Part shown: one piece after another, positions 1 through 64,000 of the stretch
Position numbering within the stretch: the first letter of the stretch is position 1
Layout of the letters: each line of letters opens with the position of its first letter
Assembly (NCBI GenBank): GCA_029213065.1
Contig: JARGPH010000013.1
Location: forward strand, 71,827-135,826
Source: Verrucomicrobiales bacterium
GTDB taxonomy: Bacteria; Verrucomicrobiota; Verrucomicrobiia; Verrucomicrobiales; DEV007
DNA: 64,000 bases
Direction: 5' to 3'
Translations under genes and position numbers: made by a program
Notes under the pieces: generated by a model
Database searches by the model: none
What the model was told of the DNA's origin: nothing
What the model saw: only the letters and a program-made list of their open reading frames with translations

Positions 1-250
1 ATTGGATCAGCGCGGTGGCGATCGTTCCAATGACGAGTCCGGCGAAGGGGTTGGAGGCGAACTCAAAAAGCGTTTTCGCCTGATCGCCTGCAGCGGTTTT
101 GAATCCCGTGCCGATCATGCCCACCGCGAGGAGGAGGCCGTAGACCAACGCGACGACGGTGATCCATTTCAGCACCGCGTTTCCGGGTGCTGCGTTTTCG
201 TCAGTCAATTCTGACTGACCCTTTTCAAGTGGTTTTGAGGTAGCGCTCAT
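1..250 (-). CDS. Na+/phosphate symporter NptA-like, N-terminal part only
   Basis: The gene runs off the left edge; 83 codons from the ATG at 250 are present. The first 30 residues are polar and cytoplasmic. A hydrophobic segment follows with VYGLLLAVGMIGTGFK, then FEFASNPFAGLVIGTIATALIQ. This is the pattern of the N-terminal half of the SLC34/NptA Na/Pi cotransporter family, in which ATALIQ is normally followed by the QSSS substrate motif; that motif would lie just outside the window. The family imports inorganic phosphate with sodium across the inner membrane. No downstream partner can be seen. The family call is from remembered NptA sequences and rests on the first repeat only. Confidence 0.8.
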   Translation of the reverse strand, partial: MSATSKPLEKGQSELTDENAAPGNAVLKWITVVALVYGLLLAVGMIGTGFKTAAGDQAKTLFEFASNPFAGLVIGTIATALIQ

Positions 251-358
251 GTGCCGCTACCTTTGGTGCCCCGCGTTCGAATTCGCGAATCAACTTCAGT
301 TACGTTTTAGACAAAGAGCGGCTCTCCCGATTGTGCCCGTCAACCCGGGGCGATTCAA

Positions 359-658
359 TCAGTCTTCCTTATTCCAGCTCTTGCGGCGGCCGGGTTTGGA
401 AATAATCTCGATGTAGATGGAACCCTCTGTCGCTGCCGCTGCGGCGGTATCGATCGCTGCGTTGATCGTCGATACATGCGCGGGACTGGCAGCCTCTTCG
501 CTGATCCCGACACGACAGTTGAAGTCGATGTAGTCGACGTCTTCGGCCAGTTTTTTGCTTCGCTCCCGCTTGATATACTTTCTGACGTCACTCTTGATTG
601 ATTCAATGACACGAGCCGGTTTGTGACTGGATTTTTCCAATGGGAATGTTTTTTTCAT
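359..658 (-). CDS. DUF6172-like small basic protein
   Basis: A 99-residue protein of unknown function. I placed the start at the ATG at 658 (MKKTFPLE), because the residues further upstream are not conserved-looking and an AGAG stretch precedes this ATG. The sequence has KPARVIESIKSDVRKYIKRE, then a DYIDFNCRVG segment, a helix with an alanine-rich AIDTAAAAA run and a short YIEIISKPGRR tail. This layout matches what I recall of DUF6172, a small cytosolic family with no known activity. It lies between the symporter and the rnr gene on the opposite strand from rnr. Bases 716-995, between it and rnr, hold no gene that I can support. Confidence 0.6.
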   Translation of the reverse strand: MKKTFPLEKSSHKPARVIESIKSDVRKYIKRERSKKLAEDVDYIDFNCRVGISEEAASPAHVSTINAAIDTAAAAATEGSIYIEIISKPGRRKSWNKED

Positions 659-995
659 TTCTCTTTGAGGGGATGACGCAGCTCGCAGGTAAAACACCGG
701 GGCCGTTGTAAGCACTACCTTTCGGTCGGCTGAACCGCCTCATTTGTCCAGCGGACAAGCGCCCTTATGTGACTTTTTAGCTCGTCTTGAAATCCTCCTA
801 ATTTGACTGAATCAGGGGAGGACTTGCAAAATTGAAACAATGTTCGATAGTTTCGCCATCAACAAGGACAGCCATCGCTGCCGGCTCACGTATTCTAATG
901 AGCCTTTATTCAGTTAGACGAACATTCTCGTCATCAGCCCCATTGGTCGATACAGTGGTATTCCTTGAAGCCAATACTTTCATTGGCATTATTAT

Positions 996-3464
996 ATGGA
1001 AGAAAAAATCCTGAAACTACTCGGGCGGAAACGTTATCTGCCCTCGAATGTCCCTGAACTTCTCAAAGGACTCAAATTACAGCCCGGCGATCAACAGCGA
1101 TTGCAGGAATCTCTCAAAGAACTCGAGCGTGGCGGTCAAATCGCCCGCATCAAAGGAAACCGCTACATTCTGCCCAAGGAGGCGGATCTGGTCGCCGGTC
1201 GCATCCAAATCACTCGCGGAGGACGCGGCTTTCTCATGCCCGATGAACCCGGCGCTGCGGAAATTGCGATTCCCTCGAGCGGAACGGGAACGGCGATGAA
1301 CGACGACCGCGTTCTCGTCCGCCTCGATGTGAAACCCCAGGGACGGAGAACGAAGAGCGATAAAACCGATTCGGGAACCGTCGTCCGGATTCTGGAACGT
1401 CGTCGCACTCAGATCGTGGGAACGTTGAAAAAGGGACGTCAGTTCCTCTACGTCGTTCCCGATGATCCGAGAATGAATCATGACATCAACGTGCCTCCGG
1501 CAAAAGATGTCGGCCGCGAAGCGCGGGTCGGTGACAAAGTCGTCGTGGAACTCAAAGAGTGGGAGTCCCGCCATACCAGTCCCGAAGGAATCATCACGGA
1601 AGTGTTGGGGCCGCCGACCGCGGAAGGTGTCGATATGCTCGCGGTGCTGAGGAATTACGATCTGCCGCTGAAGTTTCCGCCACAGGTTCTCAACGAAGTG
1701 AAGAATATTGGGAATAAAGTTCGGGAAAGTGAAGTGACGGGGCGCAAAGATTGCCGCAGTCACGACGTCATCTCGATCGATCCCGCTGACGCACGTGACT
1801 TTGACGACGCCTTCTTTCTCACCCCTGCCGGTCGCGACCGGTGGACGCTCTGGGTTCACATCGCCGATGTCTCGCATTATGTGAAACCCGGTTCGGCGCT
1901 CGATAAGGAAGCGAAGAAAAGAGGCAACTCCACCTACCTCGTTGACCGCGTCATCCCGATGCTGCCCGAGGCTCTCAGTAACGAGTTGTGCTCGCTGAAG
2001 CCGCATGTCGATCGACTTTCCAAGTGCGTGGAATTCCTCATCAACAATGATGGAAAGGTCCTCAAAGCGCAGTTCCATGAAGCGGTGATTCATTCGAAGC
2101 GCCGCTACTCCTACGAAGAAGCTTTCGAGGTTCTGGGCCGCAAGCCCAAGGACGAGATCGAGAAGATGCTGGTCAATGCGGGTGAACTTGCCATGAAGAT
2201 TCGGAAACGGAGATTCGCGAACGGAGCCCTCGATCTCGATTTCCCCGAGACGAAGATTCGTCTCGACGATGAGGGTAAAGTGAAGCGCATCGAAAAAATC
2301 GACAACGACATTTCCCACCAGTTGATCGAAGAATTTATGCTCCTCGCCAATGAAGCGGTTGCGACGCGGTTGATTAAGCTGCGTCGTCCCTCGATTCACC
2401 GGGTTCACGAGCGACCCGATCCGAAGCGTCTCTATGATTACCGCCAGGAAGTGTTGAGCCACAATCTCCCGTGCGGGAATCTCGAAAAATCGGCCGAGGT
2501 TCAGAAGCTGTTGAAACGCCTCGGGACCATCGCAATCGGCGCAGCCCTTAAAATCGGATTCCTCAAATCCCTGATGCGGGCGCGTTATGCGGTCGAGCCA
2601 CTGGGGCACTACGGACTCGCCAAAGAGAAGTATGCGCACTTTACGTCGCCGATTCGTCGATACGCGGATTTGATCGTGCACCGAACTTTGTTTGAAAAGG
2701 TGAAGTCATCCGTGACCGAGCTCACTCGCATCGCCGAGCATATTTCGACGACGGAGCGGAACTCGTCTGATGCCGAGCGTGACAGCAAAGATGTCAAAAT
2801 GTATGCCTATCTCCTCGAGCAGATCAATGCAGGGGATCCACAGCAATACAAAGCGCTCGTGACCGATATACGGAACTTCGGACTCTTCATCGATATCCCT
2901 GATCTCGGAATGAGAGGTCTCGTTCCGCTTTCGCGGATTGAAGATGATTTCTACGAATTTGATCCGACCCGTGTCCAGGTGATAGGGCGCCGGAGCAATC
3001 GGGTGATCAGGCTCGGTGATGAGCTCGACGTTGAGGTCGACAAGGTCGATACCTTCAAGAAGGAAGTCGACTTTCGTCTCGTTTCAAAAGGCGGTGGCAG
3101 GGGCGGCAGCGGCAGAGGTGGTCGCGGTTCCGGCGGACAGCGAAGAAGCAATCGCGGAAAAGGCGGCGGGAAGAGCGGTGGTCGTGATGATCGGCGATCC
3201 GGCTCCGACCGGAAACGTCGCTCGAGCAAACCTGCGGGGAGTTCTGAAAATTCCGGACGTTCCGGGAGCTCTCGACCTGAAGGCGACAAGCCAAAGCCAC
3301 GTCGTTCGCAGAAAAACCGGAAACCCCGGACCAATGAAGGCGGCAATTCTCAAGGAGGTGCTCCCAAAGGTCCAAAAGGGGATTCCGCTGCAGCACCGTC
3401 GAAGAAACGACGTTCGTCGAATTCAAGACGGAGACGCTCGCAGTCGAGGAAGAAGACTGAGTAG
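996..3464 (+). CDS. rnr: Ribonuclease R (RNB-family 3'-5' exoribonuclease) with RGG-like tail
   Basis: An 822-residue processive 3'-5' exoribonuclease of the RNase II/R family, which degrades structured RNA in the cytoplasm. The N-terminal winged-helix region (about residues 1-65) and cold-shock-like OB folds (about 65-230) precede the RNB catalytic domain. The metal-binding motif DPADARDFDDA lies near residues 262-272 with all aspartates kept. An S1 RNA-binding domain follows at about 618-700. The last 120 residues are very unusual: a Gly/Arg/Ser/Lys-rich stretch with repeated RGG and RRS units that looks disordered and RNA-binding. The size before the tail is typical of RNase R. No SD sequence is visible at the ATG. 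Confidence 0.95.
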   Translation: MEEKILKLLGRKRYLPSNVPELLKGLKLQPGDQQRLQESLKELERGGQIARIKGNRYILPKEADLVAGRIQITRGGRGFLMPDEPGAAEIAIPSSGTGTAMNDDRVLVRLDVKPQGRRTKSDKTDSGTVVRILERRRTQIVGTLKKGRQFLYVVPDDPRMNHDINVPPAKDVGREARVGDKVVVELKEWESRHTSPEGIITEVLGPPTAEGVDMLAVLRNYDLPLKFPPQVLNEVKNIGNKVRESEVTGRKDCRSHDVISIDPADARDFDDAFFLTPAGRDRWTLWVHIADVSHYVKPGSALDKEAKKRGNSTYLVDRVIPMLPEALSNELCSLKPHVDRLSKCVEFLINNDGKVLKAQFHEAVIHSKRRYSYEEAFEVLGRKPKDEIEKMLVNAGELAMKIRKRRFANGALDLDFPETKIRLDDEGKVKRIEKIDNDISHQLIEEFMLLANEAVATRLIKLRRPSIHRVHERPDPKRLYDYRQEVLSHNLPCGNLEKSAEVQKLLKRLGTIAIGAALKIGFLKSLMRARYAVEPLGHYGLAKEKYAHFTSPIRRYADLIVHRTLFEKVKSSVTELTRIAEHISTTERNSSDAERDSKDVKMYAYLLEQINAGDPQQYKALVTDIRNFGLFIDIPDLGMRGLVPLSRIEDDFYEFDPTRVQVIGRRSNRVIRLGDELDVEVDKVDTFKKEVDFRLVSKGGGRGGSGRGGRGSGGQRRSNRGKGGGKSGGRDDRRSGSDRKRRSSKPAGSSENSGRSGSSRPEGDKPKPRRSQKNRKPRTNEGGNSQGGAPKGPKGDSAAAPSKKRRSSNSRRRRSQSRKKTE

Positions 3465-3486
3465 GGATTTAGGGATTTAGGGATTT
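3463..3486. repeat. Three tandem copies of AGGGATTT
   Basis: An 8-bp unit, AGGGATTT, is repeated three times without interruption, beginning inside the rnr stop codon. It could be a simple replication-slippage repeat. Confidence 0.8.
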
Positions 3487-3881
3487 TATTCCGACTCGGA
3501 ATCTTTGAGGCCCGTATTCCGCCATTCCTCGCAGCCGGCCGAGGGGAGGCCGGTTCAGAAGACAGTCGCAGCAAGTCGCTGCGACTCTCATCCCTTGGTG
3601 TCTTCGTGCGAGAAAATCTCTCGAAACACAGGCATCCAACGAACAAAAACACAGCGTTTCGTATCCGAAAAGAAAGTTGGTATAGCTGAGATATTCGTAT
3701 TTTATAGAGAAGATATCAGTTAATTAATTCTACTTAATTATCAGTAGCGCCGAATGAAATATTACGGTGGTCTTGATTCGGCTCAAAGCCTTGACATATT
3801 TAGCCTGATCGGTTTTTATGAACTGGAAAAAGGTCCCGAATTCGAGATGTGATATCAGAATGGGTATGGGCTATTACTACT
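3487..3881. other. Gene-poor junction between rnr and first cassette cluster
   Basis: No convincing gene. A perfect 9-bp inverted repeat, AGTCGCAGC and GCTGCGACT with a 5-base loop, lies at 3564-3586. It has no T-run, so it is not a typical terminator. From about 3660 the sequence becomes much more AT-rich than the core genes, marking the left border of the accessory segment. Confidence 0.5.
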
Positions 3882-3888
3882 GTTCAGA
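3882..3888 (+). other. attC-type core half-site at left end of cassette 1
   Basis: GTTCAGA sits 7 bp before the first cassette gene and fits the GTTRRRY integron core at most positions. The end of the same cassette carries TCCGAAC (4501-4507), whose complement is GTTCGGA, one mismatch from this start. Matching of cassette start and end is expected if both derive from one circular cassette. Confidence 0.5.
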
Positions 3889-3894
3889 TAAGAA

Positions 3895-4533
3895 ATGAGT
3901 GTTAAGCATTCCCTTCCCCACTGGAATTACTATCGACTTCTCGAACAAGATCTCGAGGACAGTTTCAGATACGTACATTTCTGTCGGGATCATTTTGACG
4001 TCTATTCAGATCATTTTGCCCGGATAATTTTAACTGCAGCGACCGAAATCGAGAATGTATTGTATGATTTCGCAGTTTGGTCCAAGTATACACCAACACC
4101 TAAGAACATAGTTCAACATTTCGATTCTGTTACAGCTCGGTTCCCCAGCCTTCCTACGATGCAGATGGTTATGCCTCGATACTCCCTTATGTTAACTCCG
4201 TTTGAAGGGTGGAGCAGCGGGGCTTCACCCGAATGGTGGAGTAAGGGTTATAACAAGATAAAACATGAAAGAACTCATCATCCAGATGCCCCGAAGCTGA
4301 TCTATGCCACTAGGGCTGTCGCTGCACTGCAGGTGATTCTCCTTCACTACTACAGAGTGAAATTTGGGGCATGCACAATGCCTGCCGAACTGATGCCACG
4401 TTTATTTCATCCGTGGGATATTGAGGATCAGAATCATGGAGCATTCATTGGATGGGAATGGGAGCTTCCGGATGAGAAGTTAGAACGGGAGCAAGGCGAA
4501 TCCGAACAAGGCGCAGCACCTAATCCGGCGTAG
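3895..4533 (+). CDS. Hypothetical cassette protein with KIKHER motif
   Basis: A 212-residue, probably cytosolic, helix-rich protein that I do not recognise. It has no signal peptide or membrane segment. Notable features are the aromatic N-terminus, a long helix containing AATEIENVLYDFAVW, and WWSKGYNKIKHERTHH near residues 119-134. That last motif recalls HEPN-like helical proteins, in which a basic/His motif is functional, but the comparison is only by eye. The final 11 codons lie inside the attC-like site, a common arrangement in integron cassettes. Its base composition is clearly lower in GC than rnr or the NRPS gene. Function is unknown. Confidence 0.7.
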   Translation: MSVKHSLPHWNYYRLLEQDLEDSFRYVHFCRDHFDVYSDHFARIILTAATEIENVLYDFAVWSKYTPTPKNIVQHFDSVTARFPSLPTMQMVMPRYSLMLTPFEGWSSGASPEWWSKGYNKIKHERTHHPDAPKLIYATRAVAALQVILLHYYRVKFGACTMPAELMPRLFHPWDIEDQNHGAFIGWEWELPDEKLEREQGESEQGAAPNPA

Positions 4534-4623
4534 CAGGGAGTTTAGAATTGTCTTTCTTGGCTACACATCCCTCTTGCAATCAACTTCTTGCGCCCGCCGG
4601 ATCGGTGTGCTAAATCGTTGTGG
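4501..4623 (+). repeat. attC-like site 1
   Basis: It runs from the inverse core TCCGAAC to the core GTTGTGG. Inside it, the arm at 4513-4530 pairs with the arm at 4595-4610. The arms match over GCA, CACC and ATCCGGCG, with an extra unpaired G on the left arm and a small internal mismatch. Long imperfect arms with unpaired bases on one strand are the hallmark of attC sites. Core bases at the right end deviate from GTTRRRY. Confidence 0.65.
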
Positions 4624-4624
4624 C

Positions 4625-5098
4625 ATGAAAATTCTCGGGTGCGTTGTCTTGCTTGCAGTCGCACTTTCAGGTTGTTCAGAGCCGAAAGAGCGTTTCTGGG
4701 GATACGATTTCGAGTTGCCTTCAGAATTCATTCCTGTGAGCACGGATGTTGGGGGCGAGTGGCATTGGAGGACCGAAGGTGAGACACTTGAGGTAGGGCA
4801 CGTGCGATTTTCAAAGGAGAGGTCTAAGTTCTCCAATCTCGAAGAATTCGCCGGTTGGATTGGAAACGATTCGGGGATCGAACGGCCAAGCTTCAGACGA
4901 ACCCCGAACGGTTTGGATGTGGCTGTTGATGCCGTTGAGACTTGGACCCAAATCGCGATAGCCTTTCCAGAGAACACGGACTATTGGGAGATTCTTCTTT
5001 TCGGGATCAGCCCAGCGGAGCCGGATGACAGAGAGGCAAGGCTCCTTCGAGAGAGAGCGATTGGGGCTATTCTGAGCGGTCGTCCAACTCGAAACTAA
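4625..5098 (+). CDS. Cassette-encoded lipoprotein of unknown function
   Basis: A 157-residue protein. I chose the ATG at 4625 because it gives a short lipoprotein signal (MKILGCVVLLAVALSGC) with the lipidated Cys at residue 17. It also starts right after the attC core, as cassette genes do. The mature part is small, mixed-charge and tryptophan-containing, with no family that I recognise. It is probably anchored in the outer or inner membrane facing the periplasm. The gene fills almost the whole cassette between two attC-like sites and carries no promoter of its own that I can see. Confidence 0.7.
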   Translation: MKILGCVVLLAVALSGCSEPKERFWGYDFELPSEFIPVSTDVGGEWHWRTEGETLEVGHVRFSKERSKFSNLEEFAGWIGNDSGIERPSFRRTPNGLDVAVDAVETWTQIAIAFPENTDYWEILLFGISPAEPDDREARLLRERAIGAILSGRPTRN

Positions 5099-5102
5099 CA
5101 CG

Positions 5103-5230
5103 GCCACAACAAGACGGCGATCTCAAGCCCAATCCCCGCTGCGAGTTGATTGACTTCTCTGATTCGAATCCCTAATCTCCCATCGAGGCCGCGCTCTCTG
5201 GATAGGGTTGCCATGCCTCGACGTTGTGCC
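5103..5230 (+). repeat. attC-like site 2
   Basis: It begins with GCCACAAC, the exact complement of the GTTGTGGC core (4617-4624) that opens the same cassette, and ends with GTTGTGCC. Inner arms pair over CAA, CCC and ATC with an unpaired G in the left arm. The loop holds CGAGTTGATTGACTTC, which recurs in attC-like site 4. Confidence 0.7.
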
Positions 5231-5235
5231 AAGAA

Positions 5236-5715
5236 ATGAAGACGCCCCTAACAGCAATCGTGGTCTTAATTGTCTTTGTCGGAAGTGTGATTGCCGAAAG
5301 TGAGTGGACTCACAAGACCGAAGTAGGTGAGGACGCAACGAGCACTCACTACTACTTCTTCAAGTCGAACGGAGATTCCGTTGAGCAGGTGAGGTGGGTT
5401 TGGAACGGAGGTGCCCAGAATCCACCAACTGTCACCGACTACTTTCTGGGATCAGGCCGAATCACGGTCCGCCATCTCGTAGGGAAGCGAGATGATATCA
5501 CTGATCTAACTCTAGGACGGGAGGCCGATCTAGAGTTGAAGGAGGAGTATTCGATATCTGCCAAGTCTACTGCCGAAATGCTGATACCGGATCCACCGGC
5601 GAAATCACTTTCCGACACTCAGCGAGTAGACCTCAAGAACCTCATTTACCTGCTCGCCAAAGAGCGCAAGCCATACAAAACCGGGGCACAACAAGTCGAG
5701 ACACTCAAGCCCTGA
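5236..5715 (+). CDS. Cassette-encoded exported protein of unknown function
   Basis: A 159-residue protein starting at the ATG at 5236, the first in-frame ATG after the attC core. Residues 1-20 form a typical Sec signal (MKTPLTAIVVLIVFVGSVIA) followed by ESEW, so the mature protein is periplasmic or secreted. The mature part is polar and rich in Tyr, Thr and charged residues, with a predicted beta-rich first half (STHYYFFKSNGDSVEQVRWV). I do not recognise a family. The inverse core of the next attC lies within its last ten codons. It is the second exported protein in a row in this array. Confidence 0.7.
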   Translation: MKTPLTAIVVLIVFVGSVIAESEWTHKTEVGEDATSTHYYFFKSNGDSVEQVRWVWNGGAQNPPTVTDYFLGSGRITVRHLVGKRDDITDLTLGREADLELKEEYSISAKSTAEMLIPDPPAKSLSDTQRVDLKNLIYLLAKERKPYKTGAQQVETLKP

Positions 5716-5809
5716 CCGCGTCGAGTCAAAATGACTTTTCTAATTCGCCAGATTGTTCCACTATCAACCCGCGCTCTCCGTCAGGGCTGAGTGCTCTCAA
5801 ACGTCAGGC
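5685..5809 (+). repeat. attC-like site 3
   Basis: The left end GGCACAAC (5685-5692) is the exact complement of GTTGTGCC, which opens this cassette at 5223. Inner arms 5702-5718 and 5779-5793 pair perfectly over CACTCA, GCCCTGAC and G, leaving exactly two unpaired bases (A and C) on the left arm. The right core reads GTCAGGC, one base from GTTRRRY. Confidence 0.75.
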
Positions 5810-5832
5810 TCGGAATTGGCAAAGAAATCAAA

Positions 5833-6114
5833 ATGAAAAAGTACGAGATACACTCTTATACCGTAAAGATCATATCCGATTTCTCTCATAGAAATGTTGG
5901 AGCTATTGTTTCTTGCGCTTCAGAGGAAAAAGAAATCGAAATGCATTTCCAGTATGATGGTTTGGTTTCCCCGCCTCTGGTTGATAAGGAAGGGCATTTA
6001 CTTGTTTTCTTACCTTGTCAGGCTCTTGATACGGTCTTAACCCTACTAAGAACCAGTAAACAAAACATTCTGGTTCATGAAGAGGGTCGAGCGGAACTTC
6101 TCTCTAATCCATAG
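5833..6114 (+). CDS. Small hypothetical cassette protein
   Basis: A 93-residue soluble protein starting at the ATG at 5833 (MKKYEIHSYTVKII), chosen because it follows the attC core closely and the upstream codons lie in the attC arm. The composition suggests alternating strands and helices, with a hydrophobic C-terminal helix containing LPCQALDTVLTLLRTS. There is no signal peptide or recognised motif. The attC expected between this gene and the next (6115-6245) is not clear: GAGCGGAAC near 6090 and GTTTCAT near 6152 could be its ends, but the arms pair poorly. Confidence 0.6.
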   Translation: MKKYEIHSYTVKIISDFSHRNVGAIVSCASEEKEIEMHFQYDGLVSPPLVDKEGHLLVFLPCQALDTVLTLLRTSKQNILVHEEGRAELLSNP

Positions 6115-6245
6115 TCAGGCCAGACGCGGCTGGGCAAGGGCAATTCTCCCGACGTTTCATTGCCTCATACTTGATTTTGGTTAATAGTTTGCAGCGTCTT
6201 TTGTGGTTGCGGAGGACCTGCCTGCGCTCACTTGTTCGTCTCAAA

Positions 6246-6797
6246 ATGAAAATTGAAACTGAGAGGCTTATACTCCGTCCTTTTCGTGAGGAGGATCTCG
6301 ATGATGAACTGAGCATCGTCGGTGATGCCGATACGATGTCTTTTTACCGGAGACCATATACCAGAGAAGAAGTAGCCGGGATCATTGCTAGGAATATTGA
6401 GACATTCGAAGCCTCCGGCTATGGAATGTTCGCCGTAATTGATAAACAATCCGGAGAGTATCTCGGTGACTGCGGAATAACCATTCAGCTCATCGATGGA
6501 GTTGAAGAGTTCGAGGTCGGATACAGGATTCGAAAGGAAAAGTGGGGCCGGGGTATCGCACCGGAGGCAGCGCGCGCGATGATTCAATATGGTTTCAGGG
6601 ATCTCGGTTTGGCGAAACTTTGCAGCTACATGACGAAAGATAACCGTCAATCAAGACGGGCGGCTGAGAAGGCGGGAATGACTCTACAGAAGGAATATCG
6701 TAATCCGCGGAACCGGGATCTTCCAACGACGGTCTACGCGGTATACAGCCAGGACGTAAAAGTCGACGCCGGCGAAACCGACTCCGCTTCGAGTTGA
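6246..6797 (+). CDS. GNAT N-acetyltransferase, RimJ/RimL-like
   Basis: A 183-residue acetyl-CoA-dependent transferase of the GNAT fold. The start at 6246 gives MKIETERLILRPFREEDLDD, the standard opening of RimJ/RimL-type enzymes. Motif A, which binds the acetyl-CoA pyrophosphate, is seen as KWGRGIAPEAARAMIQYGF, with the final NRQSRRAAEKAGM segment typical of the family. RimJ/RimL-type enzymes acetylate protein N-termini, but cassette relatives often modify drugs or small molecules; the substrate here cannot be read. It sits in the cassette array, with its last codons inside the next attC-like site. Confidence 0.85.
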   Translation: MKIETERLILRPFREEDLDDELSIVGDADTMSFYRRPYTREEVAGIIARNIETFEASGYGMFAVIDKQSGEYLGDCGITIQLIDGVEEFEVGYRIRKEKWGRGIAPEAARAMIQYGFRDLGLAKLCSYMTKDNRQSRRAAEKAGMTLQKEYRNPRNRDLPTTVYAVYSQDVKVDAGETDSASS

Positions 6798-6877
6798 TTG
6801 ACTTCCCTGGGTCTACTCCCTAATCTCTCTGCGAGACTGCATTACCGAATCGGACTGCCAAGTCTCGGACGTTCCCT
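6771..6877 (+). repeat. attC-like site 4
   Basis: It runs from GGCGAAAC to GTTCCCT. Inner arms TCCGCTTCG (6783-6791) and CGAATCGGA (6846-6854) pair with one central mismatch. The loop carries CGAGTTGATTGACTTC and CCCTAATCTC, both also present in attC-like site 2, so the two sites share ancestry even though the ends are degenerate. Confidence 0.55.
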
Positions 6878-6883
6878 TCAGAA

Positions 6884-7426
6884 ATGCCAAACGAGATTGA
6901 CGTTGTCCGCGGCCAGGATGTCACTCCTGAACAACAGGAGTTCATCAGTTATTGGACCCATCTCTACTTTAAGGATGTCACTGTCTGCAATGATAAAAAG
7001 GCGGCTCCAGTTCATTGGCGTTTGATGCTTCGCAACGAAGGCGAGATCCTCAGCCAGGTGGCGATTACGGAATTGGAAATCGAGATTGATGGCCAGAAGG
7101 TCACTGCAGGATCGATTGGCGGCTTGCTGACGCCTACCCATCTTCAAGGGAATGGTCACGCGAATTCGTTGATGGAAAGAGCCGAGAAATTTATCTTCAC
7201 TGACTTAAATCTGCCGATGGGAATTTTGTTTTGCCTGCCGGGGTTGGTTCCGTTTTATGCAAGGCGGGGATGGACGCCGATCACACGTCCAGTAACACTT
7301 CAGCAGAAATGTGGCCCTGTCGAATGGGGAGCCGAAGTGATGGTTTTGGAGCGCGGTGAGCACCTCATCGGAGATCGATCGATCCACGTGCCAAATCAGA
7401 CGAAAACAAAAAGCGAACAGGATTAA
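6884..7426 (+). CDS. GNAT acetyltransferase, AAC(2')/NodA-like
   Basis: A 180-residue acetyltransferase. The acetyl-CoA motif reads THLQGNGHANSLMERAEKF, and LPGLVPFYARRGWTPI gives the C-terminal wedge usual in GNAT enzymes. The arrangement (a long GGLLTPTHLQGNGHA block followed by FCLPGLVPFY) resembles the aminoglycoside 2'-N-acetyltransferase/NodA-like branch more than RimL. That resemblance is by eye, and drug resistance should not be assumed. It begins 6 bp after an attC core and ends beside AAGCGAAC (7411-7418), which nearly complements its own start core GTTCCCTT, so it fills one cassette. It is the second GNAT in adjacent cassettes. Confidence 0.8.
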   Translation: MPNEIDVVRGQDVTPEQQEFISYWTHLYFKDVTVCNDKKAAPVHWRLMLRNEGEILSQVAITELEIEIDGQKVTAGSIGGLLTPTHLQGNGHANSLMERAEKFIFTDLNLPMGILFCLPGLVPFYARRGWTPITRPVTLQQKCGPVEWGAEVMVLERGEHLIGDRSIHVPNQTKTKSEQD

Positions 7427-7443
7427 ATGAGAAGATTCTCATT
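7426..7443. repeat. Tight palindrome AATGAGAA-GA-TTCTCATT
   Basis: A perfect 8-bp inverted repeat with a 2-base centre lies directly after the last cassette gene. It could be a protein-binding dyad or part of the array's right border; there is no T-run to support a terminator. Confidence 0.5.
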
Positions 7444-7552
7444 ACTGTAAGTGGAATTGAGAGGGGTGAACTTCGAGATGCTGTCTGCTTCACGGGGCTC
7501 GCGAAAGAATATCCGGGAGCGCGGGAAAGGGGGACAGCGACGGGGTGGACCT

Positions 7553-10500
7553 TCAGTCCCGGCTGTTTATTCCGGCGCGGGAGGGGTGTTCCCTGTCTGC
7601 GGGGGATTCTTTGACATCTTCCGTGGTGATGGAGCGTTGCCTATTCAGGAATCGGCTCGTTGCCTCAGCGACGATCGTCAGGGAGGGCTCCTGGAATATC
7701 TCGAGATGATTCCCTCCCACAGAGGTGATCTCCACGTCATCGGGGAGGATGCCTTTCCATCCGACCATTTCGCCGAACTCGTATTTGTCTCCGGGATCCT
7801 CTGTTTGAATGATCGCGGCTGAAACGTTCAGGGGACCGGGAATGTAATGAGGAATCTGGGCGTCGTGTTTGAGTCGCGACTCGAGATGATGTTCGAATTC
7901 GCCTTCCTTCAATCGTCTTCCCGGCGCGACCCGATCCACGGTGTGCTTCGCGGCCCAGCCTGCGAGATCGACGATGCGGGCTGAAAATTTCCAGAGGCGT
8001 TCCGTGAAGGACGCCTCTTCGCTGCACCGCTTCCAGATCACGCCAAGCCGCTCGAGGAGGGGATACTTGCGAACCCGTGCGGGGTTGAACATATCGAAGA
8101 TGATGACACTTTCGACTTTCTCGCCGGCTTCCTGAGCGAGCCGTGCCATTTCCCAGGCGACCAGCGCTCCGTAGGAATAGCCGGAAAAATGGTAAGGGCC
8201 GTGCGGCTGAATTTTCCTGACATCGGAGAGATACTGAGCGGCCACTTCGGAAATCGTCCTGGCCGGTGTTTTGTCAGGATCTCTGAGCATCGGGGCCTCG
8301 ATCGCATAGACGGAATAGTCGCATCTTAATAAGTCTGCGAAAGGCTTGTAGAAAAGCACTGAGCCGTCAGCACCGTGGACGCAAAACAGTCGCGGCGCAT
8401 TCTGACGCTCTTCGCCACCGCAGCCGAGGGGGACGATATGATCCGGCGGGAATTCGTCAGTGTCCGAGAAGTCGTCCTCCGGGGCGGATGACAGTCCCAT
8501 TTTCCCGATGAGAGCGGATACGGTCGGGCCGCTGATGAGGTAGGACATGGGAATGGACTCACCGAAAGCTTCTTCGATTCCGGCGATGAGACTGATCGCA
8601 GCGAGGGAGTCTCCTCCATGTTCGAAGTAGTTGTCATCGAGTCCCAGTTCTTCGCATTTCAGGCTGCTCTTCCAGAGGCTCAGCATTGTCGCGGTGATCT
8701 CTGCGTGGCTTAAGCGCTTGCTGTTGGAAGCTCCGGGGTTCCTATCTTTCGTGCCACCGGTCGAAGCTCTCCGTTCTTCAATGGATTCCTCGCGGCGCTT
8801 TTCGAAATTGCCACGAAACGCAGCGGTTCGCGGTGAGGGGCTTTTCTGAAGTACCTCCAGCATCGCTGAGGCGCCCTCGGCGGGCAGCAGAGAATGGGCC
8901 ATCGCATCGATACCGAGGCCGCTGGTTTTCGCTTCGGCAGCGTTCAGTCCCGCCCCCATTCCGATGTTTCTCCAGAGCGCCCAATTGATCGCGAGGACGG
9001 GAAGACCCTCTTGTGTGTATCTCGCTGCCAGTCCTTCGAGGTATCCGTTGGCGGCAGCGTAGTCACTGCCGCCGTAGTAGCCGAGCTCTGCGGACACCGA
9101 GGAGAAAAGAGCAATAAAATCGAGCGGTAGTTTTCGACCTCGGACAAACTCGAGGAGAGTCAGTGCTGCGAGTGCTTTGCTCGCGAAAACCTCACGAAGT
9201 CCGTCTTCCGTTTTCAGGGACAGGACGCTGTCGCGATTGATTCCGGCGGTGTGGAAAAAGCCTTTCAGATTGGCTCCGTGATCTGCGACAACCGCTTCGA
9301 GTGTTTCCGTGAAGGCCTTCGTGTTTGAAACATCGGCAGTGTAGAGGTGGACCCCGGTTCCGAGTGATTCGATCTCGCGAAGGCTTTCGATGCGCTGGCG
9401 ATCTCTCGGCGATTCGACCTCATCCCATTGGTTGCGGGGCGGAAGCGACGAGCGATTGATCAAGACGATCTCGAGGTTCTCCGCCCGCCCTGCGATGTCT
9501 TTTGCAATCGTGAGGGCGAGTCCCCCGAGGCCACCTGTGAAAATATAGACACCTCCACTTTCAATGGTGCGAAGCGGTTTGTGGTCCGCTCTCGTTTCGG
9601 CAAGTGGCTCGAAAACCGTTTTCCACCAATTGTCATGCCGTCGTGCGAGGGCGGGATAGTGTTCGACCTCGGTGATTCGGCCGGCAACGGAAGCGAGCGT
9701 TTCGCGGCTCCACTTTTCGCCCGCGGGAAGGTCGATCACCTTGGTTGCCAGTTTCGGGAATTCACGCTGAATCACGGAAATGGATCCGGGCAGGCTGTGA
9801 CTCTCCGGCGAGAGGGTTTCGCCCATCAGACCGGTCGTAATGACGTTCAGCGGGATCGCGTTTTCGAGAGGAATGCCACCGAGAGATTTCGCGATCCAGA
9901 ATAGACTAACAGAGCCATTTTCGTTGGTGTTCCAGAATTCGTTCGTGGTCGTGGCGGTGAGTTGATTTGCGGTCCACGAATGTAGAACGCCTCCGGGCGT
10001 CTCGTGGTTTGAGAGGATGTCTTCGATGAGCTTATCAAAGTCTTCCTGCTTTCCGGGGCGGACAACATAGCCGGTGTCGCTGAGCTGTCGGTAGGTGGTT
10101 CCTGATTGGATGCGGATTGCAGTGGCTGTGTCAGGTAAAAGTCGGTGCTCCCACGAAGTGATCCGTTTCCCGTGTCCGAAACAGAGCCAGACGCTGTTTT
10201 CAGGGGTGTCCTGTTGACGTGTCGGCGGAAGGTGAACCTGTTTCCAAACGGGAACGTGGAGGAGAGTGTTCCCTTCCTGTGCGTTTGCAGATTGAAGGCC
10301 CTTGCTGTTCTCACGAGGTGATCGGAAGTGCTTCTCGTCGAACTGATACGTCGGCAGTGAAACGCGTTTTCTTCCGGTTGCCGGATTGATTCGATTCCAG
10401 TCGATGCGTTGGCCTTTGGTCCAGGCCTGCCCGAGGGCAGAGAGGGCGAAGCGGTCGGAGGCGATTCTCTCGTTCGCGCCGGGAAGAGTCGAGATTACCT

Positions 10501-13500
10501 CGTGGTCGGTCCCGGCGATGATCTCACTGACCGAGGTGTTGAGCGCTTTTCCGGGGCCCAGTTCGAGAAAGAGAGCGCGTTCGGCCTTTTCCTCAAAGGC
10601 GTTCGTGACCGCGCTGATTCCGTCGACGAATCGCACCGGTGAGCGAAGCTGCGCCGCGTAGTAGGCGGGGGAGGTTGCCTCGTCGTCGCTGATCCAGTTT
10701 CCCGTCAGGTTCGATGGGTAGGGAATTTCCGGGGCGGACAGCTTGAGCCCGGCAACGGCGGCCTCAAATTCGGCGAGGATCGGCTCCATCGAGCGTGAGT
10801 GAAAGGCGTGAGAGGTGTGCAGAGGTTTGCACCAGATTTTGCGAGTTTCCATCTCCGCTGCGAACGAATCCACAGCGGCATTGCTCCCCGAAATGATGGT
10901 TAGCGAGGGGCTGTTGTAAGCGGCTGGATCGAGCCCGGGGAACTCGCTCAGAAGCGAAGCCGTTTCTGCCGGCGTTGACCTGATCGCGACCATTTTCCCG
11001 GGGGCGACCGATTGCATGAGCCGTCCCCGCAGGGCGACGAGCGGCAGCGCGTCCTCAAGGCGGATCACACCGGCAAGTGTCGCGGCGACGTATTCTCCGA
11101 TGCTGTGACCCACCATGGCGGTCGGCTTCACTCCCCATTCTATCCAGCGCTTCGCCTGTGCGTATGAGATTGCGAAAAGAGCGGGCTGGGCATGCTGAGT
11201 CTGTGTGAGGAGCTGGCGATGTTCCTCCGTATCTTCTCCGAAAAGTAACTCGAGGAGAGGTGTCTCAAGATGAGGATCAACGATGGCGGCACAGCGGTCT
11301 AAGGCTTCTTTGAAGACGGGATCATTTTCGTAGCTCTCACGAGCCATATTCAGGTATTGAGAACCCTGACCGGTGAAAAGAAATACCGGTTCGCGGTTTT
11401 CCACCGAAGCCGTTCCTGCCTCGCGGAACACGGCGTCAGAGGCAAAAGCTTCGGTCAGGCCCGCGGTTGTTTTCGCGACTGCAAAGGCGCGCTTGCGGAA
11501 GGCTTTTCTTCCGGTTTGGAGAGTGAAAGCGATCTCCGCCGGATTGATCCCGGCATGGGTGTTCAGCCACGAGGGCCACGCTGCCAGTTGAGTGTTCAGC
11601 GAGTATTCGGAATGAGCGGAGAAGGGGAAAAGGTGCCATTGGTCGGGCTTTGTCTCGTCTCCGATATCAGAAAGAGGGAGAGGGGCTTCCTCGAGGATTA
11701 GGTGAGCGTTAGTCCCTCCGATTCCGAAATTACTCACCGCGCCGATTCGAGGTTTTTCTGAAGGCTGACGCTCCCACGGTGTTTTACGATCCGCGATGTA
11801 GAAGGGGGAGTTCCCGATATCCAGTTCGGGATTGGCATTCTTGAAATGCAGGGTCGCGGGAATGCAGCGGTTCTTGAGCGAAAGGACCACTTTGAAAAGT
11901 CCCGCAATTCCCGAGGCGGCGTCACAGTGGCCGATGTTCGACTTCACTGACCCGAGGGCGCAGAACTGTTTTGCCTTGGTGGACTGACGCCACGCGCGGG
12001 TGAGGCTGGCCACTTCAATCGGATCGCCGATGCGAGTGGCGGTGGCATGAGCCTCAACGTAGGAAATTTCCTCCGGGTCCACCCCGGCGTGAGCGAGAGC
12101 CTGAGCGATGACTTCGGATTGGCCTTCGATACTGGGTGAGTTATAACCGTTTTTGCGATTGCCGTCGTTGTTGACCGCCACTCCGCGAATCACGGCGTGG
12201 ACGGGGTCGCCATCGGCGAGCGCGGCATCGAGGGGCTTCAGCATCACCGCGCCAACGCCCTGCGTGAAAAGGGTGCCGGAGGCGTCGGCGTCAAAACTGC
12301 GATTGCTTCCGTCGCTCGAGTAGATCATTCCTTTCTCGTGCAGGTGGCCCCGCTCGTGAGGCCATGAGAAAGTCGAGGCACCTGCGATCGCCATCTCGCA
12401 TCGCCCTGCGTAAAGCGCTTCGCAGGCTTCGTTGATCGCCACCAGTGATGTCGAGCAGGCGGTCTGGATTGCGAGTGAGGGACCGGTCAGTCCGAAGAGG
12501 TAGGACGCTTTCGTGGGGAGGTAATCCATCCCGTTGGCGGCGACAAGGCGGATTCGCTCGGTGTCCGAAATTTTCTCGTGCCCGAAAAGGTAGTTCGGGT
12601 AGCCGCTCCCGGCGAAGACGCCGATGCGGGAGCCTTCGGGTTCCGCCGCATAACCGGCGTCCTCCATCGTTTCCCAAACCGTTTTCAAAAACAGTCGGAT
12701 CTGGGGCGAAAGCAGTTCCGCATCCAATGGAGAGAGGTTGAAAAATTCGTTATCGAAATCGTAGGCACCTTTGAGGCCTCCGCTTCGCGCCACATAACCT
12801 TCCCGCAGATACTCTTCCGGTGAGACTCCCGCAGCGAGGAGTTCCTCTTCGCTCAGGTCGCGAATCGATTCGACTTCATTGATCAGGTTTTCCCAGAACT
12901 CTTCGAGATTCCCCGCGCCCGGGAATCGTCCTGACATGCCAATAATTGCAATATCTCTCGACCCGCTGGATTCACTTCTTTGAAAGGTTCGGATCGCGGT
13001 TTTCGAGTTCCCGTTCAAGGCCTCGATTCGCGCAGCGAGCATTTCCGGCGTGCGGCTTTCAAAGATCTCCGCGATCGGAAATCGCAGGCCGAACTGTTCT
13101 TCGATTCGTTTCTGGAATTGCACGGAGTTGAGGGAATCTGCTCCGATGGCATAGACTTCATCGGTGACACGAATGCCGCGTCGACCGAGAATCTGTGCCC
13201 AGACCGCCGCGATCTGCTCCGCGAGGTTCTCCGTTTCAGGGTCGAAAATTTCGTCGGAGGCGGAGGCGACCTCTTCCGGTTTCGGGAGTGCCTTGCGATC
13301 GGTTTTGCGTGAGGCGGTGAGGGGGAACTCGGTGATGGGAACAAACCACCCCGGAATCATGTAAGAGGGGAGTGGCACTGCCATGAAATCGCGCAGCTCG
13401 AATTCATCAGGCATTTCATCGCCGGCGGGAATCACATAGGCAACGATTCTCGGTTGGCCCGGGGTGTCTTCACGCACGAGGACGACTGAGTCCTGAACGC

Positions 13501-15355
13501 CGGGATGACCCTCGAGGACCTTTTCAATCTCACCGAGCTCGATGCGGTATCCGCGAATCTTTACCTGGTGATCGCTGCGGCCCAGAAAGACGATTTCGCC
13601 TTGAGGGGTCCAGTAGGCAACGTCTCCGGTGTCATACATTTTCGCCCCGTCTTTTTGAGAAAAGGGATCAGGGACAAATTTCTCAGCGGTGAGTTCCGGC
13701 TTGTTGATGTAGCCGTGGGCAAGGCAGACGCCGCCGATGAAAAGGTTGCCGCGCACTTGAGGCGGGCAGAGATTACCGGCGTCATCAATCACATAGAGGC
13801 GACACCCTGCGAGAGCGCGACCGATTGTGACGGGTTCGTCGGAAACCGCCATCGTTTTGTTCGTATTGAAAATGGTCGCCTCGGTGGGGCCGTAGACGTT
13901 GTAAAGGGTCCGGCAGAGCGGCACGATCTCGTTGGCGAGTTCGCGTGAAATCGCTTCGCCTCCGGATAGAATATCGAGCCCGTGATTTCCCTGCCATCCT
14001 GACGCGAGAAGAATGCGGAGAGTCGTCGGTGTCGCAAAGAGTCTCGTTGCTCCGGACTCTGAAATGAGGCGGGCAAGTGTCTCTCCGTCTGCCCCCGCGC
14101 CCTTGGGCCCGACCACGACTTTGCCCCCGATGAAGAGAAGTGAGAAAAGCTCTTTCACCGAAGGGTCGAAAGCAGTCGTGGTGTAGGCGAACCAGACATC
14201 GTCAGCGGTGAGCTTGTTCCCCTCGACGATGGACCACAGGTAATTGACGACCGAATTGTGGCCCAGCATGACGCCTTTCGGCATTCCGGTAGATCCCGAG
14301 GTGTAGATCACGTAGATCAAATGGGAAGAGTCGACATCGGTATCGGGAGTGGATGTCGCATCGGGATGATCGGTGAGAAAAGTTTCAAATTCACTGTCGC
14401 CGAGAACAACCGCTTCACAGGCTTCCGGCACGGGAGCCTCGTCTTTGAGGTCGACCGAAGTGAGGATGAGCCGCGCCCCGGAATCCGAAGCCATGTATTC
14501 GAGTCGCTCACGGGGGAGAGCGGTGTCGAGCGGGACATAGGCGCCGCCGGACTTCATGATCCCGAACAACGCCGCCAGCATCTCGACACTGCGATCGAGG
14601 TAAATGCCGATTCGTTCATCGGGCTTTACCTCCTTCGATAATAAAAAGTGAGCGATCTGATTCGCATAGTCGTCGAGCTCGCGATAGCTCCAGATTCGGC
14701 CGTGCGATTCCGCAGCGGGCCGGTCCGGGGTTCGCTCGACCTGTTTCTCAAACACACGGTGAAGACAAAAATCCTTTGATGGTTCGTCGCTGTAGAACTG
14801 TTCAGACTCCGGGCTGTGCTCGTTCCACGTTTCCAGCATTTGGTAGCGCTCCGACTCGTCGAGCAGATCAATTCGATTGATCGCCAATTCAGTTGTTCCC
14901 GCGAAGGCTTCAAAAAGGCGACGCAAGCCTTTCGCCCAGCGGGTCATCGTCGACGCCTTATAGAGGTTGGCGTCGAAGGACAGTGTGAGCGAGTCGCCGG
15001 AGATTGAAAAGGCGACCTCGTAGTTACCGGCCGGTAAAGTTGAGCCGCTGAGATCGAGGAGGACCTGGGCGGCACCCGCGTCTTCATCGGGCGCCAACCT
15101 GATCCTCTCTTCAAGGATGGGCAGGGTGTCTCCCGGTTCTACGAGGATGGATTTGCCGACAAAGTGGTTTTCACCGGCCGAGCGGACGCCGATAGAGACT
15201 TCCTCCTGCCCGCAATACCGTGAAAGAAACGCCGCGAGCACGGCCTCCGCAGGCAGGTGCAACACGCGTTCTTCAACGCTCTCCTGAATCAGCTCGAAGT
15301 CGGAGGACCCGGCCTCACTGCGAGGCTTGTCGGTTATCGGTTCAAGGAAATGCAT
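7553..15355 (-). CDS. Single-gene NRPS-PKS hybrid (A-PCP-KS-AT-KR-ACP-TE)
   Basis: A 2600-residue cytosolic megasynthase. Residues 1-170 look like the C-terminal half of a condensation domain without the HHxxxDG motif. The adenylation domain follows: YTSGSTGMPKG near 355, YGPTEATI near 490, KIRGYRIELGEIE near 600, SRKTDRKALP near 683. Next come a carrier (GADSLNS near 738), a ketosynthase (IAIIGMSGRFPG near 803, ACSTS near 967, EAHATAT near 1100, NIGHCDAASG near 1142), an acyltransferase (GQGSQ near 1328, GHSIGEY near 1418, HAFH suggesting malonyl-CoA), a ketoreductase (GGLGGLA near 1942, YAAAN near 2100), an ACP (GGDSL near 2250) and a thioesterase (GYSYG near 2393, NHLEIF near 2550). No DH or ER is seen. 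Inference: one amino acid is extended once with malonate, reduced and released, giving a statine-like beta-hydroxy-gamma-amino acid. No phosphopantetheinyl transferase or exporter lies nearby. Confidence 0.93.
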   Translation of the reverse strand: MHFLEPITDKPRSEAGSSDFELIQESVEERVLHLPAEAVLAAFLSRYCGQEEVSIGVRSAGENHFVGKSILVEPGDTLPILEERIRLAPDEDAGAAQVLLDLSGSTLPAGNYEVAFSISGDSLTLSFDANLYKASTMTRWAKGLRRLFEAFAGTTELAINRIDLLDESERYQMLETWNEHSPESEQFYSDEPSKDFCLHRVFEKQVERTPDRPAAESHGRIWSYRELDDYANQIAHFLLSKEVKPDERIGIYLDRSVEMLAALFGIMKSGGAYVPLDTALPRERLEYMASDSGARLILTSVDLKDEAPVPEACEAVVLGDSEFETFLTDHPDATSTPDTDVDSSHLIYVIYTSGSTGMPKGVMLGHNSVVNYLWSIVEGNKLTADDVWFAYTTTAFDPSVKELFSLLFIGGKVVVGPKGAGADGETLARLISESGATRLFATPTTLRILLASGWQGNHGLDILSGGEAISRELANEIVPLCRTLYNVYGPTEATIFNTNKTMAVSDEPVTIGRALAGCRLYVIDDAGNLCPPQVRGNLFIGGVCLAHGYINKPELTAEKFVPDPFSQKDGAKMYDTGDVAYWTPQGEIVFLGRSDHQVKIRGYRIELGEIEKVLEGHPGVQDSVVLVREDTPGQPRIVAYVIPAGDEMPDEFELRDFMAVPLPSYMIPGWFVPITEFPLTASRKTDRKALPKPEEVASASDEIFDPETENLAEQIAAVWAQILGRRGIRVTDEVYAIGADSLNSVQFQKRIEEQFGLRFPIAEIFESRTPEMLAARIEALNGNSKTAIRTFQRSESSGSRDIAIIGMSGRFPGAGNLEEFWENLINEVESIRDLSEEELLAAGVSPEEYLREGYVARSGGLKGAYDFDNEFFNLSPLDAELLSPQIRLFLKTVWETMEDAGYAAEPEGSRIGVFAGSGYPNYLFGHEKISDTERIRLVAANGMDYLPTKASYLFGLTGPSLAIQTACSTSLVAINEACEALYAGRCEMAIAGASTFSWPHERGHLHEKGMIYSSDGSNRSFDADASGTLFTQGVGAVMLKPLDAALADGDPVHAVIRGVAVNNDGNRKNGYNSPSIEGQSEVIAQALAHAGVDPEEISYVEAHATATRIGDPIEVASLTRAWRQSTKAKQFCALGSVKSNIGHCDAASGIAGLFKVVLSLKNRCIPATLHFKNANPELDIGNSPFYIADRKTPWERQPSEKPRIGAVSNFGIGGTNAHLILEEAPLPLSDIGDETKPDQWHLFPFSAHSEYSLNTQLAAWPSWLNTHAGINPAEIAFTLQTGRKAFRKRAFAVAKTTAGLTEAFASDAVFREAGTASVENREPVFLFTGQGSQYLNMARESYENDPVFKEALDRCAAIVDPHLETPLLELLFGEDTEEHRQLLTQTQHAQPALFAISYAQAKRWIEWGVKPTAMVGHSIGEYVAATLAGVIRLEDALPLVALRGRLMQSVAPGKMVAIRSTPAETASLLSEFPGLDPAAYNSPSLTIISGSNAAVDSFAAEMETRKIWCKPLHTSHAFHSRSMEPILAEFEAAVAGLKLSAPEIPYPSNLTGNWISDDEATSPAYYAAQLRSPVRFVDGISAVTNAFEEKAERALFLELGPGKALNTSVSEIIAGTDHEVISTLPGANERIASDRFALSALGQAWTKGQRIDWNRINPATGRKRVSLPTYQFDEKHFRSPRENSKGLQSANAQEGNTLLHVPVWKQVHLPPTRQQDTPENSVWLCFGHGKRITSWEHRLLPDTATAIRIQSGTTYRQLSDTGYVVRPGKQEDFDKLIEDILSNHETPGGVLHSWTANQLTATTTNEFWNTNENGSVSLFWIAKSLGGIPLENAIPLNVITTGLMGETLSPESHSLPGSISVIQREFPKLATKVIDLPAGEKWSRETLASVAGRITEVEHYPALARRHDNWWKTVFEPLAETRADHKPLRTIESGGVYIFTGGLGGLALTIAKDIAGRAENLEIVLINRSSLPPRNQWDEVESPRDRQRIESLREIESLGTGVHLYTADVSNTKAFTETLEAVVADHGANLKGFFHTAGINRDSVLSLKTEDGLREVFASKALAALTLLEFVRGRKLPLDFIALFSSVSAELGYYGGSDYAAANGYLEGLAARYTQEGLPVLAINWALWRNIGMGAGLNAAEAKTSGLGIDAMAHSLLPAEGASAMLEVLQKSPSPRTAAFRGNFEKRREESIEERRASTGGTKDRNPGASNSKRLSHAEITATMLSLWKSSLKCEELGLDDNYFEHGGDSLAAISLIAGIEEAFGESIPMSYLISGPTVSALIGKMGLSSAPEDDFSDTDEFPPDHIVPLGCGGEERQNAPRLFCVHGADGSVLFYKPFADLLRCDYSVYAIEAPMLRDPDKTPARTISEVAAQYLSDVRKIQPHGPYHFSGYSYGALVAWEMARLAQEAGEKVESVIIFDMFNPARVRKYPLLERLGVIWKRCSEEASFTERLWKFSARIVDLAGWAAKHTVDRVAPGRRLKEGEFEHHLESRLKHDAQIPHYIPGPLNVSAAIIQTEDPGDKYEFGEMVGWKGILPDDVEITSVGGNHLEIFQEPSLTIVAEATSRFLNRQRSITTEDVKESPADREHPSRAGINSRD

Positions 15356-15720
15356 TTAGGAGGTGCACTGTAATTTAGAGGGGTATCATTAATGATAATT
15401 ATATAAATTATCATTGTCATTTTTGGTATTGCAAGTCCCTTTAAGAGGGTTTTTATAATTATTCGAATTTTCTACGAATGTTGGATGTGGACTGAATTTC
15501 AGGAGTCATTCACCGTGAAGGGGATTGGGCCGGGAAGAGAGGTCGCTCAATCGCAGCTTCAGGACCTGACAGCGGCCACCGATGTTTCACGGAATTGTGA
15601 TCTCACCGGTTTTTTTTCCGGAATGGTGTTCTTTGAATCGGGGGGTGGCGGTTTATGATGTGCCCCTCGGGAAAGGCGACTCTTTCCCGGCTCATCATCT
15701 AAAAATCCCATTTCACCGAT
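15356..15720. other. Intergenic leader between NRPS-PKS and sulfatase (divergent)
   Basis: A gene-free divergent region. It holds the AT-rich dyads described separately and a weak CCCT/AGGG hairpin followed by five T near 15440. No other gene is supported. No SD sequence precedes the NRPS start codon on the minus strand. Confidence 0.6.
15385..15415. promoter_or_regulatory. Fur-box-like AT-rich dyads upstream of NRPS-PKS
   Basis: Two overlapping perfect palindromes sit 30-60 bp upstream of the NRPS-PKS start: ATCATTAATGAT (15385-15396), and AATGATAATT with AATTATCATT (15391-15400 and 15406-15415, 5-base spacer). The NAT(A/T)AT hexamer content resembles the classical Fur box. Iron control is inference. 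Confidence 0.5.
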
Positions 15721-17256
15721 ATGAAACGACTTCTCTTTCCGGGGCTCGCTCTTGCGATGCTCTTTCCCTGTTTTCTGAAAGCGGGTGACAGGCCCAATAT
15801 TCTTTTTGTTCTCGTCGACGATCAGTCTCCTTTTGATTTAAAAGTCTACAATCCGGACTCGTCGCAGGAGTCGCCGACGATCGACAAGCTGGCCGCCGGG
15901 GGGATGGTTTTCGACGGGGCCTATCACATGGGCTCATTCAGCGGGGCGGTTTGCACGCCTTCCCGGCACATGATCATGACGGGGCGAACCGTCTGGCACC
16001 TTCCGAACACGCAGGATGGAATGCATTGCCCTGACGATATCGAGGCGAATGTCATGGCGGAGGTTTTCAACCGCGCCGGCTATGACACGATGAGAACCTG
16101 CAAAAAGGGAAACAGTTACGCCGCCGCGAACAGTAAATTTCAAGTCGTCCACGATGCGACGAAACGGGGTGGCACCGCTGAAACGGGAAGTGCCTGGCAT
16201 GGCGACCGTGTCATCGAGTATCTCGAAGAGCGTGAAAGCGCGAAAGACGAGGATCCCTTTCTGATTTATTTCGGCTTCTCACACCCCCACGACACCCGCG
16301 ACGGGACTCCGGAACTGCTCGCCAAATACGGTGCCACGAACCACGCGGACAAAGCGACTTTTCCTCCGGCGAATTCGAAGCAACCCGCCTTGCCGGTGAA
16401 CTATCTCGGTGAGCATCCGTTTCATCATGGGCATCCCGGACTGCGGGATGAAGTCGCCGTTTCCGGGGTCTGGGAGCGGCGGGATGAGCTCACGATTCGA
16501 AACGAGCTCGGTCGGGAATTCGCCTGCAACGAATACATCGATCAGCAAATGGATCGGGTTTTCAAAAAGCTCGAAGCGATGGGTGAACTCGAGAATACCT
16601 ACATTATCTACACAGCCGATCACGGTATGGCGATCGGACGTCATGGCTTGCAGGGAAAGCAGAATCTGTATGAGCACACCTGGCGCGTTCCATTCATCGT
16701 CAAGGGGCCCGGGATCAAGCCCGGAACGCGCGCTCAAGCGAATTCCTATCTCCTCGATGTGCTTCCGACGATGTGTGATTTCGCCGGTATTGAGGCACCG
16801 GATTCAATCGAGGGTGAAAGTCTCAAACCTGTTTTGACGGGGGAGAAGGAAACGGTTCGCGAAACGCTTTACGGCGTCTATTGCGGCGGGACCAAACCCG
16901 GAATGCGATCGGTGAAGAAAGGCGACTGGAAGTTGATCAAGTATGATGTCCTCGACGGTCAGGTCCGCGAAACGCAGCTCTTTAATCTCGCGGAGAATCC
17001 CAACGAATTTCTAGCAGAGCACGGGAAGGGAAGTGCGACCCTGACGGATCTCGCAGAGAATCCTGAATACGCGGAGAAGCTCGCTGAAATGGAGGCGCTT
17101 CTGCTTTCAGAAATGCGACGGCTTGACGATCCCTACCGCCTTTGGGATCAACCGGATGACGGGCTCACTCCTCCGGTGGAAACAAAAAAATCTCAGCCGA
17201 AGAAAGGGGAGAAGAAGAGCAATAAGAAAAAGAAGTCCGCCGCTAAGGCTGAGTAG
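15721..17256 (+). CDS. Exported sulfatase (S1-type, CTPSR) with Lys-rich tail
   Basis: A 511-residue formylglycine-dependent sulfatase that hydrolyses sulfate esters outside the cytoplasm. A signal peptide (MKRLLFPGLALAMLFPCFLKAG) precedes NILFVLVDDQ, where the metal-binding aspartates lie. The active-site motif CTPSR begins at Cys78 and fits the CxPxR rule for conversion to formylglycine. Further metal-site signature residues appear in YTADHGMAIGRHGLQGKQ. The last 20 residues are mostly lysine (KKGEKKSNKKKKSAAKAE). The substrate is not readable. It is transcribed divergently from the NRPS-PKS and converges on a lipoprotein gene only 16 bp away. Confidence 0.93.
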   Translation: MKRLLFPGLALAMLFPCFLKAGDRPNILFVLVDDQSPFDLKVYNPDSSQESPTIDKLAAGGMVFDGAYHMGSFSGAVCTPSRHMIMTGRTVWHLPNTQDGMHCPDDIEANVMAEVFNRAGYDTMRTCKKGNSYAAANSKFQVVHDATKRGGTAETGSAWHGDRVIEYLEERESAKDEDPFLIYFGFSHPHDTRDGTPELLAKYGATNHADKATFPPANSKQPALPVNYLGEHPFHHGHPGLRDEVAVSGVWERRDELTIRNELGREFACNEYIDQQMDRVFKKLEAMGELENTYIIYTADHGMAIGRHGLQGKQNLYEHTWRVPFIVKGPGIKPGTRAQANSYLLDVLPTMCDFAGIEAPDSIEGESLKPVLTGEKETVRETLYGVYCGGTKPGMRSVKKGDWKLIKYDVLDGQVRETQLFNLAENPNEFLAEHGKGSATLTDLAENPEYAEKLAEMEALLLSEMRRLDDPYRLWDQPDDGLTPPVETKKSQPKKGEKKSNKKKKSAAKAE

Positions 17257-17272
17257 CTTTTGCTAAAGAGAC

Positions 17273-18073
17273 TTAAGCTTCCGCTTTCTTCCAGAAGGGA
17301 GTCTTCGTTTCCGAAGATTTCTTTTTGGAAGTCGGAGCCGGTTTCTTTTTCTCCGGTTTCTTCGTGGCAGGCTTTTGAGCTGCAGGTTTTCTCGTGGTCG
17401 AAGTGGTGGGAGCGTTGGCCTTGATTCCACGGTGGATTTTCCGGCTCCAGCCGCGCATCGCGCCCTGAGCCTGTCCCCATTTTTCAAGACTGCCGGGTTG
17501 GAGCTTGCCGCCTTTCAAACGATCGACCATGGCGTAGAGCTGCCTGCGGGAGCGGGAATCGACGACTTCCGCTTCGATGGATGCGCTGCCGGCTCCAAGT
17601 GCTTCTTTCTTTTCGCTGAGGACCTGAACGGCGGTAGCGGCGACGCCGACGTAAGGCATGTAGTTCACTGCAAAAAGTGCGGGATTGCTGGGGCGCAGTT
17701 CGGTGAGCGCCGCCCGGACCGCGAGCGTATTATACCCGCGGCGTTTCGTGATTTCGTAGCTCTTGCCGAGTTCTTTTTCGAGAATGTCCTCAAATTGTTC
17801 GGCGAGCTTCTCGCTCTCTTCGCGGGTGGCGTATTTGATTTTCGGATCCTTATTTTTGGTTGGGATCACTTTTACGTCTTCAATGATTACTTTCGTGTAT
17901 CGCTTGAGACGTTCAGGATCGCCGGCACGAACGAGAGAGGGATTGCCGAGTGGGCCCGTTTGAGTTTCGAGACCGCGGTAGGAACTGAGGTAATGACGTT
18001 TGTCAGGCTCTGTCGTTTCGCAACTGATGAGAAGGGAAAGAGGCAAAAAGAGGAGAGCGCGCTGAATTACCAT
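17273..18073 (-). CDS. DUF3313-like lipoprotein with Lys-rich C-terminal tail
   Basis: A 266-residue lipoprotein; the signal ends in LISC with the lipidated Cys at residue 18. The central part, with YRGLETQTG, KVIIEDVKVIP, a long helix, then ASIEAEVVDSRSRRQLYAMVD, matches the layout of the DUF3313 family of envelope lipoproteins of unknown role. From about residue 222 the protein becomes a Pro/Ala/Lys-rich tail with repeated KPA and KKP units, likely disordered and possibly binding acidic glycans or peptidoglycan (inference). It is convergent with the upstream sulfatase. Bases 18074-18253 beyond it carry no gene, only an AT-rich stretch with short palindromes. Confidence 0.75.
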   Translation of the reverse strand: MVIQRALLFLPLSLLISCETTEPDKRHYLSSYRGLETQTGPLGNPSLVRAGDPERLKRYTKVIIEDVKVIPTKNKDPKIKYATREESEKLAEQFEDILEKELGKSYEITKRRGYNTLAVRAALTELRPSNPALFAVNYMPYVGVAATAVQVLSEKKEALGAGSASIEAEVVDSRSRRQLYAMVDRLKGGKLQPGSLEKWGQAQGAMRGWSRKIHRGIKANAPTTSTTRKPAAQKPATKKPEKKKPAPTSKKKSSETKTPFWKKAEA

Positions 18074-18253
18074 GCACTTGGTTCGCGCAAATACAGCGCT
18101 CCTGCAAATGGAAAATTAAGGTGTTCGTAATTTATTGAAATTCAATGTTTGTCCGGAGCCTCCCGAACGTGGTGGGGGAGGGGCAAGCGTTAAGGGGCGC
18201 ACGAAGGTAGTGGGCACGCTTTGTTTTGAATTATCTATAAAATCTATAGATAT

Positions 18254-20830
18254 CTAGTGCGTTATCGCTTTTCCGAGTACGTCGAGATCGTGTATAGACC
18301 AATAGAGCGAGTGTTTCCCGGTCTGGGTGATCTTAACAAATTTGGCAGGGCTCTTTTCGAAATCGATCTCTGTGACGGCGCTGTTGCCTTTGGCATCTTT
18401 GATTTTGCGACTCCAGTTCCTGCCGTCTTCGGAGATCTCAACCTGGTAGCCGCGCGGGTAGTCGTTTCTCGATGAGGCAGCGTTCAGTTTCAGGCCGCTG
18501 ACGAGCGCCGGTTCCGCTAACTCGATTTGAAACCACATTCCGTTGCTCATGCTTTTCCCGGTCGTCCATCGTGTTTTCAAATCTCCATCAACGCTGTTTC
18601 CGAGGTCTTCGGAGCCATGGCTCGCGGTCAGTTTCCATTCGGCTTTTCCCGCGAGGGTTTGGGGAACGGAGGCTAACAACTCTTCCTCAGTCCATGGCGT
18701 TTTGCGTGACGGGTTTGCCGCCCGCACCCGGGAGACCTCTTCCGTGGAGATAAAGCCGAGGCTGTGTCCGAAGCTGTTGCGAATATAGGAAAGGACATCG
18801 GCGACCCACTCGTCTCCGTTTGATTCCATCGAGATCATTTCACCCGGATAGGTCTTGCCGTTGATGGGGCCGGTGAGGCCATGCATGACCACTTTGGTCG
18901 CCATGTCGCGATGACCGGAGAGAATCGATGAATCGACAAAGGATGGCGCGAGTGTTGTCCCTGTTCCGGGTAGCGGCGTGCCTTTGCCGTCGGCCCCGTG
19001 GCAGGCGAAACAAAGAGCTCCGTAGATCGCCTCCCCTTTCTTATACTGGCTGAGTTGATGCGGGGTGAGCTTTTTTTGAGTTGCCTGCCCGCCGGTCAGC
19101 ATCTGTTTCCCGAACTCCTGCACGCCGCGCGCCTGATTTGAAGCCATTGTGGTTTCAATGAGTTCCTTGTGGTCTTTCCATTTGAGGAGCTTTGCGGTGA
19201 GGAGCGCCTGAACGGCGACATCGGCGTCCTCGTCTTTCGCGAGAGTGCGAACCATTTCCGTAAGGGAGTCGTCACCGCTTTTGAGCAGGGTCTCGCTCAC
19301 CCGGATTGCGGCGCGTCTCACTTGCGGGTGGGAGTCTTTTCCGGCGGCTTCGATGATTTCTGCCGTTGCCGCGCCGAGTCCTTCGAGGGTCCAGAGGGCG
19401 TGCATTCTTGTGAGGTAGTTTTCGCTGCTGCTTGCGAGGGAGGCGAGCGCGGGGGCGACCGACTGATCACCTTTGAGGATGAGCAGTTTTTGAGCGGTAT
19501 CTCTCCACCAGCCGTTGGGGTGTTCAAGGTGTGCAACTAACTCGGCGGGCGATTCGTCGAGCATATTCGGTTTGGGGCCGCGCTCGAAGTCGTCATGAAC
19601 GAGTCGGTAGATGCGTCCGTGTCCGATGTTTTTATCAAACTGATACTGGTCGATGACGCCTCTCAAGTAGGAGCCCGGCTTGGTCCAGTTTCCCTGCTGA
19701 ATGATGCCGCGATACATATCGACGATATAGAGACAACCATCGGGAGCGGTTACCATATTCACGGCGCGGAAATTGGGATCGGTTGAGCGGATGAACTCGT
19801 CTTTGTCATAGGCGTTCTTGAGATAGGTGACGCCTTCTTTGACCTCTACTTTGCTGCGGCGAATCAATCGACCCACCGGCTCGGAGAAGAGCAGGTCACC
19901 TTGCAAATCTGCGGGGAGCCGGTCCCCGCGGAAGACTTCCTCGCCGCAGGTTGCCGTGAAATGGTTGAGCGTTTTATCCTCGGGGCGAAACCGGATGTCC
20001 CCTCCCTGAACATCAGGGATACCCACGAGCGGAAACACTTCCCGATAAGCGATGGTATACTGATCTTTGACGTTGAACTGACCGTAAACGATTGGCTGCT
20101 GAAAGTTGAGAGGACCAAGCTCACCCCCGGCGTTCACGAACCAGGGTTTCCCGTGGTTGTCCTGAGTGAGGCCCCATTGCCCGCCGTTGGGGGCGGTTGG
20201 TTCTTTGAGGGCAGGGCCGTTCGGATTGTAGCGCAACCGATAAGCGTTATAGGTCGTGTAAAGCCAATTGTCCATCGACCAGATCAGGCCGCTGGGTTGA
20301 TGCTCCATGTTTCCGCCGCGGTCGCCGCCTTTGTAGAAGAGCGTTTTCTCATCTGCGACGCCGTCCCCGTCGGTGTCTCGATAGGAGAAGATGTCGAGGG
20401 TGTTCGTTTCCTGCACGAGGAGCCTGTCGTCGAGCGGGAGGATCTGGCGGGGGAGAAGAAGGTTGTCGATAAAGATGGAGTGCTTGTCCATTTTTCCATC
20501 GCCATTGGTGTCTTCGTGCATGGAGACGCAGCTGGTGGGTTCCTGCTCACCGGTGGCATCGGCGTCCTGCATGTAGGTGCGCATCTCCGCGACGAACATG
20601 CGCCCGTTCCCGTCAAAGGCGCAGACAACCGGCTCCTTAATGATGGGATCTCCAACGACGAGCTCCAGATGGTAGCCTTCGGGAAGTTGAAAGGTCTTAA
20701 CGCTTTCCTCGAAAGAAAGTATTGGAATCGGGTCGAGCTTCGGGGGCGATTCATCGGTCCCGGCAGCATGGCCGAAAGAGAAAATGCTCACTGCGAGAAG
20801 CAGGTTCAGAAGGGTGGATTTTCGGATCAT
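18254..20830 (-). CDS. PVC-type exported dehydrogenase-like protein: propeller, HEAT repeats, cytochrome c, F5/8-C domain
   Basis: An 858-residue protein with a Sec signal (MIRKSTLLNLLLAVSIFSFGHA). Residues 45-400 form a beta-propeller of the PQQ/glucose dehydrogenase-like type (LPEGYHLELVVGDP, FDGNGRMFVAEMRTY). Residues 425-560 are HEAT-like repeats. A c-type cytochrome domain carries the haem-binding CFACH motif near residue 608. The last 130 residues resemble an F5/8 type C (discoidin) carbohydrate-binding domain (WFQIELAEPALVSGLKL). This architecture is characteristic of Planctomycetes and Verrucomicrobia. It probably oxidises a sugar and passes electrons to the respiratory chain in the periplasm (inference). 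A second copy type is found at 51415-54042, but without the discoidin domain. Confidence 0.88.
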   Translation of the reverse strand: MIRKSTLLNLLLAVSIFSFGHAAGTDESPPKLDPIPILSFEESVKTFQLPEGYHLELVVGDPIIKEPVVCAFDGNGRMFVAEMRTYMQDADATGEQEPTSCVSMHEDTNGDGKMDKHSIFIDNLLLPRQILPLDDRLLVQETNTLDIFSYRDTDGDGVADEKTLFYKGGDRGGNMEHQPSGLIWSMDNWLYTTYNAYRLRYNPNGPALKEPTAPNGGQWGLTQDNHGKPWFVNAGGELGPLNFQQPIVYGQFNVKDQYTIAYREVFPLVGIPDVQGGDIRFRPEDKTLNHFTATCGEEVFRGDRLPADLQGDLLFSEPVGRLIRRSKVEVKEGVTYLKNAYDKDEFIRSTDPNFRAVNMVTAPDGCLYIVDMYRGIIQQGNWTKPGSYLRGVIDQYQFDKNIGHGRIYRLVHDDFERGPKPNMLDESPAELVAHLEHPNGWWRDTAQKLLILKGDQSVAPALASLASSSENYLTRMHALWTLEGLGAATAEIIEAAGKDSHPQVRRAAIRVSETLLKSGDDSLTEMVRTLAKDEDADVAVQALLTAKLLKWKDHKELIETTMASNQARGVQEFGKQMLTGGQATQKKLTPHQLSQYKKGEAIYGALCFACHGADGKGTPLPGTGTTLAPSFVDSSILSGHRDMATKVVMHGLTGPINGKTYPGEMISMESNGDEWVADVLSYIRNSFGHSLGFISTEEVSRVRAANPSRKTPWTEEELLASVPQTLAGKAEWKLTASHGSEDLGNSVDGDLKTRWTTGKSMSNGMWFQIELAEPALVSGLKLNAASSRNDYPRGYQVEISEDGRNWSRKIKDAKGNSAVTEIDFEKSPAKFVKITQTGKHSLYWSIHDLDVLGKAITH

Positions 20831-20978
20831 TGAGTGGAGGCCGTTTTAAGCGGGCTATTCGATACCATGCTGGAAGGGGCGCTCGCAAGGGGCATCTAGT
20901 GGCGTGAATCCAGCGCGAATTTCCGGCAAACGGGATTTGTTGAGGCTGTTCGGGGAAATCGGCTTAAGGTCGCCGACG

Positions 20979-21632
20979 ATGTCTCTTGAAATTTTGTATC
21001 AGGATCAATGGCTCGTCGTGGTTAACAAGCCCGCTGGAATGCTGGTTCATGCAGGCCGTGACCCGGAGCCCGATGATCAAATCGCGATGAAGGTGGTTCG
21101 CGACCAGCTCGGGCAGCGGGTCGGGACGGTCCATCGACTCGATCGCCCGACTTCCGGCGTGCTCCTTTTTGCGTTGGATACGGTGATCGAGGCTGAGTTG
21201 CGGCAGCAGTTCGAAGATCAGATCGTAAGCAAAAAGTACGTGGCGGTCGTGTCGGGTGAATCTCCGGAGGCATGGATTTCCGAGGAGAAATTGCAGAAAG
21301 ACGAAGGTGAACCCTATCGCGATGCCAAAACCGGGTTCGTGCGCGAGCGGGTCGTCGAAGTTTCGGGGGAAGTTTTTTCGGTTCTTTCGGTGTCGCCGCA
21401 GTCGGGGCGCTATCACCAGATCCGGAAGCACTTGCACGGAGCAGGTTTTCCAATTGTGGGCGATTACCTCTATGGTGAAGTCGCTGAAATGGAACGGATA
21501 GCCGCGCTCATCGGGCAGCCCCGTTTGATGCTTCACGCCCACCGCTTATCCTTCTTTCATCCTGTGGAAGGACTGGAAATCGAAGTGTCAGCGAGCTTGC
21601 CGGATCGATTCACTCCCTTTGCGAGCGTTTAA
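20979..21632 (+). CDS. RluA-family pseudouridine synthase, TruC-like
   Basis: A 217-residue RNA-modifying enzyme that isomerises uridine to pseudouridine. I set the start at the ATG at 20979, because MSLEILYQDQWLVVVNKPAG matches the start of TruC, which modifies U65 of some tRNAs; an upstream ATG would add 25 unlike residues. The catalytic motif HRLDRPTSG has the essential aspartate at residue 55, and SGRYHQIRKHLHGAGFPIVGD is the second family signature. There is no S4 domain, as expected for TruC/RluA. RluA or another RluA-type specificity cannot be excluded. It stands alone between two glycan-related genes. Confidence 0.87.
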   Translation: MSLEILYQDQWLVVVNKPAGMLVHAGRDPEPDDQIAMKVVRDQLGQRVGTVHRLDRPTSGVLLFALDTVIEAELRQQFEDQIVSKKYVAVVSGESPEAWISEEKLQKDEGEPYRDAKTGFVRERVVEVSGEVFSVLSVSPQSGRYHQIRKHLHGAGFPIVGDYLYGEVAEMERIAALIGQPRLMLHAHRLSFFHPVEGLEIEVSASLPDRFTPFASV

Positions 21633-21639
21633 AAACCGG

Positions 21640-21667
21640 TTCCATGATGCCGTTTTTGTGTTATAAT
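21640..21667 (+). promoter_or_regulatory. Likely sigma-70 type promoter for the 53-residue ORF
   Basis: A perfect TATAAT at 21662-21667 lies 16 bp after TTCCAT (weak -35, 21640-21645), about 30 bp before a strong ribosome binding site. It overlaps the region just after the pseudouridine synthase stop codon. Confidence 0.5.
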
Positions 21668-21699
21668 TTCCATAATTAAACACAAATGGAGGTAATTTA

Positions 21700-21861
21700 A
21701 TGGGATTTATTTTTACGATGATTGTGTCGACCGTCTTCGGGGTGGTCGGTCTCTGGATAGGAAATTTTTTCGGAATGGCTGCCGGGCTCGCGCTCAGTAC
21801 TGTTGCCAGCCTTGTCGGCTACTACTACGGTTACAAGTGGAACCGTGAGTATTTCTGTTAG
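21700..21861 (+). CDS. 53-residue membrane miniprotein with strong Shine-Dalgarno
   Basis: A short protein beginning MGFIFTMIVSTVFGVVG. It has two hydrophobic stretches, one at about residues 4-20 and one at 24-45. The second is rich in Gly/Ala/Ser (GMAAGLALSTVASLVGYYYG) and looks like a glycine-zipper membrane helix. The tail is KWNREYFC. A TGGAGGT Shine-Dalgarno sequence lies 6 bases before the ATG, the best in the window, and a TATAAT promoter lies just upstream, so I believe it is translated. It overlaps the end of the next minus-strand gene by 4 bases. No family is recognised; glycine-zipper proteins often act in membrane stress or as small regulators (weak analogy). Confidence 0.65.
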   Translation: MGFIFTMIVSTVFGVVGLWIGNFFGMAAGLALSTVASLVGYYYGYKWNREYFC

Positions 21862-23312
21862 GGCTCAGACCGACCTGTCGCTTTCGTGAAGCGATAGGAG
21901 TAGAGGTCGCATTCCCGGAGGGAGAATTTCAACTGCACTGTCTTTCCTGCGAGTGAGGAAAGATCGCTTCCGTTTATCCAGGATGCTTTCAGTGCGATTC
22001 CGTCGCCAAAAAGGGGAGCACTGCTTTCCAGTTCAAAGCCGGTAACCGGCTCTCCGGCAGCGTTCTGTATTTCGGTTTTTACGAAGCCCGCCGCGCTCGT
22101 GCTCACGTTGAGTTCGAGTGTGTCGCCGGAAAAGGTGAAGGGTTTCGTCAGCAATTCGCCCGGTGCTGAGCCGGCGTGTGCTGATACGAATCCATCGGTT
22201 CTCAAGACGTAACGGTCACCGCTCCGGTGATAGATCGAGATCTCGGCAGGGCCGGTCGGGTGCACCCCGAGGGCCACGTAGTTGGCGCGGTTTTCCCAGC
22301 GCTTCGGATCGAGACCGGGGCGGATAAAGGCTTCCGTAAAGTGGCGGTCATAGTGGTCGGAACCTGCCCGTGTCGACATGAGCAGGATATCGGTGGCATT
22401 GCGCTCTGAGGAGAGTCCGTTTCCATCACTGCCCCGTCCCGGAATGTAGCGGGTCGGCAGGGCGATGTAGAGGTGGGGTGCCCGGAAGTAGGGATGAGTC
22501 TGAGTTGTGTAAAGATGCTCGCCCGGAAGATTGGGATTCATCGCAACGGGTTTTGTCCAGGATTTGAAATCCTTCGAGGTGGTTCGGCTGACGCTGCGGA
22601 GGCGCTCCGGGTCGGTCCAGGTGCGGAAGTAGGAGACGTATTGTTGCTCCGCTTCTGACCAGAATGAGACGTTGGCGGAATCAAAGGCGTGACGCCATTC
22701 CTGTTCGTAGGGGATCACCTCGGAGCCTTTCGTCCAGTGAATACCATCGGGGGAGGTGAAGGCGTAGAGCCCTTTTCCGGTGACATCCATGGTGCGCTTG
22801 TCGCCGGGGCCGGGATGGCCGGAGAGTGCTTTGAATTTTTCCGCAGGATCGACGCCGGGACGATTGTCGAGAAAGGGAACGAAGTTGTGCAGCAGGCCCG
22901 GTTGATTGATCAGGATCGCATTGTTTTCCTTTGAGCCGGCGATCTCGTGGATGCCGAGTTTTGGAAAAGTCCATTCATGTCCGTCCCTGCTTTCGGCGTA
23001 GGACACCATCTCGCCTCCTTCCGCATCGTCGGTTACGGTGAAGTCAGGGTTGTGATCTTTCCAATAGGCGCGAAAGAGATCGCCGTCTTTGATCACCGTG
23101 ATGTAGTGCCGGACCGGAAGAGGTGACTCGGGGCGGGGGGCTTTTACCGGTTCGTGAAGTCGAAAGCTCACCTCACTGGTGGATTGAACGAGAGAGTGAT
23201 CGAGAAACAGTTCGAGACGTGAGCCGATCGAAGCCGGTTCCTCACCGGCAATCGCCATTTCTGTGCCTGCGGTCGTGATGAAAATTCCGACGACGAGATA
23301 AAGGATACGCAT
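21858..23312 (-). CDS. Exported five-bladed-propeller glycoside hydrolase-like protein
   Basis: A 484-residue exported protein; the first 22 residues are a signal peptide (MRILYLVVGIFITTAGTEMAIA). The body has repeated strand-loop units (FLDHSLV, WKDHNPDF, YAESRDGHEWTFPKLG, YAFTSPDGIHWTKG) like the five-bladed propellers of GH43/GH32-related families. Aspartates and a DSANVSFWSEAEQQYVSYFRT stretch are usual in such proteins. The C-terminal 100 residues look like an all-beta accessory module. Verrucomicrobia carry many such uncharacterised relatives. Catalytic residues and substrate cannot be assigned from the sequence alone. Its stop overlaps the miniprotein gene on the other strand. Confidence 0.7.
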   Translation of the reverse strand: MRILYLVVGIFITTAGTEMAIAGEEPASIGSRLELFLDHSLVQSTSEVSFRLHEPVKAPRPESPLPVRHYITVIKDGDLFRAYWKDHNPDFTVTDDAEGGEMVSYAESRDGHEWTFPKLGIHEIAGSKENNAILINQPGLLHNFVPFLDNRPGVDPAEKFKALSGHPGPGDKRTMDVTGKGLYAFTSPDGIHWTKGSEVIPYEQEWRHAFDSANVSFWSEAEQQYVSYFRTWTDPERLRSVSRTTSKDFKSWTKPVAMNPNLPGEHLYTTQTHPYFRAPHLYIALPTRYIPGRGSDGNGLSSERNATDILLMSTRAGSDHYDRHFTEAFIRPGLDPKRWENRANYVALGVHPTGPAEISIYHRSGDRYVLRTDGFVSAHAGSAPGELLTKPFTFSGDTLELNVSTSAAGFVKTEIQNAAGEPVTGFELESSAPLFGDGIALKASWINGSDLSSLAGKTVQLKFSLRECDLYSYRFTKATGRSEP

Positions 23313-23461
23313 GGAATGAGAATGTCATTTTGCATTTCTGTTTCAATTCCGAAACCACCGTGAAGCCGGAATCGCGGTGCGGAATGTGGAGTGCGAGCTC
23401 TCTTGCAAAACGATTGCGGAACCGGCCATTCCTTTGTAACCTCGACCGATAGAACTGATTA

Positions 23462-24256
23462 ATGAAAACCTGTCATTTTTTCCTTATTTGCCTCGCCGTG
23501 CTATTCGCGGGCTGCACCGATCTTAGCAAAGTTGAGCGGGATGATGAGGAGGAGCCGCTGGAACCGGTCCCGCCAGTGGTTGAAGCCCCGGAAGTGGAGG
23601 TGAAAGTAACTCAGCAAACGATTAAATACCCTTTCGAAAGGGTGATTAAAGATTTAAGTGGCAGGAGTATTGAGGCCACTGTGCTGGCGAAGTTGGATTC
23701 CAAAATTGGATTCGAGAAAGTCAGCGGAATGCAGAAGTTTATTCTCCCTCTGGATCGCCTCAGTGAGGAGGATCAGACTTTCTTCAACGGCGTATATGAC
23801 GGTGGTGATTTCGAGTTTGTCTCGGAAGCGATCTCCAAATCAGCTCGACTTGGGAATCGCGAAGCGATTTGGCACCGTGATGTCGACAGTGCCGAACGGG
23901 AGGCGGAAAAACTGGATCTGCCCAGATTGACTTTGTTTCTCATTGCTGGTGATCCGCAAAGCGAGGCTCTTGAAAAGGATCTCTTATTTTCAAGGCCCTT
24001 CCGTCAATGGGCCGGTCAAAACCTGGTCCTTTGCGCCATTCCGGTGGAACCGTTTAAATCAAAGATGGCGATCACAAGCGTGATGGCCCAAAACCGGAAA
24101 GTGGCCGAAAATTACAACGTGACGGAAGAGGCAACGATTGCGCTGAACCTTCCGGGTGAAGAGGATTTTCACCGGTTATATTTGAAAGATTCCCCAAGTG
24201 TCGAAGATGTGATGAAAGGGGTCGAGGGAATTCTGAAAAAGAAGAAAAAGCGTTAG
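23462..24256 (+). CDS. SHD1/thioredoxin-like lipoprotein with poly-Lys end
   Basis: A 264-residue lipoprotein; the lipobox LFAGC puts the lipid on Cys18. After an acidic, proline-rich linker there is a short domain (DLSGRSIEATVLAKLDS, then FILPLDRLSEEDQTFF) that matches the SLA1-homology/SHD1 layout common in PVC bacteria. The C-terminal half (LTLFLIAGDPQSEALEKDLLF, then AENYNVTEEATIALNLPG) resembles a thioredoxin fold but has no CxxC, so redox activity is unlikely. The protein ends in KKKKKR. Likely envelope-located; role unknown. Confidence 0.65.
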   Translation: MKTCHFFLICLAVLFAGCTDLSKVERDDEEEPLEPVPPVVEAPEVEVKVTQQTIKYPFERVIKDLSGRSIEATVLAKLDSKIGFEKVSGMQKFILPLDRLSEEDQTFFNGVYDGGDFEFVSEAISKSARLGNREAIWHRDVDSAEREAEKLDLPRLTLFLIAGDPQSEALEKDLLFSRPFRQWAGQNLVLCAIPVEPFKSKMAITSVMAQNRKVAENYNVTEEATIALNLPGEEDFHRLYLKDSPSVEDVMKGVEGILKKKKKR

Positions 24257-24471
24257 GGCGCTCCGCCTCGGAAAGGGTGGCGCGACGATACCCTGGAAGC
24301 GTCAGGTTGCAGGCGATCGGAAAAGCTGAAGAGGGCGGGAGTGATTCTGTTTCCGCAGTAAAGGTCCGTCATTGACGATAAGCTGGGCACAGGAAACCGG
24401 ACCGATTGGGGAGATTTTTCTTCTCATGCCGGAGTGGCTTTGCGAAGATTCGTCATTCCGGTCTTTGCATC

Positions 24472-27066
24472 ATGAATCGCAATCAATTCCTTCTTCTTCT
24501 CTTCGCGCTTACGATCGGAGCTCCCGCTCTTTTCGCCGCTCCTCTCAGCGCACCGATTGTGAAATCTGACCTCGTGTTTGAAGAAGCGGATGGGTATGTC
24601 GCCGTTGAGGCTGAGCATTTCCTGAAGCAGGAGAAAGCCGATGTGCGCGCTTGGTATTTGACGACCGAGGAGCTGACTCCCGAATTGCAGCCCGACGCCG
24701 ATCCACCTCATGTCGAAGGAGCGAGTGGCGGAGGCTATTTGGAGATTCTTCCTGATACCCGCAGGGATCACGGTGAAAAGTTGATCGCCGGTGAGAATTT
24801 TATGAACGAGCCGGGGAAAATGGCGATTCTCAGTTACCGGGTTCATTTCATCAAGCCGGGAAAATACTACGTTTGGGCTCGCACTCACTCTACGGGAACA
24901 GAGGATAATGGATTGCACGTCGGAGTTGACGGAACCTGGCCCGATTCCGGCCAGCGAATGCAGTGGACCGGGAAAAACAAGTGGAAATGGGGAAGCAGGC
25001 AGCGAACCGAAAAGGTCCACTCGGGTGTTCCCGGAATTCTATTCCTCGATATTGAAAAGGCAGGTGAACATACGATTCAGTTTTCGATGCGGGAAGACGG
25101 CTTCGAGTTTGATCAATGGCTCATGACGACAGACCCGGATTTTGTGCCTCCGGCAGGACCGGCGAAGTTGAGTGAAGCAAAATCGGGAGAGGTGCCTGCA
25201 GCGTTTCCTGTGGGGGTAAAAGTAGAAGGGAAATCCAGCCAGAGCAGGCGGGGGCCGGATGGTTCCGGTGCCGTCGCCATTTCCGGCGAGCTGCAGCAGT
25301 GGCATGATATCACTCTGGATTTGGACGGGCCTTTTGCTGATGAGAGGGACACGAGCCCCAACCCTTTCATGGACTACCGGCTCGAGGTGACCTTCACGCA
25401 TGAGTCCGGCGCCTCTTATCGCGTTCCCGGCTATTTTGCCGCTGACGGCAATGCAGGTGAGTCCTCCGCCGAATCGGGAAGTCTGTGGCGTGCGCATTTT
25501 GCCCCCGATCTCGTGGGGGAGTGGAATTACGCGGTAAGTTTCCGGGCAGGCGAACGCGTCGCGATTGATGCGGATGCGGAATCGAAAGCGCTCTCACCGT
25601 TCCATGGCAAAAAGGGCTCCTTTACCGTCCTCGCATCGGATAAGACCGGTCGTGATTTCCGGGGGAAGGGGCGCCTCGGGTATGTGGGGAAACATCAGCT
25701 CCAGCACCTTGGCACGGGTGAGTATTTTCTGAAGGCGGGAGCGGACGCGCCCGAGACGTTTCTCGGCTACGCTGACTTTGATGGAGCTGTGGCCGGAAAG
25801 CCGGGCAAGGTTCCTCTGAAAACGTGGAGCGCTCACGTGCAGGACTGGAGTGAGGGTGACCCGCATTGGCAGGGTGGCAAGGGGAAGGGGATGATCGGCG
25901 CGATCAATTACCTCTCAGGCAAAGGCTGCAACGTCTTCTCTTTTCTCACCTACAATGCCGGCGGGGACGGCGACAATGTCTGGCCTTTTGTGGAGCGGGA
26001 TGAAAAATTTCACTACGACTGTTCCAAGCTTGATCAGTGGAATCTCGTATTCGATCACGCGACCGTGAAAGGGATGTATCTGCATTTTAAAATGCAGGAA
26101 ACCGAGAATGACGATCATCGCAAAGGGCATAAGAAACCCGGCGAGGGAAAGGTTCCCACTTCGCTGGATGGAGGGGATCTCGGCGATGAACGGAAACTCT
26201 ACTGTCGTGAGTTGATCGCGCGTTTCGGTCATCATCTCGCGCTGAATTGGAACCTCGGGGAAGAGAACACGCAGTCCACTGAGCAGCAAATCGCGATGGC
26301 TGAATACATCGCCGAAACCGATCCCTACGATCATCTCATCGTGGTGCATACCTACCCGGATCAGCAGGATAAAGTCTACCGACCTCTGCTCGGAGACGCT
26401 TCCCCGCTTCGCGGTGCCTCTTTGCAGAACAGCAGCATCCGGGACTGTCACAGGCAGATTGTAAAATGGACACGAGCCTCAGCGGACGCGGGGGTTCCCT
26501 GGGTTGTCTCCTTTGATGAGCCGGGCAACGCATCGGAAGGGATGCCCGCCGATCCGGGGTATCCGGGGATGCCGGATGATTTTGACAATCCCAGTGTCGA
26601 CGATACGAGGAAATTTGTTCTCTGGGGATCGTTGCTGGGAGGGGCTGGCGGCGTCGAATATTACTTTGGCTACAAGCTTCCTCAGAACGATCTCATTTGT
26701 GAGGACTGGCGATCACGTGATTTGAGCTGGGGCTATTGCAACATCGCCCTCCGCTTTTTTGAAGAGGAAGCCATCCCCGTCGGCGAGATGCGGAATGCCG
26801 ACGAGCTGATTGGAAATACCGAACACGACAATTCCGGCTATTGCTTTGCCAAAGCAGGGAAGCTGTACCTCGTTTATCTGCCCAACGGCGGGGAACGGGT
26901 CCTCGATCTCTCCGACGCATCGGACGATTTTGAACTGCGTTGGTTCAATCCCCGCGACGGTAGTCTGCAGGCTGAGAGCGTTCTCTTGAAGGGCGGAATC
27001 GAAAAAAGCGTCCTCTCGGCACCGGACTCCAAGGACGATTGGCTCGCGGTCATTAAAAAGAAATAG
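24472..27066 (+). CDS. Exported DUF5060 glycoside-hydrolase-like protein with N-terminal carbohydrate-binding module
   Basis: An 864-residue protein from the ATG at 24472, which gives a good signal peptide (MNRNQFLLLLFALTIGAPALFA); upstream codons are not signal-like. Residues 30-220 are a carbohydrate-binding or Gib-like module (GYVAVEAEHFL, YYVWARTHSTG). Residues 265-380 resemble DUF5060 (DLDGPFADE, FTHESGASYRVPGYF, GEWNYAVSF). A TIM-barrel part follows (GCNVFSFLTYNAGGDGDNVW, NWNLGEENTQ, PWVVSFDEPGNA), in which the paired acidic residues could be catalytic. The C-terminus matches the collagen-binding-like end of DUF4038/DUF5060 proteins. It most likely cleaves or binds a complex glycan outside the cell. 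The protein ends in IKKK. Confidence 0.75.
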   Translation: MNRNQFLLLLFALTIGAPALFAAPLSAPIVKSDLVFEEADGYVAVEAEHFLKQEKADVRAWYLTTEELTPELQPDADPPHVEGASGGGYLEILPDTRRDHGEKLIAGENFMNEPGKMAILSYRVHFIKPGKYYVWARTHSTGTEDNGLHVGVDGTWPDSGQRMQWTGKNKWKWGSRQRTEKVHSGVPGILFLDIEKAGEHTIQFSMREDGFEFDQWLMTTDPDFVPPAGPAKLSEAKSGEVPAAFPVGVKVEGKSSQSRRGPDGSGAVAISGELQQWHDITLDLDGPFADERDTSPNPFMDYRLEVTFTHESGASYRVPGYFAADGNAGESSAESGSLWRAHFAPDLVGEWNYAVSFRAGERVAIDADAESKALSPFHGKKGSFTVLASDKTGRDFRGKGRLGYVGKHQLQHLGTGEYFLKAGADAPETFLGYADFDGAVAGKPGKVPLKTWSAHVQDWSEGDPHWQGGKGKGMIGAINYLSGKGCNVFSFLTYNAGGDGDNVWPFVERDEKFHYDCSKLDQWNLVFDHATVKGMYLHFKMQETENDDHRKGHKKPGEGKVPTSLDGGDLGDERKLYCRELIARFGHHLALNWNLGEENTQSTEQQIAMAEYIAETDPYDHLIVVHTYPDQQDKVYRPLLGDASPLRGASLQNSSIRDCHRQIVKWTRASADAGVPWVVSFDEPGNASEGMPADPGYPGMPDDFDNPSVDDTRKFVLWGSLLGGAGGVEYYFGYKLPQNDLICEDWRSRDLSWGYCNIALRFFEEEAIPVGEMRNADELIGNTEHDNSGYCFAKAGKLYLVYLPNGGERVLDLSDASDDFELRWFNPRDGSLQAESVLLKGGIEKSVLSAPDSKDDWLAVIKKK

Positions 27067-27144
27067 GCGGCGCTTCGGGGTATGATTTCCCGTGAGCGCA
27101 GGCTTGGCACTTCTGAGTGTTTCGGGTAGAACTGAAATCAAGTC

Positions 27145-27414
27145 ATGCCAAAGATTTCATTCTCTCCGAACATCAGTAGCCACGTCGACGTGGGGGACTG
27201 TGACGTCGAAGGCGACACAGTCCGTTCGGTTTTGGATTCCGTATTCGCTTTCTCGCCCCGTCTTCGCGGCTACCTGCTCGATGACAATGGCATCACGCGA
27301 AAACACATCGCAGTGATCGTGAACAGCAAACCGGTTGAGGATCGTGACGAACTCTCTGATCCCGTCTCTGAAAGAGATGAAATTTTCGTGATGCAGGCTT
27401 TGTCGGGAGGTTGA
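27145..27414 (+). CDS. MoaD/ThiS-family beta-grasp sulfur carrier
   Basis: An 89-residue protein with the ubiquitin-like beta-grasp pattern and a C-terminal GG (VMQALSGG), which in MoaD and ThiS is adenylated and thiocarboxylated. Features such as VRSVLDSVFAFSPRLRGYLLDD and HIAVIVNSKPVEDRDELSDPV fit MoaD. No molybdopterin or thiazole biosynthesis gene is adjacent; instead a BNR-repeat protein follows 21 bp later in the same direction. The family relation is solid, but the pathway is not shown by the context. Confidence 0.85.
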   Translation: MPKISFSPNISSHVDVGDCDVEGDTVRSVLDSVFAFSPRLRGYLLDDNGITRKHIAVIVNSKPVEDRDELSDPVSERDEIFVMQALSGG

Positions 27415-27435
27415 AGTCTAACAGTGTTAAAAATA

Positions 27436-28554
27436 ATGAGTCATCAAATACGCGTTGGAACGAGGAAGGGCTTTTTCACCTTTGAGCGGGAGGGTGCCGG
27501 TTGGAGGCAGGCTTCATCAGATTTTTTGGGAGTGCCGGTTCCCATGTTTCATCAGGATAAGCGGGATGGTGCGATCTATGTCGCGGCGGAGCACGAGCAT
27601 TTCGGGACCAAGCTGCACCGGATGCGGGAGGGCGAAAGCGAGTGGGTCGAACTTGATCCTCCGGTCTACCCCGAAAAGCCGGACGATGCTCCCGTGATTC
27701 TCGATCCCTGGCGGAAGGTGGAAGTGCCGTGGTCGTTGAAAAAGGTGTGGAGCCTCGAGTCGGGAGGGGCCGACAGGCCCGGTGTGCTCTGGTGCGGAAC
27801 GATTCCGGGAGGGCTTTTCAAGTCGGCTGACCATGGCGAAAGCTGGGAGTTGGTTCGCTCGCTGTGGGATCGATCCGAGCGCGCCAAGTGGTCGGGAGGA
27901 GGCTACGACTTTCCGGGGATTCACTCCATTTGTGTGCATCCGGAAAATTCCGATATCATTTCGGTAGGCGTTTCCTGCGGGGGCGTTTGGAGGACCTGTG
28001 ACGGAGGGCTCAGTTGGGAGCAAAGCGCTCACGGAATGCGATATGATTTTGTTCCCGAGGAGCAGGGAGGCGCTGATCCTGAATCACAGGACCCTCACCG
28101 AATCGTTCAGTGTCAGGGCGATCCGAAACGTTTCTGGTCGCAGCACCATTGCTTCATCTACCGGTCTGACGATGAAGGGAAATCGTGGAGGGAATTCAGC
28201 GAAGTTGCTCCGTCCGCATTCGGGTTTGCGGTGGCGGTTCATCCGCAGGAACCGGATACGGCCTGGTTCGTGCCTGCGAAAAAGGACGAACACCGCTATC
28301 CGGTCGACGGAAAGTTTGTCGTGACGCGAACCCGGGACGGCGGGGAGTCATTCGAAGCCCTCGATGAAGGGTTGCCGTCAGATTTGGCTTATGATCTCGT
28401 CTATCGTCACGCCTTGAGCGTTGATGATACCGGCAATTGTCTCGTTATGGGATCAACGACCGGCTCGTTGTGGGTGAGCGAAGATCAGGGAGATTCCTGG
28501 AGCAAGCTCACCTCGCACCTTCCTCCGGTATACTGCGTGGCATTCAGCCGCTAG
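27436..28554 (+). CDS. BNR/VPS10-like beta-propeller protein
   Basis: A 372-residue protein from the ATG at 27436; a GTG twelve bases upstream is possible but less likely. It contains repeated Asp-box-like turns (SADHGESWELV, TCDGGLSWEQS, SDDEGKSWREF, TRDGGESFEAL, SEDQGDSWSKL), the mark of sialidase/BNR propellers. No signal peptide is visible, so it should be cytosolic. It lacks evident sialidase catalytic arginines in the right order, so enzyme activity is unproven. It probably forms an operon with the upstream MoaD-like gene; I recall the same pairing in other bacteria. Confidence 0.8.
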   Translation: MSHQIRVGTRKGFFTFEREGAGWRQASSDFLGVPVPMFHQDKRDGAIYVAAEHEHFGTKLHRMREGESEWVELDPPVYPEKPDDAPVILDPWRKVEVPWSLKKVWSLESGGADRPGVLWCGTIPGGLFKSADHGESWELVRSLWDRSERAKWSGGGYDFPGIHSICVHPENSDIISVGVSCGGVWRTCDGGLSWEQSAHGMRYDFVPEEQGGADPESQDPHRIVQCQGDPKRFWSQHHCFIYRSDDEGKSWREFSEVAPSAFGFAVAVHPQEPDTAWFVPAKKDEHRYPVDGKFVVTRTRDGGESFEALDEGLPSDLAYDLVYRHALSVDDTGNCLVMGSTTGSLWVSEDQGDSWSKLTSHLPPVYCVAFSR

Positions 28555-28595
28555 ATCGCCGTAACCGGATTCGCAGGTGCGAGTCGATCCGGTGG

Positions 28596-29525
28596 CTATT
28601 CCTCCTCCTGCCCTTCGGACTCTCTCGACTCTTTGTTGAGGCGAATTCGTTCGAGGTTGGCCTTGTTGAGATCCCAGGCCTTCTGGATGTGGCCGGACCG
28701 GGTCTGCCAGAGTTCGATATCGTCGGGAACCCACTGGTAGTTCATCACCGTGAACATCTTGTCCTTGAGCATGTCAAATTCGACAGTGGCTCCGGAATCG
28801 TCCTTGCCGGAAACGAGCACTTTTTTGACGATCTCGTTTTCTTCGTCGGAGAGTTCGTCGTGAATGCGCAGCCATGATTCGATCGTCTCAATCGCGATTG
28901 CCTGGTTGAGGGTGGCGTCTTTCTCGCGAGCCGATTTCAAAATGATCTCAATGGAGGGAGACTCGGCCTGAGCCGCCGCCTGAATCGTGTGCATGGTGCG
29001 CTCGTCGAGATTTTCCATCGTCGTCATCATATCAACGACGGATGAGGCGATATGGATTTTCCGGATCACGGGAAGGACCTTCACCTTCATGATGTCGGTG
29101 GGGCGGAGCACGGGCTTGATTTCAACTTCGCCATCGACGTCGGCGATACGCTTGAAATAGCGGGAAAGCTGGGAGGCACTGACGCCTTTGCCATTGCGCT
29201 GCAGAACGAGAACGGAGGTTTCGAAGTCGTAGTAAAAAGCGGAGCATTCCGCCATTCCTTCGTCCTTGCTGAGATTCACCGCGGTGATCGCTCCGGCGAG
29301 ATTGGCGCGGAAACCGGCCGGTGCCATCGAGATGCGCATGATGTCGCCGAGATAGCCGGTTTCGCTCATTTTGCCCCGGACGAGGCGAACCCAGTCGTCA
29401 TTCAATTCCTCATTTCGCTTCTCGCTGTCAGCGGGGAGGGCGTGGAGTTTTCCGAGGATGGTTTCGAGATCGGTTGAGTCGGAGATCTCGACGTTGAAAA
29501 AGTCAATTTTAGCGGATTTGTGCAT
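28596..29525 (-). CDS. Uncharacterised 309-residue protein
   Basis: A soluble, acidic protein starting MHKSAKIDFFNVEIS. I see no signal peptide, membrane helix or known catalytic motif. The first half looks like alternating strands and helices (FETSVLVLQRNGKGVSASQL) and the second like long helices (DERTMHTIQAAAQAESPS, ELSDEENEIVKKVL). It ends in a charged helix rich in Glu and Arg. It may belong to a phage- or defence-associated DUF family (DUF6731 came to mind), but I cannot confirm this. It is divergent from the PAP2 gene at 29640 and stands alone. Confidence 0.65.
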   Translation of the reverse strand: MHKSAKIDFFNVEISDSTDLETILGKLHALPADSEKRNEELNDDWVRLVRGKMSETGYLGDIMRISMAPAGFRANLAGAITAVNLSKDEGMAECSAFYYDFETSVLVLQRNGKGVSASQLSRYFKRIADVDGEVEIKPVLRPTDIMKVKVLPVIRKIHIASSVVDMMTTMENLDERTMHTIQAAAQAESPSIEIILKSAREKDATLNQAIAIETIESWLRIHDELSDEENEIVKKVLVSGKDDSGATVEFDMLKDKMFTVMNYQWVPDDIELWQTRSGHIQKAWDLNKANLERIRLNKESRESEGQEEE

Positions 29526-29639
29526 GGGATGTGGCCCGTAATCGAGAACTTCAAAAGGGTCAAATTCTTCCTGAAAAATGACGTTGATCGAAACCCTGAA
29601 ATTGCCAAAACTGAGCGGATGCTGCCCTTTTTACGAAAA

Positions 29640-30473
29640 ATGAGAATCAGTGTCTGGATATTCCGGGGCTTCATTGTGAGCCTTCTTGCCGCGATACCTG
29701 CAGCAGCTCAAAATGACGGAAATTCCGACCCGGTCTCCGCTGCCTCGATTCGTCATTTGTCCGGGGCGGGTCACGACACCAGGCACGATTCGATCCGATT
29801 TTCGGACCGGGCCGCGCTTGAGCCCCGTCTCGAAAAGTATCTCACCGGCACGCCGGTATTCCTCCCTGAGTGGCGGAAGCTGATTCACCTGCCCCATCCC
29901 CCTGAGAACAGCTCGCCGAGGACAAAGGCCGAGCTTCAGTATCTTCTCGGGCTGCAATCTCTCCGCACAGCGGATCAGGAATCTTCGATTCAAAAGCAGA
30001 TCAAGGTTGCGGGGATGACGCTGGGCACCTTCGGAATGGGGGAAATTCAGGCTGTCGGGGGGAACCGCCCCGCGACGAAGCGAATGCTCGCGGCCGCGCA
30101 GCGCGATATGGAGATGATCGTCTTTCAGTTGAAAGCTTCATTCGACCGAGCCCGGCCCACCCATCTCACCGAGGCGATTACGCCTTCGATTCCCGTTCCT
30201 GGGCATCCTGCCTACCCGAGCGGTCACGCCACCCAGGCTCATTTACTCGCCTACCTGCTGATGGAGCTTGCCCCTGATGAGGCCGAAACGCTGGTCGAGG
30301 ATGCCGCCGCGATTGCGAAAAACCGGGAGATCGCCGGGGTCCACTATCCCAGTGACAGCGAGGCGGGACAGCTCCTCGCGCGGCAAATCGTCGACGGCCT
30401 TTTGAAAAACAGTGATTTTGTTACCCTGATGGAAGCGGCGAAGCGCGAAAACCGGGCCGCTGCAGGACGATAG
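29640..30473 (+). CDS. Exported PAP2-superfamily acid phosphatase
   Basis: A 277-residue vanadium haloperoxidase-type phosphatase. The start at 29640 gives a clean signal peptide (MRISVWIFRGFIVSLLAAIPAAAQ). The three PAP2 motifs are visible: KASFDRARPTHL (KxxxxxxRP), PAYPSGHATQ (PSGH) and the HYPSDSEAGQ motif carrying the last catalytic His and Asp. There are no membrane helices after the signal, so this is the soluble periplasmic class A acid phosphatase-like type rather than a lipid phosphatase. It removes phosphate from organic phosphomonoesters. It is followed by an exported peroxiredoxin. Confidence 0.9.
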   Translation: MRISVWIFRGFIVSLLAAIPAAAQNDGNSDPVSAASIRHLSGAGHDTRHDSIRFSDRAALEPRLEKYLTGTPVFLPEWRKLIHLPHPPENSSPRTKAELQYLLGLQSLRTADQESSIQKQIKVAGMTLGTFGMGEIQAVGGNRPATKRMLAAAQRDMEMIVFQLKASFDRARPTHLTEAITPSIPVPGHPAYPSGHATQAHLLAYLLMELAPDEAETLVEDAAAIAKNREIAGVHYPSDSEAGQLLARQIVDGLLKNSDFVTLMEAAKRENRAAAGR

Positions 30474-30569
30474 ACGCGGATCCGCTAAGAAGACGGTATC
30501 GACAAGGATGAGTGAGAATCGTAAACTTTTCAGCAATCAACCCGATTGATCCAACTATTTGAACACACT

Positions 30570-31100
30570 ATGAAAAAGACACTCCTTTCCGCCGGCCTCC
30601 TTTTGGGGATGGCTCTCTTCGCAGGCAACGCACAGGCTGACCTTGAGGTTGGTGATGACGCACCTGATTTTTCTCTCAAAGGAAGTGATGGCGAGACCTA
30701 TAAACTCTCTGATTTCAAAGGAAAGCAGGCAGTGGTTGTCGCGTGGTTTCCGAAAGCCTTTACCGGTGGTTGCACCGCCGAGTGCAAGTCACTTCGTGAG
30801 CATGGTGAAACGCTCCGGAAATTTGATGTTGCTCACTTCGCCGCGAGTTGCGACGAAGAGGAACTGAATGAGAAATTCGCTGAGTCTCTCGATCTCGACT
30901 ACCCGATTCTGAGTGATCCGACCCGCGAAACGGCGAAGGCATACGGCTTGATCAAAGGCGATAAAAAGAACGCTTCCCGCGCCACTGTTTACGTCGGTAA
31001 AGATGGCAAAATCCTCCTCATCGAGAAGTCGGTAAAAACAGGCACTCACGGCGAGCAAGTCGCGGCGACTCTTGAAGAGTTGGACGTCGACAAGAAATAG
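30570..31100 (+). CDS. Exported peroxiredoxin (BCP/PrxQ-like)
   Basis: A 176-residue thiol peroxidase. I used the ATG at 30570, since it gives a signal peptide (MKKTLLSAGLLLGMALFAGNAQA). The peroxidatic cysteine is Cys68 in FTGGCTAEC; Cys72, four residues later, would be the BCP/PrxQ-type resolving cysteine. Gly replaces the usual Pro before the GC. The following SLREHGETLRKFDVAHFAAS, then DPTRETAKAYG, match the family. A periplasmic location is unusual for BCP, whose relatives are mostly cytosolic. A strong intrinsic terminator follows. Confidence 0.9.
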   Translation: MKKTLLSAGLLLGMALFAGNAQADLEVGDDAPDFSLKGSDGETYKLSDFKGKQAVVVAWFPKAFTGGCTAECKSLREHGETLRKFDVAHFAASCDEEELNEKFAESLDLDYPILSDPTRETAKAYGLIKGDKKNASRATVYVGKDGKILLIEKSVKTGTHGEQVAATLEELDVDKK

Positions 31101-31111
31101 AAAACCTTTTG

Positions 31112-31149
31112 ATGCCTCCGGTGAAGTAATTTTCCCGGAGGCATTTTTG
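31112..31149 (+). terminator. Rho-independent terminator after the peroxiredoxin
   Basis: A perfect 10-bp stem, ATGCCTCCGG (31112-31121) and CCGGAGGCAT (31135-31144), is followed directly by four more T. It is the clearest intrinsic terminator in the window. Confidence 0.88.
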
Positions 31150-31192
31150 TGTTCGAATGCGGAGCCCGGGGCTCTTTTTGACGCTCTCTGAT

Positions 31193-32026
31193 ATGGAAAG
31201 GAAAGACGCAACATTCTCCGGAGCCGGCAACCGCTTCTCAACCGGACTCAAGAGGGTCAGGTCATGGATTCAACCCTGTTTAATTGCCAGTTTTATAGCC
31301 TTGTTAGGGTTTTCTTTGATTGCTCAGGATTCGCCGACGAGTTCTCTCGTCGAGCTCGTTAAGAATCCCCGATCGGTCGAGCCTGATCACGTGACTTTTG
31401 ATCTGCACGGTTGGACGATTCATTTACACGACCGGTTTCTCGACGATGACTCCGGGGTGACGGGGCGCGCCTTAGAGTTGCTGAATGGTCAGTTGAAACG
31501 AGTCGTCGAAGCCGTGCCGGCTGAGCCATTGAAGCAGTTGCGTGCGGTGCCACTTTGGATCAATCCTGAGTACGAAGGAAAGCGGGGAGGCGCTGAGTAT
31601 CACGGCAACATTAACTGGCTTCGTGAAAATGGTCGAAATCCGAAAATGGTCAAGGCCGTGGAAATTACGAACGTGAAAAACTTTCCCTTCGAGAATCGAC
31701 GAATGCCGTATTTGCTCCTGCATGAACTGACCCATGCCTACCATGATCAAATATTGAAAGACGGATTTCAGAATCCCGAACTGAAGGCTGCCTACGAACG
31801 CGCCCGTGGCTCAGGAACCTACGACTCCGTGGCCCGGTTCAATGGCAACAAGATCATTAAGGATAAGGCATACGGAATGAACAATCCGATGGAATACTTC
31901 GCGGAATCAACCGAAGCCTATTTCGGGAAGAATGACTTCTTTCCCTTCAATCGGGAAGAGTTGGAAAAGCACGATCCGCGAATGTGCGCGCTTGTCGGGA
32001 AGCTTTGGAAAGTCGAATCACCGTAG
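31193..32026 (+). CDS. Exported zinc metallopeptidase-like protein (HELTH)
   Basis: A 277-residue protein from the ATG at 31193; an uncleaved or signal-type hydrophobic segment (PCLIASFIALLGFSLIA) occupies about residues 28-44. The zincin motif HELTH lies near residue 177. About 55 residues further on, NPMEYFAESTEAYFG contains glutamates in the spacing expected for a gluzincin third ligand. No wider family name is certain; similar verrucomicrobial proteins are annotated as metallopeptidases. It is likely periplasmic or membrane-anchored. The gene ends 8 bp before the likely GTG start of the GH99-like gene, so they may form an operon. Confidence 0.75.
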   Translation: MERKDATFSGAGNRFSTGLKRVRSWIQPCLIASFIALLGFSLIAQDSPTSSLVELVKNPRSVEPDHVTFDLHGWTIHLHDRFLDDDSGVTGRALELLNGQLKRVVEAVPAEPLKQLRAVPLWINPEYEGKRGGAEYHGNINWLRENGRNPKMVKAVEITNVKNFPFENRRMPYLLLHELTHAYHDQILKDGFQNPELKAAYERARGSGTYDSVARFNGNKIIKDKAYGMNNPMEYFAESTEAYFGKNDFFPFNREELEKHDPRMCALVGKLWKVESP

Positions 32027-32034
32027 GCTCCATC

Positions 32035-33336
32035 GTGATTTTTGCCTTGAATCATCATCCTCACATAACGAGATCGATTCGCGATCTCTTGGCGCTGTGG
32101 CTGACGTGCTGTTGCTTCGCCACCTTCGGGGTTTCCTGCGCGCAAGAGCACCCCGAACCGCAGGCGACTCTGTGGAATTGCGGCGATAGTTCTCCTGTGA
32201 TTGCGGCGCACTACATGCCGTGGTTTAGCAATCCGGAAACGAATCCAACGCCGGGCGTGGGGTGGAAGCATTGGAACTGGGCGGGACCCGCCGTGCGGCA
32301 CGATCCGACTTCGCGCCGCGAGGACGGGCTTCGTGATCTCGCGGCGACGAAGTACCCACTCATCGGGCCATACAGCTCTAACAATGAGGCAGTGATTCGC
32401 TATCACTTCGAGACGGCCCGTGCTGCGGGGATCGAAGCGATGATCGTGATCTGGTATGGGCCGGGGAGTGAGACGGATGCGGTCATTCCGAAACTGCTTG
32501 AGGTGGCTGAGGCGACGGGACTGAAGATTTCGCTTTGTTACGAGGAGAAAATCAATTGGGCTCCGTTTCGGGCTCCTGCCTCGCGGAAGGATCTGGTGGA
32601 CTCCGCGCAGAGAGATCTCGCCTACTTACTCGAGAAATATTCCACTGACCCGGCTTACCTGACGCGCGCGGGAAAGCCGGTTGTTTTTCAGTTCAACTAT
32701 TGGGGCGAAGATGAAATGGGAAGGCGGAACATCCTGCCTCACGAGTGGCAGCGGATCTTTGACGGGCTTGCGAGGCCTCTTTCCTATGTCCGCCAGAATC
32801 AGGATGACGCGTTTCATCCGCCGATCGGAGGGCGCTATTTATGGTTCACAAAGGACGAGAATCACATCGAGTCGTTCGGTGTGAAGGCGCGAGCGCAGAT
32901 CGATGAAGGGCAGTTGGAATACTTTGTCGGAATGGCTTCGCCCGAGTTCGATGACAGCGGCGTGAACGGGTGGGGGAATGGCACGAGGGCGACACCGGGC
33001 GCCGGTCTCTCCCTTTTCAAGGACACCTTTGAGCGGGCCTGGAGAAACGGTCCGGAGATGATTCAACTGGTGACCTGGAACGATTTCAACGAAGGAACCG
33101 TTATCGAGCCCACTCTCGAGAACGGGTTCCAGTATCTCGATGCACTGGAAGTTTGGCTTGGAGAGAAGACCGGCCGGGAAGTGGACCTCGAAGACAACCG
33201 GGCGCCGTTTCAGCGCTATATCGAAAACGCATCTGAGGCGGAAAGGAACGAAGTGCCCCATCCTGCTGACGAGGTTGTCGATCGGGAATCCAAGCTCGAC
33301 GTCGTGATTCCAAACTATCTGGAAACACTTGAATAA
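32035..33336 (+). CDS. Exported GH71/GH99-like protein
   Basis: A 433-residue protein. I favour the GTG at 32035, just after the upstream stop codon, because it gives an export signal ending near FGVSC; any ATG in frame would either overlap the previous gene or lie inside the domain. The body opens with IAAHYMPWFSNPE and ends its barrel with WNDFNEGTVIEPT, both characteristic of GH71/GH99-like glycoside hydrolases (alpha-mannan and related). AMIVIWYGPGSETDAV and KPVVFQFNYWGED fit the TIM barrel. Catalytic activity is likely but not provable by eye. Confidence 0.78.
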   Translation: MIFALNHHPHITRSIRDLLALWLTCCCFATFGVSCAQEHPEPQATLWNCGDSSPVIAAHYMPWFSNPETNPTPGVGWKHWNWAGPAVRHDPTSRREDGLRDLAATKYPLIGPYSSNNEAVIRYHFETARAAGIEAMIVIWYGPGSETDAVIPKLLEVAEATGLKISLCYEEKINWAPFRAPASRKDLVDSAQRDLAYLLEKYSTDPAYLTRAGKPVVFQFNYWGEDEMGRRNILPHEWQRIFDGLARPLSYVRQNQDDAFHPPIGGRYLWFTKDENHIESFGVKARAQIDEGQLEYFVGMASPEFDDSGVNGWGNGTRATPGAGLSLFKDTFERAWRNGPEMIQLVTWNDFNEGTVIEPTLENGFQYLDALEVWLGEKTGREVDLEDNRAPFQRYIENASEAERNEVPHPADEVVDRESKLDVVIPNYLETLE

Positions 33337-33374
33337 GGTTTCCCTCTTCCGATATTTGAGGCGTAACTTAGATT

Positions 33375-34160
33375 ATGAAAAGATTCCTTTTTCTTGCCTC
33401 GGTCAGTGCACTTTGTTTTCTCCCCGGTAGTCCTCTCAGGGCGGACATCGTCGGGAAAGCCATCGAATACGAATCGGCAGGTGCGACCTGCGAAGGCTGG
33501 CACGCCTATGACGACAGCATCGAGGGGACGCGTCCCTCCATTCTCATTTCCCATCAGTGGACGGGCCTGACCGACTACGAAAAGATGCGGGCAGAAATGC
33601 TTGCGGAGTTAGGATACAATGTCTTTGCACTCGATATTTACGGGAAAGGGATTCGTCCTCAGCCGCCCGAGTCGGCGAAGATGGCCGGCAAGTATAAAGG
33701 CGACCGGGCCCTCTACCGGACGAGGCTCAACGATGGACTGAATATTTTAAAAGGGCTCCCGCAGACGGATGTCGATGATATCGCCGCGATCGGCTACTGC
33801 TTCGGTGGGACCGGCGTTCTCGAGCTCGCGAGGAGCGGAGCGGCGATTGACGGGGTAGTCAGCTTTCATGGGAACCTCAGCACGCCCACTCCTGACGATG
33901 CGAAGAACATTGCCTGCGAAGTGCTGGTCCTGCACGGCGCGGTTGATCCTCATGTTCCCGTCGATGAAGTCGCTGATTTCCACCGGGAAATGCTCGCTGC
34001 AAATGTGGCCTACACCTTCACTGCCTATCCGGATGCGGTGCACGCCTTCACCCAGAAGTTTGCCGGGGATGATCCCTCGAAAGGTGCCGCCTACAACGCG
34101 GAGGCCGACGCCAAATCATGGGAGGCGATGAAAGCGTTCTTCGCGCGGATTTTTGAGTGA
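33375..34160 (+). CDS. Exported dienelactone hydrolase family protein
   Basis: A 261-residue alpha/beta hydrolase with a signal peptide (MKRFLFLASVSALCFLPGSPLRA). The nucleophile lies in GYCFGG at Cys142, as in dienelactone hydrolases, where Cys replaces Ser. The acid residue is in HGAVDPHVPVDEV and the base in DAVHAFTQKF. Such exported homologues are common in PVC bacteria and probably hydrolyse lactones or esters released from plant or algal matter; the substrate is unknown. It follows the GH99-like gene by 38 bp in the same direction. Confidence 0.88.
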   Translation: MKRFLFLASVSALCFLPGSPLRADIVGKAIEYESAGATCEGWHAYDDSIEGTRPSILISHQWTGLTDYEKMRAEMLAELGYNVFALDIYGKGIRPQPPESAKMAGKYKGDRALYRTRLNDGLNILKGLPQTDVDDIAAIGYCFGGTGVLELARSGAAIDGVVSFHGNLSTPTPDDAKNIACEVLVLHGAVDPHVPVDEVADFHREMLAANVAYTFTAYPDAVHAFTQKFAGDDPSKGAAYNAEADAKSWEAMKAFFARIFE

Positions 34161-34181
34161 TCGTTTTCTTCAGTAAGAGGA

Positions 34182-34556
34182 ATGAAAATCGGTATAAAGA
34201 TTATTGCTTCGATTTTCGCAGGGTTGAGTTTTTTGGGGCCATTTCTCTACGGCCTTCTATTTCTAGTGAGCGGAGATTTTTCCGCCATCGTCGATTTTTT
34301 AGTCGCCGCGGCAGTAGTCGGATCGGCTCTGAAAATTTATGTGAACCTTCCAATCTCCATTTGGATTAGCGCCATGACCGTTTTCTTCGGGGCAAGCACG
34401 ATAGGCTTTTTTGTGCATTTTCGTAACAGTGGCGAATCAGGTCCGTTGCCATTCGAATGGCTTAATCAGTATTATCAGTTCGGACTGCCGGCGATCATAC
34501 TTATAGGGGTAGCGGTGCGGTTCGATCGACGGGAGAAACTGTCGGAGGAGATTTGA
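34182..34556 (+). CDS. Hypothetical membrane protein, four predicted helices
   Basis: A 124-residue hydrophobic protein starting MKIGIKIIASIFAGLSFLG. Four membrane segments are likely: about residues 4-30, 36-52, 58-76 and 96-112. A short charged tail, RFDRREKLSEEI, should be cytoplasmic. I recognise no family. It lies 21 bp after the dienelactone hydrolase and might be co-transcribed. Confidence 0.6.
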   Translation: MKIGIKIIASIFAGLSFLGPFLYGLLFLVSGDFSAIVDFLVAAAVVGSALKIYVNLPISIWISAMTVFFGASTIGFFVHFRNSGESGPLPFEWLNQYYQFGLPAIILIGVAVRFDRREKLSEEI

Positions 34557-34558
34557 AC

Positions 34559-34691
34559 GCCAGGTGCAGGATGGCTCGTTCCGCACCGAACCCGAGCCCG
34601 CGGGCACCTGGCCTCGGCAACAGCGCTGGCGCGTCATTCTGTAGGTGAGGGCCGTGACCTCGTTCTTCGAAGATTCGGAAATCCCGAATCT
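34559..34691. repeat. Two inverted repeats between membrane protein and sulfatase
   Basis: A 9-bp inverted repeat, GCCAGGTGC (34559-34567) and GCACCTGGC (34604-34612), is followed by an 8-bp hairpin, AGATTCGG and CCGAATCT (34671-34691, 5-base loop). Neither has a T-run. They lie between convergent genes and could act as transcription or REP-type signals. Confidence 0.5.
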
Positions 34692-34713
34692 TCCGAACGC
34701 GCCAACCAACCCG

Positions 34714-36285
34714 CTACTTCGCCGCTTCGTCTTTGAGGCCGTCCATCTTGCTGGCGTTGGCTCCCTGCGGTGCTTTCGGCCATGGCGTCTCTCCGGGAGC
34801 CCACTCGGTCGGCTGCGTTTTGCGGACTTCGTTGACTGCTTCGATCAACCATTCCGGAGTCTCGGTCTGCTCCTCAAGTCCGTAGACATAGGGAAGCGGT
34901 GGGTCCATGATCATGGGTTTGTCGCCGAGTGGAGGTCGCTCTTCTCCGGCTTCTTTGAGCCTTGCCGCGAGCTCTTTCACCAGCATCGGATAGTCGGCGG
35001 CGAGGTCGGTTTGCTCACCGGGGTCATCGACGATGTTGTAAAGCACGTCGCCCATGAGTTTGAAATCGCCGCGGCGAATCGTGGGGAGCCTGACACTGCC
35101 GGAAACATCGTAGATGATTTCTTTGCGCGGACTGTCCACGCCCTCGAAGAGCATCGCGGTCATGTCGAGACCGTCGACGGGGCGCTCCTGTTCATGGCTG
35201 CCTCCGGCGAGGGTGATGAAGGTGGGGAAAAAGTCGGCGATGAACATAAGCCCGTCTTTCGTCGTCCCGGGCTTGGTGTGGCCGGGCCAGCGAACGATCG
35301 CGGGCTGGCGGACGCCTCCTTCGTAGGTGGTGTTTTTCGTTCCCCGATAGGGCGCGCTCATCTCTTCGAGAACGGGACCGTTGTCATTCGAGAAAACGAA
35401 GAGGGTGTCTTCTTTGAAACCGTTGTCGTCGACGGCGTTTTTGATGCGACCAAGGGCACCGTCGAGGCTTTTCAGCATCGCATCGCGGATTGCGAGCGGG
35501 TCGTCGACATCGCCGTCAAACCCGGGGGGCGGGTTGAGCGGACCATGAACGGCGTTGAAGGCGACGTAGATGAAAAAGGGGCGGTCATCGTCTTTCCGCG
35601 CCTTGATGATCCGCTCGGTTTCGGCGGCGATGAGATCGGTCGCGTAGCCTTCCTCCTGAAGCGGCTTCTGATTGCGGTGCCAGTCGTAGACAGCGAAGCG
35701 GGCCGGGGCGTTGTGGACGATTGTCTTGTTGTAGTAGTCGATCCCCCAGGCGTAGTGACCATACTGATGCTCGAAGCCCTGACCCATCGGAAGGTGCTCG
35801 GGGAGCCATTCGCCGAGGTGCCATTTTCCTATCAGTGAGGTGAAATAGCCTTCCTCCTGCAGCGCTTCCGCGACGGTTCTTTCTTCGGTATCGATCCCGT
35901 GAATGATGCGGGTTTCTTCTCCGGATTCAGTGTGCGCGAGTTCCAATCCCAGTTTCGCGAGGTAGCTCGGTTTACCGAAATCCTCGGACCGCCAGTCGCC
36001 CCAGGTGCGGAAGGCGTAGCGTCCGGTGAGGAAGGCGGCCCGGGTCGGAGCGCAGACGCTGTGGGTGTAGTAATCGTTGAGTCGCATCCCCTCGGCTGCG
36101 AGGGCGTCCATATTCGGTGTCAGCGAGGTCTTCCCCCCGTTGAATCCCGGCTGAGCCCACCCCATGTCGTCGGCGAGAATAAAGACGATATTCGGTTTTG
36201 AGCCTCGTGGATCGGTCGCAGCGTGCGTGTCCGTGACTGCGAAGGCAAAAACGATGGCGAATAGGAAGAAGATCGAAGTTCTCAT
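34714..36285 (-). CDS. Exported sulfatase (CAPTR), arylsulfatase B-like
   Basis: A 523-residue sulfatase with a signal peptide (MRTSIFFLFAIVFAFAVTDTHA). NIVFILADDMGWAQPGFNGG holds metal-binding aspartates, and CAPTR starts at Cys78, giving formylglycine. GKWHLGEW is the second sulfatase signature. The overall form is that of arylsulfatase B/N-acetylgalactosamine sulfatase-like enzymes, which remove sulfate from glycans such as chondroitin or carrageenan; the substrate is not assigned. The gene stands alone. Downstream lies the inverted-repeat region, and upstream the AT-rich stretch before cassette cluster 2. Confidence 0.93.
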   Translation of the reverse strand: MRTSIFFLFAIVFAFAVTDTHAATDPRGSKPNIVFILADDMGWAQPGFNGGKTSLTPNMDALAAEGMRLNDYYTHSVCAPTRAAFLTGRYAFRTWGDWRSEDFGKPSYLAKLGLELAHTESGEETRIIHGIDTEERTVAEALQEEGYFTSLIGKWHLGEWLPEHLPMGQGFEHQYGHYAWGIDYYNKTIVHNAPARFAVYDWHRNQKPLQEEGYATDLIAAETERIIKARKDDDRPFFIYVAFNAVHGPLNPPPGFDGDVDDPLAIRDAMLKSLDGALGRIKNAVDDNGFKEDTLFVFSNDNGPVLEEMSAPYRGTKNTTYEGGVRQPAIVRWPGHTKPGTTKDGLMFIADFFPTFITLAGGSHEQERPVDGLDMTAMLFEGVDSPRKEIIYDVSGSVRLPTIRRGDFKLMGDVLYNIVDDPGEQTDLAADYPMLVKELAARLKEAGEERPPLGDKPMIMDPPLPYVYGLEEQTETPEWLIEAVNEVRKTQPTEWAPGETPWPKAPQGANASKMDGLKDEAAK

Positions 36286-36580
36286 ATATTAGGCATGTCT
36301 AGTAAATGCCAATTTGCCTGAGAAGGCGACAAAGAAACGCACTTTTGGTTGGGGTGTCTTGCGGGGCTGTTCGCGGCGTTTGGGGAGCAGGTTTGAGCTT
36401 ATCAGCTCCGATATTACGAATTCGGAAAAACTTTGAGAAAGTTCTTTCACGGGTTTTCTGGTTGCGTTAGCATCGCAGGTGAATTCCCGCCGTGAAGTTC
36501 TATACAGCAATGTCGCTTTTGTCCCCGGGCAGGCGACTGTCGCCAGTATGGAGGTAAAAGGGACGGCGGTAGATTATACT
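36286..36580. other. Gene-free stretch before cassette cluster 2
   Basis: No gene is supported. A small GGCAT/ATGCC hairpin lies at its left end. The final 60 bases are more AT-rich and lead into the attC half-site. Confidence 0.5.
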
Positions 36581-36588
36581 GTTAGTCC
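36581..36588 (+). other. attC-type core half-site at start of cassette cluster 2
   Basis: GTTAGTCC (36581-36588) is the exact complement of GGACTAAC at the end of the same cassette (37509-37516). This match is what excision as a circle would require. Confidence 0.7.
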
Positions 36589-36603
36589 GAGAAATTCCCT
36601 ACT

Positions 36604-37515
36604 ATGAACGTCCCCGACGATGTATGCAGCTGGTTTAAGGAGCAGTTCGCCCAATGTAATCAGCGAATATCACAAAAGATATCTCTGAATCCGAACACTC
36701 ACGAGCCATCTCTCGACATGACGTTCGTTGAGCATTTCAGTCAGCTCTCAGCGCCGAGGACGCTTTCTTCCGGTTGGACGGTGAGAATTGACACCCATTT
36801 CCTTGGAGGTTTGCGGCACTATCTCGGCAAGTGGGAAATAGCAGACATTGGTCTAATCGTTCACTACACTAAGGGATCTGAACACCTCCACTCAAAGGCC
36901 GCTGTGCTGCAGTCGAAGCGACTTTATCCTAAGAATAAGAACATCAAGGAAGATGTCGTCGAAGACTACATGATCGGGATGGCGCGGTTGAGTGATCCAG
37001 AAGATTTCCGCGTCCCGCCGCACCACGGAGCGACTTTCGACTTCAATGATGAATGCGCCTACGGCGCATTAAAAGTTAGCGACGAACAGTGGAAGGCAAT
37101 AAAGGATTACACCGAGAAGAGCAAAGTGCCGGTATACTACCAATTCTATAATCCTCTCAATATTCCATACTCTGCTTCGGTTCCGTTTAGCGGAAGCCCA
37201 GACATCGACACTTCCGTAGGCTTAGGGACACGAATTGTTCCCTCAGCAGATATATTTAAGCGCCTCGGGGGAATGACGCCTGGCTCATCACCAAAGATTT
37301 CCGATCTATCGGGGCTTCAAGATGCGGCGCAGTATTTTGGCTGGAGCTTGGAATATTTTGTCGCCGGACTTCTAATACCATGTATCGAAGGGTATCGATA
37401 CAAAAGTTTGGCCGATGAGAATATCGAGCGATTGTTCTACCGCCGTTCGGGGGCGATAGCCTCAGCAGTTGCTTTCACCTTGGAGGCTCCAGAGGACTGG
37501 AAAATGGAGGACTAA
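36604..37515 (+). CDS. Cassette protein, possible PD-(D/E/Q)xK nuclease fold
   Basis: A 303-residue soluble protein. Its central part reads GKWEIADIGLIVHYT, then about 13 residues later KAAVLQSKRLYPK. An aspartate followed at this spacing by QxK on a strand resembles the QxK form of the PD-(D/E)xK nuclease core seen in Mrr-type restriction enzymes. This is by eye and low certainty; two-metal catalysis cannot be shown. Other motifs include HFLGGLRHYLG before the core and a hydrophobic helix near the end (YFVAGLLIPCIEGY). The stop codon TAA lies inside the inverse core of the following attC. Function is unknown; defence is a guess from the context. Confidence 0.7.
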   Translation: MNVPDDVCSWFKEQFAQCNQRISQKISLNPNTHEPSLDMTFVEHFSQLSAPRTLSSGWTVRIDTHFLGGLRHYLGKWEIADIGLIVHYTKGSEHLHSKAAVLQSKRLYPKNKNIKEDVVEDYMIGMARLSDPEDFRVPPHHGATFDFNDECAYGALKVSDEQWKAIKDYTEKSKVPVYYQFYNPLNIPYSASVPFSGSPDIDTSVGLGTRIVPSADIFKRLGGMTPGSSPKISDLSGLQDAAQYFGWSLEYFVAGLLIPCIEGYRYKSLADENIERLFYRRSGAIASAVAFTLEAPEDWKMED

Positions 37516-37634
37516 CAAGGAGTCGATCCTAACGCCTTCCCCGCCGCGAGTTCAACCGGCCATGACCATTCAACCATCAACCCAGAAGTCGGAGCGCGCC
37601 CTCGGTCAGGCGTAGGATGACTTTGACGTTAGGT
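37509..37634 (+). repeat. attC site between the two cassettes of cluster 2
   Basis: The left inverse core is GGACTAAC and the right core GTTAGGT matches GTTRRRY exactly. Arms at 37521-37536 and 37609-37623 pair over AGTC, ATCCTA and CGCC. They leave exactly two unpaired bases on the left arm (a G and an A), the extrahelical bases that orient integron recombination. This is the most complete attC in the window. Confidence 0.88.
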
Positions 37635-37641
37635 GCAGAAA

Positions 37642-38256
37642 ATGAGCGCAGAGCCAGATATCTCCATGTATTGCGATCAGATGGAGCTAGTTAAGAAGCG
37701 CATCGATGTGATTCTCTATTTCGAGCGAGGACAGGGCGGATCACTCTATGTGGCTTCGGCGATCGAATCAGTTTACCTGCAATTCAGGAAGATTCTCGAA
37801 CTGATCGCCATGGCTTCACTGGTTGCCAATAAGGAAGTGTATTCGCGCGAGCACAGCAACTTTGAACGGCACTGGAATGCTCGAAGGATGCTTGAATCAC
37901 TCGAGCGCTTCAATCCGGAATTTTATCCCAAGCCAATCATCGAACAAGAAGGCGGATTTAATCTTGTAGACAAGGAAGATGGATTTCTGACTCGAGAGGA
38001 TTTTGTGACCCTGTATGGGCTATGCGGCGCAATCATGCACACAAACAATCCATACGGAGAACAAACAGACTATGGCCAATACCAATCCCAGATCACCCGG
38101 TGGCGGGAACTGATCATCGGCTTGCTCAACAACCACAAGATCCACCTGCTTGACGATCCGAACATGTATGTGATCCACATGCAGGAAGATCGCGATAACA
38201 AGGTTCACGCTTATACGTTCGCACCCGTGCCTCGTGGACAACAACCAAGCACCTAA
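37642..38256 (+). CDS. Hypothetical helix-rich cassette protein, HEPN-like by eye
   Basis: A 204-residue soluble protein; I take the ATG at 37642 rather than a GTG nine bases upstream that lies inside the attC core. It is helix-rich, with VYLQFRKILELIAMASLVAN in the first half and LYGLCGAIMHTNNPYG further on. A conserved-looking Arg/Lys helix followed by a His-containing helix recalls HEPN proteins, but the exact RxxxxH signature is not seen. The TAA stop forms part of GCACCTAAC. The gene fills its cassette exactly, and no function can be assigned. Confidence 0.68.
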   Translation: MSAEPDISMYCDQMELVKKRIDVILYFERGQGGSLYVASAIESVYLQFRKILELIAMASLVANKEVYSREHSNFERHWNARRMLESLERFNPEFYPKPIIEQEGGFNLVDKEDGFLTREDFVTLYGLCGAIMHTNNPYGEQTDYGQYQSQITRWRELIIGLLNNHKIHLLDDPNMYVIHMQEDRDNKVHAYTFAPVPRGQQPST

Positions 38257-38257
38257 C
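38249..38257 (+). other. Orphan attC inverse core at end of cassette cluster 2
   Basis: GCACCTAAC is the exact complement of GTTAGGTGC, which opens the same cassette (37628-37636). The right half of this attC is missing; about 70 bp later a tandem repeat begins, so the site seems truncated. Confidence 0.7.
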
Positions 38258-38325
38258 AAGTCGCGCCTCCCGCAGCGATAGAACGGTTCCCCCGAGTTCT
38301 TCGAGTTGCGGCACTGATATTTGGA

Positions 38326-38371
38326 TGTTTTATGGGACAGACAAATAGTGTTTTATGGGACAGACAAATAG
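38326..38371. repeat. Exact tandem 23-bp duplication containing GGGACAGACAAATAG
   Basis: Two perfect 23-bp copies (38326-38348 and 38349-38371) stand side by side. Each contains TATGGGACAGACAAATAG. A diverged copy with flanking bases lies at 39421-39455, so the nucleotidyltransferase pair is bracketed. Sequences of the GGGACAG type are known next to RAYT/IS200-like transposase genes, but no transposase is present here. Confidence 0.75.
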
Positions 38372-38560
38372 CGTGAAAAAATCAGGTTCGAGCCCCGTAC
38401 CTCAGTGACTCACAAGGGCAGAAGCGAGATTGACTCAGGAAATGCGTTCTGCACTATGTCTGAGTTACGAACATTGGCACTCAAACCGCTGTCACCGAGG
38501 TAAATCAATTGTTTATCCCCACATCACTTAAAATCCCGAGCCGAATTTTAATCGAAAACC

Positions 38561-39124
38561 CTACCGGGATATCTCGTCGATGATCTCGTCCAACCCTCTG
38601 ATGCGGTAGCTTTTACACAACTCCCGAATCCGATCGATGTCTGCGTCCGGGTTCCGTGTCAACAGTTCGGCGACATCCGCTTTCGATTTCAGGCCGCCTG
38701 CATAGAGTTTCAGGACGATAAGGTGGGCAAGAGGTGCCAGTCGCAGTCGGCTGCCCGGTTTTACGGTTAGGTTTGCTACCTTGAGAGCATCCGAGATAAC
38801 GGCAGGAAAGGTCTGGCCAAAATTAACGATTTGTACGAGACCGAACTCTCCTGTTACATCAATGACACCCGAGAAGGGATCGGCACCATCCGGTTCCCGA
38901 AGTTCAGTCTGAAAACCGCCGACTCGCAAAGCGTCCGTAATTTTGCGAAGAGTTGCCAGGTCGGTGTTGACCCCGAGATCGATATCTTCGGTGTAGCGTA
39001 TGTAGCGGTGGGCCGCGAGCGCTATTGCGCCGATGACTATGGCCTCGACCTGAAATTCTTCCAAAATTGCTGCAACCTTTTCTGCAGCATGAAGATTAGC
39101 TTCTGCTTCGCTCATCCGGCTCAT
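38561..39124 (-). CDS. Nucleotidyltransferase-fold protein (AbiEii-like)
   Basis: A 187-residue protein of the DNA polymerase beta-like nucleotidyltransferase superfamily. The core motif is IVIGAIALAAHRYIRYTEDID, where TEDIDLGV carries the paired aspartates that bind metal; a helical C-terminal part contains LAHLIVLKLYAGGLKSKADV. This is the pattern of AbiEii/MNT-type toxins or small NTPases acting on RNA or protein. It overlaps the upstream small gene by 29 bases on the same strand, as in toxin-antitoxin pairs. An alternative start lies 9 bases downstream of 39124. Confidence 0.85.
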   Translation of the reverse strand: MSRMSEAEANLHAAEKVAAILEEFQVEAIVIGAIALAAHRYIRYTEDIDLGVNTDLATLRKITDALRVGGFQTELREPDGADPFSGVIDVTGEFGLVQIVNFGQTFPAVISDALKVANLTVKPGSRLRLAPLAHLIVLKLYAGGLKSKADVAELLTRNPDADIDRIRELCKSYRIRGLDEIIDEISR

Positions 39125-39305
39125 CGGGTTGCGCTACCAACGGAGCAGGCTCCAGCCACGCGAACCTCGACTTCATGCTCAGGGCAGCGAATATGCGTTC
39201 TTCCACTGTCATTGCCCGAGCGCGGGCGATCTCCGCTTGGAGGGAGGCATCGGCACAAGTGCTCGCTGATGAGACGCGGAGCGTCAATGGATCCGGGTTG
39301 GGCAT
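39096..39305 (-). CDS. Small protein preceding the nucleotidyltransferase, antitoxin-like partner
   Basis: A 69-residue protein with a central helix containing ARARAMTVEERIFAALSMK, a pattern often found in short proteins before nucleotidyltransferase genes. It overlaps the next gene by 29 bases, suggesting coupled translation. No DNA-binding fold is evident. The antitoxin role is inferred from arrangement only, and the N-terminal 20 residues may not be translated. Confidence 0.55.
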   Translation of the reverse strand: MPNPDPLTLRVSSASTCADASLQAEIARARAMTVEERIFAALSMKSRFAWLEPAPLVAQPDEPDERSRS

Positions 39306-39420
39306 TGGAACAAGCTAAGTTCCTCCATTCTGCTCGGTTTTCAAGGAGGGAGCCAAGGGGAGGCTCAGGGACTCCAGTCAAAGAAGAGTTTGCAGCACCG
39401 CAACTACGCGTAATCTAAGT

Positions 39421-39455
39421 GCTTTAAGAGACAGGCAAATAGTGTGAATAATCAG
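39421..39455. repeat. Diverged copy of the repeat at 38326-38371
   Basis: GAGACAGGCAAATAGTGTG with flanking TTTAA and AATCAG matches the second left copy and its flank at most positions. It lies on the other side of the nucleotidyltransferase pair, in direct orientation. Confidence 0.6.
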
Positions 39456-39517
39456 TCGTGAGAGAACACCCGCCCTCAATAGACATCGAAAATCACGAAA
39501 GCGACAAAGACCGAATA

Positions 39518-40306
39518 ATGGAAGAACAGCCACCCAAAAATCGAAGGAGTTTTATAGCGGGCGTTTTCATTGGTCTGAAAGCCTACTTCAAGGTAGTGCC
39601 GGTGATGTTTCGAAACGGCCTTTGGCCGGTGCAGCTACTCCCCGCCTTGATCAGCCTGATTCTGAGTGTGGGAATGGCTTTCTCGTTTTACCTGATCTCC
39701 GGAAAGCTCACGGAGTGGCTCGATGGTCTCATCACGATTCCGTGGGAATGGCTTGATACGACTCTCGATGTGACGATTCGTATTCTCTCTTTTCTCATTC
39801 TCGCGGTGGCGTTTGTGTTTGCTCACAAGCACATCGTCATCGTGGTGCTTTCGCCCTTACTCGGAAAAGTGGCTGAAGTGACTCATCGAGCGGTCACGTC
39901 TGAATCTGAGACTTCGCCGCTTGCCTTTCCGGCGGCAATGGCTCGCAGTATTCGGATTAACTTTGGAAATGTGTTTAAGGAGCTCTTCCTGAATTTCGTA
40001 TTTCTGCTTTGTAATTTTATTCCCGTGGTTGGATCGCTTGCCTCTTCGGCAGGGCTGTTCATTACCCAGGCCCGATTCCTTGGATATGGGCTCATGGATT
40101 TTCCTCTGGAGCATCGCCATTTTTCCGTGTCGGAGAGCATGGCCTGGATGAAGAAGCGGGATGGTATTTCAACCGGATTGGGCGCTGGATACGTGCTGTT
40201 GATGTTGATCCCCTTCGTGGGGTGGATGTTCGCGCCTACCTTTGGAACGGTCGCGGGAACCTTGTTGGCGATCGATGAATTGGATAGGGAGAAGCCTTCC
40301 CGCTGA
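39518..40306 (+). CDS. EI24/CysZ-like membrane protein
   Basis: A 262-residue inner membrane protein. The ATG at 39518 (MEEQPPKNRRSFIAGVF) avoids 20 atypical upstream residues. It opens with GLKAYFKVVP and has several hydrophobic helices (LLPALISLILSVGMAFSFYL, LSFLILAVAFVFA, FVFLLCNFIPVVGSLAS, YVLLMLIPFVGWMFAP). The FIPVVG and FVGWMFAPTFGTVAGTLL elements are typical of the EI24/CysZ family. E. coli CysZ imports sulfate, which is interesting beside many sulfatases, but family members vary and transport of sulfate here is not shown. Confidence 0.8.
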   Translation: MEEQPPKNRRSFIAGVFIGLKAYFKVVPVMFRNGLWPVQLLPALISLILSVGMAFSFYLISGKLTEWLDGLITIPWEWLDTTLDVTIRILSFLILAVAFVFAHKHIVIVVLSPLLGKVAEVTHRAVTSESETSPLAFPAAMARSIRINFGNVFKELFLNFVFLLCNFIPVVGSLASSAGLFITQARFLGYGLMDFPLEHRHFSVSESMAWMKKRDGISTGLGAGYVLLMLIPFVGWMFAPTFGTVAGTLLAIDELDREKPSR

Positions 40307-40593
40307 TTTGGGGCTGCGCCCACTTTCAGGGTGGGGGATTTCGCGGGGTTGCAGGTTTTCGTTCCCGGCGAATCACCTGAAAGAATGCGGAAAGGATTCC
40401 GACGCTCCATTGGTGAGAACGTGTCGAGGGGCGCAGTCCTCTGCGCCTTTGCTCAAGACAGGTCCGGCACCGTCTCCACATCTTCGCGGACTGATGACTT
40501 GCTTTTGACAGGCTGCGGGACCTCGCAAGTCTTCGTAGACAAACGCGGTTTGTTGGGAACCTTTTACCGAATGAATTCCTATCTCCGCCTTTG
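40307..40593. other. Intergenic region with GC hairpin
   Basis: No gene is supported; the minus-strand ORF here looks spurious. A perfect 7-bp hairpin, GGCGCAG/CTGCGCC with a TCCT loop (40431-40448), is followed by TT; it may be a weak terminator for the EI24-like gene. Confidence 0.45.
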
Positions 40594-41304
40594 ATGCAGG
40601 CTATTGCCAAAACTCCCTATCTGAAGCGATTGTCGCGAAACAGTCTCGAAGGGGTGCGCTCCAATCTGATTCCCGGTTTTTTTCTCTGGCTCGTTGGGTT
40701 GACGGTCGTTGCTGTCTATTATCTGGTGCCGCCGGCGCGGGGTTCCTTTGAGTGGGTCAGCGGGAAAAAAGAGCAATACGGGTATCTCTACTCGGGGGTG
40801 TCGACGGCGCTTTTCGGCGGTCTCATTCCTTTCCTCTATCTCTGGTGGAGGGGGGGGATTCCCCGGGGACGGGTCGTTTCCTGGGGGCTCTTTCTCGTGA
40901 TCTACTGGTCGATCAAAGGGATCGAAGTGGACGCGCTCTACCGTTTTCAGGGGTGGCTCTTCGGTGAGGGGACGGACTTTAAGACAATTGTTGCGAAGGT
41001 TTGTGTGGACCAGTTTGTCTACTGCCCTTTCTGGTCAGCACCGCTCACCGCGATCTTTTACGGCTGGAAGGTGGCGGGGTTTTCCTGGAAGCGCCTGCGG
41101 CCGAAGTTGAACCGCGATTTTTTTCTCATGGTGATTCCGGGGGTCTTGCTTTCGACCTGGATCGTCTGGCTTCCCGCCGTGGCGATCATTTACGCCCTCC
41201 CGCCGGGCTTGCAGATTCCGTTGTTCAATCTCGTGCTCTGCTTTTTCGTGCTCCTCATCAGTATGCTCTCGAAAGACGAGTCCCGTTTTCAGGGGGAAGC
41301 TTAG
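40594..41304 (+). CDS. Mpv17/PMP22-like membrane protein
   Basis: A 236-residue protein with about six membrane segments. The C-terminal half matches the Mpv17/PMP22 family known from mitochondrial and peroxisomal membranes. FKTIVAKVCVDQFVYCPFW corresponds to the conserved K..DQ..P block, then KLNRDFFLMVIPGVLLSTW and IVWLPAVAIIYALPPGLQ match the W.P...N...VP..Q block, followed by LVLCFFVLLIS. Mpv17 forms a small-solute channel in mitochondria. The role here is unknown. The match is by eye from remembered human MPV17. The start is taken at 40594, the ATG after a TTG codon. The gene lies between the EI24-like gene and ThuA. Confidence 0.72.
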   Translation: MQAIAKTPYLKRLSRNSLEGVRSNLIPGFFLWLVGLTVVAVYYLVPPARGSFEWVSGKKEQYGYLYSGVSTALFGGLIPFLYLWWRGGIPRGRVVSWGLFLVIYWSIKGIEVDALYRFQGWLFGEGTDFKTIVAKVCVDQFVYCPFWSAPLTAIFYGWKVAGFSWKRLRPKLNRDFFLMVIPGVLLSTWIVWLPAVAIIYALPPGLQIPLFNLVLCFFVLLISMLSKDESRFQGEA

Positions 41305-41342
41305 CTTTACCTGAAAGCGATTCTCTGAGAGATTTTCGGGAT

Positions 41343-42398
41343 ATGAAAAAAGCGTATCTCAGTGTTCTCATTCTCTTTTCGATCCTGATGGGATCGGCGA
41401 CGTCGATTTTTGCGAATCCGGTGAAATACGAAGCGGCCGCGGCTGACTCCAGGGGAAAGCACCTTGTTCTCATTGCGAGTGATCACGAATACCGCAGCGA
41501 GGAAACTCTCCCGGCGCTCGCCCGCATCCTCACGAAGCATCACGGGTTCGATTGCACGGTTCTTTTCGGGGTCGATGAGAATGGCCATATTAAGGCGGGT
41601 GAATCCAATATTCCGGGACTCGAAGCACTCGATACCGCTGACGGCATGATTATCTTCACCCGTTTCCAGGCGCTCCCCGATGAGCAGATGCAGCACATCG
41701 ACGCCTACCTGAAGCGCGGCGGTCCGGTCATGGGCCTGCGGACGTCGACTCATGGCTTCAAGTATGGAAATCAGGAGAGCGATTTCGCGAAATACGATTT
41801 CCAGTCAAAGGTGGAAGGCTATGAAAAGGGATTCGGGGAACAGGTCCTCGGGCAGACTTGGGTGGGGCACTACGGACAGAATCACAAGCAAAGCACGCGG
41901 ATCACGATCATTCCCGAGAAAGCTGAGCACCCGATCCTGACAGGGGTGAAGGATATTCACGTTCAGGCAGGTGGATACAACGCCGAGCCGGCCGACGATT
42001 GGAACATCCTCACGATGGCGCAGCCGCTCATGAGCATGGAAGTCGACGGCGAACCCGACGCAACGAAGCCGCCGATGGCATCTGAGTGGACGCGGGAATA
42101 CAGCGGTGAGAACGGCACAAAAGGCCGTGTTTTTACCTCACTCTATGGCGCATCCGAAGATCTTCTCAATGATGGCTACCGCCGTATGCTCGTGAATGCG
42201 GCCTACTGGATGCTTGGTTTGGAAGAGCAAATTACCGCTGATTCGTCGATTGATTTCGTGGGGCCCTATAAGCCCAACACCTTTCGTAACGCCGGTTATG
42301 CACAAGGAGTGAAGCCGGAGGCCTACAATGGATTTGAAAGTCCCGTTCCCGCGAACAACGACGTCGCTCCTCCTGCGCCGAAGAAAAAGAAGAAGTGA
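41343..42398 (+). CDS. Exported ThuA-like protein with poly-Lys tail
   Basis: A 351-residue ThuA-family protein with a signal peptide (MKKAYLSVLILFSILMGSATSIFA). ThuA is a class I glutamine amidotransferase-like fold linked with trehalose and other sugar metabolism. Typical features are LVLIASDHEYRSEETLPALA, ADGMIIFTRFQALPDEQMQH, GGPVMGLRTSTHGF and RVFTSLYGASEDLLNDGYRRM. The protein ends in APPAPKKKKK. It precedes the ECF sigma factor by 79 bp and might be co-regulated. Genome neighbours of ThuA in PVC bacteria are often oxidoreductases and DUF1080 proteins, as here. Confidence 0.88.
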   Translation: MKKAYLSVLILFSILMGSATSIFANPVKYEAAAADSRGKHLVLIASDHEYRSEETLPALARILTKHHGFDCTVLFGVDENGHIKAGESNIPGLEALDTADGMIIFTRFQALPDEQMQHIDAYLKRGGPVMGLRTSTHGFKYGNQESDFAKYDFQSKVEGYEKGFGEQVLGQTWVGHYGQNHKQSTRITIIPEKAEHPILTGVKDIHVQAGGYNAEPADDWNILTMAQPLMSMEVDGEPDATKPPMASEWTREYSGENGTKGRVFTSLYGASEDLLNDGYRRMLVNAAYWMLGLEEQITADSSIDFVGPYKPNTFRNAGYAQGVKPEAYNGFESPVPANNDVAPPAPKKKKK

Positions 42399-42425
42399 TT
42401 TCCTTCTTTTTCAGAAAAAAGGAAA
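42399..42425 (+). repeat. AT-rich hairpin between ThuA and ECF sigma gene
   Basis: TTCCTT and TTTTT on the left pair with AAAAA and AGGAA on the right around a CAG loop, with a run of A after it. It may reduce read-through from ThuA into the sigma gene. Confidence 0.45.
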
Positions 42426-42477
42426 AAACAGACAGAAAAGTCGGCAGGTGGTCTTCTCAACCGGAATAAGTAGGTGA

Positions 42478-43035
42478 ATGGAGGACTCTGAACAGCCCCG
42501 AAATCAGCTCAGTGAAGGCGACTTTATGCGCCTTCTCATGAAGCACGAGCCTGCCCTGCGGGCTTTTTCGCGGTCGCTCCTCCCCGATTGGAACCTCGTC
42601 GACGAAGTGATTCAGGAGGCCAGTCTCACCTTGTGGGAAAAGTTCGGGCAGCTCGAGAGCGAGTCGGGGTTTCTACCCTGGGCGAAGGTCGTGGTCCGTT
42701 TCAAATGCCTTTCCGCGATTCGCGATTTGGGGCGTGATCGCCATGTGTTCAGCGAGGGCGTTCTTGAGCTCCTCGCGGATGAAGCGGCGGAGATGGATGT
42801 GGAGGATCATGCTCAGGCGATGCGGGCATTGCGCGTCTGTTTGGCTAAGTTCAGCAACCCGCATCAGGAATTGCTCCTCGCTCCGTACTCGGGCGACGGC
42901 AGAGTGAGAGATCTTGCCATCAAAAGCGGAAAGTCCGCCAACGCCTTGTATAAATTATTGGGCCGCCTCCGCGAAAAGCTCAGTGGATGCGTTCACGAAT
43001 CCATTGCCAGGGAGGGGCTTGCCAATGGAATCTGA
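42478..43035 (+). CDS. ECF-type RNA polymerase sigma factor
   Basis: A 185-residue sigma-70 family factor of the extracytoplasmic function type, with region 2 (LLMKHEPALRAFSRSLLPDW, VDEVIQEASLTLWEKF, FLPWAKVVVRFKCLSAIRD) and region 4 (NPHQELLLAPYSGDGRVRDLA, SGKSANALYKLLGRLREKL). The SLLPDWNLVDEVIQEA style is typical of the Planctomycetes/Verrucomicrobia ECF group. It directs RNA polymerase to its own target promoters. Its last 11 bases overlap the anti-sigma gene, so the pair is translationally coupled. Confidence 0.92.
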   Translation: MEDSEQPRNQLSEGDFMRLLMKHEPALRAFSRSLLPDWNLVDEVIQEASLTLWEKFGQLESESGFLPWAKVVVRFKCLSAIRDLGRDRHVFSEGVLELLADEAAEMDVEDHAQAMRALRVCLAKFSNPHQELLLAPYSGDGRVRDLAIKSGKSANALYKLLGRLREKLSGCVHESIAREGLANGI

Positions 43036-44380
43036 TCAGCTCATTCATCGCTACTTGATCGGGGAGGCGACAGCAGAAGAAGTCGCCGCGCTCGACGGAC
43101 TTCTCGCTGCTGATCCGGAGCTGCGGCGGAAATTGATTTTCGAAGCGGGAACCGATGCAAGGCTTCGTGAAATTGCATTGGAAAGAGTCGCTGATGAAAG
43201 TGCGGAGAAAATGGCCCCGGTTAAGGTCTCATTTTTAAGCCCCGTTTCATTGCTCTCGATTGCTGCCGGAGTAGTCGCCTTTTTGGGGGCGTATTTATGG
43301 ACTGCGTCCTTGAAGCCGGAAGTGGTCGCTACGCTGGTTTCGAGTGAGGGGGCTTCCTGGGAAAGCTCCCTGCCAACTTTGCCCGGGTCGAAACTTACGG
43401 CCGGGAGTCTGAATTTGACGTCGGGGATGGCGACGATTCGCTTTCGTTCCGGAGCCGAGGTCGTCCTCGAAGCGCCCGCCAATCTTGTCCTCGAAACCCC
43501 GATGCGTGGAAAGCTGCTCGCGGGTGCTGCGGTCATTGATGTGCCTGACGAGGCAATCGGTTTCATCATGGAAACGCCGGACAGCTACGCGGTTGATCAC
43601 GGAACCCGGTTCGCCGTTTCGGTCGATGAAAAGGAGAGCCATTCCGCTTTCGAAGTCCTCGAGGGGGAAATCTCGGTTCATCATCCGGTTACAGGGGAGG
43701 AAGTGCGTTTGTCAGGACGTCAATCCTCCACCGTGAGCGGGGACGGGATGGTGAAGATCGACGGGCCTCTTCCTGAAAAGACGCTCGCGTCGACGAAAGG
43801 CAGAGTGAGGATTGATGCCTCGCCGGGTGCCTTCTCTGTCGTCGGTAATAACGAGGTTGAATACCTCCATTCCGATTTTTTGATGGCGAAAAAATCGCTT
43901 CCCAATGAGGCGTTTGACCGGCGCTCACTCTTCACTTTCGATCTCACCGGATTTGATCCTGACAGATATGCCTCAGCGGGTATTCTCCTGAACCTCGTGC
44001 CCACCGGAATCGGTTACGCCGCCCATTTGCCGGTCGTGAATCGATTTCAGATCTATGGGAGAGCAGGGGAGGCAGGACCGGTTGACGGTTCGCTTCCACG
44101 GTGGGAAACGGTGGCGAAACCTGAAGAGTGCGAGCTGCTGGGAACGTTTGAAATTCCGCGAAGTCAGAAACGCGGGACTTTCGGGATTGAGACGCCGGAG
44201 CTGATGGCGTTTTTGAAAGCGCATCCGACCGGCCGGGTCAGCTTTCTGCTCGTCCGTGAAACGCTCGAGCTCGAGCGCGGCGGGTTGGTTCATACCTTTG
44301 CAAGTGACTCACACCCCGCATCGTCGGGACCCGTTTTAGAATTTTATCAAAAACCCAAATCAGATCATGACACTGAATAA
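43025..44380 (+). CDS. FecR-like anti-sigma factor with exported DNRLRE/CBM96-like domain
   Basis: A 451-residue single-pass membrane protein. I chose the ATG at 43025 because MESDQLIHRYLIGEATAEEVAALD is a standard zinc-less anti-sigma N-terminus and AGGGAGGGG lies upstream. A membrane helix follows at about residues 72-92. Residues 100-260 form a FecR beta domain (GSLNLTSGMATIRFRSGAEV, GTRFAVSVDEKE, EGEISVHHPVTGEEVRL). The last 180 residues look like a DNRLRE/CBM96-type beta domain (NEVEYLHSDFLMAKK, RRSLFTFDLTGF, WETV, LVHTFASDSHPASSGPVL). Such modules bind polysaccharides in other proteins. Inference: this anti-sigma senses a glycan directly. It overlaps the oxidoreductase gene by 14 bases. 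Confidence 0.8.
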   Translation: MESDQLIHRYLIGEATAEEVAALDGLLAADPELRRKLIFEAGTDARLREIALERVADESAEKMAPVKVSFLSPVSLLSIAAGVVAFLGAYLWTASLKPEVVATLVSSEGASWESSLPTLPGSKLTAGSLNLTSGMATIRFRSGAEVVLEAPANLVLETPMRGKLLAGAAVIDVPDEAIGFIMETPDSYAVDHGTRFAVSVDEKESHSAFEVLEGEISVHHPVTGEEVRLSGRQSSTVSGDGMVKIDGPLPEKTLASTKGRVRIDASPGAFSVVGNNEVEYLHSDFLMAKKSLPNEAFDRRSLFTFDLTGFDPDRYASAGILLNLVPTGIGYAAHLPVVNRFQIYGRAGEAGPVDGSLPRWETVAKPEECELLGTFEIPRSQKRGTFGIETPELMAFLKAHPTGRVSFLLVRETLELERGGLVHTFASDSHPASSGPVLEFYQKPKSDHDTE

Positions 44381-46664
44381 AGCCCTATTGTCCTGTCTCG
44401 CTGCCGCGACTGCCATTGTTGGCGGATCCGTCACTGCTGCGGACCCAATTCTCATTGAAGCGGAAGCTTTCGAAAACCACGGAGGCTGGAAGCTGGATAC
44501 CCAGTTCATTGAAATCATGGGATCCCCGTATCTCATGGCTCACGGACTGGGAAAACCGGTCGAAGACGCGGTCACGACAGTGAAAGTGGCTGAAGCCGGT
44601 AAGTATCGCGTTTGGGCGCGAACCAAAGACTGGGTCGCGCATTGGGAGGCGCCGGGAACACCGGGCCGTTTTCAAATTGCGATCGGCGACAAGACCCTCG
44701 AAACCGAGTTCGGCACCGAAGGCGCTGAGTGGCATTGGCAGGATGGTGGTGAAATCGAACTCGCTGCCGGCGAAACAGAGATTCGCCTCAAAGATCTCAC
44801 CGGTTTCAACGGACGTTGCGATGCCATCGTCCTTTCGCAGGGCGACGCGGCTCCTGACAATACCAGCGAAATTCTTCCTGCGTGGCGCCGAACCGCTCTC
44901 GGACTTCCTGAGAAACCGGAGCTGGCAGGCGAATATGACATGGTCTTCATCGGTGGTGGCTACGCTGGAATGTGCGGGGCGGTTTCCGCCGCCCGCATGG
45001 GAATCAAAACCGCCTTGATCCAGAATCGCGAGGTCCTTGGTGGCAATGGCAGTTCCGAAATTCGGGTCTGGGCGAAAGGGAATACTCCCGGCGGACTTTA
45101 CCCTGTCGGAGACATCATTCGCGAGTTGGAGGATCACGCGAAGGCATCTCCGGGAACCTACGAAGAGTATGGCGATGCCCATAAAGATGCCATCGTCCGC
45201 GCTGAGGAGAATCTCTCGCTCTTTCTCGGGCATCACGCGTTTGACGTCGTCATGGACGGAAACAAGATCAAGTCAGTGCTCGCGCTTGAAACGAGCTCAG
45301 GCATGATTCGTGAATTCAAAGCACCCTATTTCTGTGACTCGACAGGACACGGCTACATCGGAATCAAAGCCGGTGCAGACAACACCATGATCGACGGCGG
45401 TCGCATGGGAATGAGCAACATGTGGACCTGGCACGACGAGGGCGAAGAGACGAGTTTCCCTGAAACGCCCTGGGCTCTAGAGCTCGATGAGAAAGGATTT
45501 CCCTATCCCCGCAAAGGTCACGCCGAGTGGTTCTGGGAAAGCGGATACGACAAGCACCCGCTCGATGATCTTGAGCTGATTCGGGACTGGAATCTGCGCG
45601 CCAATTTCGGCGCCTGGAACGCAATCAAAAACGGAGACGCTTATGGTCGCTACGATCTTACCGGTGCCAATCACAAAAATGCATCGCTCGAATGGATGGC
45701 CTACATCGGCGGAACTCGTGAGACTCTTCAGCTCCTCGGTGACGTGGTCCTGACCGCGGACGACATCACTTCGGGACGCGAATTTGATGACGCAGCGGTT
45801 CTCACCACCTGGTCGATTGACCTTCACTATCCGAAGGAGCAATACATTGGAAAATACGAGGACAACCCGTTTATTTCCTACGCGCATCACGACCGTGCTG
45901 TTGATCGAACCGTTGGGTATCCGGTTCCCTATCGCTGTTTCTACAGCCGTAACATTGAGAATCTGTTCATGGCAGGGCGCAACGTCAGTGTGACCCATGA
46001 AGCACTCGGAACGGTTCGCGTTATGAAAACAGGCGGCATGATGGGCGTCGTTGTCGGCAAAGCCGCTGCAGTCGCTGCTGAGCACAACACGACTCCGAGA
46101 AATGTGTATGAAAGCTATCTCCCCGAGCTGATCGAACTGATGAAGCTTCCCGGTAACATGAGGCGCGCTACCCTTGAGGATGAGTTTGAGAAAGATCCCG
46201 AGCTTCCCGAGTTTCAGGAATTGACCAAAGCCGACATGACTGGCGGAATTGGCCTGAATCGAGTTGATGGGATCGTCATTGATGATGATAAAGCCAAACT
46301 GACAGGCAACTGGACAGGTGGAAGCGGGCTCAAAGGATTTATCGGCACTCAGTATCAGTATGGCAGAACCGGCGATGCCCGGTTCAATTTTGAGATTCCA
46401 AGTGATGGCGAATGGGATGTCAGGATGTCGTGGCAGCCACACGAGAATCGCTCTTCAAAAACAAAAGTTCAGGTGGTGCTTGATGGCGAAGTCGTTGAGG
46501 AAACGGTGGTGAATCAGAGAAAGGCAGGGGAACTTAAATTCGGATTCCATTCCCTTCTCAAAGAGGACCTTGAAAAAGGGCAGAAGGGATCGGTTGTCGT
46601 TCTCACTGAGGGAGCAGACGGCAACGTCGCGATCGATGCCGTGCAGTTGTTGAAGTCTGAGTAG
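44367..46664 (+). CDS. Exported FAD-dependent oxidoreductase with flanking carbohydrate-binding-like modules
   Basis: A 765-residue exported flavoprotein. A signal peptide (MTLNKALLSCLAAATAIVGGSVTA) precedes a beta module resembling the golvesin/xanthan-lyase type (ILIEAEAFENHGGW, KVAEAGKYRVWARTKDW). The FAD-binding core begins near residue 187 with DMVFIGGGYAGMCGAVSAA, the GxGxxG dinucleotide fold, and continues with EVLGGNGSSEIRVWAKG and LFMAGRNVSVTHEALGTVRV. Residues 645-765 are another golvesin-like module (GGSGLKGFIGTQYQYG). This FAD_oxidored family is abundant in PVC bacteria and probably oxidises sugars. It overlaps the anti-sigma gene and precedes a sulfatase by 25 bp, so it sits inside the sigma-controlled operon. 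Confidence 0.88.
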   Translation: MTLNKALLSCLAAATAIVGGSVTAADPILIEAEAFENHGGWKLDTQFIEIMGSPYLMAHGLGKPVEDAVTTVKVAEAGKYRVWARTKDWVAHWEAPGTPGRFQIAIGDKTLETEFGTEGAEWHWQDGGEIELAAGETEIRLKDLTGFNGRCDAIVLSQGDAAPDNTSEILPAWRRTALGLPEKPELAGEYDMVFIGGGYAGMCGAVSAARMGIKTALIQNREVLGGNGSSEIRVWAKGNTPGGLYPVGDIIRELEDHAKASPGTYEEYGDAHKDAIVRAEENLSLFLGHHAFDVVMDGNKIKSVLALETSSGMIREFKAPYFCDSTGHGYIGIKAGADNTMIDGGRMGMSNMWTWHDEGEETSFPETPWALELDEKGFPYPRKGHAEWFWESGYDKHPLDDLELIRDWNLRANFGAWNAIKNGDAYGRYDLTGANHKNASLEWMAYIGGTRETLQLLGDVVLTADDITSGREFDDAAVLTTWSIDLHYPKEQYIGKYEDNPFISYAHHDRAVDRTVGYPVPYRCFYSRNIENLFMAGRNVSVTHEALGTVRVMKTGGMMGVVVGKAAAVAAEHNTTPRNVYESYLPELIELMKLPGNMRRATLEDEFEKDPELPEFQELTKADMTGGIGLNRVDGIVIDDDKAKLTGNWTGGSGLKGFIGTQYQYGRTGDARFNFEIPSDGEWDVRMSWQPHENRSSKTKVQVVLDGEVVEETVVNQRKAGELKFGFHSLLKEDLEKGQKGSVVVLTEGADGNVAIDAVQLLKSE

Positions 46665-46689
46665 TTCAGATTCCCCGCTAAACATTGTC

Positions 46690-48132
46690 ATGAAATTGAT
46701 CAAAAAACTCTTGCTGCTTCTAGCGCTGGTATCTCCGGCGCTGGCTGCCGCTGCTGATCGCCCCAACGTGGTCTGGATCGTTTCCGACGATCTCGGGCCC
46801 GAGTTGGGGTGCTACGGCTACCCTGATGTGGCGACTCCGAATCTGGATCGTCTCGCCAAAGAGGGGACGCGATTCACGAATGCCTTTTCGACGGCCCCGG
46901 TGTGTTCTGCATCGAGAACGGCTTTTCAAACCGGTCTCTACCAAACCACCGTGGGCGGGCATCATCACGATACCCGTGACAAGAAGCCGCTTCCTGATTT
47001 CGTGACCACCGTCACCGACCTGATGCATGATGCCGGCTACTTCGTGAGTAACGGACGTGGCGGTAAAGAGCCTGAGAAGAAACTCGCGAAGTCCCATTTG
47101 AACTGGGTCTACGATGCGAGAGAGTTCTTCGACGGGAATGACTGGACCCAGCGAAAAGACGGGCAGCCGTTCTTTGCTCAGATTCAGATCAAAGAGCCTC
47201 ACCGGACCTTTGTCACCGCGACGAAAAAGTATCCCAACGCGCCGATTCCGCCGTATTACCCGGAGCATCCTGTGACAACGGCTGACTGGGCGAATTATCT
47301 CGCCAGTATCGAGGTGCTCGATGAGAAAGTCGGAGCGGTCCTCGATCGACTCGACGAAGAGGGCTTCGCTGAGAACACCCTCGTGCTCTTTTTCGGAGAT
47401 CACGGTCGTCCTCATGTTCGAGGCAAGCAGTGGCTCTACGATGGCGGTTTGTTAGTTCCCTTGATTGCCCGCTGGCCCGGAAAAGTGGAGGAGGGAAAAG
47501 TGGATCATCGACTTGTCTCTCTCATCGACATGATGCCGACGACGCTCGCTGCGGGCGGAGTGGAAGCGCCGGAGAATCTTGTGGGAGCAGATCTTTTTGA
47601 TCCCGCCTTTGGAGGACACGAAAAGTTATTCGCGGCGCGGGATCGTTGCGGAGATGCCCCTGATCGAATTCGCTCCGTGAGAACATTCGACTTCAAATAC
47701 ATTCGGAATTTTCATCCCGAGATTCCCTACATGCAGCACAGCGGTTACAAGCGGTCCGTCTATCCTGTCGATACCCTCATGAGGGTGCTTCACGAGGAAG
47801 GAAAGTGGACTTCTCCCTTCATGGCGGAGACACGCCCGGAAGAGGAACTCTACGATCTCAAAGCGGACCCGAATGAGATGAACAACCTCGCGGCCGATCC
47901 GGAGTATGCGGAAACCCTCGCCGGTTTTCGCGGCGATCTTGATGAATGGATGGTCGAAACCAAAGATCTCGGCGCGGTTGATGAAAGTCTCACCGTCGAC
48001 CTCGAAAAGGTCATGGCTGAAAAATGGGCGACCTACGATCGCACCATGAGAAAGCGCGGGTTAAGCGCTGAGGTTTCAGATCGTGAGTATCTCGATTGGT
48101 GGATCAAAGAGCTCGGCGTCGAGGGGGAGTGA
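46690..48132 (+). CDS. Exported sulfatase with CxAxR-type active site (CSASR)
   Basis: A 480-residue sulfatase with signal peptide (MKLIKKLLLLLALVSPALAA). NVVWIVSDDLGPELGCYGYP holds metal aspartates; the active site reads VCSASRTAF, with Cys72 followed by Ala instead of Pro. CxAxR sites are known to be matured by anaerobic SME-type enzymes as well as in some FGE systems, so it should still be activated. LFFGDHGRPHVRGKQWLYDGG is the second metal signature. The C-terminus has DPNEMNNLA. It resembles heparan N-sulfatase-like or S1_8-type enzymes (recollection). It closes the sigma operon. Confidence 0.9.
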   Translation: MKLIKKLLLLLALVSPALAAAADRPNVVWIVSDDLGPELGCYGYPDVATPNLDRLAKEGTRFTNAFSTAPVCSASRTAFQTGLYQTTVGGHHHDTRDKKPLPDFVTTVTDLMHDAGYFVSNGRGGKEPEKKLAKSHLNWVYDAREFFDGNDWTQRKDGQPFFAQIQIKEPHRTFVTATKKYPNAPIPPYYPEHPVTTADWANYLASIEVLDEKVGAVLDRLDEEGFAENTLVLFFGDHGRPHVRGKQWLYDGGLLVPLIARWPGKVEEGKVDHRLVSLIDMMPTTLAAGGVEAPENLVGADLFDPAFGGHEKLFAARDRCGDAPDRIRSVRTFDFKYIRNFHPEIPYMQHSGYKRSVYPVDTLMRVLHEEGKWTSPFMAETRPEEELYDLKADPNEMNNLAADPEYAETLAGFRGDLDEWMVETKDLGAVDESLTVDLEKVMAEKWATYDRTMRKRGLSAEVSDREYLDWWIKELGVEGE

Positions 48133-48466
48133 TCTTGATGCAGGCTGCCTTCGCGCTACTGGCAATCGATCTCTGTATGTCGGAGCACAAAATGTAGAAT
48201 GGGTTTTCAACCCGTTGGCGAAGACTCTCGCCGGAGCCAACGAGCGGACAGGCAGAGAACACGGGATGCAATCCCATGTACGTCAGAGGATAAACCCGAA
48301 ATGGGCGTTCCTCGTCTTCGATTGTGGTGGAGCAGCTTTGATGATGTGAATCCCTGGATGGAATTTAGTGAGCCTGTTTGACCGGGAAAGCAGCGGGGAA
48401 AACTAAAATGATGGTCGGGCTGAATGCTCAAACCTCATTTTGAACCTCGTTTAGGAAAGAAACAGC
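48133..48466. other. Convergent intergenic region with two small hairpins
   Basis: No gene is supported. A hairpin pairing AATGGGTT with AACCCGTT lies at 48198-48216 and another with GGGAT/ATCCC (48263-48275, extended by ACA/TGT) follows. They could terminate both converging operons or be degraded repeats of an interspersed family. Confidence 0.45.
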
Positions 48467-49846
48467 CTATTTCTGCGATGGCAGTGGGGTATGGGCTTCC
48501 TTGATGATTTCTTCCATCTCAGCAATGACATCGGGAAGCGTTGAGGCGAGGTTGTTTTCTTCGTATGGATCTTCGTCGAGGTCATACAGCTCCATTTTCT
48601 GCTTCTGCTGAAGGTAGGCTTTCCATTTCCCCATGCGTACGGCCTGAGAGTAAATTTTCTGTTCTGTTCCCTTACAGAACTCCCAATAAAGGTAGTCGTG
48701 CTTTGCCTGGTCCTTTGCTCCTTTCAGAGTTGGTAGAAAGGAAATGCCGTCGTTCTGTTCGGGGATTGGTTGGCCGATGATTTCGCACATCGTGGGAAGG
48801 ACGTCCCAGAAGGCGCTGATGTGATTCGAGGTTCGGCCCTCGGCAACAGCGGCAGGCCAGCGGACGAGCATGGGCGCGCGAATGCCGCCTTCGTGCATGT
48901 CGCGTTTGTGTCCGCGGAGACTGCCGGAGGAATTCCAGAATTGGGGATCGTGACCGCCTTCTTTGTGGGGACCGTTATCGCTTGTGAACATGATGATGGT
49001 GTTGTCGGCGATGCCGAGTTGATCGAGCCGGTCGAGGATCGTTCCGATTTGATTGTCGAGATTCTCCATCATTGCGGCAAAGCCCGCGATCGGATTGATG
49101 ACATCGGGACAATCCTCTTCACCGGCGCCATATTTGCCGAATTTGTTATCGAACTGAGGAAACTTCTTCCGCCACTTTTCGTGAAGTTCTTTCGGGGCAT
49201 GCATCGCCGCGTGCGGGACCGCGGTGGGGATGTAGCAAAAGAAGGGTGTGCCTGATTTGCCGTTCTCTTCAATGAAACCGATTGCGCGATCCATGATGAC
49301 ATCGTGCAGGTAGGTTCCCGCCTCGAGTGCGATCTCTTCGCCGTTGTCAAAGTAAGTCGACGGGTAGTAGGTGTGAGCGATCGTCTGGCTTTTCCAGGCG
49401 CAGAATTCGTCGAATCCGTGAGTGAGAGGATTGGCAGGTCCTCCTGCCGTTGTCACCCCGAGTCCCCATTTTCCAAACCCTCCGGTGCGGTAGCCCGCAG
49501 CCTTGAAGACTTCGGGGAGCACTGTCATTTCGGGATCAAGTGGTGCGCCGACTTCGCCTTTGAGATTTCCGCGGATGTAGCTGTGGCCGGAATGTTGGCC
49601 GGTCATCAGAACGGCGCGGGACGGACTGCAGACCGTGTTGCCCGAGTAGTGCGCCGTGAACTTGAGACCTTCAGTCGCGAGGCGATCAATGTTGGGCGTC
49701 TCGAATTTATCCTGACCGTAGGAGGAGAGATCACCATAGCCGAGGTCATCGGCGAGTATGTAGATCACATTCGGTTTCTCTTTCGCTTCAGCGAAGCAGG
49801 GCGAGAGGAGTGAGAGAAGAGCGAGTAAAAGAATCGATTTGGGCAT
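48467..49846 (-). CDS. Exported sulfatase (CSPSR)
   Basis: A 459-residue sulfatase with signal peptide (MPKSILLLALLSLLSPCFAEA). NVIYILADDLGYGDLSSYGQ carries metal aspartates; the CSPSR motif starts at Cys73; GKWGLGV and FTSDNGPHKEGGH are the remaining signatures. This general form (LADDLGYGDLS) is the widespread arylsulfatase A type. Substrate unknown. It is the last gene of a five-gene minus-strand operon, 17 bp after the previous gene. Confidence 0.93.
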   Translation of the reverse strand: MPKSILLLALLSLLSPCFAEAKEKPNVIYILADDLGYGDLSSYGQDKFETPNIDRLATEGLKFTAHYSGNTVCSPSRAVLMTGQHSGHSYIRGNLKGEVGAPLDPEMTVLPEVFKAAGYRTGGFGKWGLGVTTAGGPANPLTHGFDEFCAWKSQTIAHTYYPSTYFDNGEEIALEAGTYLHDVIMDRAIGFIEENGKSGTPFFCYIPTAVPHAAMHAPKELHEKWRKKFPQFDNKFGKYGAGEEDCPDVINPIAGFAAMMENLDNQIGTILDRLDQLGIADNTIIMFTSDNGPHKEGGHDPQFWNSSGSLRGHKRDMHEGGIRAPMLVRWPAAVAEGRTSNHISAFWDVLPTMCEIIGQPIPEQNDGISFLPTLKGAKDQAKHDYLYWEFCKGTEQKIYSQAVRMGKWKAYLQQKQKMELYDLDEDPYEENNLASTLPDVIAEMEEIIKEAHTPLPSQK

Positions 49847-49863
49847 GGGGTGCTTCTATGAAA

Positions 49864-51402
49864 TTAATTGAGATCGGGACGGGCCGAATCTAACCCGGAC
49901 AGCAGAATCGCTTTGAGTCGACTCACGTGGTCGGGGAATTTTCCTGAAAGCTCGTGACGCTCCTCGTTGTCGTCTTTGATGTTGTAGAGCTGAAAATGGT
50001 CTTTCTTCCGGTCGATCTCGACGAGCTTCCAGCCTTCGCGGGTCACTATCGTTGAGCTGCCCATTTTGTTGAATCGATTGTTCACGATGATGAAATCGTG
50101 CTTCGCCTCCTGTGGCCTCGAAAGCAGGGTCGGGAGATAGGAAAGGCTGTCTTTGCCCGCCGGCGGTTCTGTGCCGGTGATCTCAGCGAGCGTGGCCATG
50201 AAGTCGTAGTGAGCGCTGAGGAGGTTCGTTTCGGTTCCCGGGGCAATCTTTCCGGGCCAGCGAACAACCATGGGGCATTGAATCCCACCCTGGTAGCCGG
50301 AGCGTTTGATCCCGGCGCGACCGCCTGCGCCATCGAAGACATCGCCGCCTTCAGAGGTGCGCCATTTTCGGTCGGTCAGGTTTGCCTTTTCACCGTTGGG
50401 AAACTTCTGCTGCTGATAGCCCGGCTTGGGACCATAGTAGAGTTCATGCCCGTTGTCGGAGGTGAAAGCAACGAGGGTATTCTCGTCGAGGCCGAGAGCC
50501 TTCAGTTCCAGCATGATGAGCCCGACGTGGTCATCTAACATTTTCACCATCGATGCGTATTTCTTCTCGGCGAGTGAAAGGGTGGGATGGTCTGCAAAAT
50601 CGGGGTGCAGTTCCGGAATCGCAACGGGGCCGTGCGGCAGTTGAGTGGAGTGATAGATAAAGAACGGCTTTTCACGGTTCTCTTTCATAAAGCGGAGAAT
50701 CTCCTCGATGAAGACGTTTTGCGAATAGGTCTTCCCGCCGGAGCCAACCGGTTCGTCGCCTTTCTCGCTCATTTTGCCGCAATGGGGATCGGTGTTTCCC
50801 TCGAGGTGAAACTTCTCCCCGTTCCGCCACAGGTAGGGCGGATAGAAGCCGTGAGCACGCTGGTGGTCGTAGTAGCCCACATGGTAGTCCCAGCCAAATC
50901 GCTCGACGCGCTCCGCCCATGTCAGGAAGCCGCGGTCCAGTTTTCCAAACTGAGCTGTCGTGTAGCCGGCCTTCTGAGCGATCTGCCCGAGGAAGACTTC
51001 CTCCGGGGCGATGGGGTGAGCGCTTGCCTTCACCTTTGTCATTTGTTCCTGAAACTCAGACTCGGATATCTCTCCAGAGTCCCGTTTAATGGGAAGGCCC
51101 GCGCGGCTCTGTTGCCAGCCGCCGAGGCGTCCGTCGTGGAGTCCTGTCAGGAGGGTCCAGCGGGCCGGAGCGCAGAAGACGCCGCCGTAATAGTTGGTGA
51201 ACTTCATTCCCTCCTCGCCAAGCCGGTCGATGTGAGGAGTCGTGACGAGCTTCTGACCATAACATCCCAACATTCCCGGGCCGAGATCATCCGCGTAAAT
51301 GAGGATGACGTTGGGCTTTGATTCCGCTTCAGTTTGATCTGCATGACAGAGTTGAGCCGAGGCGAGAACGAGGGCGACGAGAGTTGATTTTGTCATTGCC
51401 AT
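49864..51402 (-). CDS. Exported sulfatase (CAPAR)
   Basis: A 512-residue sulfatase with a signal peptide (MAMTKSTLVALVLASAQLCHA). NVILIYADDLGPGMLGCYGQ is the first metal signature; FCAPAR starts at Cys77 and satisfies CxPxR. FTSDNGHELYYGPKPGYQ is the second metal block. Compared with its neighbours it has an insertion after the CAPAR motif (LHDGRLGGWQQSRAG). Substrate unknown. It lies 12 bp from the upstream cytochrome gene. Confidence 0.93.
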   Translation of the reverse strand: MAMTKSTLVALVLASAQLCHADQTEAESKPNVILIYADDLGPGMLGCYGQKLVTTPHIDRLGEEGMKFTNYYGGVFCAPARWTLLTGLHDGRLGGWQQSRAGLPIKRDSGEISESEFQEQMTKVKASAHPIAPEEVFLGQIAQKAGYTTAQFGKLDRGFLTWAERVERFGWDYHVGYYDHQRAHGFYPPYLWRNGEKFHLEGNTDPHCGKMSEKGDEPVGSGGKTYSQNVFIEEILRFMKENREKPFFIYHSTQLPHGPVAIPELHPDFADHPTLSLAEKKYASMVKMLDDHVGLIMLELKALGLDENTLVAFTSDNGHELYYGPKPGYQQQKFPNGEKANLTDRKWRTSEGGDVFDGAGGRAGIKRSGYQGGIQCPMVVRWPGKIAPGTETNLLSAHYDFMATLAEITGTEPPAGKDSLSYLPTLLSRPQEAKHDFIIVNNRFNKMGSSTIVTREGWKLVEIDRKKDHFQLYNIKDDNEERHELSGKFPDHVSRLKAILLSGLDSARPDLN

Positions 51403-51414
51403 GTCTGTGGGCGG

Positions 51415-54042
51415 TTAAGGAGTGCTCCGATAGGTTTCCATGAAGGCGGCAAGATCAACGAGTTGATCGGCGGTGAAGCCCAGTTGATCGGCTGAGAGCA
51501 TGAGAGATTTGTCCCACATTTTTTTCATGTTCTTGATTCGATTCTTAGGAATCATCTGCTCAACACCGCCGGTCGATACCACGATGTGCGGATCAAGTTT
51601 GCTAAACACAAGCCCTTCGACGACCCGGCCATCTTTCAGATTAACCGCAAATCCCTGGTAGCCGTGTGCGATGCCTCCTGAGGGATTGATGACCGCTTCG
51701 AAGAACGCTTCTTTGCCCTGGTTTGCGACCCAGTCTCTCAAGTCGGGGCCATACTCGACTCCGACTCCGTCAATCTTGTGGCACATTACACAACGGGCTG
51801 CGTGTGCTTTTCCGACGACGGGGTCTCCGGTGATTTTTACGAGTTCCTGCGGCGATGGTAGCTGGGTTGGCGGGCTGTCGGGAACGCTCATCGCTTGAAC
51901 GATGATTTTATCGGGATCGTAAATTCCACGCTCCTTGAGCAGTTCGCGAGTTCCATAGTGGGCCCATTTCGTGAGTCCGCGATTGACGAGCCACCAGGTT
52001 GCATCATTGGCGAGCTCGCTTTCGCCGGTCGCGAGGTCGGCGATCGCATCGACCGCTTCTTTGGAGCCGACGAAGGCCATCGATTCCATCGCAAACTTTC
52101 GTTGTGCCGGTGTCAGGGATGATGCGGTTGATCGAGTGATCAGCGCAGGCACCGCCGCTTCAGGCATGAGCCGCCACGTATTCCAGGTGAAGGCATCGGA
52201 CCAGTTGAGAGCGACTTTGCCGCTCTTCTGATTGAGGACATCCCAGACTTCAGCTTCAATATCCTCTGCTGCGAGTCCGCAGGCTTCGAGGTAGTGGCGA
52301 TCCGATCCGTCAGAGGTCGTGAAGAGTTCAACAACGAGAGGAAGTTTTGCTTTAGGATCCAGGTCCCGAAGAGAGACTGCCACCTCGCGGCGAACCGATG
52401 AGGCGGGATCTTTTACGAGGGCTTGCGCCATTTTAATAACGTCGTGGCCTGCGGCGCGCAGTGAGCGAAAGGCGAGGATGCGTTGCTCGGCGGAGGGATC
52501 CTTGAGTCGTGCGCGGCACGCGTCGATTCCTGATTCACCGAGGTAAGGGAGGAGCCAAACGGCGCGGGCTGAGAACCAAGGGCTCTCTCCATCGAGAAGT
52601 TTGGTAACCGCAGGAAGAGCGGAGGCTCCCGCTGCCTTGAGCGTGTCGAACCCGGCGAGTCTGACATTCGTTGCCGGACTCTTCAGGAGGGAGATGGCAT
52701 CTTTGATCATGTCGCCGCTGAGGGCAGGGATATTCGGTGTAAATCCCTTCGGTGCGATCCGGTAAATCGCGCCTGCAAATGCCTTGTCCTCTGCTTTGTG
52801 TCCTCCGACTCCGGCGTCATACCAGTCGGACACGTAGAGTGCGCCGTCGGCTCCGATCATGACATCCGAGGGGCGGAACATGATGTTTTCTTCACAAGTT
52901 AGGAAGTTGGAACGCTCTCCGAGCTCCACCGCGGCTCCGGTGTCTGAGAGTTGAGGGTGGTAGCTCTGGATGACTCTGGCCCGTGCTTCGCAGCTCAGAA
53001 ACATGCCTTCATATTTTTCGGGGAGTGCTCCGTTTTCGTAAAAGGTCACTCCAGTGGGGGACCCGGGGCCGTGGATGTCTCCGGCGGGGATGATTCCAGG
53101 GTCATCCTGACGCCAATGCGCTCGCTGCATCGACTGGCCGGGACGTCGATCGGTTTGCCAGAGTCGGGTACCGTCTTTTGAGAAAAATCCGAGACTCCCG
53201 CCCTCCATGAGCCACGTATTTCGGCATGCCGGCGGATCATCATTATCGTTTTGAAAAATATCACCGAAGGAATTCACACAGAGTTCGTAGCTGTTGCGGA
53301 ATCCGTCGCCGATGATTTGGAGACCGGAGCCGTCAGGTGCTATCCTTCCCGCAAATCCGGCGCTGTAGGTGTTGCCGTCATCTGAAGGTTTTCCGGCGTA
53401 TTCGGTAGGATTGTTGAACCACTCCGGTGTGCCTGCTCCGCTGTTGTAATAAGGACCGCCGGATTGAAAAACGCGACCGTCTTTATCCTTGATTCGGGCG
53501 CCGCAGTTTCCCTGGTTGAAATACCAGTTCCCGTCGGGGCCTGCCACGGTGGCGTGGAGTGAGTGATCGTGATTTCGCGCGTTGAATCCTGAAAGAAACT
53601 CTTCGCGTGTATCGATGTCAGGATGGAATTTCAGATTACGATCGACGTCGGTGTAGACAAGAATGTGAGGAGGTTGCGCAACGACGATCTTGTTGTCGAA
53701 AACGCTTACGCCGAGAGGGGATATCAACTCCTGATCCTGGACGAAGGTGTGCGATGAATCCGCGACGCCATCATTGTCGGTATCGGCGATCACGACGATG
53801 CGGTCACCTTCTTCTCGCGTCAGGGTGCGGCGGTAGTTGACTCCTTCGGCGACCCAGATTCGCCCGGCCGAATCCGTATCCATGTTTGTCGGATTCAGGA
53901 GGAGCGGTGATTTTGCCCACAGTGTCACTTCGAGGTCGTCAGGGACTTGAAGGTCTGCTGTCGGAACAAACGGGGCGTCGTCGGAGATGACGACACTCCC
54001 CAGCAATAGAAAAAGGCTTTGCAGCAGGATTTTTTTGATCAT
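51415..54042 (-). CDS. PVC-type exported dehydrogenase-like protein: propeller, HEAT repeats, cytochrome c
   Basis: An 875-residue exported protein (MIKKILLQSLFLLLGSVVIS) with a beta-propeller in residues 30-430 (LEVTLWAKSPLLLNPTNMDTD, GADGALYVSDWYDAG), HEAT-like repeats at about 445-700, and a c-type cytochrome with the CVMCH haem site near residue 750 (ARCVMCHKIDGVG). The end, LVDLAAFMETYRS, is the usual terminus of this family. It likely oxidises a sugar and feeds electrons outward. Unlike the copy at 18254-20830 it lacks a discoidin domain. It lies in the middle of the sulfatase operon. Confidence 0.88.
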   Translation of the reverse strand: MIKKILLQSLFLLLGSVVISDDAPFVPTADLQVPDDLEVTLWAKSPLLLNPTNMDTDSAGRIWVAEGVNYRRTLTREEGDRIVVIADTDNDGVADSSHTFVQDQELISPLGVSVFDNKIVVAQPPHILVYTDVDRNLKFHPDIDTREEFLSGFNARNHDHSLHATVAGPDGNWYFNQGNCGARIKDKDGRVFQSGGPYYNSGAGTPEWFNNPTEYAGKPSDDGNTYSAGFAGRIAPDGSGLQIIGDGFRNSYELCVNSFGDIFQNDNDDPPACRNTWLMEGGSLGFFSKDGTRLWQTDRRPGQSMQRAHWRQDDPGIIPAGDIHGPGSPTGVTFYENGALPEKYEGMFLSCEARARVIQSYHPQLSDTGAAVELGERSNFLTCEENIMFRPSDVMIGADGALYVSDWYDAGVGGHKAEDKAFAGAIYRIAPKGFTPNIPALSGDMIKDAISLLKSPATNVRLAGFDTLKAAGASALPAVTKLLDGESPWFSARAVWLLPYLGESGIDACRARLKDPSAEQRILAFRSLRAAGHDVIKMAQALVKDPASSVRREVAVSLRDLDPKAKLPLVVELFTTSDGSDRHYLEACGLAAEDIEAEVWDVLNQKSGKVALNWSDAFTWNTWRLMPEAAVPALITRSTASSLTPAQRKFAMESMAFVGSKEAVDAIADLATGESELANDATWWLVNRGLTKWAHYGTRELLKERGIYDPDKIIVQAMSVPDSPPTQLPSPQELVKITGDPVVGKAHAARCVMCHKIDGVGVEYGPDLRDWVANQGKEAFFEAVINPSGGIAHGYQGFAVNLKDGRVVEGLVFSKLDPHIVVSTGGVEQMIPKNRIKNMKKMWDKSLMLSADQLGFTADQLVDLAAFMETYRSTP

Positions 54043-54075
54043 CGTAAAAAAGATTGTCTGAGGAAATGGGCGGAG

Positions 54076-54948
54076 CTAGTTGCGGAAGATGTGGTCGAGC
54101 GTGGAAAGATTCTTTCGGTAGGCTTCGACGATGTCGGTGCCTTTCGTGGTGGATCCTTCGATGATGAGCCAGTCGTCGTAGCCGGCGGTGACGAGCGATT
54201 CATGGAACTTTTTGAAGTCGACGTCGCCTTCGCCGATGAGACCTTTGTTCTCTTTGCAGTGAACCTGGCAGATCCGTTCCGAACCCAGTTGAATCACTTC
54301 CTCGTAAATGTCGTAACCCATTTTGAGGGAGTTGGCTGAATCGTAGTAGACCTGTATCGCTTCTGAGCCAACGCCCTCGATGATCTTGAGATGGTCATCG
54401 GCGGAGAGGTAGGATTCGATGCCGAGAACGACTCCGGCGTCTTCAGCCTTCGTGATCACCGTTTTCAGTTTTTGAATGACGGACTCCATCAACTCCGGCC
54501 TGCCGTTGATATCGCCTTTTCCGAAGAAGGCGAGGAGGCAGATATGGGTGGCTTTGTCAGGTTGTTCTCTCTCCGTTGCCGCGATGACATCGATGGCATC
54601 GCCCACCCACCTGATAGCGTCAGGGTGCGTCGCCAGTGGCACCTGATTCAGGATTCCCATGCCGAGAGAGGCGATCTGAATGCCGGTCTCGTCGACTTTG
54701 CGGTAGTATTGCTCTCGGACTTTCTGATCGCGAAGATCGAAATTCGATCCCGGAGCGCTGAAGCTGACCTGAAGCCCTTCGAGACCGATCGATTTTGCGA
54801 CGTCAAAGGCGGCGATGTCCTGCTGTTTTTTGATCGACCAGTCGCAGGCCCCGATCGGAAACACGGCCTGTTCCTCTGCGGTTGCGGGGAGGCAGGATGA
54901 TGCGGCGGTTGCGGCGAGAAGTTGGAGGGTGGATCGGCGGGTTGGCAT
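54076..54948 (-). CDS. Exported sugar phosphate isomerase/epimerase (xylose isomerase-like TIM barrel)
   Basis: A 290-residue protein. The N-terminus MPTRRSTLQLLAATAASSCLPATA contains a twin-arginine pair and hydrophobic stretch, suggesting Tat export. The TIM-barrel body (FDVAKSIGLEGLQVSF, VVLGIESYLSADDH, IQVYYDSANSLKMGYD, VHCKENKGLIGEGDVDF) is typical of the AP_endonuc_2/isomerase-epimerase family. The catalytic metal glutamates are likely those in GIES and the final EGST. It probably acts on a free sugar in the periplasm. It is 21 bp from the sulfatase-DUF1080 gene and 33 bp from the dehydrogenase-like gene. Confidence 0.85.
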   Translation of the reverse strand: MPTRRSTLQLLAATAASSCLPATAEEQAVFPIGACDWSIKKQQDIAAFDVAKSIGLEGLQVSFSAPGSNFDLRDQKVREQYYRKVDETGIQIASLGMGILNQVPLATHPDAIRWVGDAIDVIAATEREQPDKATHICLLAFFGKGDINGRPELMESVIQKLKTVITKAEDAGVVLGIESYLSADDHLKIIEGVGSEAIQVYYDSANSLKMGYDIYEEVIQLGSERICQVHCKENKGLIGEGDVDFKKFHESLVTAGYDDWLIIEGSTTKGTDIVEAYRKNLSTLDHIFRN

Positions 54949-54969
54949 GGCTTTGTTAGTGTGGTCGGG

Positions 54970-57456
54970 CTACTTTACGGCGGGGCGAAAAACGATATTG
55001 CGATAACTCACCGCAGTGTGATCTCCCTGGAGGTAGAGCGGGCCGGGTTCGGTGATGTCGGCTTGGAAGGCGCCATTGGTATTCCCAATCACCGGCTCAT
55101 TGTCGATCACTTTTTCCCCGTTGAGGATCACGGTGGCGTGCCGGTCGACAATGGTGATGTCATAGCTTTGCCAGACGTCGCCTTGCTTGCCGGCATTCTT
55201 TAGCGGTTTGATGCGACCGAAGATGGCTCCGACACCCTGAATCCCCTGCATCCTGCTGTCGCGGTCAACGACCTGGGCTTCGTAGGCACCTCTCACATAA
55301 ATGCCACTGTTGCCTCCCGGTGGCACTTTAAATTCGATTGTGAGATTGCCGTCGCCGAATCGCTCTTCGGTGTGGAGATTTCCGTAGCGGGAGAAAGGGT
55401 CGAAGGTCTTCTTCGGCGTTTCGTTTTCGAGGACGCCGTCGACGGCCTTCCACCCGTTGATCTGCCCGGGATTGCTGAGGGTCCAACCGGAGAGGTTTTT
55501 GCCGTTGAAGAGTTCGACGGGGGGACCGAACTCGATCCTGGAGAGGTCGGGGGACTCCGGCATCGGAGGCATCCGTTTTCCTGTGTAAATGATAGGAGCT
55601 TTCCCGGGGGCGGTGATTGTAATCCTGATAGTGTCACCTTCGCTGGTCGCGACGCACCGGCAGAGAACGCGTTCTCCTGTCGGTGGACCGCCGGGAAACT
55701 CCGGCGCTCCCACTTTGTGCTGACGATTGAAAGTCAGTGATTCACTGGAAAAACGGATATCGGTGACAGCCTTGTTTTGACCGACCATCCAGATCTCCGC
55801 TTTCCAACCGTCCGGGGTCTTTTTGATCGGCATCCAGCCTGCCTTGCCGTCGTCCAGCTTCAGCGCCCAGTTTCCGATGAACGACTCTTCGGAATTCACT
55901 TCGCTACTTCTTTTTTTCTCCGGCTTTGGAGTCTTCTTCTTTTTCTTCTTTGGAGTGGTGATGTTGGGACGTGCGACCTTTTCGTCGGGTCCGCGGAAAA
56001 CATAGGGTTCCCACAACTTTCTCGCTTCCTCCCATTCCTCGAGAGAGCGGGTCGGATACCAGCCGGGCCAGCCCGTGGTGTTGAAGTCATAGTTTGCCTG
56101 GTTGGCCGCGACCCATTTTTCCACGGTCGGAGCGCTCAGGTTTTCGGGGAAGACGTTAAGGGCCCGGAACTCATCTGAGACTCCCTTGTCGAGAATGACT
56201 TCGGTTCGCCATTTCTCAAGTTCGGCAAGGAGCCCGGCCTTTACCTCTGCGTAGTCGGGATCGTTGGCTACGTTTTTAACTTCATAAGGATCCTTTTTGA
56301 GATCGAAGAGTTCGATCTCAGGTTTTGAGGGCGCGAAGAACGCGGCCTGCTCCGGGGTGAGTTTCCCCTTGAGGTTCATCACGTTCATCTCTGCGAGAAC
56401 GGGGTAAGCGCCTTCCTTGTAGTGGTTGTATTGGCACCAGGCACGCTCCGGCATGAGGTTGAGGATCAGTTTGTGATCCTGAGAGCGAATCGCCCGCATC
56501 GCGTCGTGGGTCTCGTCCATTTTGTCGCGGGCTGCGAAGACATATTTGCGATGGGTGATCGCGTCGCTGAGAAGGCTCTTCCCGTGAAGCGGAACCGGCG
56601 GAGTGATCCCGGCGGCTTCGAGAATGGTGGCTCCGATGTCGATCGACATGACGAGATCGTTGCTCACTTGAGCGGGGGCGACTTTTCCGGGCCAGCGCAT
56701 GATCATGGGAATGCGGATGCCGCCATCGTAGAGAAATTGTTTCCCGCGAATGTGGCAGCGACCGTGATCCCCGATGAAGAAAACGATGGTGTTGTCGCGG
56801 AGACCTTCATCATCGAGTCGCTTCAAAATTTCCCCGACCTCGCGATCGACGAGTTGCATTTGCTCGAGCCCGTTGGCCCAGTCGCGACGAACGAAGTCCG
56901 TGTCAGGGTAGTAAGGGGGAATCTCAACGTCTTCGATCGCGATGGGGCGCTGCGGATCGCGGTTCCAGGCGCGATGGGTTCCTCCGAAGGTGATGCGCGC
57001 AAAGAACGGCTGGCCCTCTTTTCGATCCGCCCAGTCTTCGCCCATGAAGAGTTCGCTTTTCCCGTCGGGCAGAAAGTTGCAATCCGTTTTATAGCTCATC
57101 AGCGCCGTGTAGTAGCCGGCCTCGGCGAAGAGATGAGGGATCGGCTTCACGCCGTGCGGGAGTGGTTTCTTGTCGTGCTCGCGGTGCTGGTTGGCTTCGA
57201 TGTAATTCTGGTGAAAGCCGGTCATCATCGCCGATCGTGAGGTCGAGCAAACTGGCGATGTTGTGAAGGCGTGTTCGTAGCGAATTCCTTCAGAGGCGAG
57301 CTGATCGACATGCGGGGTGTCGATGCCTTTGGTGCCGTAGCAGGAAAGATCAGGCGACCAATCCTCGATCGTGATCCAGAGGATGTTCGGGCGTTCGGCG
57401 GCCGTCGTAATCGAGCAGGCGAGGATGAGTGCGAGAAGGGTTGAAACTAACTTCAT
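54970..57456 (-). CDS. Exported sulfatase-DUF1080 fusion with poly-Lys linker, CSTSR active site
   Basis: An 828-residue fusion. A signal peptide (MKLVSTLLALILACSITTAA) leads into a sulfatase of about 490 residues (NILWITIEDWSPDLSCYG, FFIGDHGRCHIRGKQFLYDGG). Its active-site sequence is VCSTSRSAM; Cys70 is followed by Thr where Pro or Ala is usual. A lysine-rich linker (KKKKKKTPKPEKK) lies near residue 507. A middle beta segment follows, and from about residue 640 a DUF1080 (3-keto-disaccharide hydrolase) domain (ELFNGKNLSGWTL, VPPGGNSGIYVRGAYEAQV, WQSYDITIVDRHATVILNGE). It is the first gene of the minus-strand operon, ending 21 bp before the isomerase. Confidence 0.9.
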   Translation of the reverse strand: MKLVSTLLALILACSITTAAERPNILWITIEDWSPDLSCYGTKGIDTPHVDQLASEGIRYEHAFTTSPVCSTSRSAMMTGFHQNYIEANQHREHDKKPLPHGVKPIPHLFAEAGYYTALMSYKTDCNFLPDGKSELFMGEDWADRKEGQPFFARITFGGTHRAWNRDPQRPIAIEDVEIPPYYPDTDFVRRDWANGLEQMQLVDREVGEILKRLDDEGLRDNTIVFFIGDHGRCHIRGKQFLYDGGIRIPMIMRWPGKVAPAQVSNDLVMSIDIGATILEAAGITPPVPLHGKSLLSDAITHRKYVFAARDKMDETHDAMRAIRSQDHKLILNLMPERAWCQYNHYKEGAYPVLAEMNVMNLKGKLTPEQAAFFAPSKPEIELFDLKKDPYEVKNVANDPDYAEVKAGLLAELEKWRTEVILDKGVSDEFRALNVFPENLSAPTVEKWVAANQANYDFNTTGWPGWYPTRSLEEWEEARKLWEPYVFRGPDEKVARPNITTPKKKKKKTPKPEKKRSSEVNSEESFIGNWALKLDDGKAGWMPIKKTPDGWKAEIWMVGQNKAVTDIRFSSESLTFNRQHKVGAPEFPGGPPTGERVLCRCVATSEGDTIRITITAPGKAPIIYTGKRMPPMPESPDLSRIEFGPPVELFNGKNLSGWTLSNPGQINGWKAVDGVLENETPKKTFDPFSRYGNLHTEERFGDGNLTIEFKVPPGGNSGIYVRGAYEAQVVDRDSRMQGIQGVGAIFGRIKPLKNAGKQGDVWQSYDITIVDRHATVILNGEKVIDNEPVIGNTNGAFQADITEPGPLYLQGDHTAVSYRNIVFRPAVK

Positions 57457-57677
57457 GAGTTTAGAATTATAAAAAAAGAATAGGGGCGGCCTTGTGGGCA
57501 GGGTGAAGGTTTGCGGAAGGTTTTACCAGTATCGTCTTAAGTTTGAAGGGGGCGTCTTGCGCAAAGGAGCCCCCACCCGTAATACTCCCGGCATCCTCAA
57601 GACCTGCCGAAATTGGGCGAAAACGGGATTTTACGGTTAGGATTCGGGGCTTGAGGCAGTGATGAGGTGATAAATCA
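57457..57677. promoter_or_regulatory. Divergent promoter region of two sulfatase operons
   Basis: Gene-free space between divergent sulfatase genes. On the minus strand a TATAAT (57466-57471) lies only 10 bases from the start codon, so that mRNA may be nearly leaderless. On the plus strand GAGGTGAT precedes the sulfatase ATG at 57678 by about 6 bases. Confidence 0.4.
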
Positions 57678-59219
57678 ATGATTTTGAGCCTGATGAAAAG
57701 AACGATGAACTCCGCTGTGATTGCGATCCTGCTTGCGATGAACTTCGCGCTAACCGGTTTCTCGATAGCTCAATCGGCTCCTGCGAAACCCAATATTGTG
57801 CTTATTTTCTGCGACGATCTCGGCTATGCCGATGTCGGCTTCAATGCTGAACTGTTCGGAGTCGAGACGGACGTGGTCACTCCGCACATCGATGCATTGG
57901 CGAAGGGCGGAACGATCTTCAAGCAGGCCTACGTGGCGCATCCCTTTTGCGGTCCGAGCCGCATGGCGTTGTTGTCAGGGCGGATGCCCCATAGCTATGG
58001 AGGACAGAAGAATCTACCGGATGTGTCGAAGAATCTGGAGAACTACAATGACCTCGGAATTCCTGAGAACGAAACGCTCATGAGCACGGTGCTGAAGGAT
58101 GGTGGGTATGCGACCGCGTGCATCGGGAAATGGCATGTCGGATCGTCGAAGCCCTTTCATCCCAACACGCGGGGCTTTGATGAGTTCTATGGCTTTGTCG
58201 GAGGCGGGCATCAGTATTATCCCTCGATCTCGGATAAGGTGGAGCCGAAGATCAACGACTATCAGTATTTTATCGAGCGCAACGGGGAGCCGTTTAAGTC
58301 ACCGGAGGGCGCGTATCTCACGGATATGCTTTCAGGAGCGGGATCGAAATTTATCGCGACGCGAGCAAGTGAGGAAAAACCGTTTTTTCTCTACATGGCC
58401 TACAATGCCCCTCATTCGCCCTTGCACGGGAAAACGGAGGATTTGCAGCATTTGTATCCCGATCACCAACCGGCGAATCCGGGCAATGGAATCAATTTTT
58501 CCGACTACGAAAAGCGTCAGAATTATGTCGCGATGATGTATGCGGTCGACCGCGGAGTGGGGGAAATCGTCGATGCGATCAAAGATCCCAATGGCGACGG
58601 GAAGACCGACGATTCTGTGATGGAAAATACCCTGATCGTTTTTCTCAGCGACAACGGAGGGAAAATTGCACAGGCGGCGAACAACGCGCCTTTGCAGGAT
58701 GACAAAGGCTCAACACTTGAAGGAGGCATTCGCGTGCCGATGTTTATGCATTGGTCAGGGAACGTCCCTGCCGGAGCGGTCTTCGACCATCCCGTTCTCG
58801 CACTCGATTTTTATCCAACCTTCGCAGGTTTGGCAGGCGCTGAAATTCCTGAGGAGAAAGTGCTCGATGGGAAAGACATCTGGAAGGATTTTCTGGCAGG
58901 AAAGGATCCACACTCTGATGAACCGATTTTCTGGCTGCGTCACCACGGCGTCGGGAACGAAATATCGATACGTCAGGGGAATCTGAAAGCGTATCGAAAG
59001 AACTATTCCGCCTGGAAGGTCTACGATATGACGAGCGATTTTTCAGAGTCTCACGACCTTGCGAAGGAGAATGACGATATGCTCAATGCACTGATCGAGC
59101 GCGGACGGCAGTGGAGCGGGACATTGAAAGAGCCGCAGTGGTTCGATACCGAAGCGGGTATGAAAATCTGGTTTAAAAACGAGATGCCGCAGTATGAGCG
59201 ATCGTTTCGGCGACGTTGA
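57678..59219 (+). CDS. Exported sulfatase (CGPSR)
   Basis: A 513-residue sulfatase. The ATG at 57678 is preceded by GAGGTGAT; the later Met at residue 6 is an alternative. The signal peptide runs to about residue 31 (AILLAMNFALTGFSIAQ). NIVLIFCDDLGYADVGFNAE carries metal residues; CGPSR starts at Cys91; GKWHVGSS and FLSDNGGKIAQAAN complete the signatures. A NGDGKTDDS stretch could bind calcium. Substrate unknown. Its stop codon lies only 2 bp from that of the next, convergent sulfatase. Confidence 0.93.
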   Translation: MILSLMKRTMNSAVIAILLAMNFALTGFSIAQSAPAKPNIVLIFCDDLGYADVGFNAELFGVETDVVTPHIDALAKGGTIFKQAYVAHPFCGPSRMALLSGRMPHSYGGQKNLPDVSKNLENYNDLGIPENETLMSTVLKDGGYATACIGKWHVGSSKPFHPNTRGFDEFYGFVGGGHQYYPSISDKVEPKINDYQYFIERNGEPFKSPEGAYLTDMLSGAGSKFIATRASEEKPFFLYMAYNAPHSPLHGKTEDLQHLYPDHQPANPGNGINFSDYEKRQNYVAMMYAVDRGVGEIVDAIKDPNGDGKTDDSVMENTLIVFLSDNGGKIAQAANNAPLQDDKGSTLEGGIRVPMFMHWSGNVPAGAVFDHPVLALDFYPTFAGLAGAEIPEEKVLDGKDIWKDFLAGKDPHSDEPIFWLRHHGVGNEISIRQGNLKAYRKNYSAWKVYDMTSDFSESHDLAKENDDMLNALIERGRQWSGTLKEPQWFDTEAGMKIWFKNEMPQYERSFRRR

Positions 59220-59221
59220 TT

Positions 59222-60664
59222 TTACTTCGCCAGTTCCGGCATCGGAGCACCAATCTCATTCCGCCAGTCGGCGAGATCTTTCGTGAGTTGTGCTTTGATT
59301 TCAGGGTGCCTTTCGCTGAGGTCGTTTTGTTCTTCGAGGTCGGAAGCGAGGTTGAAAAGCTGAGCGTCGCCATGCTCCCAGAATTCGATTAACTTCCAGT
59401 CACCTTTACGGATCGCGCCTCCGGGAGACCATCCGGAACCGTGGTAGTGCGGGTAGTGCCAATGGAGCGATCGCTCTTTAACCTGAGCCGGAGACATAAG
59501 GAGGTCGACGATGCTCTCTCCGTCGATCTGAATCTCCGGTGAGCTCTCAATTCCTGCGAGCTCGAGAATCGTCGGGAGAAAGTCAGTGCTCATGACCGGT
59601 GAATCGCACTTCCCACCCGGAGCCGTGATGCCGGGTGCCCGCACGATCGTGGCTTCGTGAATGCCGCCTTCGTAGAGCCAGCCTTTTCCGGAGCGGAGGG
59701 GAAGATTACAGCCGGGGCCGACTTTGCTGCCGGGATCATTGGATTTCTGTTTGGCTCCGAAGGAGGGTGGGCGCGTGCAGAGACCGCCATTGTCAGAAAA
59801 GAAAATGACAACGGTGTCGTCCGCGATGTTCAAATCATCGAGTTTTTTCAAGATGGATCCGACGCTGTCGTCGACTGCTGCCACCATCGAGGCAAGCTCG
59901 GGATTGTCCTGTCGTGCCCGGGAAACGCCGTCCCGCGTTTTGATCGTTGGAGTGTCGCCTTCGAGTGCGTTCGCCGCAGCCTGATACTTATCGATGTGTT
60001 TTTGGTAGGGTTGAATCGGCGTGTGAACATTGTAGTAGGACAGGTAGACGAGGAATGGCGCATCGCCTTTGCTCTGTTCTTCGATGTAGGCGTTGGTCTC
60101 GGCGGTGAGTCGTTCCGTCAGGTAGTTATCGTCTTTCTTTGATTTGAGGTTGGGATTGTTCCAGGGCGCGTAGTAGCCGCCTTTCGGGCCTCCGGCTTCG
60201 TGGCCGCCGATGTTGATGTCGAATCCCTGATCTGTCGGGTAGTAACCTTCTCCTCCAAGGTGCCATTTTCCGGCGAAGAAGGTTTTGTATCCGTTCTCTT
60301 TGAGCGTTTCCGCGATCGTGACTTCTTCAAGGGCGAGATTGTCGCGGTCTTCGAGTTTTTGGAATTTTCCGGTGGTGCGGTTTCCCGGAATCCAATCGGT
60401 GATGTTGACGCGAACGGGGTGACGACCGGTGAGGATGCTGGCTCGTGTCGGGGAGCAGACAGAGGCGGCTGCGTATCCATTCGTGAACTGAACGCCGGAT
60501 TTCGCGAAGGCATCGATGTTCGGCGTCTTGTGAAAGGAGCTGCCGTTGTAGCCGACATCAGCCCATCCAAGGTCGTCAACGAGAAAGAAGACAAAATTCG
60601 GGCCTTTGGCGGAGGCTCCAAATGGCAAGGTGAGGAGAAAGCAAAAGAGTAAAAGTCGTTTCAT
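59222..60664 (-). CDS. Exported sulfatase (CSPTR)
   Basis: A 480-residue sulfatase with signal peptide ([19 protein letters not shown]). [20 protein letters not shown] carries the metal aspartates; CSPTR starts at Cys70. [12 protein letters not shown] and [13 protein letters not shown] are the other signatures. It resembles the N-acetylgalactosamine/choline-type sulfatase group by eye. It converges on the previous sulfatase, so the two may be separate transcription units. A 303-bp gene-free stretch lies upstream. Confidence 0.93.
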
Positions 60665-60967
60665 GATGAAGGGCGTTTGAGGTTCAACAGGGTATCGTCG
60701 GAGACTTGACCCTGTCGAGTCTGCTGGAGAGGCTTCTTTCCGGACCTACTCCCGGTCGCGGTGAATGTTGTCGATTAAAATTCGGAATGCCCACGGCGAG
60801 TTCACCGGACAGGCTGTGCTGAGAAATGCTCGAGCAGTTTCTCTACGGGGTGGAAAAGTAGAGGAATCTGTGAAGATTTCTTTCTTCGAGGGGAGGTCTG
60901 ATAGACTGGGCGGACGGCAGGGGGAGGCTGCCTCTTTCCGATTGTGTTTGGGGGGGCATCCTTTTTC
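60665..60967. other. Gene-free stretch before the isomerase operon end
   Basis: No gene is supported. The only small features are a GC-rich GAGGC/GCCTC pair near 60930 and a run of seven G near 60950. It separates a sulfatase promoter from the end of the minus-strand isomerase operon. Confidence 0.4.
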
Positions 60968-61852
60968 CTACCCCCAGTGCCGTGCGATCTTTTGTTGCAG
61001 GAACTTGACGCTGCGAGCGAGTTGATCGATTCCGTCGACGCCGTCCTCGATGCTGATCCAGCCGTCGAAGCCTTTGCTTTTCAGCTCTGAAAAAATTGCG
61101 TCATAGTCGTTGAGGCCTTTGCCGATCTCGCCATGGCGGAGGCGCTTGGCGTAGCCTTCGGCGCCGTCTTCATCGCGTTGTAGATCTTCGATGGTGCCTT
61201 CCGCAAGGTAACGGTCGCTCGCGTGCATCGTCACGACTCGCGACGAGATGCGGCGAAGGAGTTCCAACGGATCTTCTCCGGCGAGGTAGGTGTTGCTGGG
61301 GTCGTAATTCACTCCGAAGTGCGAATGCTGAACGGATTCAACGAGCTCGCAGAAAACGTCCATTTTCTGTGCGAACTCGGGATATTCCCAGAAGTCATCT
61401 TTGTAATGATTTTCGATGATGAGGGTGATGTCTCGTTCTTCGGCGTAGGGAAGGCAGGCCTCGATCGATTCGGCGGCGAGGCGGACGCCTTCGGCAATGC
61501 TCAGTTCGGGTCGCCGCTGTCCACTGAGGACGCGGCAGTAGGAACCGCCGAGCGTTTCGGTCATGTCGATCCAGTTCTTCTGCTTCGCTATTTCATTTTC
61601 ACGAAAGGCTTTGTCAGGATGCGTGAAATCGGGTGAGCAACACACCATGGGGATGACGCGTCCGGTTGCTTCGACTTCGTTTCGAAAGCGGGACCAGTTG
61701 CTTTTGTCCTCCATTTCGAGGAACCCGGCATACCATTCGAGCCCTTCGACTTCGAGGGTGTCGGCGAGAGCGATCCACTCGGAAACGGTCATGGTTCCGT
61801 CTTTGCAGAGCGCCTGCATGTAGGCTTTGGGAAAGGCGGCGAGTTTCGGCAT
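60968..61852 (-). CDS. Sugar phosphate isomerase/epimerase (cytosolic TIM barrel)
   Basis: A 294-residue protein of the AP_endonuc_2 superfamily. No signal peptide is present, so it acts in the cytoplasm. Motifs include LEVEGLEWYAGFL, ERDITLIIENHYKDDFW with the likely metal glutamate, SHFGVNYDPSNTYLAGED and FDGWISIEDGVDG with the second metal glutamate. This is the pattern of ketose 3-epimerases and related isomerases. It is the last gene of the minus-strand operon with SDR, zinc-type dehydrogenase and aldolase genes, so it likely interconverts a sugar or sugar acid in that route. Confidence 0.85.
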   Translation of the reverse strand: MPKLAAFPKAYMQALCKDGTMTVSEWIALADTLEVEGLEWYAGFLEMEDKSNWSRFRNEVEATGRVIPMVCCSPDFTHPDKAFRENEIAKQKNWIDMTETLGGSYCRVLSGQRRPELSIAEGVRLAAESIEACLPYAEERDITLIIENHYKDDFWEYPEFAQKMDVFCELVESVQHSHFGVNYDPSNTYLAGEDPLELLRRISSRVVTMHASDRYLAEGTIEDLQRDEDGAEGYAKRLRHGEIGKGLNDYDAIFSELKSKGFDGWISIEDGVDGIDQLARSVKFLQQKIARHWG

Positions 61853-61864
61853 CGTGCTTTGAGA

Positions 61865-62659
61865 TTAGGTGGGAATGGTAGTGCTGTCCTTTGGCGGGTT
61901 TCGGCCGATAAAGGGGTGCTGCTCGAGATCAACGACTTGGCCGCTGATGGGGCCGCTTTCCTCGGCGAGCCAATAGATCGCGGCCATCGCGATTTCCTCC
62001 GGTTTGAGAATGCGTCCGGATGGCGCGTAGACTTTCGGTAAATGTGAGGGCCAGTCGTCGCTGAGCCCGTGCTCGCGTTTTCGCAATGCTTCGTTCTCGG
62101 TGAGAACCCAGCCGGGGTTGATTTGGTTGACGCGGATTCCGTTTTCTCTCATGAGGGTGTCGCCGAGGTTTCGGGTCATTGTCATGAGGGCTCCCTTGGA
62201 AACACTGTAGGGGAGAAGATCCGGTTCACCGCTCCACGCATTGACGCTGCCGATATTGAGGACAGTACCCCGCGTCTCGCTGAGGTGGGTAAGAGCGGTT
62301 TTGATGAGCCGGAAAGGAGCGATCGTGTTTACCGAAAGGATCTTTTCGAAAATGGCTTCGTCGGTGGTGTGGATGTTGCCGGAGAAGACCATTGCGGCGT
62401 TGTTGACGATTGCGTCCAGCCTCCCGAAGCGGGCAATGGCGAGGTCAACAAGCTGCTGCGGGCAGGATTCGTCGGTGAGATCCTGAATGTGGAGGGCGGC
62501 ATTTTCTTCTCCGAGATCGGCGACGACCCGTTCACCGAGGTCCTGCTCGAGTCCATGCACGATGATCTTGGCACCTTCGGTGACACATTGATTCGCAATG
62601 GCTTTGCCGATCCCGGTGCAACTTCCAGTGACGATGATGACTTTATCGGCGAGACGCAT
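61865..62659 (-). CDS. Short-chain dehydrogenase/reductase (SDR)
   Basis: A 264-residue classical SDR. The NAD(P)-binding TGSCTGIG motif is at residues 11-18, NNAAMV follows, and the catalytic Ser (NIGSVNAWSG) and YSVSK are present, so it should be active. Substrate is not readable, but the operon places it in sugar or sugar-acid oxidation. It lies 12 bp from both neighbours on the minus strand. Confidence 0.92.
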   Translation of the reverse strand: MRLADKVIIVTGSCTGIGKAIANQCVTEGAKIIVHGLEQDLGERVVADLGEENAALHIQDLTDESCPQQLVDLAIARFGRLDAIVNNAAMVFSGNIHTTDEAIFEKILSVNTIAPFRLIKTALTHLSETRGTVLNIGSVNAWSGEPDLLPYSVSKGALMTMTRNLGDTLMRENGIRVNQINPGWVLTENEALRKREHGLSDDWPSHLPKVYAPSGRILKPEEIAMAAIYWLAEESGPISGQVVDLEQHPFIGRNPPKDSTTIPT

Positions 62660-62671
62660 TTTCTAGTGAAG

Positions 62672-63694
62672 TTAGGGTTTGAGAACGGATTTCACGACTT
62701 CTCCGGAGTGCATTTTTTCGAAGGCCTCGTGCCAGTCGGTGATGTTCCAGACGCCGCCGATGATGGGTTTGACGTCGAGCTGTCCGCTCGAAAGCAACGC
62801 AATGACCCGTTCCCAGATCGGCCAGTTGTGGCTGAAGCTTCCCTGGAGGGTGATGTTTTTCTGGACGAGAGGATCGAGGTTGAAATTGAGCGGCTGCGGC
62901 CCCCATCCGACTTTGCTGATCCAACCGGCGGGACGGACGATATCGAGGGCGATCTTTAAAGTCACACTCGCTCCGGCGGCGTCGATCACTCCGTCGCAAC
63001 CGAGTCCGTCGCGGGATTTGGCCCATTCGGTGGCGTCCCCGATGATGACGTCGCAGCCGTAGCTTTTCGCTATTTCGAGACGATGGGCGTCCTGTTCGAG
63101 CCCGACGATGGCGACTTCAGCACCGCAGAGGCGGGCCATCGCGGCGCAGAGAATCCCGATCGTTCCGGGTCCTAAGACAACAACGCGATCGCCCGGTTCG
63201 ATGCGGGCATTTTTCACAACGGCGCTGTAGGCAACGCAGCAGGGTTCGGTGAGGCAGGCCTCCTCGAAGGGGAGGGAATCGGGAACATGGTGCAGAATAC
63301 GGGAGGGAACACGAACGTATTTGGTCATCGCTCCGTTGACGCCGTAGCCGAATCCTTTCCGGGTCGGGTCGAGGTTGTAGAGACCCCGTTTTGTCATCGG
63401 ATTGTTTTCGCTGATGATCGCAGCGGTCTCGGAGACGACACGCTGCCCCTCTTTCCAGCCTTCGACTTCGTTTCCAAGCTCGACGATGTGCCCGCCGAAT
63501 TCATGTCCGAGAACAACGGGATAGTTCACCGGCCAGGAGTGATCAGCGGTCCACTGGTGGAGGTCGCTCCCGCAGACACCGACGTTGGCCACCTCGAGAA
63601 GAACATCGTGGGGACCAATCTCAGGGCGGTCGATTTCCCGGATTTCGACGGAACCCTTCTCCGGGGCAAAATTGACTACAGCGGGGGATTTCAT
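62672..63694 (-). CDS. Zinc-type alcohol dehydrogenase, lacking the structural-zinc cysteines
   Basis: A 340-residue medium-chain dehydrogenase. The catalytic zinc residues are Cys41 (GVCGSDLHQW), His and Glu in GHEFGG, and Glu near TEPCC; GPGTIGILCA is the NAD-binding GxGxxG. The stretch that normally carries the four structural-zinc cysteines (around residues 90-110) reads SETAAIISENNPMTKRGLYN and has no cysteine, so that lobe binds no zinc. It resembles sorbitol/threonine dehydrogenases. It lies 12 bp from the SDR and 6 bp from the aldolase-like gene. Confidence 0.9.
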   Translation of the reverse strand: MKSPAVVNFAPEKGSVEIREIDRPEIGPHDVLLEVANVGVCGSDLHQWTADHSWPVNYPVVLGHEFGGHIVELGNEVEGWKEGQRVVSETAAIISENNPMTKRGLYNLDPTRKGFGYGVNGAMTKYVRVPSRILHHVPDSLPFEEACLTEPCCVAYSAVVKNARIEPGDRVVVLGPGTIGILCAAMARLCGAEVAIVGLEQDAHRLEIAKSYGCDVIIGDATEWAKSRDGLGCDGVIDAAGASVTLKIALDIVRPAGWISKVGWGPQPLNFNLDPLVQKNITLQGSFSHNWPIWERVIALLSSGQLDVKPIIGGVWNITDWHEAFEKMHSGEVVKSVLKP

Positions 63695-63700
63695 GTTTTT

Positions 63701-64000
63701 CTAAAAGTCGGGAACGTCCTGGGCGTGAATCGCTTCGCAAATCATTCGGAGTGAGCCTTCGAGATCACCGTCGGCGGTTTTGAACGCATCTGCATCAATC
63801 GTAAGCGGCGCACCGAGGACAACGAGTGGTGCGCCGAACTGCGGGCACTGAACAGCTTGTTCGAGAGTGAGACCTCCGACCGCCTGAACGGGAACGCTGA
63901 CAGCGTTGACAACCTCTTTTAGCTCATCGAGCGGGTTGGGCATTCGGTTGCCGGCGGCGGCGATTCCTCGTCTTTCGTCGTAGCCGATGTGGTGAATGAC
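63701..64000 (-). CDS. HPS/KGPDC-like (OMP decarboxylase superfamily) protein, C-terminal part
   Basis: The gene continues beyond the right edge; 99 codons plus stop are present. The sequence opens with VIHHIGYDERRGIAAAG, then has VPVQAVGGLTLEQAVQ and PLVVLGAPLTIDADAF, which match the C-terminal half of 3-hexulose-6-phosphate synthase and 3-keto-L-gulonate-6-phosphate decarboxylase. Both belong to the OMP decarboxylase suprafamily and act on phosphorylated sugars or sugar acids. As the first visible gene of the operon it suggests a route that ends in a pentulose or hexulose phosphate. Which of the two reactions it performs cannot be decided here. Confidence 0.78.
   Translation of the reverse strand, partial: VIHHIGYDERRGIAAAGNRMPNPLDELKEVVNAVSVPVQAVGGLTLEQAVQCPQFGAPLVVLGAPLTIDADAFKTADGDLEGSLRMICEAIHAQDVPDF

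Follow-up and report, generated by a model that had tools for sequence, protein, structure and literature searches.

Paired gene cassettes behind an orphan attI-like leader point to a probable polycentric integron in a Verrucomicrobiales genome

Results

Cassette and attC structure at the locus

The window analysed here is a stretch of 64 kb (C3:71827-135826) from a draft MAG of a Verrucomicrobiales bacterium (5.9 Mb in 80 contigs, 96% complete and 3% contaminated). It contains two cassette clusters, and the one studied here, at 36581-38257, consists of two cassettes preceded by an attI-like leader (Table 1). Each of the two cassettes starts with a sequence exactly complementary to its own inverse core (R''), and both stop codons lie inside the inverse core, as a first-pass annotation of this DNA had described.

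Table 1. Cassette-related features of the 64-kb window (positions are those of the window)
Feature	Position	Strand	Remarks
Orphan attI-like leader, family B	3775..3881	+	~81% identical to the C75 and C32:67k leaders, cassettes behind each
First cassette cluster	3882..6877	+	attCs at 4501-4623, 5104-5229, 5686-5809 and 6753-6877; CM 43.6-90.8 bits
Orphan attI-like leader, dock family D	36395..36580	+	ends GACGGCGGTAGATTATACT directly before GTT
Inverted repeat within leader D	36511..36565	+	degraded in the window; 26-bp arms fully matched in C41
GTT recombination boundary = cassette 1 start	36581..36583	+	homology with congener G023 (34715-36583) ends here
Cassette 1	36581..37627	+	starts GTTAGTCC at 36581, own R'' GGACTAAC at 37509; ends complementary
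Cassette 1 ORF, 303 aa	36604..37515	+	no known family
Cassette 1 attC	37510..37634	+	CM 96.4 bits, E 3.2e-21
Cassette 2 body	37628..38257	+	starts GTTAGGTGC at 37628, own R'' GCACCTAAC at 38249-38257; ends complementary
Cassette 2 ORF, 204 aa from ATG (207 aa from GTG 37633)	37642..38256	+	no known family
Cassette 2 attC, truncated	38249..38300 (right edge approximate)	+	R'' and part of L'' only

The attC and the cassettes are of known kinds. We scored the sites with a covariance model (CM) built from 23 attCs that lie on other contigs of this genome, the sites of the window being excluded. The score obtained for the cassette 1 attC (Table 1) supports the site that the first-pass annotation had proposed and had suggested checking in this way. 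Throughout the window only five sites scored, this one and the four of the other cluster, with no further site up to an E value of 1. The two extrahelical bases described earlier are present in the arms, whereas L'' and L' pair over 13 bases and not over 14. Across 55 attCs, all 15 stem pairs covary and 93.6% of cells are paired, versus 31-39% in slid controls. Of the pair, only the cassette 1 attC shows the complete R''-L''-loop-L'-R' order with the conserved fold; from 38249 onward the model gave no match, and the following sequence contains no L'/R' matching the second attC. Moreover, nothing in the window matched Rfam.

The fold-energy check that had also been suggested would, taken alone, have failed this attC. 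The bottom strand has a z of -1.11 (25 of 200 shuffles did as well) and the top strand a z of -0.42. Single-sequence fold energy is uninformative as an attC test: by that measure, this site does not stand apart from its shuffled versions.

Right of the truncated second site, TTTTATGGGACAGACAAATAG-like repeats at 38320-38400 and 39425-39450 flank a nucleotidyltransferase-like ORF (38561-39124); these are possibly the remains of a small mobile element. The truncated attC had been left out of the first-pass annotation, as had the repeated leader before cassette 1 and the integrases elsewhere in the genome.

Cassette-encoded proteins

Neither cassette ORF had a match in Pfam, NCBIfam or PADLOC. 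Relatives of the cassette 1 protein (31-39%) are carried by Rubrobacter, Rhizobium and Methylobacterium plasmids, and a relative of the cassette 2 protein (47%) by a Halomonas plasmid; a search of viral contigs returned no relatives of either. AlphaFold models built without alignment reached pLDDT values of 42.7 and 35.4, respectively, which is too poor for searching. The cassette 1 product may be PD-(D/E)xK-like and the cassette 2 product HEPN-like.

The leader in front of cassette 1

The leader of cassette 1 belongs to a dispersed family, family D, with three copies in the genome: the one in the window, C41:59328-59516 (77%) and C77:39751-39899 (73%). Cassettes lie behind each of them. The window locus was also found in the congener G023 (63% complete, and in which no integrase was seen), where the order sulfatase, leader D, EI24 is conserved. 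DNA identity between both genomes is 81% up to the GTT at 36583 and then stops, and the G023 leader is followed by a different cassette carrying its own attC. The leader has therefore been inherited in place while cassettes change; the difference between the two cassettes could be ancient rather than the result of current activity.

When the four copies of family D are compared, a mean pairwise identity of 0.93 over the final 22 nt falls to 0.30 beyond GTT. This family has no integrase-linked member, so we assign it putatively to attI by its position, its boundary and its behaviour.

Leader D also contains an inverted repeat, whose fold z is -12.8 in the C41 copy, -9.1 in G023, -2.05 in the C77 copy and -1.77 in the window. 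With only four sequences compared, 91.3% of cells are paired versus 36-50% when slid, and six pairs changed on both sides, with some compensatory change. In the C41 copy the palindrome (L034 9347-9401) is located 15 nt before the GTT crossover, which is unusual for an attI.

The other cluster of the window, next to rnr

The first cluster of the window starts at a leader of another family, family B, and is located after rnr. In G023 and the other congeners examined, no attC follows rnr. An exact empty dock site was not obtained, the intergenic flanks of the rnr locus being too diverged and synteny on G023:C172 breaking after its dock. One cassette of this cluster (4616-5194, within 4616-5229) is 96.7% identical to a cassette of the congener G006 (G006:C53, L160 8358-8935), which belongs to an array of 19 attCs, whereas rnr is only 74% identical between both genomes. 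Dock cassettes have therefore been mobile recently, by lateral transfer.

Cassette clusters across the genome

About 20 clusters in the genome together contain no fewer than 59 attCs, a lower bound since not every candidate was scored. In nearly all clusters the start of the first cassette matches its own R'', which fixes the 5' edge of the array. Nearly all of them also begin at a leader from one of a few dispersed families, which ends with an A/T-rich stretch and ACT directly before GTT. About 17 such sites are orphans, that is, attI-like leaders of ~100-200 bp with separate short arrays and without an integrase gene, scattered over the chromosome.

Family A corresponds to the sequence between the integrase of contig C48 and its array; 12 of its copies are intact (11 without integrase) and one is degenerate. 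Over the 30 nt preceding GTT, mean identity among the intact copies is 0.89, and it drops to 0.33 past that point. As expected for an attI, family A lies at an intI-array junction with a GTT crossover, and this is the case beside three integrases (C48, G004:C58 and G005:C261). In 15 of 18 copies, a promoter-like pair (TTGCTA / CATTCT, 17 nt apart) is found at a fixed distance of 62 nt from GTT, and we consider this block as a putative promoter. Multiple family-A copies also occur in other congeners and in named Verrucomicrobiales MAGs; in G018, a family-A leader adjoins the same gene as the dock at C41:11k of the genome studied here. Family B comprises three orphan copies, including that of the window; a relative that has diverged lies next to the C2 integrase. 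Families B and D show the same boundary behaviour as family A.

Neither the break-up of a single array nor insertion at random accounts for the clusters. The first-pass annotation had offered either dispersed cassette insertion or array breakage for the two clusters of the window. The former is supported, but the sites are not arbitrary, as the leaders form families of attI-like paralogues dispersed in the genome. The latter found no support: a 5' leader of its own, with its end at GTT, and a matching first-cassette start were seen for nearly every cluster examined, and pieces of one broken array would lack these.

Integron integrases of the genome

The first-pass annotation had seen no integrase in this DNA. 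This holds for the window and for the whole of contig C3, so that neither window cluster is a complete integron with intI adjoining its array. It does not hold for the genome, in which three integron-integrase genes score above the TIGR02249 cut-off (327, 323 and 315 bits), each adjoining an array. Action in trans is therefore possible. The C2 (470 aa) and C32 (465 aa) integrases are open and the C48 gene is frameshifted; the C2 protein matches the integron integrase 2A3V (2.9e-62) in an alignment that includes the catalytic region. A tblastn search of the genome located integrase sequence only at these three loci, and no remnant at the orphan clusters examined.

The C48 integrase is the only one in the genome linked to a family-A copy. 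Its gene (L014 6872-8291) is split into ORFs of 172 and 305 aa, yet its attI family has the largest number of dispersed copies. Both intact integrases (L013 8555-9952 and L017 9787-11199) carry an N-terminal extension of ~120-150 aa before the SAM-like domain, for which no Pfam match was found. A REP-associated tyrosine transposase-like gene (L017 6520-7600, minus strand) directly follows the C2 cassette array.

A duplicated attI in a closed chromosome

G028, a one-contig chromosome from the same order, carries several clusters of attCs as well as two genes for integrases. An integrase-less cluster (2.73 Mb) and an integrase-linked array (2.97 Mb) share a 98-bp leader that is 94.9% identical, the copies being about 240 kb apart. 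The shared segment has a sharp left edge before intI and its right edge at GTT. An integrase-linked attI is duplicated elsewhere in G028 without its integrase, and the dock pattern, seen in a single contig, is no assembly artefact. Besides a 125-bp attC family, G028 (L133-L135) contains many near-identical shorter attCs (~106 bp), and one of its integrases is transcribed in the direction of its cassettes, as in Treponema.

Discussion

We conclude, with a probability of roughly 0.8, that the cassettes at 36581-38257 occupy an orphan attI-like dock as a cluster of two, and that the genome functions as a polycentric integron. Weighing against this are the frameshift in the C48 integrase, the lack of an integrase-linked copy of family D, the decayed hairpin of the window leader and the draft state of the MAG, G023 being only 63% complete. 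A more detailed model for Verrucomicrobiales-type bacteria is held with less assurance, though we still favour it. Here, the promoter and attI leader would form a dispersed element, and an integrase acting in trans would distribute and swap cassettes among some twenty docks, each expressing its own first cassette. In the main reading, the leaders, scattered over the chromosome without an integrase gene, would provide the crossover of attI, and those of family A also a promoter-like block. An integrase encoded elsewhere (C2 or C32, both intact, or the frameshifted C48) would join the folded bottom strand of a cassette attC to a dock at G^TT, a step that we infer from established integron biology. 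Each dock would thereby gain, lose and perhaps express its own short array. Presumably, particular integrases would be paired with particular leader families, and the docks themselves would have spread.

Clusters of attC sites without an integrase (CALINs) have been proposed to originate from off-target insertion, intI loss or rearrangement (PMC8618304). The docks could thus be relics of complete integrons that were duplicated and lost their integrase genes, with cassettes now only decaying, and the truncated second attC, the frameshifted C48 integrase and the degenerate state of some docks fit such an intI loss. We regard this history as unlikely, although it fares best among the alternatives: the unit duplicated in G028 is the leader alone, cut sharply before intI, no integrase remnant is seen at the orphan clusters examined, one dock of the window holds a cassette nearly identical to that of another species, and the cluster next to rnr has no counterpart in congeners.

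An ordinary CALIN formed by off-target insertion at an attG site is quite improbable. Insertion at attG has been reported (Loot et al. 2024, as cited in PMC11023631) and likewise places cassettes away from the integrase, in trans. However, attG sites are neither attI nor attC, and are reported to diverge from att sites and to be widely distributed. The docks here are attI paralogues or attI-like repeats, and the sequence upstream of cassette 1 belongs to a repeated family that ends exactly at GTT and whose copies found in the genome all precede cassettes. Finally, breakage or misassembly of a single integron, suggested by the draft state of the MAG and by two integrase arrays at contig ends, is hardly credible given docks inside long contigs, a window locus syntenic in G023, the same pattern in the single contig of G028 and an own leader for nearly every cluster.

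The polycentric arrangement resembles several known systems. Like CALINs, defined by at least two attCs and no intI, the window clusters are attC-bounded cassettes with no integrase nearby, the pair having one intact and one truncated attC and the other cluster four; they differ in that the clusters here start at dispersed paralogous attI-like leaders. Sedentary chromosomal integrons (Vibrio, Xanthomonas, Treponema) share an IntI with a 2A3V-like catalytic region, an attI and a homogeneous attC family. Authors working on Treponema give a single attI per integron as the rule (PMC3607928), versus about 17 orphan attI-like sites here. Integrase-less clusters also recur at conserved non-ilvD positions of the chromosome in related Xanthomonas species (PMC12444791); compared by description only, these differ in that a shared attI-like leader goes unmentioned in what that source describes of them. 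Delta-attI cassettes of class 1 and 2 integrons also place attI sequence outside its usual position, but as fragments inside cassettes of one array (PMC12901181) and not as chromosomal docks. We searched the open-access literature for multiple, orphan or duplicated attI, and dispersed attI docks were not described there. Within that literature, dispersed paralogous attI docks thus appear to be new. IntegronFinder 2.0 has dropped the attI search from its defaults, on the grounds that attI is little characterised outside class 1 (PMC9024848).

Cassette clusters without an integrase occur commonly, and the usual explanation is decay or off-target insertion. Numerous attI docks relying on a remote integrase offer a concrete and testable alternative. 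The leader families provide sequence sets for dissecting attI function outside class 1 integrons. If the polycentric arrangement is true, standard tools wrongly class as CALINs cassette sites that are active, and attI would be an evolvable, spreading element. Moreover, one integron could then insert new captures at numerous places on the chromosome simultaneously and express them there.
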